A stretch of 56,847 nucleotides of DNA, from positions 1 through 56,847 of the forward strand of contig JAPKMW010000075.1 in the NCBI GenBank assembly GCA_026645575.1, read 5' to 3'. The notes under the pieces are model-generated. The model had not been told where the DNA came from and ran no database searches. It saw nothing but the letters and a program-made list of their open reading frames with translations. The first letter of the stretch is position 1, and every line of letters starts with the position of its first letter. The DNA is from Caldilineaceae bacterium. Its GTDB lineage: Bacteria > Chloroflexota > Anaerolineae > Caldilineales > Caldilineaceae. This document shows, one piece after another, positions 1-56,847 of the stretch. The position numbers and the translations under genes are program-made.

Positions 1-145
1 TAATTAGAAATAGAATTCTGTGTTCACATGAGTAAAAATGCAATTTTATGTCTAAAGACTTTCTGGGCTTTACTTAGTATACTGGTGTCAGCAAAATCCT
101 CATTGTGAGCTATACCCAGTTCCGACCCATGACGAAAGGCAACCC

Positions 146-1354
146 ATGTTTGAACTCGTCTCACCCGCTACAGTCGGTCTCAGCGCCGAGCGGCTCAACC
201 GGATTGCGCCCCATCTCAATCGCTATGTTGATGAAGGCAGGCTACCGGGCTATCTGGTGTTGGTCGCCCGCCGGGGGCAACCGGCTTATCTGCACCGCTA
301 TGGCTTGTGCGATGTAGAAAATCAGAAGCCGGTCGCCGACGACACGATCTTCCGCATCTACTCGATGACCAAGCCGATCACGAGTGTCGCAATTTTACAA
401 TTATACGAACGTGGACTATTTCAGCTCAATACACCCGTCGCATCCGTTATTCCTGCCTTCAAGGGCTTGCAGGTCTACACCAGCGGCGCGGGTGAGCAAA
501 TGACAACCAGCGCCGCCCAACGAGAAGTAACCTTTCGCGATCTGCTGACCCACACCGCAGGGTTTGTCTATGGCACCAGCGGTACGCACCCGCTGGACAA
601 CGTATACCGTGAACGCAAAATTTTGACCGGCAGCCTGGAAGAGATGATCACCAAATTGAGCGATCTTCCGCTGCTCTTTTCACCGGGGACCCGCTGGAAC
701 TACAGCCTGGCCACTGATATTCTGGGCTATCTGGTCGAGCAGCTTTCCGGTCAATCACTTGACCAATACTTTGCCGACCACATTTTAGAGCCGCTGGGCA
801 TGGTAGACACCGCCTTTTTTGTACCAACCGCCAAAGAGAGCCGCTTTGCCGCCAACTACAGCTTTCACGAAGGGGGCTTTCGCCTGATCGATACCCCGGC
901 GGCTAGTGCTTACCGGCAGCCGCCCACCTTCCGCTCCGGCGGCGGCGGACTCGTTTCTACTTGTGCTGACTATTTCCGTTTTGCCCAGATGTTGCTCAAC
1001 AAGGGTGAATTGGACGGCGTGCGCCTTCTAGGACGCAAAACAGTCGAGTTGATGACCGCCAACCATATGCCCAACAACGGCGATCTGAGCAGCATGGGGA
1101 TGCCGGTCTTTAGTGAGACGCCCTATGATGGTATTGGCTTTGGCCTGGGCGTCTCGGTGATGCTCGACCCGGCCAAGGCGCAGATTCTCGGTTCGCCGGG
1201 GGAATTTGCCTGGGGTGGCGCCGCCAGCACTGCCTTCTGGGTCGATCCCGTGGAGGAGCAGATTGTCATTTTCATGACCCAATTGATGCCCTCGTCGAGC
1301 TATCCAGTGCGCCGGGAATTGCGCGTGTTGACTTACCAGGCCATTATTGACTAA
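146..1354 (+). CDS. Serine beta-lactamase-like hydrolase/esterase
   Basis: This 402-aa protein belongs to the class C beta-lactamase/penicillin-binding-protein fold. The nucleophile motif S-x-x-K is SMTK at residues 73-76. The second motif is Y186-S187-L188, followed by ATDILGYLVE, the form usual in EstB-type esterases rather than in true AmpC enzymes, which have YxN. A WGG motif at 356-358 replaces the KTG box. Family knowledge predicts hydrolysis of esters or small amides; the WGG and YSL variants argue against a genuine antibiotic-degrading role. No signal peptide is visible, so it is probably cytoplasmic. The ATG follows GAAAGG at a normal distance. It stands alone, with a repeat-rich gap before the next gene. 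The physiological substrate cannot be told from sequence. Confidence 0.9.
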   Translation: MFELVSPATVGLSAERLNRIAPHLNRYVDEGRLPGYLVLVARRGQPAYLHRYGLCDVENQKPVADDTIFRIYSMTKPITSVAILQLYERGLFQLNTPVASVIPAFKGLQVYTSGAGEQMTTSAAQREVTFRDLLTHTAGFVYGTSGTHPLDNVYRERKILTGSLEEMITKLSDLPLLFSPGTRWNYSLATDILGYLVEQLSGQSLDQYFADHILEPLGMVDTAFFVPTAKESRFAANYSFHEGGFRLIDTPAASAYRQPPTFRSGGGGLVSTCADYFRFAQMLLNKGELDGVRLLGRKTVELMTANHMPNNGDLSSMGMPVFSETPYDGIGFGLGVSVMLDPAKAQILGSPGEFAWGGAASTAFWVDPVEEQIVIFMTQLMPSSSYPVRRELRVLTYQAIID

Positions 1355-1384
1355 CTTTTCTGACTAACTTATAATTATACTAAT

Positions 1385-1450
1385 GAGCGCCAAGAAGGTA
1401 CACTTTTTACACGAGCAATGGGTTACTTCTTGTGCTGCTCGTCAATATAA
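1385..1450 (+). repeat. Interspersed repeat, copy 1 of 2
   Basis: About 65 bp of near-identical sequence recurs at 10921-10986. Both copies contain ACTTTTTACACGAG followed by AATGGGTTAC and end in TGCTGCTCGT. Both lie between genes, and each has a neighbouring element of the TCAGTAG family described at 1456. No reading frame is visible. Confidence 0.75.
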
Positions 1451-1455
1451 TAGTA

Positions 1456-1519
1456 TCAGTAGACCACAACGTTATCGAGTCTGACTTAGGACTGCGGACT
1501 TAGGACTGCGGACTACTGA
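1456..1519 (+). repeat. Small terminal-inverted-repeat element, copy A
   Basis: A 64-bp element begins TCAGTAGACC and ends GCGGACTACTGA, so its ends are inverted repeats of about 12 bp (ATCAGTAG-A/T-CCGC). A closely similar copy lies at 3286-3349 and a diverged one in opposite orientation at about 10743-10815. The interior contains short direct repeats of GGACTTAGGACTGC. It is non-coding and looks like a MITE or REP-type sequence. Confidence 0.7.
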
Positions 1520-1559
1520 GTATAGAGTAAGACGGTTTGTAAACACGAAAGGCTTGTCA

Positions 1560-1790
1560 ATGACACAGGTAACCATTCACGAGGCCAAAACTCACTTGTC
1601 AAAATTGATTCAATTGGCGCTTGCCGGTGAAGAAGTAGTGATTACGAAGGGCAAGCAGCCAATGGTCAAGCTAGTGGTTGTACCGGAAATGCGCAAAATG
1701 CGACGGATTGGCGGCGCCAAAGATGTGATCCTCAAGATAGCCGATGATTTCAACGAACCACTCGACGATTTTGCGGAATATATGGCATGA
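1560..1790 (+). CDS. Phd/YefM-family antitoxin (VapB-type)
   Basis: This protein of about 76 aa has the Phd/YefM start: TQVTIHEAKTHLSKLI followed by ALAGEEVVITKGKQPMVKL. That N-terminal half is the DNA-binding domain, and the acidic tail is the usual toxin-neutralising segment. The ATG at 1560 is preferred over an in-frame TTG at 1554 because AAAGG at 1547-1551 is correctly spaced from it. The stop overlaps the start of the toxin gene by four bases (ATGA), a typical translational coupling. By family analogy the complex represses its own promoter, which would lie in the repeat-rich region just upstream. Confidence 0.88.
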   Translation: MTQVTIHEAKTHLSKLIQLALAGEEVVITKGKQPMVKLVVVPEMRKMRRIGGAKDVILKIADDFNEPLDDFAEYMA

Positions 1791-2170
1791 AATATTTGCT
1801 AGACACCCACACGTTCTTGTGGCTGATTGGGGGTGAAAAGTTGAGTGAAACCGTTCGCAAAATTTTTCTCGACCCTAATAATCAAATCTATCTGAGCGCT
1901 GCCAGTTATTGGGAAATTTGCATTAAAGTTAGTCTTAGCAAACTTGCAGTAACACCTGACTGGATGGATCGCTTTGATCAGGAACTTACCATCAATGATA
2001 TTCGCTGGCTACCAGTTGAAAAAACGCATGCGCAGCAAGTCGTTTATTTGCCGTTATTGCACCGTGATCCATTTGATCGTATCCTCATTGCCCAAGCCAT
2101 CGTCGAAAAAATGACGATCTTGACTATTGATGAGAAAATTCAACAGTACGCTGTGCCAACGCAATGGTGA
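1787..2170 (+). CDS. PIN-domain toxin (VapC-type ribonuclease)
   Basis: This 127-aa PIN-domain protein should be the ribonuclease toxin paired with the upstream antitoxin. Candidate metal-binding acidic residues are D6 (LLDTHTFLW), E43 (YWEICIK), D97 (DPFDRILIAQA) and D115 (TIDEKI), in the usual PIN order. The LDTHTFLW start and the HRDPFDR motif resemble the Sll0205-like PIN subfamily. It overlaps the antitoxin by ATGA and is followed after 15 bases by a nucleotidyltransferase-like gene on the same strand, so three genes may share a transcript. It is full length with no missing key residue. The RNA target is unknown. Confidence 0.9.
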   Translation: MKYLLDTHTFLWLIGGEKLSETVRKIFLDPNNQIYLSAASYWEICIKVSLSKLAVTPDWMDRFDQELTINDIRWLPVEKTHAQQVVYLPLLHRDPFDRILIAQAIVEKMTILTIDEKIQQYAVPTQW

Positions 2171-2185
2171 TCGGAAGGAAGTATT

Positions 2186-3220
2186 GTGCGTGTCAAAGAA
2201 GTAAAAGCCATCGCGTATCAATGGGTAACGGCAGAAGCAGAGAAATTCCCCGGCTTTGCCGGCGCCTTCTACCACGGCTCGGCCAACTGGCTGCCCGATG
2301 ACGCCGTTTTACCGGCAACCTCGGATCTGGACATTATGGTTGTCTTTGCCGATCCGCCGGCAGTCAAGCTGGGCAAGTTTTTGTACCAGGATGTGCTGCT
2401 CGAAGTCTCCTACTTGTCCAGCGACCAACTGCGTTCAGCCGAAACCGTGCTGGGTCAATATCACCTTGCGGGCAGTTTTCATAAGGCCAGCGTGATCGCT
2501 GATCCGACCGGGATATTGACCCAATTACAAGTAGCAGTGGCCGAAGGGTATGCCAAACGCCAGTGGGTTTATCGGCGTTGTGACGATGCGCGCAACCGAA
2601 TTCTAGGCAATTTGGCATCAATCAAGGCCGATATGCCCTTTCACGATCAGGTCACGTCCTGGCTCTTTGGTACGGGCGTGACCACCCATGTGCTCCTCGT
2701 GGCCGGCTTGCGCAACCCTACCGTCCGTCGGCGCTATGTAGCCGTGCGTGAACTGCTGGCAGACTATGGCTACCGCGATTTTCATGAAAAGCTGTTGGAT
2801 TTGCTGGGGTGTGCAAAGATGGACAGCGCGCAAGTGGAAGCGCATTTGGCCGCGCTGACAGCGATCTTTGATGTTGCTAAAACGGTGATTAAAACGCCCT
2901 TCTTTTTCGCCTCCGACTTGAATGACCTCTCACGTCCCATTGCAATTGACGGCAGCCGGGAAATGATCGAACGGGGCGATCACCGTGAAGCGGTTTTCTG
3001 GATCGTCGCCACCTATGCTCGCTGCCTGAAGGTGCTGTATCACGATGCACCGGAACGCTATGCGCAATTTATTCTCGGTTTTCAACATCTGCTCGCCGAC
3101 CTGGGGGTACAATCGTTCGCCGATCTGCAACAACGCAGTGAGCAACTCCAGGCGTTTCTACCACAGTTATGGGACGTGACAGAAGCAATCCTCGCCGCCA
3201 ACCCACAAATTCACGATTAG
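2186..3220 (+). CDS. Nucleotidyltransferase-like protein
   Basis: This 344-aa protein carries the polymerase-beta-type signature near its N-terminus: G31-S32-A-N-W, then after a short loop D47-L48-D49 (TSDLDIMVVF). These are the residues that bind the nucleotide and metal in minimal nucleotidyltransferases. The remaining roughly 280 residues are mainly helical and match nothing I can name. The start is GTG, chosen because GGAAGGAA lies five bases upstream. Proteins of this build can be nucleotide transferases modifying small molecules such as aminoglycosides, or proteins, but the substrate is unknown. It sits 15 bases after the PIN toxin, so co-transcription is likely; a functional link to the toxin is only a possibility. 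Confidence 0.75.
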   Translation: MRVKEVKAIAYQWVTAEAEKFPGFAGAFYHGSANWLPDDAVLPATSDLDIMVVFADPPAVKLGKFLYQDVLLEVSYLSSDQLRSAETVLGQYHLAGSFHKASVIADPTGILTQLQVAVAEGYAKRQWVYRRCDDARNRILGNLASIKADMPFHDQVTSWLFGTGVTTHVLLVAGLRNPTVRRRYVAVRELLADYGYRDFHEKLLDLLGCAKMDSAQVEAHLAALTAIFDVAKTVIKTPFFFASDLNDLSRPIAIDGSREMIERGDHREAVFWIVATYARCLKVLYHDAPERYAQFILGFQHLLADLGVQSFADLQQRSEQLQAFLPQLWDVTEAILAANPQIHD

Positions 3221-3285
3221 TAAGTCACCAACATTCATCCTGGAATTTTGCTATGGTCTGCGTTTATAGGAACGTGGACCAATAA

Positions 3286-3349
3286 TCAGTAGACCGCAAC
3301 GCTATCGAGCCTGACTTTGGACTCAGGACTTAGGACTGCGGACTACTGA
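3286..3349 (+). repeat. Small terminal-inverted-repeat element, copy B
   Basis: This is the second copy of the element at 1456-1519, starting TCAGTAGACCGCAACG and ending GCGGACTACTGA. The inverted ends are better preserved here than in copy A. It occupies most of the gap between the nucleotidyltransferase-like gene and the next ORF, ending just before its start. Confidence 0.7.
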
Positions 3350-3355
3350 TAATGG

Positions 3356-3655
3356 ATGGGAGGGATGATGGCTGAAAATTGTCTATCCTTTGACAAAGTT
3401 GAAGCGTTTCAAACAGCGGTTGCCACCGTTACGCAGACAGTGCGCACGCTGGATGAACTCGCCAGTTGGCTCCATGCCCAGCCATACATAACTGCTGTCA
3501 AACTGGAGGATTATCTCATTAAGACGTATCCACCCCGCCGAGAATTCACCATTGACTTACGCATGGAAGGAGGCACTGTATGTAAAACCATCTTGGCTAT
3601 TACCATAGTGGGGGCTGAACAGTTTAAATTTCAGGAAATGCGTGAAGCACGCTAA
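3356..3655 (+). CDS. Hypothetical small protein
   Basis: A 99-aa protein with no recognised family. It has an alpha-helical N-terminal half and a beta-rich C-terminal half, with no signal peptide or membrane segment. In-frame ATGs lie at 3356, 3365 and 3368; GGGAGGG at 3358-3364 would fit a start at 3368 best, though its spacing is short. Its stop lies 56 bases upstream of the protease gene, so the two may be transcribed together, and it could be a small partner of that protease. This is inference from position only. Confidence 0.5.
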   Translation: MGGMMAENCLSFDKVEAFQTAVATVTQTVRTLDELASWLHAQPYITAVKLEDYLIKTYPPRREFTIDLRMEGGTVCKTILAITIVGAEQFKFQEMREAR

Positions 3656-3710
3656 GGCTGTATACCCCGAAGGCTGTACGATACCTACTGTTCTCGAAAG
3701 GAAACGCACG

Positions 3711-5501
3711 ATGCAACGTGAGCAATTGTTGGAGTCCATTCCATTGGAAGAACTTGTGCAGGAATTACGTGTGCGTGGCAATCCGACACGCGCCGCAGGG
3801 CCGCCCACACAAGCAGATACGGCTGACCCGCTCGCCGATGTTGATACCGCCCAGATTTTGGAAACAGTGATTGCGCGCCAAAAGGTTATTTATGGGGTTG
3901 ACAATCGGCAGGATCTTTTTACCGTAGCCGATCAGGCCATTTTGGACAGTGCTGATTCGGTCGTCAGCCTGTGGCAAGCCGCCGATATTACGGATAACGG
4001 CAATGGCACATCGACTTTACAAACCCAGAATTTTGGGGCGCGGGAAAATCTTTGCGCCACTGAGCGCTTTCGCAATCAGCCGGTCGGCGCCTTTTGCTCC
4101 GGCTTTCTGGTGGCGCCCGATATTGTGGCGACGGCTGGTCATTGCGTCAACGCGGGGAATGTCACCAATACGCGCTTTGTCTTTGGCTACCGCATGACCA
4201 ATGCGGCCAACGCCCAAACCAAGATCAACAACAGCGAGATCTACCGCGGGGCCAGCGTCATTGATCACCGGCTAACCGCTGCTGGCAATGCCGATTGGAC
4301 ACTGATCAGGCTGGATCGCGCCGTGACGAATCACCGCATTACGCCCATCCGCCGCACCGGCGCCATCGGCGCCAACCAGGCGGTCTACGTCATCGGTCAT
4401 CCGGTTGGGTTGCCAATCAAATATGCGCCCGGCGCCAATGTGCGCGATAACACGCCGGTCGAATTTTTTGTGGCGAATTTAGACACCTACGGCGGCAATT
4501 CGGGTTCCCCGGTCTTTAACGCCACTACCCATACCGTGGAAGGGATTCTTGTCCGCGGCGAGACGGACTTTGTGGCGAATGGCTCCTGCATGGTTTCCCT
4601 TGTCTGCTCGACAAACGGCTGCCGTGGCGAGGATTGCACCAAAACTACGCGCTTTGACCATCTGGTGCCCACTTTGTTGCAAGGGCGCTTCACCTTCCAA
4701 CAAGTGGTCAATAACCGCTTCCTGGATGCCCATGAAACTTCTGCCAATGACTTTGCCGCCGTCACCCGCACCGCGCAGAATAACGACTCGCAGCAGTGGC
4801 GGCTCACTCCTGTTGGCGCCGTCTATACCATTCGTCAGGTTGTCAACAACCGCTTCCTGGATGCCCATGAAAGTGCCGACAATGACTTTGCTGTCGTGAC
4901 GCGCACGGCGCAGAACAACGATTCACAGCGCTGGGTGTTGCTCTATCAGAACAATAACCAGTTCACCATCCAGCAGATGAACACAGCGCGCTTTATGGAC
5001 GCCCATGAAAATGAAGCCAACGATTTTGCCGTGGTCACGCGCACCGCGCAGAATAACAATACGCAACGCTGGCGGCTGAATCCATTAGGCGACAATCGGT
5101 ATACGATTCAGCAGGTGAGCAACAATCGCTTCCTGGATGCCCATGAAGATGCGGCCAATGACTTTGCCGCCGTCACCCGCACCGCACAGAATAACGACTC
5201 GCAACGCTGGCAACTCACCTTTGTGGCTGGCGTCTACACCATTCAGCAAGCAAACAACGGTCGCTTCCTGGACGCCCATGAAAATACGACCAACGACTTT
5301 GCCGCCGTCACCCGCACCGCGCAGAATAATGATACCCAACGGTGGATTCTGCGCCCCCTGGGGAACAATCGGTACACGGTGCAGCAAATGAGCAATAGCC
5401 GCTTCCTGGACGCCCATGAAGATGCGGCCAACGACTTTGCCGTTGTTACCCGCCCTGCGCAAAACAACTCGTCGCAGCAGTGGAGACTCACGGCCCTGTA
5501 G
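3711..5501 (+). CDS. Trypsin-like serine protease with six beta-trefoil-type repeats
   Basis: This 596-aa protein has two parts. Residues about 100-330 form a chymotrypsin/V8-type protease domain with the full triad: H144 in TAGHC, D195 in NADWTLIRLD and S264 in GGNSGSP. Residues about 335-596 hold six tandem repeats of about 43 residues, each with RFLDAHE or RFMDAHE, then NDFA-V-TR-AQNN and a Q-x-W motif (SQQW, SQRW, TQRW). The Q-x-W spacing fits ricin-B-like beta-trefoil repeats, so six repeats would make two trefoils and probably bind carbohydrate or another ligand. The ATG at 3711 was chosen because GAAAGGAA lies upstream; a longer ORF exists. No signal peptide is visible, so the protein is cytoplasmic or uses an unusual export route. 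An N-terminal segment of about 100 residues could be a propeptide or an adaptor domain. Confidence 0.9.
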   Translation: MQREQLLESIPLEELVQELRVRGNPTRAAGPPTQADTADPLADVDTAQILETVIARQKVIYGVDNRQDLFTVADQAILDSADSVVSLWQAADITDNGNGTSTLQTQNFGARENLCATERFRNQPVGAFCSGFLVAPDIVATAGHCVNAGNVTNTRFVFGYRMTNAANAQTKINNSEIYRGASVIDHRLTAAGNADWTLIRLDRAVTNHRITPIRRTGAIGANQAVYVIGHPVGLPIKYAPGANVRDNTPVEFFVANLDTYGGNSGSPVFNATTHTVEGILVRGETDFVANGSCMVSLVCSTNGCRGEDCTKTTRFDHLVPTLLQGRFTFQQVVNNRFLDAHETSANDFAAVTRTAQNNDSQQWRLTPVGAVYTIRQVVNNRFLDAHESADNDFAVVTRTAQNNDSQRWVLLYQNNNQFTIQQMNTARFMDAHENEANDFAVVTRTAQNNNTQRWRLNPLGDNRYTIQQVSNNRFLDAHEDAANDFAAVTRTAQNNDSQRWQLTFVAGVYTIQQANNGRFLDAHENTTNDFAAVTRTAQNNDTQRWILRPLGNNRYTVQQMSNSRFLDAHEDAANDFAVVTRPAQNNSSQQWRLTAL

Positions 5502-5627
5502 GCTACCGTGCAAAACCGATGAACCGTAGGGGCGTCTGCTCGCCGGCGCCCTTACGTACACATGCCAGCAGAAGAGGCAATGGCACGATTCTACGCTTGC
5601 CACCGATTTATAAGCAAGGAGGAATTT

Positions 5628-6077
5628 ATGCAAATTCGTCCTGTCGAAGCCGCCGACGCTGCCGAATGGCTGCGGCTGCGGCTAGCGCTCTGGCCCGATG
5701 ACCCGGAGAAAGAAGCAGCAGAAATTGCCGCCTTTCTAGCTGCGGCGCCGCGCCCCGTCTTGCCGGAATGTCATGCCGTCTTCGTCTGCCCGCGACCGGA
5801 GGGCGGCTTGTGTGGGCTGGTCGAAGTGTCGATTCACGAGACAGCGCCCGGCTGCGAGACCCATCGCGTCGGCTATTTGGAAGCCTGGTATGTCGATCCC
5901 GATTGGCGTGGACGCGGGCTCGGCCGCGCCTTGGCCGAAAGGGCCGAAGCCTGGGCACGGGCCGAAGGTTGTCGCGAAATGGCTTCCGATACAACGCCCG
6001 ACTATCCCCTAAGCCCGGCTGCGCATGGAGGCTTAGGGTACGAAGAGACTGTGCGCTACTTCCGTAAAATGCTTTGA
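5628..6077 (+). CDS. AAC(6')-like GNAT aminoglycoside N-acetyltransferase
   Basis: This 149-aa GNAT protein resembles the aminoglycoside 6'-N-acetyltransferase group. It begins with IRPVEAADAAEWLRLRLALWP, has GYLEAWYVDPDWRGRGLGRAL (residues 82-102, containing the acetyl-CoA-binding RxxGxG loop) and ends with CREMASDT, then LSPAAHGGLGYEET and YFRK. The REMASDT and AH-LGYEET blocks are typical of AAC(6') enzymes. The family transfers acetyl from acetyl-CoA to the 6'-amino group of aminoglycosides; in an environmental organism the native substrate may differ. The ATG at 5628 follows a strong AAGGAGG, which excludes a longer ORF start at 5562. No mobile element adjoins it, so it looks like a resident gene. 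Confidence 0.8.
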   Translation: MQIRPVEAADAAEWLRLRLALWPDDPEKEAAEIAAFLAAAPRPVLPECHAVFVCPRPEGGLCGLVEVSIHETAPGCETHRVGYLEAWYVDPDWRGRGLGRALAERAEAWARAEGCREMASDTTPDYPLSPAAHGGLGYEETVRYFRKML

Positions 6078-6115
6078 CATCATGAAACCGTAGGAACATC
6101 ATGAAACCGTAGGAA
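6078..6115 (+). repeat. Tandem 19-bp duplication
   Basis: The 19-mer CATCATGAAACCGTAGGAA occurs twice head to tail with no gap, just before the start of the next gene. The AGGA at its end is about 11 bases from that start, so the duplication could affect translation initiation. Confidence 0.85.
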
Positions 6116-6125
6116 TAGAGAATCA

Positions 6126-6896
6126 ATGAACATCGCCCTGGCCTGCACTTGGCATCCACGGGGGGAGATGACGCGCTTTCAGCAACTGCGCCCCCAATTG
6201 GCCCAACTCTACACACAGATCATCCTGGTGACGCCGGCTACTGTCGGCGAAGAAACTGTCGCCACTGTGTGTGCGCTGGCTGATGAGCCGCGCCTGATCG
6301 TCGCCACCTCACCGGCGCCACCGGCAAGTCGCTACCTGGCGTTGCAAACCGCATGGGAACGCACAACAGCGCCCCATATCCACTACGCTGACATGGATCG
6401 CCTGCTCCGCTGGGTGGAGACGCGACCGAACGAATGGCGGCAGACCGTGGCGACGTTGACGCAGCACGATTGCTTGATTATCGGGCGCACGGCCCAGGCC
6501 TTCGCCACCCACCCGCAAGCGTTGCAACAGACGGAGATGATTATCAACACGGTCTTTTCCCATCACTTTGGACAGGTGGTGGATCTAGGTGGCGGGTCGC
6601 GTGGCTATAGTCGGCGCTGTGTGGAACATCTGCTGGCCCACAGCCACCCCGGCCCGTGGGACGACGCCCAATGGCCCATGTTGCTACACCGAGCTGGCTT
6701 CCCGGTGAACTATTTGGCGGTGGATGGGTTGGACTGGGAATCGGCGGATCGCTACCGCACCCAAGCGGCGGATGGGGCGTTGCAACGAACAATCGCTGAT
6801 GCTTATGATGCTGATCCGGCCCACTGGGCGCGCCGGGTGCAGATTGCCCTGGAGATTATTGAAGCGGGGCTAAACAGTCGCCCGCACCCCGTCTAG
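6126..6896 (+). CDS. Putative glycosyltransferase-like protein
   Basis: This 256-aa protein starts with NIALACTWHPRGEMTRF, resembling the first beta-strand of nucleotide-sugar enzymes. It contains HYADMDRLLRW (about residues 85-95), a D-x-D motif of the kind that binds metal and UDP/GDP-sugar in GT-A enzymes. Later blocks include VVDLGGGSRGYSRRC and GPWDDAQWP. No membrane segment is seen. I do not recognise a named family, so glycosyltransferase is inferred from the DxD motif and overall build. It lies in its own short transcription unit, ending before a strong palindrome that separates it from the converging CHAT gene. Confidence 0.45.
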   Translation: MNIALACTWHPRGEMTRFQQLRPQLAQLYTQIILVTPATVGEETVATVCALADEPRLIVATSPAPPASRYLALQTAWERTTAPHIHYADMDRLLRWVETRPNEWRQTVATLTQHDCLIIGRTAQAFATHPQALQQTEMIINTVFSHHFGQVVDLGGGSRGYSRRCVEHLLAHSHPGPWDDAQWPMLLHRAGFPVNYLAVDGLDWESADRYRTQAADGALQRTIADAYDADPAHWARRVQIALEIIEAGLNSRPHPV

Positions 6897-6930
6897 AAGA
6901 AGGAGTTTCAGGTAACCTGAAGAAATCACC

Positions 6931-6985
6931 TGTCATTCTGAAGAATCTCTCGGCAACAATACACGAGAGATTCTTCAGAATGACA
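6931..6985. terminator. Long perfect hairpin between converging genes
   Basis: Two perfectly complementary 22-base arms (6931-6952 and 6964-6985, starting TGTCATTCTGAAGAATC) flank an 11-base loop. It lies between the stops of two converging genes, so it could stop transcription from both sides. No T-run follows on the plus strand, so it may instead be a member of the palindrome family discussed in the findings. Confidence 0.6.
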
Positions 6986-7007
6986 AGCGAGTCTTACCGG
7001 CTTACGA

Positions 7008-9197
7008 TTATTTCGCTTTTACCGGCGCATCATCAATCGCAACCACACGGAAGCCCAAATCACGATAGCGTTGGGTCGGCAGATCCCAAGAACGGGCGGC
7101 GCAGCGCACAAACTCCATATCGCGAAAGCCGCCGCCGCGCAAGACCCGACGCAGATTGTTCTCGGCCTGGCTTGCCATTTGGGTGACATAGTTTTCATAG
7201 CTGTCCAGCCAGATCGAGGCGGTCCACTCCCAAACATTCCCCGCCATATCCAGTACACCATAAGGGCTGGCGCCGGCAGGATAGCTCCCCACAACGCTGG
7301 TTGAGCCAACTTCCATATCGAAATTGCAACGCTTATGGGTAGGGAGCGCATCACCCCAAGGATAGATCCGCCGATCCGGCCCGCGCGCGGCTTTTTCCCA
7401 CTCCGCCTCTGTGGGCAAGCGCACGCCGGCCCATTCACAGAAGGCGGTGGCATCGCGCCAACTGACATTGACCACCGGGTGCTTTTCTTTCCCCAGGGGA
7501 ATTTCCCCGTTGGTCCAGTGGTTGGGTGAGCGATGACCGGTGGCGTCGATAAAGAGCTTGTATTGTGTATTGGTCACCGGCAGGCGCGCCATGCGAAACT
7601 CCGGCAAGGTGAAACGAAACTGGGGCAGTTCGTCCTCAAAGCAGTGAATATCGACGCGTGGGTCGCTGCCCATGTAAAAGTCGCCGGCTGGGATCGTTAC
7701 CCAATCAAAACCGATGATCGAGTAGTGACGATGGGCATAACTTTGTAATACGTCGGTAATGTCTAGGGGTTGGTTTTCGCGCCGGCGGGATAATTGTCGC
7801 TGTATCTCGGCTTTTTCTTCCATAGCCGACAACAGCGCGCTGTCTTTTGGCGTCTTCACCGCCCCATTTTCTTGTTGTTCAGACAAGGCCACCAGATGAC
7901 GCCCTTGTTGTTCCACCGCCGAAAGCAAGGTATCCAGATCATCTTGCGAGGCCACTGGCGCCGGTTCGGCCACTTTGGCGGTCGGCGGATCAACCGGCGA
8001 TTGGGCAGAAACCTCTGGGGTCGGCGGCGTATAGATCTGATGAGTCGCCACGGCATGGTTAGAACTGGACAAGGCGAAGAGTTGCCCATCGGGTGAGCGC
8101 ATATATAACACGGGCGTAGCCCAGGCCAATGAACGCGCATTATGAAAGTTGATGGCATTGCGCGCTTCCGCCACCGCTGCATCAACCGGCAAGTTATCGG
8201 CCAATGACTCATAAAAGGTATTGGCAAACTCGATGGCGACGGTATCGGCAATCGCATATTGCATGGCTAAGACTGCCGGCACACCGCTGTTGATCAAGGT
8301 GGCTGCTGTGCTGGAAAGGAGATCCTGCGCGCCAGTGCGCGCCCCCTCACAGGCATTGAGTAAGACCAACCGGAGTGATGTGCGTTGGCGCGCCACTAAA
8401 CGCGCGAGTTGAGTCGCATAAAGTCGATGGGCGTTCTGGGCATCATCGGCCAGCACAATAAAGCCTTCATTGCGCTGTTCATCAAAGCCGCCATGTCCGA
8501 CAAAATGAAAGATATGCCAGGGAGTCTCACCGGTGCGCATGGCGCGCTGGAGATCGCGCCAGGTCTGCCCTTCGAGCCAGGTGATCTGCACCAATCCCCG
8601 TTCAACCAGGGCATGAACCGCCTGGTTCACTCGGCGCCGCTCTGTTTCAACATCCAGCCGGGCGTGCATATCCAGCGGATCGGCAATGACACCGAGAATT
8701 TGCAAGGGTGGTTCCACCGCCAACGGTTGGGGCGTTTGGGGCAACTCGGTATAGCGCACAAGTGGCGTATGGGGATCGAGGCAGACAAAATCGCGTTTGC
8801 GGGCATCATAGAGAAATTCCCACGGCAGGGTGGCCAACATCGGCGCGTGCAAGCTCACTTTTAAGCGCACACCGCGATCCTGATGGGCAGCCTCCCGTAA
8901 AGCTTCATAGTAGAGAGTGCGCGTCGTCTCGCCAGCGAGAAGAAATTCAAAAAGCATACGGCCAAAGGTCTGCACCGTTTGTTCATGAACACCTGGCGTA
9001 GCATACAAACCATCGTTTGAACGCAAAATGGCGTTTTCCAACTTGATTAACTCATGCTCCAATTCCGCTGCCGTCAGCGGGAAATGCGCCACCTGGCGAG
9101 CTGTCCTATCAGTGGAACGGGCAACAATCGCGTAGCTTTGCTCACCCACGGGGCTGACTTCAATGACAAAATCTATGTAGGCCGATAAATTATTCAT
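7008..9197 (-). CDS. CHAT-domain (caspase-like) protein fused to FGE-like domain
   Basis: This 729-aa protein combines a CHAT protease domain (about residues 60-375) with a C-terminal formylglycine-generating-enzyme-like (SUMF1) domain (about 497-725). The CHAT dyad is H235 in HFVGHGG and C283 in LLNACEGAR. The FGE-like domain shows VTIPAGDFYMGS, RLPTEAEWEKAARG, YPWGD and DMAGNVWEW. At the FGE active site only one Cys remains (VRCAARSW); the Cys five residues earlier is replaced by Asp, so the domain is probably a binding or sensor module rather than an oxidase. A linker of about 120 residues joins them. An ATG at 9197 is preferred to an upstream one because the family start MNNLSAYIDF follows a GAGGG. 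Related conflict-type systems use CHAT proteases as triggered effectors; the trigger here is unknown. Confidence 0.9.
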   Translation of the reverse strand: MNNLSAYIDFVIEVSPVGEQSYAIVARSTDRTARQVAHFPLTAAELEHELIKLENAILRSNDGLYATPGVHEQTVQTFGRMLFEFLLAGETTRTLYYEALREAAHQDRGVRLKVSLHAPMLATLPWEFLYDARKRDFVCLDPHTPLVRYTELPQTPQPLAVEPPLQILGVIADPLDMHARLDVETERRRVNQAVHALVERGLVQITWLEGQTWRDLQRAMRTGETPWHIFHFVGHGGFDEQRNEGFIVLADDAQNAHRLYATQLARLVARQRTSLRLVLLNACEGARTGAQDLLSSTAATLINSGVPAVLAMQYAIADTVAIEFANTFYESLADNLPVDAAVAEARNAINFHNARSLAWATPVLYMRSPDGQLFALSSSNHAVATHQIYTPPTPEVSAQSPVDPPTAKVAEPAPVASQDDLDTLLSAVEQQGRHLVALSEQQENGAVKTPKDSALLSAMEEKAEIQRQLSRRRENQPLDITDVLQSYAHRHYSIIGFDWVTIPAGDFYMGSDPRVDIHCFEDELPQFRFTLPEFRMARLPVTNTQYKLFIDATGHRSPNHWTNGEIPLGKEKHPVVNVSWRDATAFCEWAGVRLPTEAEWEKAARGPDRRIYPWGDALPTHKRCNFDMEVGSTSVVGSYPAGASPYGVLDMAGNVWEWTASIWLDSYENYVTQMASQAENNLRRVLRGGGFRDMEFVRCAARSWDLPTQRYRDLGFRVVAIDDAPVKAK

Positions 9198-9508
9198 GCT
9201 CGCACAACCCTCACTGTCTATCGCCCTTTGGCGCACACAACATTTGTGGTAGCAATAACCACATCTGTAGTAAACAACGGAGGGGTCTGGCGGGTTGTTT
9301 CCCTGTTGCATGACGAAATTCTTACAAGGGTGGTCAGATGGCAAGGGGCGGGTGGTAGGTGGCAGGTCATTGCGGTGAAAAGCGCTCTTGTCGGCTAAAT
9401 TTGTCCCATAGGAGTAACGTAGAACCAGCGCAGAGCCGGTCTATGCTCGGCTCTGCGCTGGTTCTACGCTCTTTTGCACCTAAACGCAAACGTCCCTATG
9501 GGACAAAA
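9198..9508. other. Intergenic region upstream of CHAT-FGE gene
   Basis: This gap separates xseA from the CHAT-FGE gene, both on the minus strand. It should hold the CHAT promoter, which I could not define. Its xseA-proximal part is filled by the terminal-inverted-repeat element at 9397-9510. A small AT-rich imperfect hairpin lies near 9245-9265. Confidence 0.5.
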
Positions 9509-9510
9509 TT
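9397..9510. mobile_element. MITE-like inverted-repeat element, copy 1
   Basis: The element of about 114 bp has outer inverted ends (AATTTTGTCCCATAGG form) at 9397-9412 and 9495-9510. Inside is a perfect 21-bp hairpin (9418-9438 with 9448-9468, loop 9). Its right end abuts the xseA stop codon. A homologous element lies at 38393-38474, sharing both the terminal TTGTCCC-A/G-TAGGGACG and the next interior bases. It encodes nothing and no transposase is in the window, so it would be non-autonomous. Confidence 0.65.
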
Positions 9511-10714
9511 AACGGGTAGCCACGCGCACTTGGTAGGGGCCGCCAGCGGTGTGGACGGTGAGGAGCGTGTCAGGAGGCGCTTGTTCCGGCATAGTGACGA
9601 TGGCGCCGTCGGGACGTTGGACAATGCTGTAGCCGCGGCGCAAGACGTTGGCAGGGTTAAGGGCTGTCAGGCGCGCTTGTGCAAGGGCGGTGCGATCTTG
9701 CCAACGTTCAAGCTTACGATGTATCATTTTGGTCAAACGCCAGAGCCGGTCGTCAAGCTGCTGGCGACGGAGGTCTAGCTGGCGCACAGGGGTGGTGCGT
9801 TGTAGGCGCAATTGTTGGTGCGCCAACCGCTGTTGCTCCTGTTGCAATTGCTGACCAATGCGGCGATCTAACCACAGACGCTGTTCGGCCAGGCGGTCAA
9901 GCGCCTCGGCGCGATCAGGCGTGGCCATGGCTGCCGCCGCCGAAGGTGTGGGGGCGCGCACATCGGCCACAAAATCGGCAATCGTGAAATCGGTTTCGTG
10001 GCCCACCCCCGAAATGATCGGACAGGCGCTTTCGTGGATAGCATGGGCGACCCGTTCATCATTAAAGGCCCAGAGGTCTTCAATGCTGCCGCCGCCCCGT
10101 GCCAGAATCAGGAGATCCAACGGCGCCATTGTTGCGCTATAATGATTGGCCATGCGCAAGGAAGCAGCAATTTGGGCGGGCGCCTCGCTGCCCTGCACGA
10201 GCGTGGGAAAGAGGATCACTTGCACCAACGGCCAGCGCATGACGAGAACGCGCAAGATATCGCGCAAAGCGGCGGCGTCAGCGCTAGTGATAATGCCGAT
10301 GGTATGGGGTTGGAGGGGGAGCGGACGCTTACGGCCAGGATCAAACAAGCCGGCGCTGGCCAGCCGTGCTTTCAATGCTTCAAATTCGGCATAAAGCTGA
10401 CCACGACCGGCAGGTTGCAGCCGATTGACGTAAAGTTGATACTGACCCCGTTCAGGGTAGACGCCAACGTAACCATGCGCTATAATCTGATCACCATCAT
10501 GGGGTAACCATGTGTGAGCAAGGGTGTGGTTTTTCCACATGACAGCACTGAGCGTCGCGCCGCTGTCTTTGAGACTAAAATAGACGTGGCCGCTGGCCGC
10601 GCGTTTCCAGTTGCTCACTTCGCCGATAACCCAGAGATCACGAAGCAACTCATCACGTTCAAAGAGTTGGGTTACGTATAAATTTAAAGCAGAAATCGTA
10701 ACGGGCTGAGTCAT
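9509..10714 (-). CDS. xseA: Exodeoxyribonuclease VII large subunit
   Basis: This 401-aa protein is the XseA subunit of exonuclease VII, which degrades single-stranded DNA to short oligonucleotides in both directions. The N-terminal OB-fold shows [19 protein letters not shown] and [23 protein letters not shown]. The catalytic core has the blocks [36 protein letters not shown] and [17 protein letters not shown], all diagnostic, and a coiled-coil follows. The ATG at 10714 is preceded by GGGGAAAGG; an upstream 75-residue extension is spurious. The partner xseB is not adjacent, unlike in many genomes. Its stop touches the MITE-like element. Confidence 0.96.
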
Positions 10715-10742
10715 TGCCTTTCCCCTATCGTTACGTTGATTG

Positions 10743-10815
10743 TTAGTAGTCCGCAGTCGTGAAGCCACGGAGTCCAGCGTCAGGTGATTGCACAGTCGGC
10801 TACATTGCAGGCTAC
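10743..10815 (-). repeat. Small terminal-inverted-repeat element, copy C (diverged)
   Basis: Read on the minus strand this begins ATCAGTAGCCTGCA and ends GACTGCGGACTACT, matching the ends of copies A and B at 1456 and 3286. The middle is diverged but keeps CTGAC and GGACT blocks. Confidence 0.55.
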
Positions 10816-10920
10816 TGATTGTTGATTGAACCGTCAGTGTACCATATGGTGAACAGGCAGTTGAAATAGCAATAGCACCGAGTTGAACAAAAGTTCCATT
10901 AGCTTCGGTTCTATACCAAC

Positions 10921-10986
10921 AAGCGCCAGAAAGTAACACTTTTTACACGAGTAATGGGTTACGTTCCGTGCTGCTCGTGGCTATAA
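10921..10986 (+). repeat. Interspersed repeat, copy 2 of 2
   Basis: This is the second copy of the sequence at 1385-1450, with the same CACTTTTTACACGAG core and the TGCTGCTCGT end. The copies differ at roughly ten positions. Confidence 0.75.
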
Positions 10987-11129
10987 CTGCGAACCAACCG
11001 GCTCATGGTCATACCATGTTTGACTAGGCGCCAGTTGGTCGTTATCAATCAAAGTTCGTGATCTGCTTTGGGGTAGGAGGCGCAGCGTAACGGTCGCTCC
11101 CGAAATACCGTTTACAAGGAGAATCTACA

Positions 11130-12923
11130 ATGCAGCCATCACTGATACGTGCGTTTCTCATTCCAAGTATTGCGTTTACTAGCCTGGTCATTTTCTGGTT
11201 AGTATTTACGAGTACCTTCATCCCAATTGCGCTGGCGCGCGCCGCCCTACCGACAACGGCGCTGCACGCCCAGACGCCGGAAATGGTACAGCATGGTAAT
11301 ACCCAACAAATTGTTCCAACGCAGGGAGAGCCGGCATCGACAATTACCTATACGCTACAGCCGCTCCCCCACCAAAGCCGAGAGCGCCTTCTCCGGGGAC
11401 GCCGGCTGACGATAAATCCCCAAGGCGCATCGATCACTTTCCTAAAAATCGTCGGCTTGACGCCTGATGACTGTTTACAGGGCCAGGGACATACACTGGT
11501 TGTGACGCCGACGACAGAGGTGACCTACTGTTTTATTGCGGTCAACACCGGTTCGGTTACCCTGACCACCCATACAGTTGTTGATCAACAGCTTGGCACG
11601 CTGATCACCGATCGACCTTATGCGCTAACGCCAGCCGGAACGGCGAATGACGCCGCCTTCTTTCCCGTCGCCCATCTCATGACCCAATCCGTCACCAGTA
11701 GCGCCACCTGGACCGCAAAGAACGAGACAATGCAAGTCAGCGCCAGCGACCAAACCCAGGTGATTGTGCCGACGATTGAGATGAATAGCACCATCGCCGC
11801 TAATTCGCGCCAGTGCGGCAAAGAGAAAAGTTTACGGGTAGCGCTCAATACCTCGCTGCTCTACTGTTACCGACTGCGCAATACCAGCCCGATTACCCTG
11901 CCCGTCCAAACCCTGGTCGATAGCACGTTGGGGCGCTTGCTGGATAAGCAGATGCTGCCCTTGCCGGCAGGCGCCACGCTGATGGTTTCGCGCACAGTTA
12001 CGGCCAGCCACAGCAGCACCAGTATGGTCACCTGGACAAGCAGCACCGAAAACAATGTACAGATAATCGCCTCTGATGTGGTCACGGTACAAGTGCCAGC
12101 CTCCATCCGCTTAACCGCCAGCGCCAGCTTGACCTCAGACGCTTGTAACACAACGACTTCACTCTTGGTAAAGAGAGGCAGCACCGTCGCCTTCTGCTAC
12201 TTGATCCATAACAATGGCGACACCACTTTTCAACGCCATCGTTTCAGCGATAACCTCTATGCAGACCATGAGCCATTTCCCTACACGCTGGTATCCAATC
12301 GCTTGTTGGCTGTTACCCTGACCGCCGTGCTGACGCGGAGCATGGTCAATACAGTGACATGGACAGCCTACAATGATAATGGTACAATGGCAACGGACAG
12401 TGCCGTTGTGACTATAAATGTAATCCCGTCGGCGACGCAGAGCATTGCCGTCTACTATGATGTCAACCGGAATCAACGTTTTGACCGCTACGAAGAGGGC
12501 CTGGCGAATATCGGCGTCACCATTACTTCCCCCAGCAAGCAGCCCTTTACAGCGCGCAGTAATAGCGCCGGATTGGCGGTCTTTACGAGCTTACCAGAGG
12601 TGGGTCAGTTTCGCGTTGAGATCGATCCGGCTTCGTTGCCGGCGAATTACACGCCCAGTGACATCAAGGAGTCGGTAATAATTAGTGAGACGCGGCCGAT
12701 CAGCCCACTCTACATCGGCTATCGTGGCCCCGACACAGCCGATCAAGATAGCGATGGTATACCCGATTTCATCGAAGGGCCGGCCGACCCCGACGGCGAT
12801 GGCATCCCCAACTATCGGGACTTAGATTCAGATAATGATGGCATCCCGGATGCCGAAGAAGGCTATCCGCGCTCGATTACCCCCGACGAAATAAAACTGT
12901 ATTTACCGGCCATTGCCCGTTAA
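11130..12923 (+). CDS. Secreted multidomain protein with calcium-type repeats
   Basis: This 597-aa protein has a signal peptide or membrane anchor at residues about 10-37 ([20 protein letters not shown]), with cleavage likely near ALA or LHA. Three beta-rich modules of about 100 residues follow, each with a Cys pair (for example C...YCF, C...YCY and C...FCY) and resembling DUF11/CARDB-type surface modules. Next comes an SdrD_B-like module ([15 protein letters not shown]), then calcium-binding thrombospondin-3-like repeats ([28 protein letters not shown]). The protein ends KLYLPAIAR, a tail also seen in the secreted protein at 47589. It is preceded by AAGGAGAA. A role in cell surface or matrix is likely; the ligand is unknown. 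Confidence 0.8.
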
Positions 12924-13052
12924 TGTAACAGAACCGGCGCGGATTACAAGCAGAGATCAAGAGTAATGTCCATGTTTGCCGTCACACAATCAGGGTGAGG
13001 CGGCAAGCGCACAGCAGCAAACCGCCAAACAGCAATCAAAGGAGGAAGGGCA

Positions 13053-14216
13053 ATGGGTGACCCAAAGATTACCCGCATTGAGATCCACGAGTATCAGTGG
13101 CAACTGCCCGACATGGGCAAGGATTACAACGGCTTCAATCTGATCTACGAGCCGGGCAACACGATCACGATGACGGGGCGTGTGATGAAGCTCTTTACCG
13201 ATGTCGGCATTGTCGGTGAATATGCCGGCGGCAGTGCAGCCGAGTATTCGACGTTGCCCGGTTTCTGGCATTTTCTCAAGGGCCACAGCGCCCTGGCGCG
13301 CGAGAGCATCTACACCGAAGTGCGCCGCTCGTTGCGCCAGGTGGCGCGCATCGGCATCGCGCCGATTGACATTGCGCTCTGGGACATTGCCGGCAAGCTC
13401 TACAACCAGCCAATCTACAAATTGCTGGGCGGCTACAAGACCGCGCTGCCCTGCTATGCCAGCACCTACCACGGCGACCATCAACCCGGCGGCCTCTCGA
13501 CGCCCGAAGCCTTTGCCGATTTTGCCGAGCAATGTTTGGAACTGGGCTATCCCGCCTTTAAGATCCATGGCTGGGGCCGGGCGCCCATCAGCCAGGAGAT
13601 TGCCAATGTCCATGCTGTAGGCAAACGGGTGGGCGGCAAGATGGACTTGATGCTCGACCCGGCTTGTGAATATCACACCTTTGGCGACACAGTAAAAGTC
13701 GGCTGGGCCTGTGATGAGCAGCAATTCTTCTGGTATGAAGATCCCTTCCGCGACGGCGGCACCTCGCAATTTGCCCACCGCAAGCTGCGCCAGATCATCA
13801 AGACCCCCTTGTTACAGACCGAACATGTACGCTCATTGGAACCACACATCGACTTTGTGTTGGCCGACGCCACCGACTATGTGCGCGGCGATGTGGGCTA
13901 TGATGGCATCACGGGTGTGATCAAGTTGGCCTATGCTTGTGAAGCGCTGGGCATGGATCTGGAATTCCACGGCCCCGGCCCAGCCCAACGCCAATGTATG
14001 GCCGCCATCCGCAACACCAACTACTACGAGATGGGTCTCCTCCACCCCAAAGCCCCCGCCAGCCATGACCCCAACCTCTTTATCGACTACGCCGACGAAC
14101 TCGACGCCGTCGATAGCAAGGGGTGCGTCCCCGTTCCTCAAGGTCCCGGTCTGGGTGTGGCGATCAACTGGGAGTGGGTGGAGCGCAATCGGACGAATGT
14201 GGTCGTGTTTGAGTAA
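13053..14216 (+). CDS. Mandelate racemase/muconate lactonizing enzyme family dehydratase
   Basis: This 387-aa enolase-superfamily enzyme probably dehydrates or epimerises a sugar acid. Visible active-site elements are K170-I-H172 at the end of strand 2, metal ligands D202 (LMLDPACEY), E229 (FWYEDPF) and E257 (LLQTEHVR), and H306 (LEFHGPGP). The N-terminal capping domain includes GIAPIDIALWDIAGK. A KxH pair rather than KxK suggests the sugar-acid dehydratase branch, but substrates in this superfamily cannot be assigned by eye. AAAGGAGG precedes the ATG at 13053. The next gene follows after a strong palindrome. D-arabinonate, D-gluconate and similar acids are all possible. Confidence 0.85.
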   Translation: MGDPKITRIEIHEYQWQLPDMGKDYNGFNLIYEPGNTITMTGRVMKLFTDVGIVGEYAGGSAAEYSTLPGFWHFLKGHSALARESIYTEVRRSLRQVARIGIAPIDIALWDIAGKLYNQPIYKLLGGYKTALPCYASTYHGDHQPGGLSTPEAFADFAEQCLELGYPAFKIHGWGRAPISQEIANVHAVGKRVGGKMDLMLDPACEYHTFGDTVKVGWACDEQQFFWYEDPFRDGGTSQFAHRKLRQIIKTPLLQTEHVRSLEPHIDFVLADATDYVRGDVGYDGITGVIKLAYACEALGMDLEFHGPGPAQRQCMAAIRNTNYYEMGLLHPKAPASHDPNLFIDYADELDAVDSKGCVPVPQGPGLGVAINWEWVERNRTNVVVFE

Positions 14217-14222
14217 CTGATA

Positions 14223-14286
14223 TTGGATATTGGGTATTCGGTATTGGTTTGCTCAAGTTCACCAATACCGAATACCCAATATCCAA
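14223..14286. repeat. Perfect 26-bp palindrome with 12-base loop
   Basis: The arms 14223-14248 and 14261-14286 (TTGGATATTGGGTATTCGG...) pair perfectly. It fills the gap between the dehydratase and the amine oxidase genes and can act as terminator or mRNA stabiliser. A related GGGTATTAG hairpin occurs at 53861. Confidence 0.8.
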
Positions 14287-14308
14287 CACCTAATCAGGAG
14301 AAGCACCT

Positions 14309-15580
14309 ATGCGAATTGCCGTGGTCGGCGCGGGGCCGGCAGGGTTGACTGCTGCCTATCGGTTGCAAAAGGCGGGGCATCAAGTTGACGTTTTGGAAGC
14401 CAGGGGGGTGGTCGGTGGGCGCACCCATGCGGAACATTTTGGCCCCGGTCATCTTTGTGACACCGGCGCCGGTTGGTTGGCGACCTTTTATACCCATACT
14501 TTGAAGTTATTTGAAGAGGTGGGGTACAGTGATCTCTATCTGTTGCCGCGCACGGTGCGGGGCGCGGCGGATCTGTTAATCGACGGACAACTCCATCCCT
14601 GGCCCTTTCGCGGTCCTTCGGTGGCGACTTCGGCGCTGCTGACGCCGGAAGATAAGCTGCGCTATGATGCCTTTATTGACCATCTGATGCAGATTCAGTC
14701 CAGTCAACTACATGCCGATCTGGCCTACGACATTCGCAGCGCTGCCGAAGAATTTGCCCCACTGGGCGACCGGGTGATGGATATTATTCTACGCAGCATG
14801 TTTGAAGGCCCCTGGTTTACCCGCTTTGAGACGCTTTCGGCCAGCCATGCCCGTCTCTGGTTGCGTGCCGTGCAGGATGGCTTTTTCTATCAGGTCAAAG
14901 AAGGGATGGACGCGCCCTGGCTTCAGTTGGCGCAACGGCTGTCGATCCACACAGATAAACCGGTGGGGCGGCTGCAAGTCGGCGCGCAGAGCGTCACCCT
15001 CACCACCAGCAGCGGCAACAAAACGTATGATGGCGTGGTGCTGGCCGTCCCAGCGCCCGCCGCAATGCAGATTTTGGCGGCAACCCCGAAAGTCGCGCCG
15101 GCTTGGTTGGGCGAGGTGCAGTATGCGCCCCAGGTCAGAGTTTATGTAGCGCGCCAGTGTGCCGATGACGCCCACTTTGGCGTCCATCTCCTACCGCCGG
15201 GCGATCTTTTCTCGGTGGAGTATTACTCTGGTCGGCATGGGGCGTGGGGCGCCTGTCCCAAAGATTGGCAGTGGGTGTTGCTCTGCACCTATGGGCCAAC
15301 CTGCGCCAAGTTTCTGCATCAAGATCAAGAGGCGGTGATCCGCGAACTCTGGTCGCAAGCGGCCGCGATCACGCCGGGGCTGTTCCCGCTGGAAGCAGCG
15401 GATGTGGTGCATTATCACCATTGGGAATGGGCGGTGCCGGTCATGGCGCCGGGGCGCTATCGCCAATTGGCGGCCTTTCAGCAAAAGCCGCCAGTCGCCT
15501 TTGCGGGGGATTGGATGAACGAGGCGTGTGTCGAAGGCGCGGTGCGGTCGGGGGAGGCCGCGGCAGCGGTGTTTGGGTGA
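14309..15580 (+). CDS. FAD-dependent amine oxidase/protoporphyrinogen oxidase-like protein
   Basis: This 423-aa flavoprotein begins with a Rossmann FAD motif (VVGAGPAGLTAAYRL, GxGxxG at residues 7-12) followed by E30 (DVLEARGVVGGRTH), whose acidic residue binds the ribose. The GGRT block and the C-terminal FAGDWMNEACVEGAVRSGEAAA are the two halves of the FAD site in the amine oxidase/phytoene desaturase superfamily. Likely substrates are amines, carotenoid precursors or porphyrinogens; none is favoured here. AGGAGAAG precedes the ATG. No signal peptide is seen. The gene follows the dehydratase gene after a 92-base gap containing a strong hairpin, so co-transcription is uncertain. Confidence 0.88.
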   Translation: MRIAVVGAGPAGLTAAYRLQKAGHQVDVLEARGVVGGRTHAEHFGPGHLCDTGAGWLATFYTHTLKLFEEVGYSDLYLLPRTVRGAADLLIDGQLHPWPFRGPSVATSALLTPEDKLRYDAFIDHLMQIQSSQLHADLAYDIRSAAEEFAPLGDRVMDIILRSMFEGPWFTRFETLSASHARLWLRAVQDGFFYQVKEGMDAPWLQLAQRLSIHTDKPVGRLQVGAQSVTLTTSSGNKTYDGVVLAVPAPAAMQILAATPKVAPAWLGEVQYAPQVRVYVARQCADDAHFGVHLLPPGDLFSVEYYSGRHGAWGACPKDWQWVLLCTYGPTCAKFLHQDQEAVIRELWSQAAAITPGLFPLEAADVVHYHHWEWAVPVMAPGRYRQLAAFQQKPPVAFAGDWMNEACVEGAVRSGEAAAAVFG

Positions 15581-15609
15581 ACACTACAGCGGATTTAATG
15601 GTATGCTCG

Positions 15610-15653
15610 TCCCCACGCTCTGCGTGGGGATGCAGGGTGGACGCTCTGCGTCC
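15610..15653. repeat. Two adjacent short hairpins with CGC-TCT-GCG core
   Basis: Hairpin 1 has arms TCCCCACGC/GCGTGGGGA (15610-15618 and 15622-15630) and hairpin 2 arms GGACGC/GCGTCC (15639-15644 and 15648-15653); both have a TCT loop. They lie just after the amine oxidase stop and could act as a terminator. Confidence 0.7.
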
Positions 15654-15807
15654 GACTTACAAAAAACTAGCTCGGTTCGCCAGTGACGTACTGCAATATT
15701 TGTTTTCGATAGGAACAACAGATGCAAGCCGTCGAGTCAGCCAAGTTCCAGAAGATGGTTCGCAACGTGTTCGTATGCCTTTGGTGTGAGTTGTCAGATG
15801 ATCAGAA

Positions 15808-15962
15808 GCGTGCGTGGCACTGACCAAAACCGCTTGCTTTGCGCTAAGATCAACTGGTCAGTGCCGCGCACGCGGCTTTACCCAAACGGCACCTCCGCGT
15901 GCGCGACACTGACCAGTAACCGGTTGGCATGACAGAATGGTCTTGGTCAGTGCCACGCACGC
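15808..15962. repeat. Tandem pair of 19-bp palindromes (four alternating copies)
   Basis: The 19-mer TGGTCAGTGCCRCGCACGC occurs four times in alternating orientation: 15808-15826 (minus), 15855-15873 (plus), 15897-15915 (minus) and 15944-15962 (plus), with one or two mismatches. Each inverted pair encloses exactly 28 bases, and the two pairs are 23 bases apart. The two enclosed sequences are unrelated. The structure looks like two copies of a 66-bp palindromic unit. Confidence 0.8.
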
Positions 15963-16044
15963 TGCTGGTGCAAAAAAGATGGGTTAGAGGGTCAGCGAGA
16001 TCAGCGGCTTATTCAGAGAACAGAGCCGCCAGAGACCAGAGAAC

Positions 16045-16893
16045 TCAACCGCCGGGGACGAACACCACTAACCGAAAACCGATGTTGACGTTACGGACGA
16101 GCGGGGCGTCCCAGTTACGGTTGGCAGAGCGCACGTCGCTGGAATCGCCGAGCCACGAGCCCCCGCGCAACGCCCGCGCTGCGCCCCCTTCCTTATCATT
16201 ATCTACCACATTGGCATAATTCTCATAATTGGCAACCCACTTGGTGGCGGTCCAGTCCCACACATTGCCGGCCATATCGAGCGCGCCATAGGGACTAGCA
16301 CCGGCGGCGTAATTACCCACGGGTCTTGTTTTACCTTCGTTGCTACTAAAATTACAACGATTTTTGTCAGGCGCATCATTGCCCCACGGATACTTACGAC
16401 TATCTGTTCCACGCGCCCCCTTTTCCCATTCAGCCTCGGTTGGCAGACGAATGGGCTGCCCTGTGGCTTGCGCCAGCCAAGCGACATAGGCCGTGGCTTC
16501 ATACCAACTGACGCCAACCACTGGCTGTTGCGGGGTATTCCACTTACTGTCTGTCCAGTAAAGCGGTTTGGTAATTTTCTCACCTGTGCGCCATTGCCAA
16601 CCAGACTTCGTCCAAAACGCCTGGTTGGTATAACCACCACCGTCGACAAAGGCGCGGAATTGGGCGTTCGTTATCGGTGTCTTGCCCAGCCAGAAAGCAT
16701 CAACCGGCATGGTGTGGATTGGCTTTGCACGGTCGTGATCATTCGACCCCATCTGAAAGGGACCAGCCGGTACGTAGACAAAGGGGAAGTCAACGTCAGC
16801 GGCGCGAATTGTTTGCTCTTCACCGGCGGCGGGCGTCCGCTTGGTTACGGTGGCCGGGCGGGAATCTCCCGGTTGGGTCGGCGACGCGTCCAT
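16045..16893 (-). CDS. FGE/SUMF1-like domain, C-terminal half of split CHAT-FGE locus
   Basis: This 282-aa reading frame carries a formylglycine-generating-enzyme-like fold: FVYVPAGPFQMGS, RLPTEAEWEKGARG, KYPWGND, DMAGNVWDW, RALRGGSW. The position that is Cys in the intact paralogue (VRCAARSW) is Asn here (RSANRNW), so no catalytic Cys remains. In the paralogue at 7008 the same domain is fused in frame to CHAT, but here it lies in a different frame from the CHAT ORF directly upstream. An ATG at 16893 could start it, though it has no convincing ribosome site. It may be translated by reinitiation or frameshifting, or be the inactivated end of a fusion gene. I treat it as probably non-independent. 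Confidence 0.7.
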   Translation of the reverse strand: MDASPTQPGDSRPATVTKRTPAAGEEQTIRAADVDFPFVYVPAGPFQMGSNDHDRAKPIHTMPVDAFWLGKTPITNAQFRAFVDGGGYTNQAFWTKSGWQWRTGEKITKPLYWTDSKWNTPQQPVVGVSWYEATAYVAWLAQATGQPIRLPTEAEWEKGARGTDSRKYPWGNDAPDKNRCNFSSNEGKTRPVGNYAAGASPYGALDMAGNVWDWTATKWVANYENYANVVDNDKEGGAARALRGGSWLGDSSDVRSANRNWDAPLVRNVNIGFRLVVFVPGG

Positions 16894-16957
16894 CTTCCGG
16901 GAAGGGGCAACAGACGGTTCCTGCTTTTGTAAATCGCCCCGCCCCTTCCCGGAAGAT
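16892..16957. repeat. 66-bp inverted-repeat element in CHAT-FGE linker
   Basis: Perfect 17-bp arms (16892-16908, 16941-16957; ATCTTCCGGGAAGGGGC) enclose 32 bases. The element lies exactly between the end of the CHAT reading frame and the start of the FGE-like frame. A second small palindrome, GTGGTT-N11-AACCAC, lies at 17001-17023. The 66-bp length equals 22 codons, so this element alone would not shift the frame. Confidence 0.75.
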
Positions 16958-18142
16958 TCACCGCAGCCGCAACCGGTGCGTTTTCCGGCGTTTGCCCGCA
17001 GTGGTTGAGCCTGTCGAAACCACCGAGGCCACCGGCGCCAATTTGAACAGGTGTCCATCGCTCGCCCGCGAATACAAGACCGGCGTTCCCCATTCGACCT
17101 CATGGCCGGCGACAAAGATCGCTTTGCGCGCTTCGGCTAGCGCGGCTTCTACCGGATAGCCGTCGGCCAGGGCGCCGTAGAATTCATGGGCCAGGATAAT
17201 GGCGGCGGCATCGCTAATTTCAAATTGCATGGCGATAATGGCGGGGATGCCTTGTAAGACCAGATGTTGGGCGACGCCAGCAAAGGGATCATTCGTCCCG
17301 ACACGGGCGCCCTCACAGGCATTGAGCAGCGCCAGCCGTAGGGAACGGTGGTCACTAAGCAGCGGTCCCAAATAGTCGCCGCTGACCAAGCGGGCGCGGC
17401 CCCGTTCATCTTCTAGGTAGAGAACGCGCTCCCCCGTGGTTGGGCTAACCCCGCCATGACCGACAAAGTGGAAGATGTGGTAGCGACCCTGACGCAATTG
17501 CCGTTGGAGCGCAGTCAGGGTGGCGTTGGACAGGCGGGTTAATTGGACTTGCCCCTGGGCAATCAGCGGCGCCAGGGCGTCGTTGATCTTGCGCCACTCC
17601 TCGTCAACATTGAGGGTGCTGACATCGCTGGGGTTGGCGATCATCACCAGCACTTGCAACGGTAAGGTGACAGCCAACGGCGTCACCGGACGCGGCTGTT
17701 CCGGGTAGCGCACCAGCGGGGTGGACACGGAATGGCAGAAGAAGCGGCGCAGGCTGGGGTCGTATAGATATTCCCACGGCAGGTCAAGCAGATCAGGCGC
17801 GTCGCCCAGGCGCAGGCGTAAACGCAGGCCCTCCTCATCCGCTTGCAGCAGGCTGCTCCGTAACGCATCGCGCACCTCGCCTTGGAAGACCGCGTTGTAG
17901 AGCCGGGCGCCCAACTCGCGCGCCGCTTTGCCTTCCTCCGTCAAGCTGCGCACGTTACGCCGCGGTCGCCCCATTTTGAGGATGTAGTTTTCTAGCTCGT
18001 GGGCATTGAAGGGCAAGGTAAAATCCACCGTGGCCTGGCCGGCCGGTGAATAGAGAACGCGGGCGCGATAGGTAGCCGGCGCGCCGGTTGTGCTTGGCAA
18101 AGGCAATTTTTCAATCGTCAGGTCAAAATCGAGGTAATTCAT
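16958..18142 (-). CDS. CHAT-domain (caspase-like) protein, N-terminal half of split locus
   Basis: This 394-aa protein parallels the CHAT part of the fusion gene at 7008. It has the N-terminal region, LDLPWEYLYDPSLRRFFCH (compare TLPWEFLYDARKRDFVCL) and a complete dyad, H229 (FHFVGHGG) and C276 (LLNACEGAR). Domain end GTPVLYSRASDGHLFKL also matches the paralogue. After that the frame runs through a palindrome-derived stretch (VVSTGSTTAGK) and stops, while the FGE-like domain continues in another frame. The protease part therefore looks intact and could be made without its sensor domain. The start at 18142 gives MNYLDFDLTI, aligned with the paralogue. No TPR or NTPase partner is nearby. Confidence 0.85.
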   Translation of the reverse strand: MNYLDFDLTIEKLPLPSTTGAPATYRARVLYSPAGQATVDFTLPFNAHELENYILKMGRPRRNVRSLTEEGKAARELGARLYNAVFQGEVRDALRSSLLQADEEGLRLRLRLGDAPDLLDLPWEYLYDPSLRRFFCHSVSTPLVRYPEQPRPVTPLAVTLPLQVLVMIANPSDVSTLNVDEEWRKINDALAPLIAQGQVQLTRLSNATLTALQRQLRQGRYHIFHFVGHGGVSPTTGERVLYLEDERGRARLVSGDYLGPLLSDHRSLRLALLNACEGARVGTNDPFAGVAQHLVLQGIPAIIAMQFEISDAAAIILAHEFYGALADGYPVEAALAEARKAIFVAGHEVEWGTPVLYSRASDGHLFKLAPVASVVSTGSTTAGKRRKTHRLRLR

Positions 18143-18290
18143 GCGCCGTTATTGTCCAGGATTCGGGTTGATCAATGATTGGTAGTTTACCACAAACCAC
18201 AAGGGAATTAAAGTATCAAAAAAGACCAATCTGTGTTATAGTAGCGTCGTGGAGTGATCGTGACAAATTTTATCCGCAGGAGGTTGACAG

Positions 18291-19079
18291 ATGCCATCCC
18301 CATTTCCTGGCATGGATCCCTATATTGAAGATCCGGAGATTTGGAGTGATTTTCATTTAGATTTAGCGGCTGAAATGCGGACGCGGCTAAATCAGGTGAT
18401 CCAACCAAATTACGTGGCGCGCTTAATCCCGCGTGTAACCTACGAACTGGTTGAAATTGGCAAAACGCACAGGGTCCACCCGGATATTAGCGTGTGGCAA
18501 ACACAACGTACACCAAAACCACATACAGAAACGGCTGTCCTCATCCCACCCGCGCCCAATGTTAGCACAGTCAAACTGGAAGTTCCTTTCCGGTTAGCAA
18601 GTGTGGAAGTGCGCAAGACAGGGACGCTAGAGCTAGTCACTGCCATTGAAATTCTTTCGCCGGTTAATAAACAGCCAAGCCACGATACCTATGGTGAATA
18701 TCAACGGAAGCGCCGCGAGTTGCTTCGTTCAGCGACGCATCTCATGGAAATTGATCTACTACGTGGTGGACAACGGCCACCACTCGAAGAACCAGTGCCG
18801 CCAGCGCCCTACTATGTCACCCTCAGTCGCGGTGATCGGCGCCCCGTTGTGGAAGTATGGCCCATTACACTGCAAGAGCGGTTGCCCATATTGCCCGTAC
18901 CCTTATTAGACCCTGATCCAGACGTCCCACTGAATTTGGCGGCTATCGTTGCCGATGTCTATGAACGCGGCGGCTACGCCACCCTGATCGATTACCACCG
19001 CCCACCACCGCCGCCCAAGCTGTCGGAGGCTGATCTAATTTGGGTGGATGATCTATTGCGCGAACAAGAAATCCGCTGA
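18291..19079 (+). CDS. DUF4058 family protein
   Basis: This 262-aa protein has the DUF4058 signature start MPSPFPGMDPYIEDPEIW. A central block AIEILSPVNK is followed by YQRKRRELLRSATHLMEIDLLRGG, giving an E-x-LSP-x-NK ... KR ... EIDLL pattern that looks like a Uma2/PD-(D/E)XK-type nuclease core; this is inference, not established. AGGAGG precedes the ATG at 18291. It is divergent from the CHAT gene and shares its upstream region. A second member lies at 21893. DUF4058 genes are often repeated in Chloroflexota and cyanobacteria; their role is unknown. Confidence 0.88.
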   Translation: MPSPFPGMDPYIEDPEIWSDFHLDLAAEMRTRLNQVIQPNYVARLIPRVTYELVEIGKTHRVHPDISVWQTQRTPKPHTETAVLIPPAPNVSTVKLEVPFRLASVEVRKTGTLELVTAIEILSPVNKQPSHDTYGEYQRKRRELLRSATHLMEIDLLRGGQRPPLEEPVPPAPYYVTLSRGDRRPVVEVWPITLQERLPILPVPLLDPDPDVPLNLAAIVADVYERGGYATLIDYHRPPPPPKLSEADLIWVDDLLREQEIR

Positions 19080-19130
19080 CAGATAAGGATTCGGGCGGTG
19101 CGGAACAGGACAAATGAGTATCTGCACTAC

Positions 19131-20240
19131 CTACATCCGCGTCTGTTCCCGTAACGCCGCGATAATCTTCTGATCCGTCACCGGAAAGGGAAAGGCTGCC
19201 AACTCATCCAGCGTCACCCAGCGCCAGTCGGCAACATCGAGGGCTTGGGGTTCGCCGCCGGTGTGACGGGCGTGAAAGGCGTGAAGGGTGATGCGAAAGT
19301 GGGTGTAGGCATGGCGGACCGTGGTCAATTGTTCACCAACGTCAATCTGGATCGCCAGTTCTTCTTCGATCTCGCGGCGCAGACAGGCGCGTAGATCCGC
19401 ATCGTCCGCTTCGAGTTTACCACCGGGAAATTCCCATAAACCGCCCAGCATTCCTTCCGGCGGGCGTTGGGCAATGAGTACCCGTGATTGATAGGGTTCG
19501 CCTTGCCAGATAATCCCGGCGGCGACATCATAGTGGGGTGTCTGTTTTTTGGGTGGGATCACGGGGCGTTCCTGTTGCGTACCATTAGCGGCGGCTTGAC
19601 ACAGTTCATGCACCGGACAGAGCAGACAGCGCGGGTTGACCGGCGTACAGATCAGCGCGCCCAGCTCCATAATCGCTTCATTGCACGCTCCCGCCTCCCC
19701 CACCGGCGCCGCTTCGACCAAGTCGCGCGCCAGTCGCCAAAGCAATTTTAGCGTTGCAGTTTCGGTGATGGGTTGGGCAATATCGGCCAGGCGACTGAGG
19801 ACGCGCTTGACATTACCATCGAGAATGGGTTCCGGCTGGTTGAAGGCAATGCTCAAAATGGCGCCAACGGTGTAGTCCCCCACGCCAGGGAGGGCTAACA
19901 AGGCGCGCCGGTCATTGGGGACAACCCCACCGTATTCAGCCACAATCTGTTGCGCGGCTTTGTGGAGGTTGCGGGCACGGGCATAGTAGCCAAGCCCTTC
20001 CCACACCTTTAAGACCGCTTGTTGATCAGCGGCGGCCAATGCTTCGATGGTAGGAAAGTGCGTCATCCAACGCTGAAAGTAGGCCACTACCGTTTCCACG
20101 CGTGTCTGTTGCAGCATAATCTCGCTGATCCAGACGGCGTAGGGATCGCGCGCGCCCGCCGGCGCCAGTCGCCAGGGCAGATCACGTTGATAGGCGGCAT
20201 GCCAGGCGACCAAACGCTGGGCAATTTGCGATGTATCCAT
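19131..20240 (-). CDS. mutY: A/G-specific adenine glycosylase
   Basis: This 369-aa MutY removes adenine mispaired with 8-oxoguanine. The catalytic Glu is E40 (WISEIMLQQTRVETV). The helix-hairpin-helix is LPGVGDYT with the catalytic Asp D141 (ILDGNVKRVLSRL). Four Cys ligands of the iron-sulfur cluster are C198, C205, C208 and C214 (C-x6-C-x2-C-x5-C). The C-terminal MutT-like domain (WEFPGGKLE and REIEEEL) recognises 8-oxoG. The protein is full length. An AT-rich hairpin upstream separates it from the zinc-ribbon gene on the same strand. Confidence 0.97.
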   Translation of the reverse strand: MDTSQIAQRLVAWHAAYQRDLPWRLAPAGARDPYAVWISEIMLQQTRVETVVAYFQRWMTHFPTIEALAAADQQAVLKVWEGLGYYARARNLHKAAQQIVAEYGGVVPNDRRALLALPGVGDYTVGAILSIAFNQPEPILDGNVKRVLSRLADIAQPITETATLKLLWRLARDLVEAAPVGEAGACNEAIMELGALICTPVNPRCLLCPVHELCQAAANGTQQERPVIPPKKQTPHYDVAAGIIWQGEPYQSRVLIAQRPPEGMLGGLWEFPGGKLEADDADLRACLRREIEEELAIQIDVGEQLTTVRHAYTHFRITLHAFHARHTGGEPQALDVADWRWVTLDELAAFPFPVTDQKIIAALREQTRM

Positions 20241-20254
20241 GAAGCTTTCTAATA

Positions 20255-20302
20255 ATTAATGGAGAATAGAAAATGATTAACAATTAATGATTCTCCATTA
20301 AT
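20255..20302. repeat. AT-rich palindrome
   Basis: Perfect 13-bp arms ATTAATGGAGAAT and ATTCTCCATTAAT flank 22 bases. Another TTCTCCATTAA-containing stretch lies near 39160. It sits between two minus-strand genes and may end the zinc-ribbon transcript. Confidence 0.75.
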
Positions 20303-20304
20303 GA

Positions 20305-20511
20305 TTATCCCGCCGGCGCGCCCACCATCATACACTGACCCAGGGTGGTGACGACAAAAAAGAGGGCAAAGGCGACCCAAACCCAAATCGGCAGGCCGCC
20401 AAACGTTGTGCGCTTCTGCTTCTTGGGTTGGGGGCGGGGTAACTCATGTTGGCAACGCCAACAGATGGTTTTATCCTCAGGATTCCATGTGTTACAATTG
20501 GGGCAATTCAT
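20305..20511 (-). CDS. Small zinc-ribbon membrane protein
   Basis: This 68-aa protein has an N-terminal zinc ribbon (CPNCNTWNPEDKTICWRC, C-x2-C and C-x2-C) and one transmembrane helix (LPIWVWVAFALFFVVTTLGQC). AAGGAGAG upstream of the ATG at 20511 excludes a longer ORF start. It is probably anchored with the ribbon in the cytoplasm. The function is unknown; such proteins are common near membrane-complex genes, but no partner is evident here. Confidence 0.75.
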   Translation of the reverse strand: MNCPNCNTWNPEDKTICWRCQHELPRPQPKKQKRTTFGGLPIWVWVAFALFFVVTTLGQCMMVGAPAG

Positions 20512-20607
20512 CTCTTTCTCTCCTTGCATGTTGCGATAGCAGAATGGTAGCACAGATAAGAAGGAGAGGCAACTATTGCATAATTCATGTTCAATTGATA
20601 ACAAATA

Positions 20608-21891
20608 ATGGTTAATATGACGACCACTTTACAATCACCAGAATTCACCAAATTACTCGACCAGTGTGTCCATTGCGGGCTTTGTCTGCCGGCTTGTCCC
20701 ACCTATGCGATTTTTCATACGGAAATGGATAGCCCCCGCGGACGCATTCAACTGATGCACGCGGCCGCCGATGGACGCATTGACACCAGCGGCGCCTTTC
20801 AGGAACATATCGACCTCTGCTTGGGCTGTCGCGCTTGTGAAACAGCTTGCCCTTCCGGCGTACAATATGGTCTGCTCTTTGAAACGGCGCGGGCGGCGAT
20901 TGCGGAGAACCAACCGCAGAGCCGGCAGGAGCGTTGGTTGCGCTGGTTGGCGCTACGCCAGATGCTGCCTCATCGCAGCCGCTTGCAGGTGATGGCGCAG
21001 TTGCTTCGCCTTTACCAAGCGCTCGGCCTCTCGACGCTGGTGCGCAAATTCAAGTTACTACCCAAAAACATGGCGGATATGGAAGCGCTCTTGCCACCGC
21101 TTAACGGGCAAACAATGAGCTATGCGAAATCAGCGCCGGCCATTGGTGAAAAACGGGGCGACGTGGCCTTTCTCTATGGCTGCGTGCAGGACGCCTTTCT
21201 AAGTGGCGTCAATGCGGCGACGGTGCGGGTCTTGCAACAGAATGGCTATGAAGTTCACTTTCCCCACACACAGACCTGTTGTGGCGCGGCGCCGCTTCAT
21301 GTCGGCGAAGGGGCGTTGGCCCGTGATCTTGCTCGCCAGAATGTTGAGGCATTTGGCGACCGCGACTATGTGGCGATCATCAACAATGCCGGCGGCTGTG
21401 GCGCGACACTCAAAGAGTACGGCCATCTCCTCGCCAATGATCCAACTTATGCGGCGAAGGCGAGCGCGTTTGTCGCCAAACTCCAGGACATCAACGAATT
21501 TCTGGCCGGCCATCTCCACAAGCCGCCGACCGGCAAAGTTGCCAAGCGCGTCACCTATGTCGATTCCTGTCACCTGCGCCACGGCCAGAAGGTGGTCAAG
21601 CAGCCGCGCCAATTGCTCAAGGCCATCCCCGGCCTGACGCTGGTTGAACTTCAGCAACCGGATCGCTGTTGCGGCAGCGCCGGCGTCTACAACATCACCC
21701 AAGCGGAGACGGCCAACCAGGTGTTGGATGCCAAGATGGCCGATATTGCTGGCACCCAAGCCGAGATTGTGGTAACGACCAACACGGGTTGTCACATGCA
21801 GATGATCTATGGCGTGCGCAAGGCCGGCTTACAGGCGGAGGTGGTGCATCTGGTGGAGTTGCTGGATCGGTCGTATCAAGCGGGAGGGTAA
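20608..21891 (+). CDS. glcF: Glycolate oxidase iron-sulfur subunit
   Basis: This 427-aa protein is the ferredoxin-like subunit of glycolate oxidase. It has two 4Fe-4S motifs: C20-x2-C23-x2-C26-x3-C30 (CVHCGLCLPACP) and C71-x2-C74-x2-C77-x3-C81 (CLGCRACETACP). Two CCG-type blocks follow (CCGAAPLHVGE and CCGSAGVYNI), typical of the heterodisulfide-reductase-like C-terminus. It passes electrons from the flavin subunit to quinone. The start could be 20608 or 20617; neither has a clear ribosome site. The flavin subunits are encoded by the fusion gene at 23017, with a DUF4058 gene between, all on the same strand and closely spaced, so one operon is likely. Confidence 0.93.
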   Translation: MVNMTTTLQSPEFTKLLDQCVHCGLCLPACPTYAIFHTEMDSPRGRIQLMHAAADGRIDTSGAFQEHIDLCLGCRACETACPSGVQYGLLFETARAAIAENQPQSRQERWLRWLALRQMLPHRSRLQVMAQLLRLYQALGLSTLVRKFKLLPKNMADMEALLPPLNGQTMSYAKSAPAIGEKRGDVAFLYGCVQDAFLSGVNAATVRVLQQNGYEVHFPHTQTCCGAAPLHVGEGALARDLARQNVEAFGDRDYVAIINNAGGCGATLKEYGHLLANDPTYAAKASAFVAKLQDINEFLAGHLHKPPTGKVAKRVTYVDSCHLRHGQKVVKQPRQLLKAIPGLTLVELQQPDRCCGSAGVYNITQAETANQVLDAKMADIAGTQAEIVVTTNTGCHMQMIYGVRKAGLQAEVVHLVELLDRSYQAGG

Positions 21892-21892
21892 A

Positions 21893-22885
21893 ATGCACGC
21901 AGTGAAAGCGCTCAAAAATCAATATTATGGTATTAACGCTCACTTGAACAGCTACTGGCAAAACGATGAGGAATGGAGCGAATTTCATACCAGTTATATT
22001 GTCCACATCAGTGCAGCATTAAAGGCGCAACTACTCCCTTTGGGTTATACAACTGGGAAAGAACGCTCTTTACAGATACGCCGTTTGGATAAGCCTGACA
22101 GTACGCCGCGTTCCGATGTGTCGATCTATGATCTTGATCGAACACGCTCCCAGTCTCGTATTGCACCAGGGCAAAGCGGCGCTTTCGATCTGGTCTTAAC
22201 CTTACCCGAAGTATTAGCCGCCGAAGAAAACCCGGTTGATTATTGGGCAATCGCCATCTACGCTGCCGACCAAACCGGCAAAGAAAAAGGGGAACCGGTG
22301 GCATGGGTTGAAGTGCTATCACCTTCCAACAAACCCGGTGGACAACATGCGCAAGAATACCGCACAAAACGGCGCAAATTATTAGACAGCGGCATTGTTT
22401 TCGTGGAGATCGATTATTTGCATGAATCAGCCCCGACGTTTAATCAACTACCCGCCTACCGTGCGCGTGATCGCGATGGCAACCCTTTGCCCGACGCTCA
22501 TCCCTATCGCATCTTAGTCATCGACCCGCGGCCGATGATCCCCTATGGGAAGCTGTATGTTTATCACTTTGATGTTGATCAACCCATTCCAACGGTAACG
22601 ATTCCCCTTAGTCGTGCGGACCAGATTGACTTTGATTTTGGCACACCCTACGAACGCATGCTCGAAATGGAGCTCTTTACGCTGGAAGCAGTTGACTATA
22701 CGCAGTTACCTATCAAGTTCAATCGTTACACGCCAGTCGATCAACAACGCATTGCCAACCGGATGCTCGCCGTCCTCGAAGCCGCCCAACAGGGCATTGA
22801 CCTGGAAACCGGTCCCTTTCCAACTCAGTCTATTCCTTTGGAAGAAGCACTTGCACGGATTGACGCCTTCCAGGCAACTATCTAG
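21893..22885 (+). CDS. DUF4058 family protein
   Basis: This 330-aa protein is a divergent DUF4058 member. It lacks the PGMDP start of the copy at 18291 but has the shared core WVEVLSPSNK and YRTKRRKLLDSGIVFVEIDYL. The E-x-LSP-x-NK, KR and EID order resembles a Uma2-like PD-(D/E)XK nuclease fold; this is inference. It starts one base after the glcF stop with GGGAGGG just upstream, so it is translated from the glc transcript. Its place inside a glycolate oxidase operon may be chance. Confidence 0.8.
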   Translation: MHAVKALKNQYYGINAHLNSYWQNDEEWSEFHTSYIVHISAALKAQLLPLGYTTGKERSLQIRRLDKPDSTPRSDVSIYDLDRTRSQSRIAPGQSGAFDLVLTLPEVLAAEENPVDYWAIAIYAADQTGKEKGEPVAWVEVLSPSNKPGGQHAQEYRTKRRKLLDSGIVFVEIDYLHESAPTFNQLPAYRARDRDGNPLPDAHPYRILVIDPRPMIPYGKLYVYHFDVDQPIPTVTIPLSRADQIDFDFGTPYERMLEMELFTLEAVDYTQLPIKFNRYTPVDQQRIANRMLAVLEAAQQGIDLETGPFPTQSIPLEEALARIDAFQATI

Positions 22886-22887
22886 CC

Positions 22888-22974
22888 ACCCCCTCCTAAC
22901 CTCCCCAGCTTGGGGGAGGAACTGTCGAGCGCACTACGGTTCCCTCCCTTATCATGGGAGGGTTAGGGAGGGGT
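22888..22974. repeat. CCCCTCC-type palindromic repeat
   Basis: Imperfect arms ACCCCCTCCTAACCTCCCC and GGGAGGGTTAGGGAGGGGT enclose about 50 bases that contain two smaller hairpins (CTCCCC-AGCT-type and CCCTCCC-N7-GGGAGGG). It sits between DUF4058 and the glycolate oxidase fusion gene. Confidence 0.75.
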
Positions 22975-23016
22975 AAATAGTTACCAGTCTCCCTTCAACA
23001 AGCTTAGGAACCATTT

Positions 23017-25575
23017 ATGTTGACCCAAACCCAATTGCAACCGCTCACCAAACTTTTTCACAAACGCCAACTCGCCACCGACAAAGTGGAATTGATCACC
23101 TACGAAGTCGACGCCGGTTTTGACCGGGGTAAACCCGACGGCGTCTTCTACCCGGAGTCCACCGCCGATGTCAGCCGGATTATGCGCTGGGCCACTGAAC
23201 AGCGCGTCCCCTTAATCGCCCGCGGGGCCGGCACTGGCCTTTCCGGCGGCGCCGTGGCCGAACATGGCGGCATCATTGTCGAATTTGCCCGCATGAACCG
23301 CATTTTAGAACTGGATGTCACCGGGCGCAGCGCTGTGGTGGAGCCGGGGTTGGTCAATCTGGTCTTCGATGGCGAGGCAAAGCGTCGCGGTCTGTATTTT
23401 CCGCCCGACCCGTCCAGCCAGCGCTCGTCAGTGTTGGGGGGCAATATTGGCGAAAATTCGGGGGGGCCGCACTGCTTCAAATATGGCGTGACGACCAACT
23501 ATGTCACCGGTCTGGAAGTTGTCCTGGCGGATGGCACTATTGTGCAACTGGGCGGACCGGCGCTTGACTACCCGGAGTATGATCTCTGCGGCGTCATGGT
23601 GGGCAGCGAGGGGACGCTGGGCATTGTCACCAAAGCCTTTGTGCGTATGATCCGAAATCCGCCCGGCGTAAAAACGCTGATGGTCGCCTTTGATTCGCTG
23701 GAACAGGCCGGACGCGCCGTCTCCACAGTGATTGCCGCGGGGCTGGTGCCGGCGACATTGGAGATGATGGATAAGAAGATCATGGGCATGATCGAAGCGT
23801 ACTCTGGGGCTGGGCTGCCGGTGGCGGCGGAGGCGGGGCTGATTGTCGAGGTTGATGGTTATCCGGCCAGCCTGGATGGGCAGATCGAAGAGGTGGCCGA
23901 TATTCTCACGACGCATGGCGGCCACACCTTGCGTATTGCCCAAAGCGAAGAAGAACGGCAGAAGATTTGGTATGGCCGCAAAAGTGCGGCGGGGGCGATG
24001 TCACGCCTGTCCCCCAGTTTCTATCTGGTTGATGTGACCGTACCACGCAGCCGTTTGGCCGATATGCTGACCGCGGTCAACGACGTGTGCGACCGGCACG
24101 ATCTCACTACCGGCCATGTCTTTCATGCTGGCGACGGCAATCTCCACCCCATTATTCTCTGTGATGCGCGTGACAAAGCGCTGATGGAACGGGTCTTTAC
24201 GGCATGTGATGAGATCATCGAACTCTGTGTAGCGCGCCAGGGCAGCATTACTGGTGAACATGGGGTAGGTATTGAAAAGCGCCGCTACATGCCCGCCATG
24301 TACAGCGGCGCCGAACTGGCGGCCATGCTTGATCTCAAAGCGATCTTTGATCCCAATACGCTGCTCAATCCCGGCAAGGTCTTCCCCGACCGTGTACCAC
24401 CGGTGACGTATGCTGAACCGGCTGCCCTCAACACCAACTTATTCACGCCTGGCACAGCCGCAGAAGCGGCGGCGGTCCTGGCTGCACTTTCGGCGCAAGG
24501 CCAACGGGTGCAGATCAGTAGCCAACGCCAGCCGACTGAGCCGGGTAGCTGCCACCTGAGTACGGTAGGGTTGCGCGGCGTCCATGCCTTTGCCCCTGAT
24601 GATCTCTATGTCACCGTGGGCGCCGGCACGCCATTGGCCGAGCTTCATGCCTTCCTGGCCGCACAGCAATTCCAAACCGCACTGGTCAGCCCGTGGCCGG
24701 ATGCAACGGTCGGTGGGTTGATTGCCGCCAATGTCAATGGGCCGCAACGAATGCGCTATGGTGGCGTGCGCGACAATTTGTTGAGCACCACCGTTGCGCT
24801 GGCCGATGGGCGAGTGATCCAGGCTGGTCGTGTTGTGGTCAAAAATGTGGCCGGCTATGATGTCACCAAACTCTTTGTCGGTTCGTATGGCACATTGGGC
24901 ATGATGGCCGACGCCACACTGAAACTCATTCCCAAGCCGCGGGCGCAACGCACGCTGGTCATTCCGGTTGATTCCATTGCACAAGGGCTAACCTGGAGCG
25001 AAGCGCTCTTGCCGTCACTACTGGTAGCGTCGGGCTTGGTGCTTTGTCCCAGTCGGCTGCTTGCGACCAATGGCCGTTCGCCCTATACGTTGGTGGTAAC
25101 AGCAGAGGGAATGGCGGAGGATGTGGAAAGTGAATTCGAGGAGATTGTTGCTCGGCTACGCACCGTCAACGCGCCGACGCCACTTACCGGCACCGCCACC
25201 AGCAGTGAGCTGTGGGCCGCCTTTATCGGCAATGTTCAGCCGAAGCAACTGCTTGTGCGCAGCGGTGTACCAACCAAAACGCTTGCCGATTACTTGAAAC
25301 AGGTGAGTGCTGTTGCCAATACGGAATGGTTTGTTGACCTGGCCCACGGTCTGGCTTATGCCACCTATGCTGCCGTCGATAGCCAACAGGCCCAACAGTG
25401 GTTGACCGCGCTCCGTCAACCGGCCTTGACCAACGAGGGTTATACCGTTCTCATGCAAACAACCCCGGCTTTCGCGGCCCAACTCGACGCCATCGGCTAC
25501 CCGTCAACTAGCCGCACACTGATGCAACAGTTGAAGCAACGCTGGGATCCGCAAGGGATTCTGCCGGCTCTGTAA
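23017..25575 (+). CDS. glcD: Glycolate oxidase GlcD-GlcE fusion
   Basis: This 852-aa protein joins two VAO-type FAD-binding subunits that are usually separate. Residues about 1-465 form GlcD: RGAGTGLSGGAV and SSVLGGNIGENSGGP, then a C-terminal FAD-oxidase domain with HAGDGNLHP and GEHGVGIEKRRYM. Residues about 475-852 form a GlcE-like domain: DLYVTVGAGTPLAELHAFL, TVGGLIAANVNGP and VKNVAGYDVTKLFVGSYGTLG. With GlcF it would oxidise glycolate to glyoxylate at the membrane. It is far longer than GlcD alone (about 490). The start ATG is 131 bases after DUF4058 with no strong ribosome site. D-lactate dehydrogenase is a possible alternative, but the GlcE half favours glycolate. Confidence 0.92.
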   Translation: MLTQTQLQPLTKLFHKRQLATDKVELITYEVDAGFDRGKPDGVFYPESTADVSRIMRWATEQRVPLIARGAGTGLSGGAVAEHGGIIVEFARMNRILELDVTGRSAVVEPGLVNLVFDGEAKRRGLYFPPDPSSQRSSVLGGNIGENSGGPHCFKYGVTTNYVTGLEVVLADGTIVQLGGPALDYPEYDLCGVMVGSEGTLGIVTKAFVRMIRNPPGVKTLMVAFDSLEQAGRAVSTVIAAGLVPATLEMMDKKIMGMIEAYSGAGLPVAAEAGLIVEVDGYPASLDGQIEEVADILTTHGGHTLRIAQSEEERQKIWYGRKSAAGAMSRLSPSFYLVDVTVPRSRLADMLTAVNDVCDRHDLTTGHVFHAGDGNLHPIILCDARDKALMERVFTACDEIIELCVARQGSITGEHGVGIEKRRYMPAMYSGAELAAMLDLKAIFDPNTLLNPGKVFPDRVPPVTYAEPAALNTNLFTPGTAAEAAAVLAALSAQGQRVQISSQRQPTEPGSCHLSTVGLRGVHAFAPDDLYVTVGAGTPLAELHAFLAAQQFQTALVSPWPDATVGGLIAANVNGPQRMRYGGVRDNLLSTTVALADGRVIQAGRVVVKNVAGYDVTKLFVGSYGTLGMMADATLKLIPKPRAQRTLVIPVDSIAQGLTWSEALLPSLLVASGLVLCPSRLLATNGRSPYTLVVTAEGMAEDVESEFEEIVARLRTVNAPTPLTGTATSSELWAAFIGNVQPKQLLVRSGVPTKTLADYLKQVSAVANTEWFVDLAHGLAYATYAAVDSQQAQQWLTALRQPALTNEGYTVLMQTTPAFAAQLDAIGYPSTSRTLMQQLKQRWDPQGILPAL

Positions 25576-25594
25576 CTTTTGAGAGATAACGCTT

Positions 25595-25645
25595 TCCGCG
25601 CGTCCGTCACTCGCAACCGGTGAGAGCGAGTGACGGACGCGCGGA
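25595..25645. terminator. Long perfect hairpin between converging genes
   Basis: Perfect 20-bp arms (25595-25614 and 25626-25645) with an 11-base loop lie between the glc fusion gene and the converging response regulator gene. It could terminate both. Its CGTCCGTCACTCGC arm is related to the hairpin at 42151. Confidence 0.7.
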
Positions 25646-25672
25646 GAGCCGCAACTTATATTTTTACGACCC

Positions 25673-26335
25673 TTACCGTGCTCGAACGACCAGGTCGGTC
25701 AGCCCTTCTTTAAGCGCATAGAGCGCCGCTTGGGTGCGATTGGCAAGATGCAACTTGCCCAAAATATTGCTGACATGGGTGCGGACGGTGCGCTCACTAA
25801 TAAAGAGCAGATCACCGATCACCTGGTTTGAATAGCCTTGAGCGATCATGACAATCACCTCGACTTCGCGTTCTGTTAACGCTTCCTCTGTAGCAGGGGC
25901 AGGCGTGGGCCGATTAAATTCGCGCAAGAGGCGGCGGGCAATGGAAGGGTGTAGCGAAGCTTCCCCTTGGTAGACATCCTGGATTGCTTGCAATAAATCT
26001 TGGGGTGACGTTTCCTTGAGCAGATACCCCAGAGCGCCGGCTTTGATGGCCGAAAAAACATGCTCGTCTTCGGCATAGCTGGTTAATACCAGGATACGGG
26101 CGTTCGGTTCGTGTTGTTTGATCTCGGTGATCGCCTCGATCCCGTTTTTTCGTGGCATCATGAGATCCATGAGGATGACATCGGGCTGGAGGGCGCGTGC
26201 TTTGAGTACCGCTTCCATACCATCCACGGCTTCATCAATGACAGTAATGTTATCAGTGTGTGCGAGCAAGGCGCGCAGACCACCACGGACAATTTGGTGA
26301 TCTTCGGCCAGGAGAACACGAATCGGCTCAGTCAT
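25673..26335 (-). CDS. NarL/FixJ-family response regulator
   Basis: This 220-aa regulator has an N-terminal receiver domain with acidic pair E11-D12, phosphoacceptor D57 (DVILMDLMMP) and K107 (LLKE), and a C-terminal LuxR-type HTH (LTEREVEVIVMIAQGYSNQVIGDLLFISERTVRTHV). It should activate or repress promoters after phosphorylation. No adjacent HisKA_3 kinase, its usual partner type, is present; the two TPR kinases at 28082 and 30192 have HisKA-type motifs, so partnership is doubtful. The gene is preceded by a 377-base gap. Confidence 0.93.
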   Translation of the reverse strand: MTEPIRVLLAEDHQIVRGGLRALLAHTDNITVIDEAVDGMEAVLKARALQPDVILMDLMMPRKNGIEAITEIKQHEPNARILVLTSYAEDEHVFSAIKAGALGYLLKETSPQDLLQAIQDVYQGEASLHPSIARRLLREFNRPTPAPATEEALTEREVEVIVMIAQGYSNQVIGDLLFISERTVRTHVSNILGKLHLANRTQAALYALKEGLTDLVVRAR

Positions 26336-26712
26336 ATAGCGCTCCTACAATTGAAATCATCCTTGCCGGTGGTCAGCAATAGCGTAACCTGCCGGAACAA
26401 GCAGCGTGATGGAAACTCGAATCGCTCTTCGTAGGGTATGACTGATCGGCGAAGTCTGCGGTATTGCAACACCTGTCAGTTTGTGGAAACCTGACAGGTG
26501 TTTAGTCGTGAGCCTATCTGCATCAGATGCTGAAAGCGATCCGGTCTATCGTAGCATTAATAAAGCGCTCTTGCCTCTAGCAAATGACTGATTTATCTAC
26601 GCAAATTCAGGGAGAAATCGGTAGTCCCGGTTGCCTTCTAGGCGCGTTTGGTCGCGTAGTCCAAAGTCAATTCATTTCATTTTGGCTGCGTTACGGGCTA
26701 CAGAGAAATAAC
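26336..26712. other. Intergenic region with a CACCTGTCAG hairpin
   Basis: This gap lies upstream of the response regulator gene and downstream of DUF2961. It holds one clear structure: perfect 12-bp arms AACACCTGTCAG (26468-26479) and CTGACAGGTGTT (26491-26502) with an 11-base loop. I see no ORF and no convincing promoter elsewhere. Confidence 0.65.
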
Positions 26713-27795
26713 TCAAATGACCTCCAGGTAATCCTTATCGGGCAGGGCCGGGAAGGGGGCGGTGGGTAGGGTTTGATACCAGAAGGCGACAGAGGCGATG
26801 TCATCTTGCAGGGGCAAATAGCGATGGCCGCTGCGCCAGCCCAGCGCTTGGATCGTCACCCGTAAATCCTGTTGGAAGCGGATCGGGTCGGTGATGTGCC
26901 AGCGGTACATGCCGAAGCGCTGCTGTGAACGATAGACGCCATCGGGGCGCAGCACTTGATTAAGACCGGCATAGGGGGTGGTAAATTCCTGGTATTGCTT
27001 GGTCTCTTTGTTTTCAAAATTGTAGGAGCCGCAGAAGTAATCTTCGGTGCCGGTGCCGCAGATGGTGGGCCAGTCACCGTCGCCGTCGATGTAGAATTTA
27101 ATTTCACCTTCGCCCCACCAACCCGAATTGTTGACGCCCCAGGCCATGTAGACACCCACATAGTGGCCGCGGCCTTGGACGCCATCGAGAATGGTGTAAA
27201 CATCCTTATAAGGCAAGGGGTTTGTGCGGCGGAACTGGGCGTGGAAATAGGCGCAATCCTCCGGCACTTCGGTGACGGTGTAGTTGATCTGGTAGTACAA
27301 GCGCATGGCCTCTTCCCCGATGTTGGTCATGGTGATGCGGGCGCGCCGGCGGAAGGGCATCTCCCAGTAGCAGTTAAAGGCGCTGCCGGGGTTGACACAG
27401 ACAGCCAGCGAGGAAAGGGGTGCAAACTTGCCCCAGCCCATGCAGAAAAAGTCGCCAACGGGGCACTCGACCGCCGGTTGTTCCTGGTCGTCCCAGTAGA
27501 TGCGCAGGATGCTGTAGCGCCAGTTGCCGGTTGGCGTCATCCAAATTTGTTGGATCGCGCCCTGGCCCTCAATGTCGGCCAGGGTAAAGGTTTCGCCGGG
27601 ATGGATGGCGACCGAGGGGGAAAGTTTCCAACCCTGGCCCAGATCGCGCGCACAGTCGGCGCCGGTGCCAGTGGTCGCCATGCCGCCTTTGCCCTTTTCG
27701 CCAGTGAAGTTCTCCGGGCTGATCGACCGGCTTTGCGCATTAGAGAGACGCGCCAGGTTGCCCAGGTTCATCCCCAGGCCATTGAAATTACTCAT
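26713..27795 (-). CDS. DUF2961/GH172-type glycoside hydrolase
   Basis: This 360-aa protein belongs to DUF2961, a family from which glycoside hydrolases (GH172), including fructofuranosyl and arabinofuranosyl hydrolases, are known. It has the N-terminal ARLSNAQSRSISPENFTGEK and the acidic motifs WWGEGEIKFYIDGDGDWP (E229, E231) and GTGTEDYF (E251), which I propose as the catalytic acids by analogy. There is no signal peptide, so the substrate would be taken up first. GAGGAGAT precedes the ATG at 27795. It sits between a kinase gene and the response regulator on the same strand. Substrate is not determinable by eye. Confidence 0.85.
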   Translation of the reverse strand: MSNFNGLGMNLGNLARLSNAQSRSISPENFTGEKGKGGMATTGTGADCARDLGQGWKLSPSVAIHPGETFTLADIEGQGAIQQIWMTPTGNWRYSILRIYWDDQEQPAVECPVGDFFCMGWGKFAPLSSLAVCVNPGSAFNCYWEMPFRRRARITMTNIGEEAMRLYYQINYTVTEVPEDCAYFHAQFRRTNPLPYKDVYTILDGVQGRGHYVGVYMAWGVNNSGWWGEGEIKFYIDGDGDWPTICGTGTEDYFCGSYNFENKETKQYQEFTTPYAGLNQVLRPDGVYRSQQRFGMYRWHITDPIRFQQDLRVTIQALGWRSGHRYLPLQDDIASVAFWYQTLPTAPFPALPDKDYLEVI

Positions 27796-28081
27796 GAATG
27801 ATCTCCTCTAGCTTCTGAATAAGAAAGAAATAGGCATAAATAAAATGCGTAGAAAGCACTTACTAGCCACGGTGCTTGGGGATGCAATGGCTAAATTGGG
27901 AATCAATCGGTAATCTCACCCCACAAGGGTGACACAGGTGCATTGTAGCATAGGCGACGGTTAGGGTCAACAGATATGAACGAGACAGAGGCCCCCAACC
28001 CCGTGATCGTGCTACTGCCCACCCATGCCGTAAATCGGCTGTAGCCAGCCCAGCGCTTGTACGGATGAGGTGTGTGTTGGA

Positions 28082-29971
28082 TTATGACATGGGCAAGAGC
28101 GGTATAAGCACTGTAAAGGTACTGCCCTGATTCAGACCTGGGGATTCGGCCTGTACCGTACCCTGCAGCACCTGTACTAATTTTTGCACCACACTCAGGC
28201 CAAGGCCAATACCACGCCGTGTATCCACATTGCTGGCCCGGTAAAAGAGATCAAAAATTAAATCAAGCTCGTCCGGCGGGATACCGATGCCCTGATCGGC
28301 AATGGTAATCAACAAGTGATGAGCGGTATAAGCAAAGGTGATTACAACGGGTGTAGCCCCATCGGAGAATTTAATGGCGTTCACGGTCAGGTTGAAGAGA
28401 ATGCGTTTTACCAGCGCAAAATCTGTAGAAAGTGGTTGTGTACTGGTCGGAAAGGTAATGTGGAGCAAGTGTGCCGGTTGAATGGCTTCGACCAAGGCCG
28501 CCTGCTGTTGCTGACAGAAATCCACAAACCGGTAGTGGGTATAATAGGGAACGACATCCGTGGCGCTGTTGACCGTAAAAATATCCTGCAACATGTCAGT
28601 CAAGTAGAGAATTTGTTCCTTGACACGATTCCAATGGTAGCGCCGCCGCTCAGGGGTTAGGCGTTCATAATGCCACTCAAGAATCTCCGCCGCCAAGCCG
28701 ATAATGGCTAAAGGCGTACGAAATTCATGGGATGCAGTATGGATAATGTTGGATTTTAGTTGTTGCAATTCTACTTCACGAGCCAAAGCTTTTTCTAATT
28801 GCTGCGTCAACTCCCGCTCCCGTAGGAACGCCACTTTCAACTCAGCCGTACGAGAGTGTACCTGTTGCTCTAGTTCACAGGCCAACTGCTTAGAGCGTTC
28901 CACTTCACGACGCGCCGTCTCAACGGCATGTTCAACTTCCAATACGCCCAAACGCGCTTTATTTTGTAAATTTAGAAGTTCATCACGCAGATGGTGAAAT
29001 GTACGAAAATGAGCCAACGCAGTTGTTGTGTCATTCCGTTGTAGATAGAGTTCAGATAGCGCGTAGTGTGCTTCGTATTGATAATGTTTTTGATCTTGTT
29101 CTGTTGCTTCCTGTAGCGTAAGCTGTAGATAAGCAATGGCCAGTGTTGGCTCATCTTGTATTTGAGCAAGTCGCCCCAGTTCACGGTGGACGAGTAATTT
29201 AGCAAAGGCATAATTAATCGTTTCACCGAAAGTCAATGCTTTTTCCAGATGATGTTTACCTTCGTCAAATGCCTTTAGTCCAATATAAGCACGGCCAATA
29301 TTAGTATAGGCCAGGGTCATCACATCGTCGATCTGGTTCTGTTCACTGACATCAAGCGCTTCCAGGCTATATTGTAAGGCTTGTTGATATTGTTCGCTTT
29401 CATTATAGGTAAAGCCCAAGTTGTTGCAAGCCAAGGAAACGCCCCGCATATTGGCAATTTCACGGAAAAGGGCAAGGGCACGTTTCATCAACGTTGTTGC
29501 TTTGGGCAGATCCTGGATAAACACATAAACACCGGCCCGTCCTAAATAGCCCCCTGCTTCCATATCACGATAGCCATACTGAAGCGCTAGCTCTTCCTGG
29601 CGCAAATATGCACGAAAACTATCGACATACTGCCCCAAGCGCATATGCGCATAGCCCACGCGTCCATAAGTTGCCGCTAACACATGGGGTAGCCAGAGAT
29701 GTTCACAATTGGCAATGGCGCGTTGTCCATACATCAGCGCCTGCTGATAGTCGGCATACTGGGTATAACAACGACAGAGAGCCGCATCACTTTCGACCAT
29801 ACCACGTTGATAGGGTGTATCGGCAAAGGAACTGCTCTGTGCTAACGCAGAGGCCCGCCGGGCCAATTGTTCCGCTTCCTGCGGTGAGGCCAAGACAATC
29901 GCTTCGGCTTGCGCGTTCAGTTGATCAATTTCGTTCACCAATGACTCAGCAGAAGGAATTTGAGAGTTCAT
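28082..29971 (-). CDS. Cytoplasmic TPR histidine kinase, paralogue 1
   Basis: This 629-aa protein has a TPR region (about residues 60-340) of helical pairs such as ACNNLGFTYNESEQYQQALQYSLEAL and AYTNIGRAYIGLKAFDEG, then a coiled-coil (about 345-405), a HisKA dimerisation helix with H415 (HTASHEFRTPL), and an HATPase_c domain (N-box FNLTVNAIKFSD, G1 DQGIGIP, G2 GIGLGLSVVQK). No membrane segment is visible, so it senses an internal signal or a protein partner through TPRs. It lies 220 bases downstream of a close paralogue. Its 3' end shares 86 of 87 bases with that copy. A cognate regulator is not certain. Confidence 0.94.
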   Translation of the reverse strand: MNSQIPSAESLVNEIDQLNAQAEAIVLASPQEAEQLARRASALAQSSSFADTPYQRGMVESDAALCRCYTQYADYQQALMYGQRAIANCEHLWLPHVLAATYGRVGYAHMRLGQYVDSFRAYLRQEELALQYGYRDMEAGGYLGRAGVYVFIQDLPKATTLMKRALALFREIANMRGVSLACNNLGFTYNESEQYQQALQYSLEALDVSEQNQIDDVMTLAYTNIGRAYIGLKAFDEGKHHLEKALTFGETINYAFAKLLVHRELGRLAQIQDEPTLAIAYLQLTLQEATEQDQKHYQYEAHYALSELYLQRNDTTTALAHFRTFHHLRDELLNLQNKARLGVLEVEHAVETARREVERSKQLACELEQQVHSRTAELKVAFLRERELTQQLEKALAREVELQQLKSNIIHTASHEFRTPLAIIGLAAEILEWHYERLTPERRRYHWNRVKEQILYLTDMLQDIFTVNSATDVVPYYTHYRFVDFCQQQQAALVEAIQPAHLLHITFPTSTQPLSTDFALVKRILFNLTVNAIKFSDGATPVVITFAYTAHHLLITIADQGIGIPPDELDLIFDLFYRASNVDTRRGIGLGLSVVQKLVQVLQGTVQAESPGLNQGSTFTVLIPLLPMS

Positions 29972-30191
29972 CGTAAATTAGGTCGCCCTTTACAGAAGGT
30001 TATCTTTGTTGGTAAGCCACATGGGATGCCCCTTTATTATAGAGGAAAACAGCACAATTGCCATAGACAGCAGCTAATTGTATGCGAATACCACTTCATG
30101 ACAAGTGCATCGCCTACAATCCATTGATTGCCAAGTTCATGAGTTTATAGCAATGAGGCACAAGCAATTGTGCGGCGAAAAGAGAACCAGG

Positions 30192-32099
30192 CTATGCCGT
30201 AGGCAAGAGCGGCACGGTCACTGTAAAGGTACTGCCCTGATTCAGACCTGGGGATTCGGCCCGTACCGTACCCTGCAGCACCTGTACTAATTTTTGCACC
30301 ACACTTAACCCAAGGCCGATGCCACGCCGGGTATCCACATTGCTACCCCGATAGAAGAGGTCAAAAATCCGCCCAATCTCTTCTGTAGGAATGCCAATCC
30401 CTTGATCGATGACCTGGAGATGCAAGTCGTGGGCGCTGTGGGTGCAGGTAATTTCAACCGGCGCCGCTGCATCGGAAAACTTGATGGCATTCACCACCAG
30501 ATTGAAGAGAATGCGCTTGATCAGGTCAAAATCGGTAGTCACCGGTTGTGTGCTCGCCGCAAACGTAAAATGCACAAGTTGCGTCTGGGTAATGGCATCG
30601 ACCAAGGCGTTGTGGAGGCGTTGCGCAAAGTCAGCAAAAGGCGCAGTCGTGTAATGAGTGGTGACATCCGTGGCGCTGTTGACCGTAAAGATGTCCTGCA
30701 ACATGTCCTTCAAATACAGAATCTGCTCCTGCACCCGCTGCCAGTACTTCAGGCGCTTGTCCGGCGCCAGTTGCTCATACTGCTTGAAGAGCAGTCCAGC
30801 CGACAGCTCAATAATCGCCAAGGGGGTACGAAATTCATGCGAGGCGGTGTGGATGATTTGGGATTTTAATTGTTGCAATTCCGATTCACGCGATAGTGCC
30901 ATTTCTAATTGTCGCGATAATTCCTGTTCCCGCATCAACGCGGCTTGCAGATCGGCGGTGCGCGTATGCACTTGTTGTTCGAGTTCCACCGCCACCTGGT
31001 TGGCGCGTTCAACGTCACGCTGCGCACTGGCAACTGCATATTCCACGTCCAACACGCCCAGGCGTGCTTGGTTCTGTAAATTCAATAGGTCATCACGAAC
31101 GGCGTGAAATGCCCGAAAGTGCGCCAATGCCGTCTTAGGCTCATTGCGTTGGTCATAGACTTCAGCCAGTACATAGTGCGCTTCGTACTGGTATCGCTTT
31201 TCTTCTTGTACGGTCGCTTCCTGGAGGGCCATAGTAAGGTAGGCCAGCGCCTGTATAGAGTCCCTCTGGGCTTGGGCCAAGCGCCCCAGTTCCAAATGGG
31301 TTAATAGTTTGATATAGGCCATTCCTGTGGCTTCGGCTACGCGCAAAGATTTTTCTAAATAGAACAGGGCCTTGGGAAAGTCCCCCATCTCCCGATAGGC
31401 ACGCCCGATGTTCGTGCAGGCAACCGAGGCAAGGTCTTGGAAATTCGGCTCATCATCCGACGGCAGCGCGTCGAGGCCATATTGCAACGCCTGGGCATAC
31501 TCGCCACATTCACCATAGGAGAAGCCTAGATTGTTGCAAGCCACCAGTACGCCACGACGATCACCAATTTCCCGAAAGATGGCAAGTGCCGCTTTTTCCA
31601 GCTTTATCGCTTTGGGCCGATCCCCGATGTATGAGTAAACGACGGCACGGCCTAAATAAGCGGCAGCTTCTAAATTGCGAAAGCCATGTTGGATCGCCAG
31701 TTGTTCTTGCTGCAACTGATAGCGTAACCCCTCAACATATTGCCCAAGCCGTGTATAGGCATGGCCGAGATAATCACTGGTTTCTGCTATCAGGTAGGGC
31801 AGTGAACACGCTTCAGAAAGGGCAAGCGCCCGTTCGCCATACGTAATAGCTTGTAAACAATCAGAATAGAGAATGTAGCAAAAACAGCGAATAGAATCGC
31901 TTTCGGCCATGCCGCGTTGATAGGACGTTTCAGCAAACGGGCCACTTTGCGCTAACGCATAGGCATGTGTCGCTAGTTGTTCAGCTTCTTTGGGTGCAGT
32001 AGAGACAAGTGTTTTTGCCTGGCGATTCAGTTGATCAATCTCCTGAGCCAGCAGATCAGCAGAAACCGGAAGATCAGCAGAAAATGGGTGAAAATTCAT
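30192..32099 (-). CDS. Cytoplasmic TPR histidine kinase, paralogue 2
   Basis: This 635-aa kinase has the same architecture as its neighbour: TPRs (about 60-345), coiled-coil (about 355-410), phosphoacceptor H421 (HTASHEFRTPL) and an ATPase domain with FNLVVNAIKFSD and GIGLGLSVVQK. The two are alike throughout, including PYQRGM/SYQRGM and ACNNLGF, but diverged enough to be old duplicates, except for the last 87 bases, which are nearly identical. Neither has a signal peptide or transmembrane segment. It is the first gene of this minus-strand group. Tandem duplication followed by local gene conversion is the simplest reading. Confidence 0.94.
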   Translation of the reverse strand: MNFHPFSADLPVSADLLAQEIDQLNRQAKTLVSTAPKEAEQLATHAYALAQSGPFAETSYQRGMAESDSIRCFCYILYSDCLQAITYGERALALSEACSLPYLIAETSDYLGHAYTRLGQYVEGLRYQLQQEQLAIQHGFRNLEAAAYLGRAVVYSYIGDRPKAIKLEKAALAIFREIGDRRGVLVACNNLGFSYGECGEYAQALQYGLDALPSDDEPNFQDLASVACTNIGRAYREMGDFPKALFYLEKSLRVAEATGMAYIKLLTHLELGRLAQAQRDSIQALAYLTMALQEATVQEEKRYQYEAHYVLAEVYDQRNEPKTALAHFRAFHAVRDDLLNLQNQARLGVLDVEYAVASAQRDVERANQVAVELEQQVHTRTADLQAALMREQELSRQLEMALSRESELQQLKSQIIHTASHEFRTPLAIIELSAGLLFKQYEQLAPDKRLKYWQRVQEQILYLKDMLQDIFTVNSATDVTTHYTTAPFADFAQRLHNALVDAITQTQLVHFTFAASTQPVTTDFDLIKRILFNLVVNAIKFSDAAAPVEITCTHSAHDLHLQVIDQGIGIPTEEIGRIFDLFYRGSNVDTRRGIGLGLSVVQKLVQVLQGTVRAESPGLNQGSTFTVTVPLLPTA

Positions 32100-32474
32100 T
32101 TGTACCTAGGGTAATCTTATTGAAAGCATATAACAATTTATGTATTCTACCTGGCAACAACAGCAATTGCAATAGATATTTATCATAGAATAAAGTAAAA
32201 TAATTGTAGTAGCCACTAGAGATGTCGGCGTTCCCAGGCGAATTATGGCAGCCGGCAGCGATCCGGAGCGTTGCCAGGAGAGACTGTGTAACATCAGTGA
32301 ATGAGTTTGTAGCAATCGGATGGAACCGGTACAATGGAAAAACTTATCAGACTGGGCGGTATGGTACAAATTGTGTAAATTCTACTTTCTCCAGTGAGTA
32401 TTTGTCGCTTTACACACAATTTGGCACACCACTTCAGATTGCTGTGAAAAGCACCAACGGAAAAGAGAAGATTC
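32100..32474. other. Divergent intergenic region
   Basis: This region separates the TPR kinase gene (minus) from the enoyl-CoA hydratase gene (plus) and should contain promoters for both. It is AT-rich near 32120-32215. I see no hairpin longer than about 10 bp and no credible ORF. Confidence 0.5.
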
Positions 32475-33254
32475 ATGGACGAAATTGTACGGGTTGAACG
32501 GGACGCCGACATTGCTACCCTGATCCTTAATCGACCAGATAAGCTCAATGCACTCAGTAAAGCGCTCTGGCAAGGGGTGGGTGATACCATGCGACAACTT
32601 GCCATTGATGAAAGTTTGCGCTGTATTGTGCTGCGCGGGGCCGGCGATCGCGCCTTTTCCCCCGGCGCGGACATCAAAGAATTTGAAAGCGAACGGGCCA
32701 ACTTTGCCCAGGCCAAAGCCTATGGCACGGTCATGCACCAGACCATGGCCGCCATTCGTGATTGCCCGATTCCTACCGTCGCACTGATCAAAGGCATCTG
32801 TGTCGGCGGCGGGCTGGAACTGGCGATCATGTGCGATCTGCGCATCTGTGGCGCGTCGAGCCGCTTTGGCGTGCCGATCAACCGCATCGGCGTCATCATG
32901 GCCTACCCAGAAATCGAAGCATTGATCGACCTCGTCGGACGGGCGACAGCGTTGGAAATCTTGCTCGAAGGGCGGGTCTTCGACGCACAGGAAGCCAAGG
33001 AGAAGGGTCTGGTGACGCGTGTTGTCGCGGACGATCAGGTGGAAGCCGAAGCCTACGCCACCGCCCGTCGTATTGCTGATGGGGCGCCCCATTCTAATCG
33101 ACTGCATAAACAGTTTGCCCGTCGCCTGCTCAATCCACAGTCGTTGACACCCACTGAATTTGACGAAGGCTTTGCCAGCGCCAACTTTGCCGACTACCAG
33201 GAAGGCTATCGCGCCTTTGTGGAAAAGCGCCAACCGCGCTTTACAGGACAGTAG
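32475..33254 (+). CDS. Enoyl-CoA hydratase/isomerase family protein
   Basis: This 259-aa crotonase-fold protein has the first oxyanion block RGAGDRAFSPGADIKEFE and the second block KGICVGGGLELAIMCDLRICGASSRFG. The typical catalytic Glu pair is not clearly both visible, so hydratase versus isomerase cannot be fixed. It acts in acyl-CoA metabolism in the cytoplasm. The HD protein follows four bases later and the CoA-transferase a little further on, suggesting a small acyl-CoA operon or a loose cluster. A carnityl-CoA dehydratase-like role is possible given the CaiB-type gene. Confidence 0.9.
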   Translation: MDEIVRVERDADIATLILNRPDKLNALSKALWQGVGDTMRQLAIDESLRCIVLRGAGDRAFSPGADIKEFESERANFAQAKAYGTVMHQTMAAIRDCPIPTVALIKGICVGGGLELAIMCDLRICGASSRFGVPINRIGVIMAYPEIEALIDLVGRATALEILLEGRVFDAQEAKEKGLVTRVVADDQVEAEAYATARRIADGAPHSNRLHKQFARRLLNPQSLTPTEFDEGFASANFADYQEGYRAFVEKRQPRFTGQ

Positions 33255-33258
33255 CCGC

Positions 33259-33861
33259 ATGGATCAGCGAAACGATGGACGCTTACAGCAACAAATTGCC
33301 TTTATCATGGAGTTGGATAAGTTGAAAAGTATCCTGCGCCGCTCCTACGTCACCCATGCAGAGCGCCGGGAAAATTCGGCAGAACACAGTTGGCACATTG
33401 CCCTGGCTGCCCTGACCCTGGCCGAACACGCCAACGAACCAGTGGACGTTAGTCATGTGATCAAGCTGCTATTAATTCATGACATTGTCGAGATCGACGC
33501 CGGTGACACCTTTGTCTATGATACGACCGGTAAAGTTGATCAATTTGACCGGGAAACGCTGGCCGCTGAACGCATCTTTGGCTTGCTCCCACCGGAGCAG
33601 GGCGCAACGTATCGCAAGCTATGGCAGGAATTTGAGGAGCGGGTCACACCAGAGGCAAAATTTGCACGGGCGGTGGATCGACTGCTGCCGGTGCTACACA
33701 ATTGTTATACAGAAGGTCGCGGCTGGCGCGAGCATAACATTCACCAAAACCAGGTGCTGACGGCCAACCGTGTCATGGAAGAAGGCTCGGCCGAGTTATG
33801 GCGCTTTATTCAAGACAAGATTCAGGATGCCGTTGACCAGGGGCATCTGGCAGAGGCATAG
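33259..33861 (+). CDS. HD-domain phosphohydrolase (YfbR/HDDC2-like)
   Basis: This 200-aa protein has the HD signature: H in AEHSWHIALAAL, then HDIVEIDAGD, which together coordinate metal. The family includes 5'-deoxyribonucleotidases and related nucleotide phosphatases. The ATG at 33259 is used because the preceding gene ends at 33254; a longer ORF start overlaps it. It appears co-transcribed with the enoyl-CoA hydratase. Substrate is unknown. Confidence 0.85.
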   Translation: MDQRNDGRLQQQIAFIMELDKLKSILRRSYVTHAERRENSAEHSWHIALAALTLAEHANEPVDVSHVIKLLLIHDIVEIDAGDTFVYDTTGKVDQFDRETLAAERIFGLLPPEQGATYRKLWQEFEERVTPEAKFARAVDRLLPVLHNCYTEGRGWREHNIHQNQVLTANRVMEEGSAELWRFIQDKIQDAVDQGHLAEA

Positions 33862-33975
33862 GAACACAACAACGGATTTGGGAAGCAGCGGATGGTCTGC
33901 TTGCTTATCAGAAACGGATACAGTCAAAAGCATTTTATACTTAATCGTAAACATGTTATTTTTCGGAATAAAACC

Positions 33976-35208
33976 ATGACAACCCATCAACCACACCGCG
34001 GTCCGCTCACTGGACTCAAAGTTGTCGAAATTACTCATATTATGGCCGGACCGACTTGTGGCCTGATGTTGGCCGACATGGGCGCCGATGTCATCAAAGT
34101 GGAGCGCCTACCACGCGGCGATGACACCCGGCGCACCATCCCGCCGACCATTGATGGTGAATCGGCCGCTTTTATGATGATGAATCGCAACAAACGGGGC
34201 ATCGCCATTGATTTCAAACAGCCTGCCGGCATTGCCGCCCTGCGCCGCTTGATTCTGCAAGCCGACATTCTGGTGGAAAATTTGCGCACCGGCGCGCTGG
34301 CCCATTATGGCTTGGGCTACGATGCGCTCAAGGCCGAACACCCTGGTCTCATCTACTGTTCCATTACCGGCTTTGGTCTCACTGGCCCCTATGCTGAACG
34401 AGGCGGTTTTGACCTGATCGCCCAGGGCATGAGCGGCCTCATGAGCATCACCGGCGACATGCCGACGGAAGAGAATCGCAACCCAGCCCCCGTCAAAGTG
34501 GGCGCACCGATGACCGACATCACTGCCGGGATTCTGTCGGCAATGGGGATTTTGGCGGCACTCTACCATCGTCAGCAGACGGGGCTGGGGCAACAAGTGG
34601 ATACATCACTCTTTGAAGCCGGCATCACGCACACCTACTGGCAGTCGGCCATTTGTCTGGCGACAGGGGTGTCGCCGGGGCCGCTGGGATCGGCCCACCC
34701 ACTGATGGCGCCCTATCAAGCCTTTGAAACCGCTGATGGTTGGATCAACATTGGCGCCGCCAACCAGGCCAATTGGGAGAAATTGATCAAAGCGCTGGAC
34801 GCCGAGCATCTGGGCGCCGATCCGCGCTTTGTCAACAACGCCGGTCGGCTCACCAATTTGCCGGAACTGGTCAAACTGTTGACCCCCTACTTTCATCACC
34901 ACACCACTGCCGAATGGATGACCATTTTTGAGGAGATCGGCCTACCTGCCGGGCCGGTGCTTTCGATTGCCGAGATGCACGCCGATCCGCAGACCATTGC
35001 CCGTGAGATGTTGGTAGAGGTGGAACATAGTCGAGTCGGAAAAGTGAAAACAATGGGCTTGCCGGTGAAATTTTCGGAAACGCCGGGCGGCGTCCGCCAC
35101 GGGGCGCCGGTACTGGGGGAACACACACACGAAATCCTGTTAGAAGCAGGGTACAGTACGGCTGAAATTAGAAACCTAGTGGAAGTTGGGGCGGTTGCGA
35201 CGTTGTAG
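33976..35208 (+). CDS. Family III (CaiB/BaiF) CoA-transferase
   Basis: This 410-aa protein begins with PLTGLKVVEITHIMAGP and GADVIKVERLPRGDDTRR, hallmarks of family III CoA-transferases, and carries the catalytic Asp region QQVDTSLFEAGI. It moves CoA between carboxylates in formate/oxalate, carnitine or bile-acid type pathways. It fits the upstream enoyl-CoA hydratase. The ATG at 33976 has only a weak ribosome site; a longer start gives a non-homologous extension. Its last 41 bases overlap the converging nucleotidyltransferase gene. Confidence 0.92.
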   Translation: MTTHQPHRGPLTGLKVVEITHIMAGPTCGLMLADMGADVIKVERLPRGDDTRRTIPPTIDGESAAFMMMNRNKRGIAIDFKQPAGIAALRRLILQADILVENLRTGALAHYGLGYDALKAEHPGLIYCSITGFGLTGPYAERGGFDLIAQGMSGLMSITGDMPTEENRNPAPVKVGAPMTDITAGILSAMGILAALYHRQQTGLGQQVDTSLFEAGITHTYWQSAICLATGVSPGPLGSAHPLMAPYQAFETADGWINIGAANQANWEKLIKALDAEHLGADPRFVNNAGRLTNLPELVKLLTPYFHHHTTAEWMTIFEEIGLPAGPVLSIAEMHADPQTIAREMLVEVEHSRVGKVKTMGLPVKFSETPGGVRHGAPVLGEHTHEILLEAGYSTAEIRNLVEVGAVATL

Positions 35209-35782
35209 CATCGGTTCCGGTCAAGGCGCGCTGTAAGAGATCAACAACGCCTAATCCAGCAGCGCCTTGCCGCAGATAGCGCAGATCCAGCCGTTCGCCC
35301 TGAATCTGGATCACGCCCAGAATATCGCGCCACTGCCGGTCGGATACCTCGCCGCCGAGACGATACCATTCCAGTTTGGCGAGAATGGTGTCTTCGGGAC
35401 TCGCGACATAGGCGGTGCGTTCCGGGTTCGTGGCAACGACATATTGGCGCCGCTGACGCATTTGATCCCGGTCAAACTGGCGCGCTTTGGGCAGGAAAAT
35501 ATCAACCTTGAACATGGTCTCCAGATGAATCAGGTTGAAGCTGCTGCGGTGGCGGATGGCGTCATAAATCGAAGTATCGGCGATGTAGTAGCGGTCGCCC
35601 AGTTGTTGCACCAAGAGCGGGACATGCTCAGGGCGGATGTCAGCCACAAGGTCGCTGTCCAGGGTTGTGCGCGAAAAACCATGCAGTGCGCTTGCCATTG
35701 AACCACCAACCAAATAGGGAATTTGGAGTTGTTCCAAAACGGCAACAACGTCGAGCGTTACCGTGAGTGCATTATCCTGCAT
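35168..35782 (-). CDS. Nucleotidyltransferase (MNT/AbiEii-type)
   Basis: This 204-aa protein has a minimal nucleotidyltransferase core: QIPYLVGGSMASALHGFSR (G-G-S) and TLDSDLVADI (D-x-D), the nucleotide and metal site. The C-terminal part, LEWYRLGGEVSDRQWRDILGV, resembles the AbiEii/MNT group. An ATG at 35782 follows GGAGAG; a longer ORF start exists at 35809. It overlaps by about 11 bases the preceding 100-aa gene on the same strand, so the two are probably one unit, with the arrangement of a toxin-antitoxin pair. Which member would be toxic is not shown. Confidence 0.8.
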   Translation of the reverse strand: MQDNALTVTLDVVAVLEQLQIPYLVGGSMASALHGFSRTTLDSDLVADIRPEHVPLLVQQLGDRYYIADTSIYDAIRHRSSFNLIHLETMFKVDIFLPKARQFDRDQMRQRRQYVVATNPERTAYVASPEDTILAKLEWYRLGGEVSDRQWRDILGVIQIQGERLDLRYLRQGAAGLGVVDLLQRALTGTDATTSQPPQLPLGF

Positions 35783-36074
35783 TCTGAGTCTCTCCACTAC
35801 ACTGTGCATGTTTTGCTTCGTTTACCATTTTCGGCAGTGGCCCATATGCTTGTAACGCCAGTTCCGGCCCTAATAGTAAATCGGCCATACGGCGGCGTAG
35901 CTCCATTTCATCGGCTTGTGGATACCGTTCACGTAAACCACTGAGCATCAAGGTACGTGTACTTTGATTAAGCTGTACAACCATTTCCAGTTTCCGCCAC
36001 GGCGGCGCCTGACGGGTCAACTGAACCAGGACGGCCTCAGCTTCTGGCCGTGTATCGGTAAAATAGCCGCTCAT
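35772..36074 (-). CDS. Conserved-looking small protein paired with MNT gene
   Basis: This 100-aa protein begins MSGYFTDTRPEAEAVLVQL and contains APPWRKLEMVVQLNQSTR, LRERYPQADEMELRRRMADLL and LGPELALQAYGP. It has no signal peptide or membrane segment and looks mostly helical. GAGGAA precedes its ATG at 36074. It is translated just ahead of the nucleotidyltransferase and overlaps it. I recall similar small genes in front of similar nucleotidyltransferases in cyanobacteria and Chloroflexota, but do not know a named family. It may be the antitoxin or a regulator. Confidence 0.75.
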   Translation of the reverse strand: MSGYFTDTRPEAEAVLVQLTRQAPPWRKLEMVVQLNQSTRTLMLSGLRERYPQADEMELRRRMADLLLGPELALQAYGPLPKMVNEAKHAQCSGETQNAG

Positions 36075-36183
36075 GTACTGTTGTTCCTCGCAGCGCTAAA
36101 CAAGCTTACTCGTCCATCCTTGCCTTTTCATTATACCATAAGTATACTGTTACCAGTGCTTGGTGGAAAATGGAGAAAATAAC

Positions 36184-36494
36184 ATGGCCTACTATCTCGT
36201 GCGCGCCACCCCAAAGCGGATCGGCTACCCGAACTGGCGGAAAAATTGCGCCAGAACGCGTTTGCCAACCTGCGCCCCTTTGGCCTGGCAGTGAGTCCTG
36301 GTCTCAACAATGCCCGCTGGGAAAATGACACGATTGCCATTTGGGAAGAAGAAGATTACTGTTCGCCACCCCTGGCCATGGAACGGGCTGCGATGCTAGA
36401 TCACTATTTTGATGACATCCAAGTCGAGCGAGTGCAAAAGGAGGAAGGCTGGGGACGCATTATCGCCTTGCTGAAGGTGTTTCCCATAGGCTAA
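36184..36494 (+). pseudogene. Frameshifted small protein gene
   Basis: The start ATG at 36184 gives MAYYLVRATPK, but this frame stops after 36 codons. The following conserved-looking sequence, PKADRLPELAEKLRQNAF, continues in another frame and runs to 36494 (NLRPFGLAVSP...). The change happens within the CCCCAAAG run near 36213-36223, so a one-base slip there would restore one protein of about 103 aa. It may be a recent mutation or a base error in the assembly. I do not recognise the family. Confidence 0.65.
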
Positions 36495-36558
36495 ATCGCG
36501 TAGTATACTATGTTTTATCTAACCATCAACCATTATAAACTAGAAGTAAGGTACACCT

Positions 36559-38292
36559 ATGGCACACACCACCAATGGTTCCGGCCTGCGCAGCGACGCC
36601 TGGTTTGGCCGGCCCGACCAACTGGGCTTTATTCATCGCAGTTGGATCAAAAACCAGGGCCACCCTGATCAGATGTTTGACGGGCGACCGGTCATCGGCA
36701 TCTGTAACACGTGGTCGGACTTGACGCCCTGTAATGGGCATTTCCGCATTCTGGCCGAACAGGTCAAGCGGGGTGTCTATGAGGCGGGCGGCTATCCGCT
36801 CGAATTTCCGGTGATGTCGCTGGGCGAAGCGCTCATGCGCCCAACGACCATGCTCTATCGCAACCTGGCGAGTATGGATGTGGAAGAGAGCATCCGCGCC
36901 AACCCGCTTGACGGCGTGATCATCCTGGCCGGCTGTGACAAGACCACGCCCTCTACCATTATGGGCGCGGCCAGCGTCGATCTGCCGACGATCGTGGTCT
37001 CCGGTGGGCCAATGCTCAACGGCGAATTTCGCGGCAGAGCCATTGGCTCCGGCACCGATGTCTGGAAATTTAGTGATGATGTGCGCGCCGGTCGCATGAG
37101 CATCGAAGAATACCAGGAAGCCGAAGCCTGTATGTCACGCAGTGATGGCCACTGCAACACGATGGGTACAGCCTCGACCATGGCCTGTATGGTCGAATCG
37201 CTGGGTTTGGGCTTGCCGAGCAACGCCGCTATTCCCGCTTCCGATGCACGGCGCAAGCGCTTGTCACACCTGGCCGGCAACCGCATTGTCGAGATGGTGC
37301 GGGAAGATTTGCGCCTTTCCAAGATTTTAACGCGCCAAGCCTTTGAGAATGCGATCATGGTGAATGCCGGGATTGGCGGCTCGACCAACTTTGTCGTCCA
37401 CCTGTTGGCGATTGCCGGTCGCGTCGGCGTTGACTTACGCTTGGAGGATTTTGATCGGTTGGGGAGCCATTTGCCGCTGCTCGTCAACCTCATGCCATCG
37501 GGCAAGTATTTGATGGAAGATTTCTATTACGCTGGTGGGCTGCCGGTGTTGATGCAGAGCATGAGCCATCTGCTGCACCTGGATGCGCTGACCGTAAGCG
37601 GCAAAACCGTTGGTGAAAACATTGCCACCGCCCAATGCTATAATCGCGACGTGATCGCCACGGCCGATACGCCTCTTATCCCCGAAGCCGGCATTGCGGT
37701 ACTCAAGGGCAATCTTTGTGAAAATGGCGCCATCATTAAGCCCTCGGCGGCCTCGCCAGCTTTGATGAAACACCGCGGGCGCGCCGTTGTCTTCCAACAC
37801 GTTGAGGATTATCACAACCGCATTGATGACCCCACCCTGGATGTCGATGCCGATTGTGTGCTGGTGATGCAGAATGTCGGCCCGCGCGGCTATCCGGGGA
37901 TGCCGGAGGTAGGCAATATGGGCATTCCAGCCAAGTTGCTGCGTGAGGGTGTCACCGACATGGTGCGCATCTCCGATGGGCGCATGAGCGGCACGGCCTT
38001 TGGCACGGTGATCCTCCACGTTGCGCCCGAAGCGGCGATTGGCGGCACGCTGGCATTGGTGCAAAATGGCGATATGATCGAACTAGATGTCGCTAACCGG
38101 CGGTTACATCTGGATGTGCCGGAGGAAGAGTTGGCCCGTCGCCGCGCCGCGTGGCAACCGCCGGCAGTACCGCACACCGAGCGCGGCTATGCCAAGTTGT
38201 ATACCCAACATGTCTTGCAGGCAGATCGCGGCGTTGACTTTGATTTCCTGGTCGGCAAGTCGGGGGCGTTTATTCCGCGCGATTCACATTAA
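36559..38292 (+). CDS. Sugar-acid dehydratase of IlvD/Edd family (arabinonate/xylonate type)
   Basis: This 577-aa iron-sulfur dehydratase carries the cluster Cys at C58 (TPCNGHF), C126 (LAGCDKTTPS) and C199 (HCNTMGTAST). The NGHF and MSRS-G-CNTMGTAST forms and the length match the pentonate dehydratases (L-arabinonate, D-xylonate) more closely than classic dihydroxy-acid dehydratase. They remove water to give a 2-keto-3-deoxy sugar acid. It should work with a preceding dehydrogenase and a later aldolase, none of which adjoin it. AAGTAAGG precedes the ATG. Confusion with 6-phosphogluconate dehydratase remains possible. Confidence 0.9.
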   Translation: MAHTTNGSGLRSDAWFGRPDQLGFIHRSWIKNQGHPDQMFDGRPVIGICNTWSDLTPCNGHFRILAEQVKRGVYEAGGYPLEFPVMSLGEALMRPTTMLYRNLASMDVEESIRANPLDGVIILAGCDKTTPSTIMGAASVDLPTIVVSGGPMLNGEFRGRAIGSGTDVWKFSDDVRAGRMSIEEYQEAEACMSRSDGHCNTMGTASTMACMVESLGLGLPSNAAIPASDARRKRLSHLAGNRIVEMVREDLRLSKILTRQAFENAIMVNAGIGGSTNFVVHLLAIAGRVGVDLRLEDFDRLGSHLPLLVNLMPSGKYLMEDFYYAGGLPVLMQSMSHLLHLDALTVSGKTVGENIATAQCYNRDVIATADTPLIPEAGIAVLKGNLCENGAIIKPSAASPALMKHRGRAVVFQHVEDYHNRIDDPTLDVDADCVLVMQNVGPRGYPGMPEVGNMGIPAKLLREGVTDMVRISDGRMSGTAFGTVILHVAPEAAIGGTLALVQNGDMIELDVANRRLHLDVPEEELARRRAAWQPPAVPHTERGYAKLYTQHVLQADRGVDFDFLVGKSGAFIPRDSH

Positions 38293-38392
38293 CCCGCTTC
38301 CCCACAACCGTGAAGGTGCGACGGTCATCTTCCGGGAAGGTTGGCAAGGTCAAGCCAATTGACGGGATCAAATCTTCCTGGAAGATAAGGTG

Positions 38393-38474
38393 AATTGCTC
38401 CGTAGGGACGCTTGAATTTAGGGACAATGATGTTTGGATCCTTTTCTAAACTCAACTGTCCCTACGGGACAATT
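38393..38474. mobile_element. MITE-like inverted-repeat element, copy 2
   Basis: Imperfect terminal inverted repeats (AATTGCTCCGTAGGGACG at the left, AATTGTCCCGTAGGGAC read inward from the right) bound 82 bp. Its left half aligns with the right end of the element at 9397-9510 (TAGGGACG-T/C-TTG then TTTAGG). It is non-coding and lies in the 355-base gap after the dehydratase gene, which otherwise holds nothing I can identify. Confidence 0.6.
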
Positions 38475-38647
38475 TATAATTAAGCGTGGTTAATTCTTTT
38501 TTTAACCCTGCTTTGTGAAGAATTTCACCGCTACCGCAGCAACTTCGCACCCATTTTGGGAGAAAATTAACTTGACGGTTGACGCTGGCGCGTTTACCAT
38601 TGAGTTTACCGGAAAACCGTTACGCTGAAACCATTGGTAAAGGTTTT

Positions 38648-39142
38648 ATGAATAAATCTATGCAAGCCGCTCCTGATCGTGCTGCAACCGGCGATGGGGC
38701 GACGACGAATAAAATGACCGAACTGTGGGACAATATTGCCAGTCCGGCCGGTTATATCTTGGCCGTCTCTTATCCGGTCTTGGCCTTATCCACCGGGGTG
38801 CGGGCGCTCTATCAACTTTTCTTCAAAGCAGGCGTCACCGATTATCTGCCGCCGGTGATGAGTGGTGTAGCGGCGCTTTGTTACCTGACCGCCACGATTG
38901 GCTTTGTCTATCGTCGCAAGTGGTCGTGGTGGCTGTCGGTGGGGGTGCTGGGGTTTGAAACGCTCTTGACGCTCATCATCGGCACGTGGAGCTACATCGA
39001 CCCGCCGCTCATCGGCAGCACCGTCTGGCGGCACTTTGGCGCCGATTACGGCTACTTCCCGCTCTTTCAACCGTTACTGGGGCTGTTGTGGCTCTTCTGG
39101 CCGGTGACGATGCGGGTCTATGGAATACTTAATGAAAAATAA
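38648..39142 (+). CDS. Small integral membrane protein
   Basis: This 164-aa protein has a hydrophilic N-terminal part of about 40 residues and four predicted membrane segments: [57 protein letters not shown] and [19 protein letters not shown]. The ATG at 38648 follows AAAGG. No family is recognised. It is 40 bases upstream of the ABC permease, so it may belong to the same transcript and might be an accessory subunit. Confidence 0.7.
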
Positions 39143-39182
39143 TTAATCATTAATTGTTCTCCATTAAGTATTGAGTAATTAC

Positions 39183-40811
39183 ATGCAAAGTCAAACCATT
39201 CTCACCACCCCATCAATTCGACTGGCCAGGGCTTCTACGCTGTGGCGGCGCAACGGCATATTGACTCTCAGTAGTCTTATGGTGGCGGGCTTGATGCTGC
39301 TGCCGTTGGGCTATTTACTCTGGCGGGCGCTGGGCGTTGGCGCCGAGGAAGCATTCGATTTGCTGCTGCGCCCGCGCACGTTGACCATTATCGGGAACAG
39401 CATTTTGTTGGCGGTGACAGTGACGGTTGCCGCGCTACTGATTGCCTTGCCATTAGCCTGGCTGACGGTAGCGACGGATCTGCCGGGGCGCAAGGTGTGG
39501 AGCGTGTTGACGACTTTGCCGCTCGTTTTTCCTACCTACATTGGCGCTTTTGCCTTAATCGCCCTGATCGGGCCGCGCGGCATCGTGCAGGGATGGCTGG
39601 AGCCGCTGGGGGTTGACCGCTTGCCGCCGATCTATGGCTTTGGCGGCGCCGTGTGGACGCTGACACTCTTTACCTATCCCTATCTTTTGTTGAGCATTCG
39701 GGCCGGCTTGCGCAATTTGGATCCGACACTGATTGAAGCGGCGCGGGGACTGGGCTACACCCCCTGGCAGAGCTTCTGGCGCGTCACCTTGCCGGGATTG
39801 CGCCAGTCGATTGTAGCGGGTGCGCTGCTAGTGGCGCTCTATGTGATCAGTGATTTCGGCGCCGTCGCCACCATGCGTTTTACCACCTTTACCAGAGCGA
39901 TCTACGTCCAGTATCTCAACAGTTTTGACCGCAGTTTGGCCGCGCTACTGGCGCTAGTATTAGTGGTTGTGACCTTGTTGCTCCTCTTTGCCGCCCAGCG
40001 CATCCAGGGACGACGGACCACCTATCGCAGCAGCGTTGGCGCCGTGCGCAAACAGCCATTGGTGACGCTTGGCGGCTGGCGCTGGCCGGCGCTGCTTTTT
40101 TGTGGCCTGATTGTAGGCATGGCGCTCATTATGCCGACTGGGGTGATCGTCTACTGGCTGCTACGCGGTCTGGCCGCCGGCGAATCCTTGCAACCGGTCT
40201 GGCAGGCGACGCTCAACAGTGTCAAGGCGTCGGGGTTGGCGGCATTGGTGACGGTGATCGGGGCGCTACCGGTTGCCTACCTAGCGGTGCGTTTTCCTAG
40301 CCGTCTTGCGCTCTGGTTGAGCCGACTGGTCTACATGGGCTATGGGCTACCGGGGATTGTGATTGCGTTGAGTCTGGTCTTTTTGGGCGCCAACTATCTG
40401 ACGCCGCTCTACCAGACGTTGACGATGTTGGTCTTTGGCTATGCCGTGCGCTTTCTGCCCCAGGCAATGGGGACGTTGCGGGCCAATCTGTTGCAGATCA
40501 GCCCACGCTTGGAAGAAGCGGCACGCAGTTTGGGCTTGACCCAGCGTCAGACCTTGTGGCAAGTCACCGCGCCACTGTTGCGTCCTGGGCTGTGGGCTGG
40601 TGTGGCGCTGGTCTTTCTCAGCACGATCAAAGAGCTGCCGGCGACCTTACTGCTGGGGCCAACCGGCTTTACTACGCTGGCGATTCAAATCTGGTCAGCA
40701 ACTGAGGAAGCCTTCTTTGCCCGCGCCGCCGCACCGGCCTTGCTCTTGCTGGCGGTTTCGGCCTGTAGTATTGTGATTATCTTACGACAAGAGGAACGAG
40801 GCGTTTCGTGA
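39183..40811 (+). CDS. Fe3+-type ABC transporter permease (fused pair)
   Basis: This permease of about 542 aa is two six-helix domains in one chain, the FbpB/SfuB/thiamine type. Both EAA loops are visible: EAARGLGYTPWQSFWRVTLP and EEAARSLGLTQRQTLWQV. It forms the channel for Fe3+ or a small cation-type solute. The ATG at 39183 is preferred to an upstream TTG. The ATPase gene overlaps it by four bases. No substrate-binding protein is in the window, so the substrate (Fe3+, thiamine, spermidine, sulfate) is unassigned. Confidence 0.9.
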   Translation: MQSQTILTTPSIRLARASTLWRRNGILTLSSLMVAGLMLLPLGYLLWRALGVGAEEAFDLLLRPRTLTIIGNSILLAVTVTVAALLIALPLAWLTVATDLPGRKVWSVLTTLPLVFPTYIGAFALIALIGPRGIVQGWLEPLGVDRLPPIYGFGGAVWTLTLFTYPYLLLSIRAGLRNLDPTLIEAARGLGYTPWQSFWRVTLPGLRQSIVAGALLVALYVISDFGAVATMRFTTFTRAIYVQYLNSFDRSLAALLALVLVVVTLLLLFAAQRIQGRRTTYRSSVGAVRKQPLVTLGGWRWPALLFCGLIVGMALIMPTGVIVYWLLRGLAAGESLQPVWQATLNSVKASGLAALVTVIGALPVAYLAVRFPSRLALWLSRLVYMGYGLPGIVIALSLVFLGANYLTPLYQTLTMLVFGYAVRFLPQAMGTLRANLLQISPRLEEAARSLGLTQRQTLWQVTAPLLRPGLWAGVALVFLSTIKELPATLLLGPTGFTTLAIQIWSATEEAFFARAAAPALLLLAVSACSIVIILRQEERGVS

Positions 40812-42016
40812 GTTGGAAAGCATCCCGTCTACACTTAAACACGCTCTTTCAAAGCAGCGCAAGTTTACTCAATACAGCAGCACGCAAAGAGGTGGTGAGT
40901 CAACCAGCCCTTTTTCATAATACCCCAGTCGCTCCGCCGCAACCCAATATCGAATTGATGGAGGCGGAAGAGATTGTTGCTGAAGAGGTGGGGATTCGTC
41001 TGCACCAGGTACGAAAACGCTATGGCGAGGTGGGCGCGGCCAATGGCATCTCCTTTCATCTCCAACGCGGCCAGTTGATGGCGCTGCTTGGCCCTAGCGG
41101 CTGTGGCAAGACGACCACGTTACGGTTGATCGCCGGCTTTGAACAGGTGGACTCTGGCGAGGTCAAGATTAACGGTCAGTGCGTCGCCTGTCATCCGCAT
41201 GTCCATCTGCCGCCGGAAAAACGGCGCGTGGGCATGGTTTTTCAGGAGTATGCCCTCTTTCCCCACCTGACAGTGGCGCAGAATGTCGCCTTTGGGCTGC
41301 ACCATTACGGTGGCGACAAGACGAAGCGCGTAGCGGCGGTGCTGGATCTGGTGGGGTTGGCCGGACTAGAAAAACGGATGCCCAACGAGTTGAGCGGTGG
41401 TCAACAACAGCGGGTGGCGTTGGCGCGTGCCCTGGCGCCGGAACCGGATGTTGTGCTGTTGGATGAACCCTTTAGCAATTTAGATGCCGGGTTGCGGGTG
41501 CGGGTGCGCGCCGAGGTGCGGGCCATTTTGCGTGAAGCAAACGCCACCGCCATCTTTGTCACCCATGACCAGGAAGAGGCGCTCAGTCTGGTCGATCAGG
41601 TGGCGGTGTTGATCAATGGCGTCGTCCAGCAGCAGGCTGCACCGCAACAGCTTTACATTCAGCCGGCCAATCGCCAGGTGGCCGAGTTTTTGGGTGATGT
41701 CAACTTTCTGCCGGGTCAGGCAACGGGCAAGGTGGCTGAATGTACACTCGGTCGGCTGGCAACGCTCAACGAAAACCAAGGCGCCGTCGATGTCCTGTTG
41801 CGTCCCGAAAATATCCACGCCGAACCTTCCACTACGCCCACCAATTGTCAGGTGCAACAGGTTCTCTTCTTTGGTCACGACCAACTGGTCACTGTCCAGT
41901 TTGACACTGGCCTCCGCCTTCGTGTACGCGCCGACGCCTTCCAACAATTCCAAACCGGTCAGGCCGTACAACTGCGGGTGAAAGGGCCGGTCATGGCGTA
42001 TCCACGTGCTGAGTGA
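40808..42016 (+). CDS. ABC transporter ATP-binding protein (FbpC/PotA-type)
   Basis: This 402-aa ATPase has Walker A GPSGCGKTT (residues 95-103), signature LSGGQQQRVALARAL, Walker B VVLLDEPFSNLD and the H-loop VTHDQEEA. The C-terminal TOBE-like region (VDVLLRPENIHAE) is present, as in FbpC/PotA-type proteins. It has an extra N-terminal 60 residues or so ahead of the ATPase domain; the start is a GTG overlapping the permease stop (GTGA). It powers the permease encoded just upstream. Confidence 0.93.
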   Translation: MSWKASRLHLNTLFQSSASLLNTAARKEVVSQPALFHNTPVAPPQPNIELMEAEEIVAEEVGIRLHQVRKRYGEVGAANGISFHLQRGQLMALLGPSGCGKTTTLRLIAGFEQVDSGEVKINGQCVACHPHVHLPPEKRRVGMVFQEYALFPHLTVAQNVAFGLHHYGGDKTKRVAAVLDLVGLAGLEKRMPNELSGGQQQRVALARALAPEPDVVLLDEPFSNLDAGLRVRVRAEVRAILREANATAIFVTHDQEEALSLVDQVAVLINGVVQQQAAPQQLYIQPANRQVAEFLGDVNFLPGQATGKVAECTLGRLATLNENQGAVDVLLRPENIHAEPSTTPTNCQVQQVLFFGHDQLVTVQFDTGLRLRVRADAFQQFQTGQAVQLRVKGPVMAYPRAE

Positions 42017-42150
42017 ACCGTGGCTTCGACGTGAACTCAGCCGAACGTTGCGTGTTGCGTGTTGCGTGAACTATAATAGTTCCATCATTTTTCGTTGGCA
42101 ACCTGTTGGTGAAAACCAAGCTTAGGGTCCGTAAAAATATAACTTACACT

Positions 42151-42209
42151 GCTCTAGGCGAGTCCGTGACTCGCAAAGGCGTAGGGCGAGTCACGGACTC
42201 GCCTAGAGC
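42151..42209. terminator. Perfect 24-bp hairpin
   Basis: Perfect arms GCTCTAGGCGAGTCCGTGAC... (42151-42174 and 42186-42209) flank an 11-base loop, in the gap between the ABC operon and zwf. It is enclosed by a second inverted pair, CGTGTTGCGTGAAC near 42057-42070 and its complement near 42261-42275. The gap is otherwise empty. Confidence 0.7.
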
Positions 42210-42308
42210 AACAACGACTTCTTTTACGGCTCCTTCGGAACACATATCACGTTGTCACGGTTCACGCAACACGAATCACGAATCACGAATCACGCAGCAA
42301 GGATTCCC

Positions 42309-43859
<1,551 letters not shown>

Positions 43860-43889
43860 GCTTATTACAGTAGATAGACTTGGTGTGTT

Positions 43890-44753
43890 ATGGATGAGTT
43901 GGTAAACAAATTATCACAGTGGGTATCCGTAAGCAGCGACGCAATTGATGCTTGTTTAGAACTTACTGCACCATTTTTACTCGAAAAACCAACAATTGAT
44001 CCAAAATTACAATGGATTCTTCGATACTTAGCTTTAAGTTGTAATACAACAAGCATTAGTTCGTTATTGTTGATAAACCAGGCTCAATTATGGGACGCGG
44101 AAATTCTTCTACGTTCGGTTACTGAGGGAACTATTAAATATGTCTTTCTTTGCCTTGGCAATGACCTGGAATTGAGCGAAAAAGCAACTGAGTACCTTGA
44201 GTCATTACCTGAGCTTGATGAACTTACAAGCCATAAACGAATCGAATCGTTTTTGGCTAACGTAGGAAACCCAGACGCACCAGAATGGGATATACTGAAA
44301 AATGAACTTCTCAGCCCAGCAGAATTTACCAATCTTCAGAGCAAATACCCAAGAAGGACTGCGGATGCTCTTAGGCAAAAATGGTCATTTAATGAAATAG
44401 GAAGAGTGTTATCTGAGTCAAACTCCCAAATTCCCGATTTTGAGGGATTGCGTCGCCTATTCGCTTACTCTTATGGCTTATCAAGCCATTTCATACATCA
44501 GGACGGAACAGCAATCAAAATTAGGTGGCACCAGGGGAAACCTAAAGAGGAAGGTTTTGCCGAAACTGGTCTTGCGCTTGCTGCACGCCAATTAAATGAT
44601 TTGTTGATAATGGCTAATTTTCGATGTGCCATGACGTTCAAAGTGCATAAGGCACAAGCAAAGCCTGTATTTGAGCTTTTTGAATCTTGGCAAGACTTTT
44701 TTAAGGAGCTAGCAACTGTGCGGCAAGAGTGGTGGGATTCTCGGCAGACATAA
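43890..44753 (+). CDS. Hypothetical protein, DUF5677-like
   Basis: This 287-aa protein is mostly helical and resembles the DUF5677 proteins, with conserved-looking blocks INQAQLWDAEILLRSVTEG and YSYGLSSHFIHQDG. No membrane segment or signal peptide. The Ser-His-x-x-His-type pattern (SSHFIHQDG) suggests a polar active site or a metal site; a HEPN-like fold is a possibility. The codon use is more AT-rich than the flanking genes (long runs of A and T codons), which suggests transfer. It begins a lower-GC stretch that includes the XisI and hydrolase genes. Confidence 0.6.
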   Translation: MDELVNKLSQWVSVSSDAIDACLELTAPFLLEKPTIDPKLQWILRYLALSCNTTSISSLLLINQAQLWDAEILLRSVTEGTIKYVFLCLGNDLELSEKATEYLESLPELDELTSHKRIESFLANVGNPDAPEWDILKNELLSPAEFTNLQSKYPRRTADALRQKWSFNEIGRVLSESNSQIPDFEGLRRLFAYSYGLSSHFIHQDGTAIKIRWHQGKPKEEGFAETGLALAARQLNDLLIMANFRCAMTFKVHKAQAKPVFELFESWQDFFKELATVRQEWWDSRQT

Positions 44754-44796
44754 GTATAATCAGAGTTATATATGACTTGGTATAGACAATTGTCAG

Positions 44797-45132
44797 ATGG
44801 ATAAATTAAATCACTACCGTACCTTGGTCAAACAGATCATCTCTCATCATGCTGAACGTCCACCCAGTGTAGGGCAAATTGAGACGCTCCCGGTCTTTGA
44901 TGATCAAAATAACCAATACTTTCTGGTTGATTTTGGCTGGAATCGCATGGGGCGCGTACATTCGGTGATTCTTCATCTGCAAATCAAGAATAACAAAGTG
45001 TGGATTGAGCGTGATGGCTTTGAAGAAGGGATTGCCAACGAATTAGTGGAGACCGGCATTCCCAAAGAAGACATTGTATTAGCCTTTTACCGTCCTGAAC
45101 GGCGTGCAATTACAGAATTTGCGGTCACATAA
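44797..45132 (+). CDS. XisI-family protein
   Basis: This 111-aa protein is a clear XisI, named for an accessory factor of fdxN-element excision in cyanobacteria. The blocks LPVFDDQNNQYFLVDFGWNRM, RVHSVILHLQIKNNKVWIERDG and GIPKEDIVLAFYRPERRAIT are diagnostic. XisI is usually encoded directly after XisH, a nuclease-like protein, but the upstream gene here is not XisH-like, so this is an orphan copy. No excisable element is visible. A role as a regulator or antitoxin-like partner is speculative. Confidence 0.9.
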   Translation: MDKLNHYRTLVKQIISHHAERPPSVGQIETLPVFDDQNNQYFLVDFGWNRMGRVHSVILHLQIKNNKVWIERDGFEEGIANELVETGIPKEDIVLAFYRPERRAITEFAVT

Positions 45133-45186
45133 ATATAGGCCCGGCTACGCCATTGGTTGAAGCGCAACCAGGATACAGGGGGTCAA

Positions 45187-45960
45187 ATGCCACCGATAGA
45201 GAAATATATCAACATGGACGGATACTCGCTCTACAGCAGAAGCAGCGGGTTAGGAAAACCGGCGGTGGTGTTCGAGAGTGGGCTTGGTGATAGTAGTGCG
45301 ATATGGCATATGGTTGAACCAATAGTGGCTAAACGCACCACCACCATCGTTTATGATCGGGCCGGGTTAGGTCGAAGTAGCAAAGCGCCATCGCCGCGCA
45401 CACTCGTAAATATGGTGGCAGATCTAAACACAGTGTTGACGCAACTTTCGATTGAGCCACCCTATATTTTAGTTGGTCATTCCCTTGGTGGATTACTGGT
45501 TCGGTTATACGCGGCCAGCTATCCAACGGCGGTGGCGGGGTTAGTGCTTGTTGATGCACCTCACGAACATCAGACGGAAGCCGCCCGAAAAATACTGTCT
45601 CCGCAAGCGTGGAGTTTTATTTCTAGCTTTTGGTCGCAGAATCCCGAAGACATTGATCTAGTCACAGAAATGAATCAACTCGATATGATTGCGACACGAC
45701 CAGAAATGCCACTACGTATGCTTGCAGCTACAGTCGTTCAATCACCACCCTTCGATCTACCCAAAGCGATTGCACAAGAAATCGAAAGCGTTGCAAGCCT
45801 TGTATTTCCGGCTTTTCAAACAAAGCTCCTAGAAACTTCTAAGCGAAGTCAATTGATCAGCGTGGAAGGTGCTAACCACTATATTCATCGACAGCGTCCA
45901 GATATAGTTATTGAAGCGATCGATACCCTACTCGCGCTCGTGCAAAGCCATGAGGAATAA
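45187..45960 (+). CDS. Alpha/beta hydrolase
   Basis: This 257-aa hydrolase has the nucleophile elbow VGHSLGG with S99 and a terminal NHYIHRQRP containing the likely catalytic His. The oxyanion-side motif FESGLGDSSAIW is also present. The ATG at 45187 follows GGGGG; a TTG start upstream is less likely. It is followed 11 bases later by a Baeyer-Villiger-type monooxygenase on the same strand, so it may hydrolyse the ester or lactone that enzyme makes. Substrate is unknown. Confidence 0.85.
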   Translation: MPPIEKYINMDGYSLYSRSSGLGKPAVVFESGLGDSSAIWHMVEPIVAKRTTTIVYDRAGLGRSSKAPSPRTLVNMVADLNTVLTQLSIEPPYILVGHSLGGLLVRLYAASYPTAVAGLVLVDAPHEHQTEAARKILSPQAWSFISSFWSQNPEDIDLVTEMNQLDMIATRPEMPLRMLAATVVQSPPFDLPKAIAQEIESVASLVFPAFQTKLLETSKRSQLISVEGANHYIHRQRPDIVIEAIDTLLALVQSHEE

Positions 45961-45971
45961 ACGAGGACGAC

Positions 45972-47423
45972 ATGACAACAACCCACGTTGACGTTCTAAT
46001 TGTTGGCGCAGGTCTTTCCGGGATCGCCGCCGCCTATTATTTGCAGAAACAGTGTCCGCGCAAAAGCTACACAATCTTGGAAGGCCGCGCCGCCATCGGT
46101 GGCACCTGGGATCTCTTCCGCTACCCGGGGGTGCGCTCGGATTCGGATATGTTCACGCTGGGTTATAGTTTTCGCCCGTGGCCGGAAGCCAAGGCGATTG
46201 CCGACGGGCCGTCGATCCTGAAGTATATTCGGGAAACAGCGGCGGCATATGGCATTGACCGGCAGATCCGCTACGAACATCGCGTGCGGCAGGCGGCGTG
46301 GTCTTCGGCGGATGCCCAGTGGACGGTAGAGGTCGAACGGGGGCCGGCGAAGGAGCTTGTTCAGGTTACCTGTAACTTCCTCTTTATGTGCAGCGGTTAC
46401 TATGACTACGCGCAAGGATACACGCCTATCTGGCCGGGAGTCGACCGCTTTCAGGGTCAGATCATCCACCCGCAGCAGTGGCCGAGCGATCTGGACTATA
46501 GCGGCAAGCGGGTGGTGGTTATCGGCAGCGGGGCGACGGCGGTGACGCTCGTGCCGGCAATGGCCGAACAGGCCGCGCATGTGACCATGCTCCAGCGTTC
46601 GCCGACCTACATGGTTTCCGGCCCCGCGCAGGATGTCTTTGCCGACCGGTTGCGTAAACAACTGCCGGCCCGGTTGGCCCATAGCCTGGCGCGCTGGAAG
46701 AGTATCCTCATGAGCATGTACTTGTATACTGCCGCCCGGCGCAAACCGGCAGAGGCCAAGGCGATGATCCTGCAAGGCATCCGCCACGAGCTTGGTCCCG
46801 ACTATGATGTCGATACCCATTTCTCGCCGCGCTACAACGTGTGGGATCAGCGGGTCTGCCTGGTGCCTGATGCCGATTTCTTCAAGGCGATGAAGGCGGG
46901 CAAAGTAGCGGTGGTCACGGATAAGATTGCCACCTTCACGGAAACCGGCATCCAATTGCAATCTGGTCAACATCTAGAGGCCGACATTATTGTGACAGCA
47001 ACCGGGCTGGTGATGAAGCTCTTTAGCGGCGTGCAACTGAGTATCGACGGTCAGCCGGTGGATTTGGGCAAAACGATGAGTTACAAGGGGTTGATGTTTA
47101 GCGACATTCCCAACCTGGCCTTTGTCGTCGGCTATACCAACGCCTCGTGGACGCTGAAGTGTGAGCTGGTCTGTCAGTATGTCTGTCGGCTGCTCAACTA
47201 CATGACGCGGCATGGCTATACGCATTGTATGCCCCGTCGCGACCCTGTCGTGACCGAGGAACCAATGCTCGATTTCACCTCCGGCTATGTCAAACGGGCG
47301 CTCGACCAGCTTCCGCACCAGGGATCGCGGCGGCCCTGGAAGCTCTATCAAAATTATCTGCTTGATCTGGTAACGCTGCGCTTTGGTAAGGTAGATGATG
47401 GGACGATGGCGTTTGTGCGGTAA
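45972..47423 (+). CDS. EthA-like flavin monooxygenase (Baeyer-Villiger type)
   Basis: This 483-aa enzyme has an FAD motif IVGAGLSGIAAAYYL (GxGxxG at 12-17), GGTWDLFRYPGVRSDSDM, the Baeyer-Villiger fingerprint F160-x-G-x-x-x-H166-x-x-x-W170-P171 and an NADPH motif VVVIGSGATAV. It converts ketones to esters or lactones and oxygenates sulfur compounds in relatives such as EthA. Length fits the EthA group (about 490). It directly follows an alpha/beta hydrolase, a common pairing for ketone breakdown. No signal peptide; cytoplasmic or membrane-associated. Confidence 0.92.
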   Translation: MTTTHVDVLIVGAGLSGIAAAYYLQKQCPRKSYTILEGRAAIGGTWDLFRYPGVRSDSDMFTLGYSFRPWPEAKAIADGPSILKYIRETAAAYGIDRQIRYEHRVRQAAWSSADAQWTVEVERGPAKELVQVTCNFLFMCSGYYDYAQGYTPIWPGVDRFQGQIIHPQQWPSDLDYSGKRVVVIGSGATAVTLVPAMAEQAAHVTMLQRSPTYMVSGPAQDVFADRLRKQLPARLAHSLARWKSILMSMYLYTAARRKPAEAKAMILQGIRHELGPDYDVDTHFSPRYNVWDQRVCLVPDADFFKAMKAGKVAVVTDKIATFTETGIQLQSGQHLEADIIVTATGLVMKLFSGVQLSIDGQPVDLGKTMSYKGLMFSDIPNLAFVVGYTNASWTLKCELVCQYVCRLLNYMTRHGYTHCMPRRDPVVTEEPMLDFTSGYVKRALDQLPHQGSRRPWKLYQNYLLDLVTLRFGKVDDGTMAFVR

Positions 47424-47588
47424 TAAGCTTTTCTTTGTTTTCTCGATTACCCAACTGACCAGTGGATGAACTCCCCAAGTGACGAGGGCAGCAGATGCTT
47501 TTTTGTGTTTAACTAGAAAGAAAAGTTTCTTTTACTCCTTACCTCAATTTACGACTTTCTTTACTAGCTAAACCCAAAAGGAGATCAT

Positions 47589-49049
47589 ATGTTTCCCTTT
47601 ATCATCTCCATTGCCGCCCACCATCCTCTACGCAAGTTATTTGTTGTTACCGCAGTAGCGCTGGGCCTACTACTCTGTTTACTCGGTATCAATCAAGCAG
47701 TTGCCCACTCGAACGACCCCATGTTCCCTGACGGCCTCGGTAGCATTGCCGGTGTGGTCCGCAATGAACAAGGAGACCCGCTGGCTGGCATCCGACTGAT
47801 CTTACAACTGCAAGGACAGTTTCCAAGTGTAACACGCGTCGTCACAACCACGGCAACCGGTGTATACACCATGCCGGTCTTACCACTTGGCATTTATAAG
47901 CTGCAAGCCTTTGATCCCAGCGGCGTCTATGGCACCCTCTATTATGGACAGGAGCCAACCGTAGCCGGAGCCAAAGAAATTCCAGTGGCAGGTAACCAGG
48001 TAACGAATATCAACTTTACGTTGGCGTCGGCCGTACAAGTGACGGGACATGTCACCATTTTGAACGAAGTTACGGCCACCAACGGCAATGTCACGGTCTA
48101 TGCACAGGTGGATGAAGCGTGGGCGTTTGTGGACACAAGTCCTATTACCCGCACCGGCGCCTACACCATCGAACACCTGCCGCCCGGCACATTTCGTTTC
48201 TGCGCTTCAATCACACTGGGCACCTATCCGTTTGATGGTTGCTATGGCGGTGCTACGCCCGCAACAGCCACGGATGTTACGGTCGCGCCCGGCGAAACCC
48301 TGGCCAATCTGGTGATTGTCATCGGTGAAAATCAGTATAATGGCAGCATTACCGGCACTGTTACAGCTAATGGCACGCCGTTGACTGGGATAAAGGTTAT
48401 GTTATACCGCTCACACTATCCTTACAGCGGGGTGTCACTGCTTACCTATGCGCTCACCGATGCCAGTGGTCATTACACACTCGGCGGCCTGCCTGATGGA
48501 ACCTATTATCTCCATTTTAGTGATTCTAATGGCGTCTATGCCGGCATCTACTACGCCGGTCAACTGATTGTAGACCGAGCACAACCGCTGCGCCTGGAGA
48601 ACAGCACTACCCTCGTGAATGTCAATCAAGCCCTGCAACAAGCCGGTTCCATTCAAGGCACAGTCCTGACGGGCAGTGGGCAACCGCTAGCCCATGCCAA
48701 AGTCCTGCCCTTTTACAATGATTATGGTTGGGTGGCACTCTTCACAAATTTTTATCCTACGAGCTATCCTGATCTCAGCACCACCACAGATGATGCGGGC
48801 CACTATCGACTCCGCCAACTCTGGCCCGGCACTTACCGAATCTGTGTACAGGGACCGAGTCCCTATCATGAATGTTATGGTGCAGAGGAGTCTCTTCCCG
48901 GGCAATCTGATGTCGATAAGGCGCAGGATATTGTCGTGCAGCCAGGGGCAGCCATTACGGGAATTGATCTGAGAGTAGGCCCAGATCATGTTATTTATTT
49001 GCCGCTCGCATTGCAATCTAGCCGCAAAGCAGTAGTAACCAGATCTTAA
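47589..49049 (+). CDS. Secreted protein with carboxypeptidase-regulatory-like repeats
   Basis: This 486-aa protein has a signal peptide (LFVVTAVALGLLLCLLGI, cleavage likely near VAHS) and four beta-sandwich repeats starting GSIAGVVRNEQGDPLAGIR, VQVTGHVTILNEV, GSITGTVTANGTPLTGIK and GSIQGTVLTGSGQPLAHAK. These resemble CarboxypepD_reg/SpaA-type Ig-like domains of surface proteins. The C-terminus is VIYLPLALQSS. A polypeptide of this kind is usually exported and attached to or released from the envelope. AAAGGAG precedes the ATG. The ligand is unknown. Confidence 0.8.
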   Translation: MFPFIISIAAHHPLRKLFVVTAVALGLLLCLLGINQAVAHSNDPMFPDGLGSIAGVVRNEQGDPLAGIRLILQLQGQFPSVTRVVTTTATGVYTMPVLPLGIYKLQAFDPSGVYGTLYYGQEPTVAGAKEIPVAGNQVTNINFTLASAVQVTGHVTILNEVTATNGNVTVYAQVDEAWAFVDTSPITRTGAYTIEHLPPGTFRFCASITLGTYPFDGCYGGATPATATDVTVAPGETLANLVIVIGENQYNGSITGTVTANGTPLTGIKVMLYRSHYPYSGVSLLTYALTDASGHYTLGGLPDGTYYLHFSDSNGVYAGIYYAGQLIVDRAQPLRLENSTTLVNVNQALQQAGSIQGTVLTGSGQPLAHAKVLPFYNDYGWVALFTNFYPTSYPDLSTTTDDAGHYRLRQLWPGTYRICVQGPSPYHECYGAEESLPGQSDVDKAQDIVVQPGAAITGIDLRVGPDHVIYLPLALQSSRKAVVTRS

Positions 49050-49247
49050 TAAAAATCCGGTTGCTACCCATTAAGTTCTTTGCAAAGTTTCGTCAAGTGG
49101 AAGGGGACCGACAACGGGCTACAGGTGAAGAACACCAGCGCCAGCGGGATGCGTCTGTTGGAGCAATACATCTTCCTGAACCCCAAACGCTTTCTTTCGT
49201 TGGCGCTTTGTGCTATCATAACGGCAATAGAGGAGATAGTAGACAAA

Positions 49248-49567
49248 ATGAGCAAACCGATCTGCTCGATCCGCACGACACCTGCTTTCGCCAGATGCTT
49301 TCCGAGCCAAAGACGGCGATGGACTTTGTGGCGAATTACCTGCCGGCGCCGGTGGTAGAATTGCTGGCGCAGTTGCGCATTGAGAAGGACCTTTTGTCGA
49401 TGCCAGGCTGCGCCAGCACTATGTGGATGGCCTCTAATCTCATCCACAAGCTGCCAACCATTTTGGGGTTGCTGGTCGAGATGGCGCAACAAGAGAGCGG
49501 CTTGGAGATGCTCTATACTCGGTCTGCCACCCCTGTGGTTCGCCTTCAGCACAGCCACAGCTTTTGA
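49248..49567 (+). pseudogene. Remnant of an Rpn-family (PD-(D/E)XK) nuclease/transposase-like gene
   Basis: Three frames hold pieces of one protein family. MSKP starts at 49248 after a GAGGAG. DPHDTCFRQMLSEPKTAMDF and VANYLPAPVVELL lie in a second frame, and VDARLRQHYVDGL ends with a stop in a third. The order D-P-H-D-T-x-F-x-Q-x-x, ANYLP and FVDARLRQHYVD is that of Rpn/YhgA-type nucleases. A C-terminal-like piece (LPTILGLLVEMAQQESGLEM) follows. At least two frameshifts and probably a deletion are present, so it is inactive. Confidence 0.75.
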
Positions 49568-49570
49568 CGG

Positions 49571-49600
49571 AAAGTTGGGTAGCATCTGCCCAACTTTTTT
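49571..49600 (+). terminator. Intrinsic terminator
   Basis: Arms AAAGTTGGG and CCCAACTTT flank a 9-base loop and are followed by a T-run. It ends transcription from the Rpn remnant side before the MazF gene. Confidence 0.85.
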
Positions 49601-49661
49601 GTTATAGCCCATTGATGGATATGCGTGGTTTGGCCTTCTTCATTCCAAATGGCAAGGAGAT

Positions 49662-50021
49662 ATGAACATTCAGCAAGGTGATATTTACTGGCTGCGTGTA
49701 GCAGAAGCAGGTGGCGCAGAAGCACCCTACGCCCACCCCTATGTCGTGATTCAGGAGGATGTGATTAACCGCAGCCGCGTGAACACCGTTGTGGTTTGTG
49801 CGTTGACCTCCAATCGCAAGCGAATGACAGAGCCAGGGAATGTCTTGTTGGAGGCTGGTGAAGCTGGTCTACCCAAGCAGAGTGTCGTCGTTGTCTCGCA
49901 GGTAGAGGCGGTGGAGAAGACGGCGTTAGGCGAGTATATCGGAACACTCAGCCAGGAGCGGATCGAGCAGATCTTTGCCGGGATGCGCTTTCAACAGAAC
50001 GCTTTTTTTGCCCAGGAGTAG
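49662..50021 (+). CDS. MazF/PemK-family mRNA interferase
   Basis: This 119-aa protein has the MazF fold: IQQGDIYWLRV, HPYVVIQEDVINRSRVNTVVVCALTS and SVVVVSQVEAVEK. The family cuts single-stranded RNA at specific short sequences and is normally held inactive by an antitoxin. No antitoxin gene overlaps or precedes it, so it is solitary here; an antitoxin could be encoded elsewhere or lost. AAGGAG precedes the ATG. A GNAT gene follows closely. Confidence 0.88.
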   Translation: MNIQQGDIYWLRVAEAGGAEAPYAHPYVVIQEDVINRSRVNTVVVCALTSNRKRMTEPGNVLLEAGEAGLPKQSVVVVSQVEAVEKTALGEYIGTLSQERIEQIFAGMRFQQNAFFAQE

Positions 50022-50030
50022 ACAAAAACC

Positions 50031-50540
50031 GTGAACATTCTTGCGACCGCACGTTTGACACTGCGCGAGTTAACCGAGGACGATGCCCCCTTTATCCTCA
50101 CTTTGTTGAATGATCCTGCCTTTATTCGCTTTATCGGCGACCGCAATGTGCGCACGCTAGATGATGCCCGCGCCTATCTCCAAAACGGGCCAATCGCCAG
50201 TTATCAGCGGCATGGCTTCGGGCTATACCTGGTGGAACAGAAGACCGATCAAACCCCGCTGGGTATGTGTGGCCTGATCAAGCGCGATACCTTGCCCGAT
50301 GTTGACATTGGCTATGCTTTCCTGCCTCAATTCAGGGGAGATGGCTATGCCTACGAAGCCGCCGCTGCGGTGCTGGCCTATGGCAAAGCGACAGTGGGAT
50401 TACAGCGCATTGTCGCTATTGTCACCCCCGATAATGAACGCTCGCTTCGCCTCCTGGATAAACTGGGGCTGACTTTTGAGCGAATGATCGCCTGGCCGGC
50501 AGATGGCTCAGAACTCAAGCTGTACGCCATTGAGTTCTAA
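50031..50540 (+). CDS. GNAT acetyltransferase (RimJ/RimL type)
   Basis: This 169-aa acetyltransferase has LTLRELTEDDAPFILTLLND, GMCGLIKRD, IGYAFLPQFRGDGYAYEA and IVTPDNERSLRLLDKLGL, the order typical of RimJ/RimL proteins that acetylate N-termini or small amines with acetyl-CoA. The start is GTG at 50031, ten bases after the MazF stop. It may be co-transcribed with MazF. The acceptor is unknown. Confidence 0.88.
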   Translation: MNILATARLTLRELTEDDAPFILTLLNDPAFIRFIGDRNVRTLDDARAYLQNGPIASYQRHGFGLYLVEQKTDQTPLGMCGLIKRDTLPDVDIGYAFLPQFRGDGYAYEAAAAVLAYGKATVGLQRIVAIVTPDNERSLRLLDKLGLTFERMIAWPADGSELKLYAIEF

Positions 50541-50584
50541 TTTGGAACTGCCGTGTGAATAGCTGGGCTGAAGGAGTTTTTATC

Positions 50585-51217
50585 GTGGAGATGGCATTTA
50601 GTGAACCCAATACTACTGTGCCGGCCGATGAGGGTCCATCGGCGCAAGAGAAGGCGACCTTTGCCCATTGGGTGGAAGAACTGGGCATCACTCATCGCGC
50701 CCAGGCAGCGCTACGCGGGTTGATGGCCGCCGGCCCGCTGGCAACGCCCATTGTGCGGCAGGGTTTACAACACCCGAACCCCATCGTGCGTGTCGGCTGT
50801 TGCAAGGTGTTGGATCACTTTCTCGACGAAAGCGCCCTGCCCGAATTGATCGAGAATCTGGCCCACCCTGACGAAGAGGTGCGGTCGTGGGCGTTACATG
50901 CCCTGGCCTGTGACAAATGCAAAGAAGGCGTCTGTCGTCCTGGCGAAGCAGATGTCATTCCGCTGGCGGTGGACATGCTGTTGACGGACAAAAGTCGGCG
51001 GGTGCGGCAGATGGCGGCGGGGCTGTTAGGCCCCAGCGTCCACCGTCGCTCCGATGTGTTACAGGCGCTCGACTATGCCCGTCAACATGATGCTCACCCG
51101 GTTGTACGGAAGATTGCCAGTTGGTTCACGCCTGGTGGACCACGCTATGAACAGTTACGCCCCAAACCCGCGCGTCGAGCGAAGGCGCATGAAAAGATTT
51201 CTCCCACCGAGGCGTAG
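50585..51217 (+). CDS. HEAT-repeat protein
   Basis: This 210-aa protein contains about three HEAT-like helical pairs, for example GLQHPNPIVRVGCCKVLDHF, NLAHPDEEVRSWALHALACD and LTDKSRRVRQMAAGLLGPS. Such repeats bind proteins or, in phycobilisome and related systems, chromophores. The GTG at 50585 is chosen because AAGGAG lies eight bases before it; an upstream GTG at 50555 is an alternative. The C-terminus is basic. No clear partner gene is adjacent. Confidence 0.75.
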   Translation: MEMAFSEPNTTVPADEGPSAQEKATFAHWVEELGITHRAQAALRGLMAAGPLATPIVRQGLQHPNPIVRVGCCKVLDHFLDESALPELIENLAHPDEEVRSWALHALACDKCKEGVCRPGEADVIPLAVDMLLTDKSRRVRQMAAGLLGPSVHRRSDVLQALDYARQHDAHPVVRKIASWFTPGGPRYEQLRPKPARRAKAHEKISPTEA

Positions 51218-51347
51218 GCACGCTTTAGCTCGATCAACGGGCGTTGCTTGCTGCTTTGAAAACGGCAACGTGTTGGGCGCCGGTGTGTTGGGAAGACGAT
51301 GGTCTGGTTGCCGTTCAAATCAATTACAGATAAAAAGTGATCGGCAT

Positions 51348-51405
51348 TTGACATTCACAAAACTTCTGCTTTATACTTTCGGTAACGTTACCGATAACGT
51401 TACCG
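51348..51405 (+). promoter_or_regulatory. Promoter with overlapping LacI-type operators
   Basis: A TTGACA box at 51348-51353 and TATACT at 51372-51377, 18 bases apart, make a good housekeeping-type promoter. Directly downstream are two palindromes, CGGTAACGTTACCG (51380-51393) and CGATAACGTTACCG (51392-51405), with centres 12 bp apart. This is the usual LacI-family operator form with a central CG. It suggests the next gene represses itself and the transport operon. Confidence 0.85.
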
Positions 51406-51426
51406 AAAAGCTTCCCATGAGTTCCC

Positions 51427-52452
51427 GTGAAAAATCATTCTAGTTCGATTCGCATTCAAGAAGTAGCTCGCGCCGCCGGCGTTTCCGTTTCGACGGTTTC
51501 GCGTGTTTTAAATGGTAAGGATGATGTAGCCGCTGCCACCAAGGTGCATGTCCGCCGTATCATTGATGAGATGGGCTACTCCTCCAGTTTGGCCGCCAAA
51601 AGTATGCGCAGTCGCCGCACGGGTGTCATTGGGGTTGTCATCTTCGATCTACACCTATCTTTTAATATTGAAGTTGTGCGCGGGATCGACCAGATGGTGC
51701 AGACTCATGGCTACGACTTGATGGTTTACACCAGTAATCGCACCAATCATAGCGATGATCCGTCCTGGGAGCGCAAGGTAGTGAATCAGTTGAATGGCAG
51801 CATTGTTGATGGCATTGTCATTGTGACACCAACCAGTGCGACACTGCCGACGCACTACCCTTTGGTGACGATTGAACCCTGCGCCGAAGGGGATTTTCCC
51901 GCTGTGCTGGGCGCCAACCGGGAAGGAGTGGCTGCCGCCGTGCGCTATTTGCTTGACCTGGGCCATCAGCGCATTGGCATGATTGGTGGCGCGTCACGCC
52001 TTTTGAGTGCACGCCAACGGCGACAAGGGTATGAAGAAGCGCTCTACACCGCCGGTCTGCCCATGCTGGAGGAATTGTATGCTGACGGTAATTACGAACG
52101 TGAAACGGCGCGTAGCGCCGCCCAACAGTTGCTCACCTTACCCCATCCCCCCACCGCGATTTTGGCGGCGAATGATCAATCCGCTTTTGCTGTGTTGGAA
52201 GTGGCGGCGACCTTGGGGCTTGCTGTCCCCCAAGATTTGTCACTGATCGGCTTTGATAACACCCCCGAAAGCGCCTATACGATTCCCCCCCTAACCACCG
52301 TCGATCAAGCGTTGGGCAACCTGGGCAGCCGTGCGGCTACGCTCCTGGTTGATCTGATCGAAGGCAAACCCGTGGAAAAGCGACTCTATACAATGCCAAC
52401 CCGATTAGTCGTGCGGGATTCCTGCCGACCGGTATCGAGCAAAGCCACCTAG
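51427..52452 (+). CDS. LacI-family transcriptional regulator
   Basis: This 341-aa repressor has the N-terminal HTH and hinge helix (IQEVARAAGVSVSTVSRVLNG, residues 10-30), then a periplasmic-binding-type sensor domain (LSLIGFDNTPESAYTIPPLT). It should bind the double operator just upstream and respond to a sugar. The start is GTG at 51427; a separate short ATG frame overlaps it. It is 60 bases before the sugar-binding protein gene, so it probably controls that operon. Confidence 0.95.
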   Translation: MKNHSSSIRIQEVARAAGVSVSTVSRVLNGKDDVAAATKVHVRRIIDEMGYSSSLAAKSMRSRRTGVIGVVIFDLHLSFNIEVVRGIDQMVQTHGYDLMVYTSNRTNHSDDPSWERKVVNQLNGSIVDGIVIVTPTSATLPTHYPLVTIEPCAEGDFPAVLGANREGVAAAVRYLLDLGHQRIGMIGGASRLLSARQRRQGYEEALYTAGLPMLEELYADGNYERETARSAAQQLLTLPHPPTAILAANDQSAFAVLEVAATLGLAVPQDLSLIGFDNTPESAYTIPPLTTVDQALGNLGSRAATLLVDLIEGKPVEKRLYTMPTRLVVRDSCRPVSSKAT

Positions 52453-52512
52453 CGTCGCTATCCGTTCTCTAGCATTTGTTTCCAAGCTACAGTTCACAAA
52501 GGAGAGAAGAAG

Positions 52513-53847
52513 ATGAGCAAAGGTCGTCATGTTACGCTGGTCGTAACATTGGTGCTGGGGTTGCTCCTGGCCGCTTGTGCGCCGGGGGCGGCTGGTCCCG
52601 CAGCGAGCAGTGGCGAGAGCGCCGGCGCTACGGAAGGGGGCAAGGTCAAGATTCGTTGGTGGCATATTTGGGGTGGTTCAGAGAGCAATATTGCCGACAA
52701 CTGGCAGAAGCTGGCCGATGAATATATGGCAGCCAACCCCAATGTGGAAATCGAAATCACGGTGATCACCGGTGATCCCTACAAAGATAAGCTGGCGAGT
52801 AATATGCAGGCCGGCGACCCGCCCGATCTCTTCCAGACCTGGGGCGGCGGCGTGCTTTGGCAATATGCCGATGCCGGGTTGGTGCAAGATTTAACCGACG
52901 CGCTAGCCGAGGATGGTTGGGGCGATAGCTTCTTGCCCGCGCCGATGGCGGTCTACCGCCACAACGGCAAGGTCTATGGTGTGCCGTGGCGCTTTGGCAT
53001 GGTTGGCTTCTGGTATAACAAAGCGCTCTTTGAAAAGGCCGGCATTGCCGAAACACCCAAGACCTGGGACGATCTGCTGGCGGCTGTGCAAAAATTAAAG
53101 GATGCCGGGATTACGCCGATTGCGTTGGGCGAAAAGGACAAGTGGACCGGTCACTTCTGGTGGAGTTACCTGGCCGTGCGCAATGCTGGGCAGGCCGGTT
53201 TTGCGGCCGCCCAGGATCGCACCGGCTCCTTTGCCGATCCGGCTTTCATCACCGCCGGCGAACAACTGAAGCAACTGATCGATATGGAACCCTTCCAAGA
53301 AGGCTATCTGGAAATGGGCTATGGCGATCAACAGGTTGTGATGGCGAAGGAACAGGCGGCGATGGAGTTGATGGGCCAATGGGCTTTTGGCGCTAATTCC
53401 GCCGTGGCCGAAGATAACCTGGACAACTATATCGCCAACACCGGTTGGTTCCCCTTCCCGATGGTGAATGGCGGCGCTGGTGGTGCGACAGATGCCTTTG
53501 GTGGTGGTGACGGCTTTGCCATTGGCAAGAATGCCCCGCCCGAAACCATTGATTTTGTGAAGTTCCTGACCAGCAAGGAACATCAGGCGGCGATGGCCGA
53601 AGCCGGCATTGCCGTGCTGCCAGTGGTCAAGGGTGTCGAGTCTTCGGTCAAAGAGCCGGTGATGCAGGTGGTGCTCCAACATTTTGGTGAGGCGGAATAT
53701 CTCCAGCTCTACCTCGACCAATATTTGCCGCCGGCGGTTGGTCTGGCCGTCAATGACTATGTGCAAGAACTCTTCGCCGGCACCAAAACCGCCGCCGAAG
53801 TGGCCGACGCCATTGAAGAAGTGGCCGAGACGGAGTTGTCGCAGTAG
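52513..53847 (+). CDS. ABC sugar-binding lipoprotein
   Basis: This 444-aa family 1 solute-binding protein has a lipoprotein signal with lipobox LLAAC (Cys22) and a Gly/Ala/Ser linker. The mature part is typical (IRWWHIWGGSESNIADNW, PDLFQTWGGG, WRFGMVGFWYNKALFEKAG). It captures a sugar or oligosaccharide at the outer face. AAAGGAGAG precedes the ATG. Two permease genes follow; the ATPase is not in the operon and may be shared, as often for this family. Confidence 0.95.
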   Translation: MSKGRHVTLVVTLVLGLLLAACAPGAAGPAASSGESAGATEGGKVKIRWWHIWGGSESNIADNWQKLADEYMAANPNVEIEITVITGDPYKDKLASNMQAGDPPDLFQTWGGGVLWQYADAGLVQDLTDALAEDGWGDSFLPAPMAVYRHNGKVYGVPWRFGMVGFWYNKALFEKAGIAETPKTWDDLLAAVQKLKDAGITPIALGEKDKWTGHFWWSYLAVRNAGQAGFAAAQDRTGSFADPAFITAGEQLKQLIDMEPFQEGYLEMGYGDQQVVMAKEQAAMELMGQWAFGANSAVAEDNLDNYIANTGWFPFPMVNGGAGGATDAFGGGDGFAIGKNAPPETIDFVKFLTSKEHQAAMAEAGIAVLPVVKGVESSVKEPVMQVVLQHFGEAEYLQLYLDQYLPPAVGLAVNDYVQELFAGTKTAAEVADAIEEVAETELSQ

Positions 53848-53860
53848 TTTCGTGGGTATT

Positions 53861-53944
53861 AGATAGTGGGTATTAGCTATTGGATTTCTTTGCATATCCA
53901 GGTTCTAATACCCAATATCTACTATCTACTATCCAGGTTCTAAT
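53861..53944. repeat. Hairpin between binding-protein and permease genes
   Basis: Arms AGATAGTGGGTATTAG (53861-53876) and CTAATACCCAATATCT (53905-53920) pair with one mismatch over a 28-base loop. A 14-bp direct repeat ATCCAGGTTCTAAT occurs at 53896-53909 and 53931-53944, the second overlapping the permease start. A hairpin here can protect the binding-protein mRNA, as in other sugar operons. Confidence 0.7.
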
Positions 53945-54896
53945 GACTATGCAATCAGTTTCCACTTCGATCTCTCGGCTGGCCGGGTCAAAGAAAGAGC
54001 GCAGCGCCGTGCGGGTGCGTCCCGAACGGTGGGTGACGATTATCCTCTTTTTGTTGCCGGCGGCGATCTTGTATAGCATCTTGGTGATCTACCCAGTCAT
54101 TCAGGCCGCGCATCATGGCTTTTATAAATGGAATGGGTTGGGACCACTCACCAACTTTGTCGGGTTGGACAATTATGTGCGGATTGTCAGCGATGACATT
54201 TTTCAGCAGGCGGTCTGGCACAATCTGGTCTTTATTGGGCTGTCGTTGGTGACACAACTGCCGTTGGCGCTCTTTTGCGCGCTGTTGGTGGGGCGAGGCT
54301 TGCGCGGGCGCGCCTTTTTTCGCATGGTCTACTTTCTGCCCTTTGTTCTCTCCGAAGTAGTGACGGGGTTGATCTGGTCCTTTATCTATCATCCACGCGC
54401 CGGCTTGCTGAACTGGTTGCTGAGTCTGGCTTTTCCCACCTGGGACCCGCCTTCGTGGCTGGGGACGCCTAATTTTTTGGTACTGGTGTCGATCTTTGTG
54501 GTCATCAACTGGAAATATTTTGGCTACCACATGATCCTCTATGTCGCCGGTCTGCAAAACATTCCGCACGAGATCGAGGAAGCGGCGCAGATCGACGGCG
54601 CCTCCGGCTGGCAGGTGATCCGCCATATCATTCTGCCCTTACTCGCCCCGACGATTCGGCTGACGATCTATTTTGCTGTTTTAGGGTCGATCCAACTTTT
54701 TGATTTGGTCTGGGTAATGACACAGGGCGGGCCGGCCAATGCCAGCAACACCATGGCGACTTATATGTATCAGTTCGGCTTTATCCGCACCCAACTGGGC
54801 TACGGCAGCAGCATTGCGGTGATTATGTTTGTTACCTGTTTTGGCTTTTCGCTGATTTACCAACGCTGGGTCATGCGGCGGGATTTTGGTGAATAG
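53943..54896 (+). CDS. Sugar ABC transporter permease (MalF type)
   Basis: This permease of about 318 aa has a cytoplasmic N-terminus and six membrane helices (first: WVTIILFLLPAAILYSILVIYP). The EAA loop is EEAAQIDGASGWQVIRHIILP. It forms half of the sugar channel. Two ATGs, 53943 and 53949, are possible starts; a longer frame upstream is rejected because it crosses the hairpin region. The partner permease follows after 73 bases. Confidence 0.92.
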   Translation: MTMQSVSTSISRLAGSKKERSAVRVRPERWVTIILFLLPAAILYSILVIYPVIQAAHHGFYKWNGLGPLTNFVGLDNYVRIVSDDIFQQAVWHNLVFIGLSLVTQLPLALFCALLVGRGLRGRAFFRMVYFLPFVLSEVVTGLIWSFIYHPRAGLLNWLLSLAFPTWDPPSWLGTPNFLVLVSIFVVINWKYFGYHMILYVAGLQNIPHEIEEAAQIDGASGWQVIRHIILPLLAPTIRLTIYFAVLGSIQLFDLVWVMTQGGPANASNTMATYMYQFGFIRTQLGYGSSIAVIMFVTCFGFSLIYQRWVMRRDFGE

Positions 54897-54900
54897 CTAG

Positions 54901-54964
54901 TAGACAGGTAGACAGGTAGACAGGTAGACAGGTAGACAGGTAGACAGGTAGACAGGTAGACAGG
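54901..54964 (+). repeat. Eight tandem copies of TAGACAGG
   Basis: Eight perfect 8-bp units fill the gap between the two permease genes and end five bases before the second gene's ATG. The last CAGG may act as part of the ribosome site. Copy number could vary by slippage. Confidence 0.95.
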
Positions 54965-54969
54965 TTAAG

Positions 54970-55803
54970 ATGACCGCTAAACGTTTTTCGATTGGGTTGT
55001 TAATTCGCTATCTGGTCGCGATTTTGATTGCACTGGTGGTGTTGGTGCCCCTGGTGATGACGGTCTTTGGTGGCCTGAAATCGACTGGCGACTTGCTGGC
55101 CAATCCGATTGGCTGGCCGGATCGGCTGCATTGGGAGAATTTTGACGGGGTGTTGCAGAGCGCCAGTTTCTGGTTGCAACTGCGCAACAGCCTTTTTGTG
55201 ATGCTGGCGACGGCGATTGGCGTGGTCTTTCTGGCCAGTATGCCAGCCTTCGTCTTTGCACGCACAGCCTTTCCCGGTCGCGAGCTGGTCTTCAACTTTT
55301 TTACCCTGGGGTTGCTCTTTCCGCTGGCGGTGGCAATTCTGCCGCTTTACATTTCGCTGCGCCAGATGAATCTCGTTGATAACCAGTGGGGCATTATTCT
55401 GCCACAGATCGCCTTTGGACTGCCCGGCACCGTTCTGATCTTGCGTGGCTTTTTCACGGCGCTGCCGCAGGAGATCGAGGATGCCGCTTATATCGATGGC
55501 TGTTCCACCTTTGCGTTCTTTCGATTGGTTGCCCTACCTTTAGTGCGGCCGGCGCTGGCCGCTGTCTTTGTGTTGGCGATGGTTGGCAGTTGGAATGCTT
55601 TTTTCCTGCCGCTACTGATTCTCAACAAAGAACACCTTTGGACACTCCCCTTGGGTATTATGCAATTTCAGGGCCAATGGGGAACAGATTGGGCGCGCAT
55701 CCTCGCTTTTGTTAGCCTGACGTTGATTCCCACCATTGTTTTCTACTTCTTTGCTGAACGGCATATTGTGACCGGTCTTACGGCAGGTGCGGTCAAGGGG
55801 TAG
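54970..55803 (+). CDS. Sugar ABC transporter permease (MalG type)
   Basis: This 277-aa permease has six membrane helices (first: LIRYLVAILIALVVLVPLVM) and an EAA loop EDAAYIDGCSTFAFFRLVALP. It pairs with the upstream MalF-type permease. Its start lies five bases after the octamer repeat, so translation may depend on that repeat. It is the last gene of the LacI-controlled operon; the 134-base gap that follows holds no clear terminator. Confidence 0.93.
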   Translation: MTAKRFSIGLLIRYLVAILIALVVLVPLVMTVFGGLKSTGDLLANPIGWPDRLHWENFDGVLQSASFWLQLRNSLFVMLATAIGVVFLASMPAFVFARTAFPGRELVFNFFTLGLLFPLAVAILPLYISLRQMNLVDNQWGIILPQIAFGLPGTVLILRGFFTALPQEIEDAAYIDGCSTFAFFRLVALPLVRPALAAVFVLAMVGSWNAFFLPLLILNKEHLWTLPLGIMQFQGQWGTDWARILAFVSLTLIPTIVFYFFAERHIVTGLTAGAVKG

Positions 55804-55937
55804 GGGTGCAGCCGCGGATTCAGGTTATGCGGCGCTTCTTTGCTCAGTAAAAAAATCTGCACAACCTAAATCGGCGGCTGTATCTCCCCACAGTCGCGAC
55901 AACCTTTCTTTAGTTGTCTTCGATGATCATGACAACA

Positions 55938-56741
55938 TCAGCGGCCATTGACCGGCCCCGGACTATAGTACCGTTTTAGCCAGCGGCTGAGACCGTCGAG
56001 ACCGGGGAAGAGAACGCGCTCGGTGATGTTGGCCTGGTCGAGTTTGTCGCGCACTTCCCATTTGAGCGCAGCAGGAATGATAATACGACGGTAGAAGTTG
56101 GGATGCCGACTGATCCACTCATCCAGGCTGGCCGTGGCGCCAGACATGAGCGAGAAGAGGGCATGTTGATTGGTAATGCGATCATCCAACGCTGGCGGTT
56201 CCAGAAAGGCGACAAAAGGTTCCTTGGCCAACTTATCAAATTCGGCTAAGGTTTTGGCAATCCGGTTAAGCATTTCGGTGGTGAAGACGGCGGCATCCTC
56301 TTCTTCGAGAATAGAAGTGAGACAAGGCGGCAGAAATTCACTAGCCCCCACATAGTCAATACACAAGATAATGCCATCGCGGTCAAAGGTGGCGACATCC
56401 TGGGTGGCAAAGTGGAGCGCAACAAAGGGCGAATAGGTCCAGTCGAGCAGGCGCGTGGGCAGGCCATGATGTTGGGCCACAGCCAACCAATTCCAGATCG
56501 AGTCACCAGGGACAGCGCTGCGCTGGGCATAGCGGCGAAAGGTGCGCAACATGGGGCCTTCCAGATTAGCATAGGTCCCGCCCAAGCGCATCAAACTGGT
56601 CTGGAGATCATAGCCAATGTCCGGCAACCCACGATAGACATAGGACGACCGGTAGCGCCGGATCTGCTCCTGCCAGGCATGGGCGTAAAGCTGTTCGTTT
56701 AGTTCATGCCAACTGTTGACGCGAATTTCCTCAACGCTAAT
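55938..56741 (-). CDS. FRG-domain protein
   Basis: This protein of about 267 aa has an FRG domain: SSYVYRGLPDIGYDLQTSL, RYAQRSAVPGDSIWNWLAVA and HHGLPTRLLDWTYSPFVALH. FRG domains are found in suspected toxin or defence proteins; activity is unknown. The start is uncertain. A strong AGGAGGGGG lies where translation should start, but no ATG, GTG or TTG follows at the right distance; an ATT (position 56741) fits. An in-frame ATG at 56837 lies at the window edge. No partner gene can be seen. Confidence 0.75.
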   Translation of the reverse strand: MSVEEIRVNSWHELNEQLYAHAWQEQIRRYRSSYVYRGLPDIGYDLQTSLMRLGGTYANLEGPMLRTFRRYAQRSAVPGDSIWNWLAVAQHHGLPTRLLDWTYSPFVALHFATQDVATFDRDGIILCIDYVGASEFLPPCLTSILEEEDAAVFTTEMLNRIAKTLAEFDKLAKEPFVAFLEPPALDDRITNQHALFSLMSGATASLDEWISRHPNFYRRIIIPAALKWEVRDKLDQANITERVLFPGLDGLSRWLKRYYSPGPVNGR

Positions 56742-56847
56742 GGTGCGTCCCCCTCCTAAAGCAAGAGATAAAGAGATTATATATAGGCTCAAATGACCTC
56801 GAGGTTGATACAATAAGCAAAAAAAGCAAAGGATCAACCAAGGAGAA

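Follow-up and report, generated by a model that had tools for sequence, protein, structure and literature searches.

In cyanobacteria, the variable proteins of diversity-generating retroelements (DGRs) combine an orthocaspase or CHAT-like N-terminus with a C-terminal C-type-lectin-fold (CLec) domain that contains the variable repeat (VR), and have paralogues located away from the reverse transcriptase (RT), according to the accessible part of PMC7517822, which also suggests that favorable variants might come to be conserved when diversification ceases. The accessible text of PMC10907252 describes DGR targets of Thiohalocapsa PB-PSB1, e.g., DGR 2 with CHAT and TIR in addition to CLec, and proposes an antigen sensor. 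FGS domains, as presented in sections of PMC8195603 and PMC7159879, are lectin-fold sensors located C-terminally to effectors and found with EADs and DGRs; the accessible part of PMC8283722 includes, in Table 1, 39 cyanobacterial orthocaspases with FGE-sulfatase domains. We compared these systems to a CHAT-FGE gene (gene 1, 7008..9197, minus strand) in a 56.8-kb window, i.e., the whole stretch of DNA that was analyzed.

Gene 1 is a real fusion, as the first-pass annotation had proposed: a single open reading frame of 729 aa, with an ATG at 9197, matches the CHAT caspase-like domain PF12770 (E=1.2e-28, 100.8 bits versus a cut-off of 24; residues 92-364, 8106..8924, minus strand) and the FGE-sulfatase domain PF03781 (E=1.1e-58; residues 498-719, 7041..7706, minus strand) in Pfam, and its C-terminal domain is FGE-like, with a C-type-lectin fold, by both profile and fold. 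Both domains are present in 119 of the best 120 of 2965 relatives of gene 1, and the closest 15 relatives (718-740 aa) each have CHAT and FGE. The catalytic dyad, annotated as intact, is so in the alignment of gene 1 with the best 120 of 2965 relatives (121 rows): His235 (codon 8493..8495, minus strand; motif HFVGHGG) is H in 120 rows, with one gap, and Cys283 (codon 8349..8351, minus strand; motif LNACEG) is C in all 121. The sampled rows thus give no sign of a dyad that is inactive in most homologues. The linker (residues 365-497, 7707..8105, minus strand) is variable and mostly of low confidence in the predicted structure (pLDDT <50 at residues 379-420 and 437-479), its C-terminal ~14 residues (LQSYAHRHYSIIGF) being better conserved within the clade of gene 1 when entropy is calculated by heptads. 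Because of the low-confidence linker and a pTM of 0.56, the predicted structure gives no coupling between sensor and protease. The best PADLOC match of gene 1 is SAVED_CHAT (E=6.9e-21), limited to profile positions 118-278 of 498; at E<=0.001, gene 1 has no Pfam match to a SAVED domain and no match to a TPR domain or an EAD. No hydrophobic stretch resembling a membrane helix was found in gene 1 (highest 19-residue mean, 1.37).

The C-terminal domain is devoid of the FGE cysteines. In the phmmer alignment with human FGE, in which position 336 was marked by the C336S mutant chain 2aft, C336 pairs with D693 of gene 1, C341 falls in a gap (the stretch is absent from gene 1), and C699 of gene 1 (in RCAARS) pairs with human C346, which is not part of the catalytic pair C336/C341. 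Thus, both active-site cysteines that characterize formylglycine-generating enzymes (human C336, C341) are missing from gene 1, and the claim that one of the two is absent has to be corrected. An FGE enzyme with one remaining cysteine was considered and rejected, as neither is present. In the relatives, the position paired with C336 is not a cysteine either, position 693 being Cys in 0 of 114 rows and the adjoining position 692 in 2 of 114; judging from these alignments, FGE chemistry is unlikely across all sampled rows, which is a firmer statement than that of the first-pass annotation. Its proposal of a binding module instead of an enzyme is well supported, because the cysteines are lost and the homologous pocket is randomized in relatives, which an active site could hardly survive. 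Fusion of a protease to a domain with some other enzymatic activity (EgtB-, PvdO- or SUMF-like) appears highly improbable for the same two reasons, and also because EgtB holds its iron ligands in an N-terminal domain that has no counterpart in gene 1, where CHAT occupies this place.

The pocket segment of gene 1 (residues 692-713, 7059..7124, minus strand) is the VR segment that is hypermutated by DGRs in relatives. RT matches adjoin FGE matches in several genomes of the eight that were searched at first, and strong TR/VR pairs, i.e., those with mismatches at adenines only, were found at 3 of 5 loci and then at 4 of 6; among 25 loci (some overlapping) from six more genomes, 7 have strong TR/VR pairs (L169, L175, L177, L178, L179, L181, L182). 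Ten targets from the first 5 and 6 scanned loci are FGE proteins without CHAT motifs according to a motif scan, which covered those ten and left out the targets of L169, L177-L179, L181 and L182. At L175 (contig C662 of G395, a Chloroflexota genome that shares its class with the Caldilineaceae genome G001), the order is CHAT-FGE (754-codon frame), RT (372), accessory gene (136), TR and CHAT-FGE (724), and the TR/VR comparisons give 15 and 14 mismatches per 70 nt at TR adenines and 0 at other bases. With ~30% A in the TR, the chance of 15 mismatches all falling on adenine is ~1e-8, a figure obtained by arithmetic and not from a shuffle control. Given this cassette and its adenine-only mismatches, at least two CHAT-FGE proteins are, by sequence comparison, DGR targets. 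Two weak pairs were not counted as DGRs, one at L132 (8 A and 2 other mismatches) and one on the minus strand of L175 (9 A and 2 other mismatches). TR/VR scans at L127, L130 and L136 detected nothing, and no TR/VR pair was found in genomes G042 and G229. L135 (G001:C140) is a DGR in which a single TR goes with two targets, located on opposite strands (matched repeat, 82 nt), the pocket motif of which is differently built (KGGSYYFDAKQATASAA...). A DGR cassette inside the window was rejected: within its 56.8 kb, no TR was found for gene 1 or gene 2 (see below), RT and accessory genes had no match below E=1, and Pfam detected no reverse transcriptase among the 40 ORFs scanned, which are a part of all ORFs of the window.

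We then compared the pocket in the clade of gene 1 to that in other relatives. The clade (35 members: gene 1 and P0001-P0034) is set apart from the remaining rows by a branch with SH-aLRT 100 in a quick unrooted tree of the CHAT and non-pocket FGE columns; since the pocket columns were not used in this tree, the clade is defined independently of the pocket. The pocket counts are based on 114 rows, the 35 of the clade and 79 others, drawn from gene 1 and the best 120 of 2965 relatives; seven rows were left out as partial or misaligned (P0036, P0057, P0058, P0065, P0094, P0103, P0105), of which P0065, a fragment, also carries the frozen pocket. In the clade, 11 of 15 pocket positions are identical in 35 of 35 members, and the consensus, with its variants, is RGGGFRDxEF(V/I)R(C/A)A(A/S)RSWDLxxQ(R/H)Y(R/L)DLGFR. 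For pairs with 60-70% identity in the remainder of the domain, pocket identity has a median of 0.87 in the clade (397 pairs) versus 0.13 in the 79 others (885 pairs); for pairs with 80-90% identity, the medians are 1.00 (34 pairs) and 0.13 (63 pairs). It should be noted that the 15 positions were chosen as variable in the pooled set, so that the identity of the others is low partly by choice, whereas that of the clade is not affected. The mean pocket entropy in the clade (0.27 bits) is lower than that of the remaining domain positions (0.87 bits, p=0.0041); in the other 79 rows, it is higher (3.31 versus 1.40 bits, p=5.3e-10). Outside the clade, the residues between RGGxF and GFR vary among Y, D, N, S, G, F, L, V, H, R and C, all of which fall within the set encoded by NNC codons, while K, E, Q, M and W cannot be encoded by NNC. 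The latter five account for 6.3% of pocket residues (74/1166) in the 79 others versus 22.0% in the rest of the domain, and for 20.6% of pocket residues in the clade. At the DNA level, a search of 46 genomes from the family of G001 (the same 46 represent its order) gave no clade orthologues at E<=1e-125; 11 of 396 genomes of its class match gene 1 at E<=1e-110, with 50-53% identity, and 77 of 72,556 plasmid records match gene 1, none of them covering 80% of the query.

The pocket conservation in the clade could be structural in origin. It would also be expected if the frozen pocket touches a constant intracellular partner, for instance a housekeeping subunit or the CHAT domain of the same chain, in which case gene 1 would be a regulatory protease and not a defense receptor. 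The surroundings are compatible with the latter explanation, as most of the matched ORFs among the 40 scanned in the window are ordinary metabolic or regulatory genes. The neighbors of gene 1 are xseA, a GNAT and an ORF with no assignment, and no defense island was found around it. We nevertheless consider a constant partner unlikely, given that relatives with a similar CHAT domain have a near-random pocket, so that CHAT as such does not require a fixed one, and that the linker is of low confidence in the prediction. Domains PF19955, PF19956 or PF19960, which four scanned examples identify as EAD1, EAD2 and EAD7, occur in 28 of the best 120 of 2965 relatives and in none of the gene 1 clade. 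Elsewhere in the window, we observed a trypsin-like protease with ricin-type beta-trefoil repeats (3642-5501, plus strand), another protease-plus-lectin-fold protein, 1.5 kb from gene 1, with a weak PADLOC match to LmuA (E=0.00074); an FRG-domain protein cut by the window end (55938-56846, minus strand); and two DUF4058 proteins 2.7 kb apart (18291-19079 and 21809-22885, plus strand).

A frozen pocket may have arisen in two ways: (i) through loss of diversification, or (ii) without any DGR in the history of the clade, the pocket being ancestral and fixed, and DGRs being recruited later by other branches. The second scenario draws on a WD-x-P pocket piece that alignment also finds in EgtB, and on the root of the tree not having been inferred. 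The position of the clade speaks against it: the clade is nested in a 72-row set (SH-aLRT 100), where its neighbors, P0037 and P0086 (support 82) and a set of 35 rows (support 95), have divergent pockets. In addition, the six rows with a second, different frozen pocket, FFNFxxQVRCAYRxxxEP (P0043, P0047, P0048, P0051, P0056 and L137), also form one clade, located elsewhere in the same quick tree. We regard the ancestral scenario as doubtful; from a quick unrooted tree, loss of diversification is likelier than an ancestral fixed state, yet not proven. Where rows of the second frozen clade were listed, the 79 others include them, and RVT_1 has no match in the 8.8 Mb of G042, the genome of L137. 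Another like pocket, CYANPxG(F/Y)ARCACRFRL, was observed in FGE-like ORFs of 261-295 codons (L030, L037, L041, L044), so frozen pockets, as judged from these motifs, may exist outside CHAT fusions too.

A second locus of the same type was annotated 7 kb away from gene 1. Both CHAT and FGE are present there, 6.8 kb off (16045-18142), but in two reading frames and not as a single fusion ORF: gene 2 consists of a CHAT ORF (16958..18142, minus strand, 394 aa; PF12770, E=7.7e-31) and, in a different frame, an FGE-like ORF (16045..17115, minus strand, 356 aa; PF03781, E=3.5e-61). The break between the frames falls in the linker, and close to it is a 19-nt stretch, TTTCGACAGGCTCAACCAC (17001..17019, minus strand), the sole exact copy in the window, which may be REP-like. 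Relatives of gene 2 were the best 120 of 2860; according to precomputed Pfam matches, the best 9 include six CHAT-FGE proteins and three with CHAT only, so gene 2 could be one damaged gene, a pair of genes or the product of an assembly error. In the tree, the CHAT ORF alone forms a long branch joined to another long branch, a placement that we do not trust.

The pocket segment of gene 2 (16081..16152, minus strand) has codons of the DGR type. The third base is C in 15 of its 19 codons versus 47 of 185 elsewhere in the domain (p=6.2e-6), i.e., gene 2 has the NNC-type codons of a DGR variable protein at the variable positions; the pocket of gene 1 does not (4/18 versus 71/185, p=0.21). Six proven DGR targets examined have 12 to 15 of 19 codons ending in C (p from 3.3e-5 to 0.014), and the picture is mixed in another six CHAT-FGE genes, for which no TR is proven (6 to 13 of 19, p from 0.0011 to 0.79). 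Compared to TRs of other genomes, 7 of 8 of which were readable, gene 2 differs at 0.59-0.62 of adenines and at 0.16-0.32 of other bases; the corresponding values for gene 1 are 0.69-0.80 and 0.38-0.44, also uneven because adenines mark the pocket positions. For this comparison at the protein level, 18 relatives of gene 2 were taken; P0122 and P0126 were excluded as pocket tests owing to a distant FGE (identity of the rest, 0.38), and the aligned parts of P0135, P0148 and P0165 do not contain the pocket. Between gene 2 and the CHAT-FGE protein P0128, 3 of 17 pocket positions and 163 of 208 positions in the rest (0.78) are identical; the values are 3/17 and 0.80 for P0123 (CHAT-FGE), and 6/17 and 0.70 for P0124. 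For gene 1 and P0014, they are 14/15 and 144/186, and the difference from the gene 2 pairs is significant (Fisher test, p=1.9e-5 for P0128, 1.9e-5 for P0123 and 0.00095 for P0124). P0014 and P0128 have the same organism name, and a longest contig of 499,696 is reported for both; they are thus probably located on one contig.

The explanation that we favor, with some reserve, is that gene 1 is a ligand-gated sensor-protease with one fixed ligand, belonging to an otherwise DGR-diversified family, and that it likely acts in defense or cell death. Its product would be a single chain, probably cytosolic, with the C-terminal FGE-like domain acting as a C-type-lectin-fold receptor. Binding of a ligand would release or order the CHAT protease, which would then cut one or more cell proteins, and this cleavage would most likely result in a defense or self-killing response; a defense or death role of gene 1 is probable, the EAD-type domains of relatives speaking for it, and the lack of an EAD match and of a defense island at gene 1 against it. 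That the FGE-like domain is the trigger sensor of the protease fits the architecture and, by analogy, the FGS/CLec conflict systems outlined in the accessible parts of PMC8195603, PMC10907252 and PMC7517822. The family would operate in two regimes, the pocket bearing the marks of DGR rewriting in many relatives and being frozen in the gene 1 clade; a frozen pocket suggests that the receptor reads one constant ligand, e.g., a conserved part of an invader or a damage signal. More tentatively, DGR-diversified sensor-proteases could yield fixed receptors that are inherited: a pocket that arose by hypermutation would be kept, the retroelement would be cut off and purifying selection would act afterward, so that one genome would have a fixed and a diversifying receptor. 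If true, this would be a bacterial parallel to germline-encoded immune receptors beside somatically diversified ones. Diversified sensors are hard to study, as the copies may differ in what they bind. A clade with one pocket over a wide divergence should bind one ligand, and is therefore the place to learn what these proteins sense and whether the CHAT protease is activated by binding.

As far as the accessible portions of the sources go, the gene 1 family has in common with the cyanobacterial DGR variable proteins (PMC7517822) a caspase-like or CHAT-like N-terminus, a C-terminal CLec domain and RT-distant paralogues; unlike those proteins, the relatives analyzed here are named Caldilineaceae or Chloroflexi and include a clade of 35 members, the frozen pocket of which was tested by comparing pairs of equal divergence. 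The targets of Thiohalocapsa PB-PSB1, in the part of PMC10907252 that describes them, share CHAT and the CLec domain with gene 1, which has no TIR and a pocket that is not diversified. The FGS/EAD conflict systems, as covered in sections of PMC8195603 and PMC7159879, share the FGE/FGS lectin-fold sensor, and relatives of gene 1 carry EAD1, EAD2 and EAD7, whereas the gene 1 protein has neither an EAD nor an NTPase domain. The cyanobacterial orthocaspases, going by the same part of PMC8283722, are alike in joining a caspase-like protease to an FGE-type accessory domain, but their protease is peptidase C14 and not CHAT, and that part contains no DGR analysis. The CHAT fold and dyad are common to gene 1, the Craspase TPR-CHAT (Csx29) and SAVED-CHAT; the sensor of gene 1 is a CLec fold, compared to a CRISPR effector and a SAVED domain, respectively. 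The match to the Treponema denticola variable protein 1, TvpA (2y3c), spans the FGE-like domain only, and the pocket of gene 1 is frozen. Our literature searches, which covered listings and passages of open-access papers, gave no report of a frozen CHAT-FGE clade. CHAT- or caspase-CLec DGR targets have already been published; what is new is the frozen clade beside a diversified paralogue, which provides sequence evidence for diversified genes that turned conserved, an outcome only suggested in the accessible part of PMC7517822.
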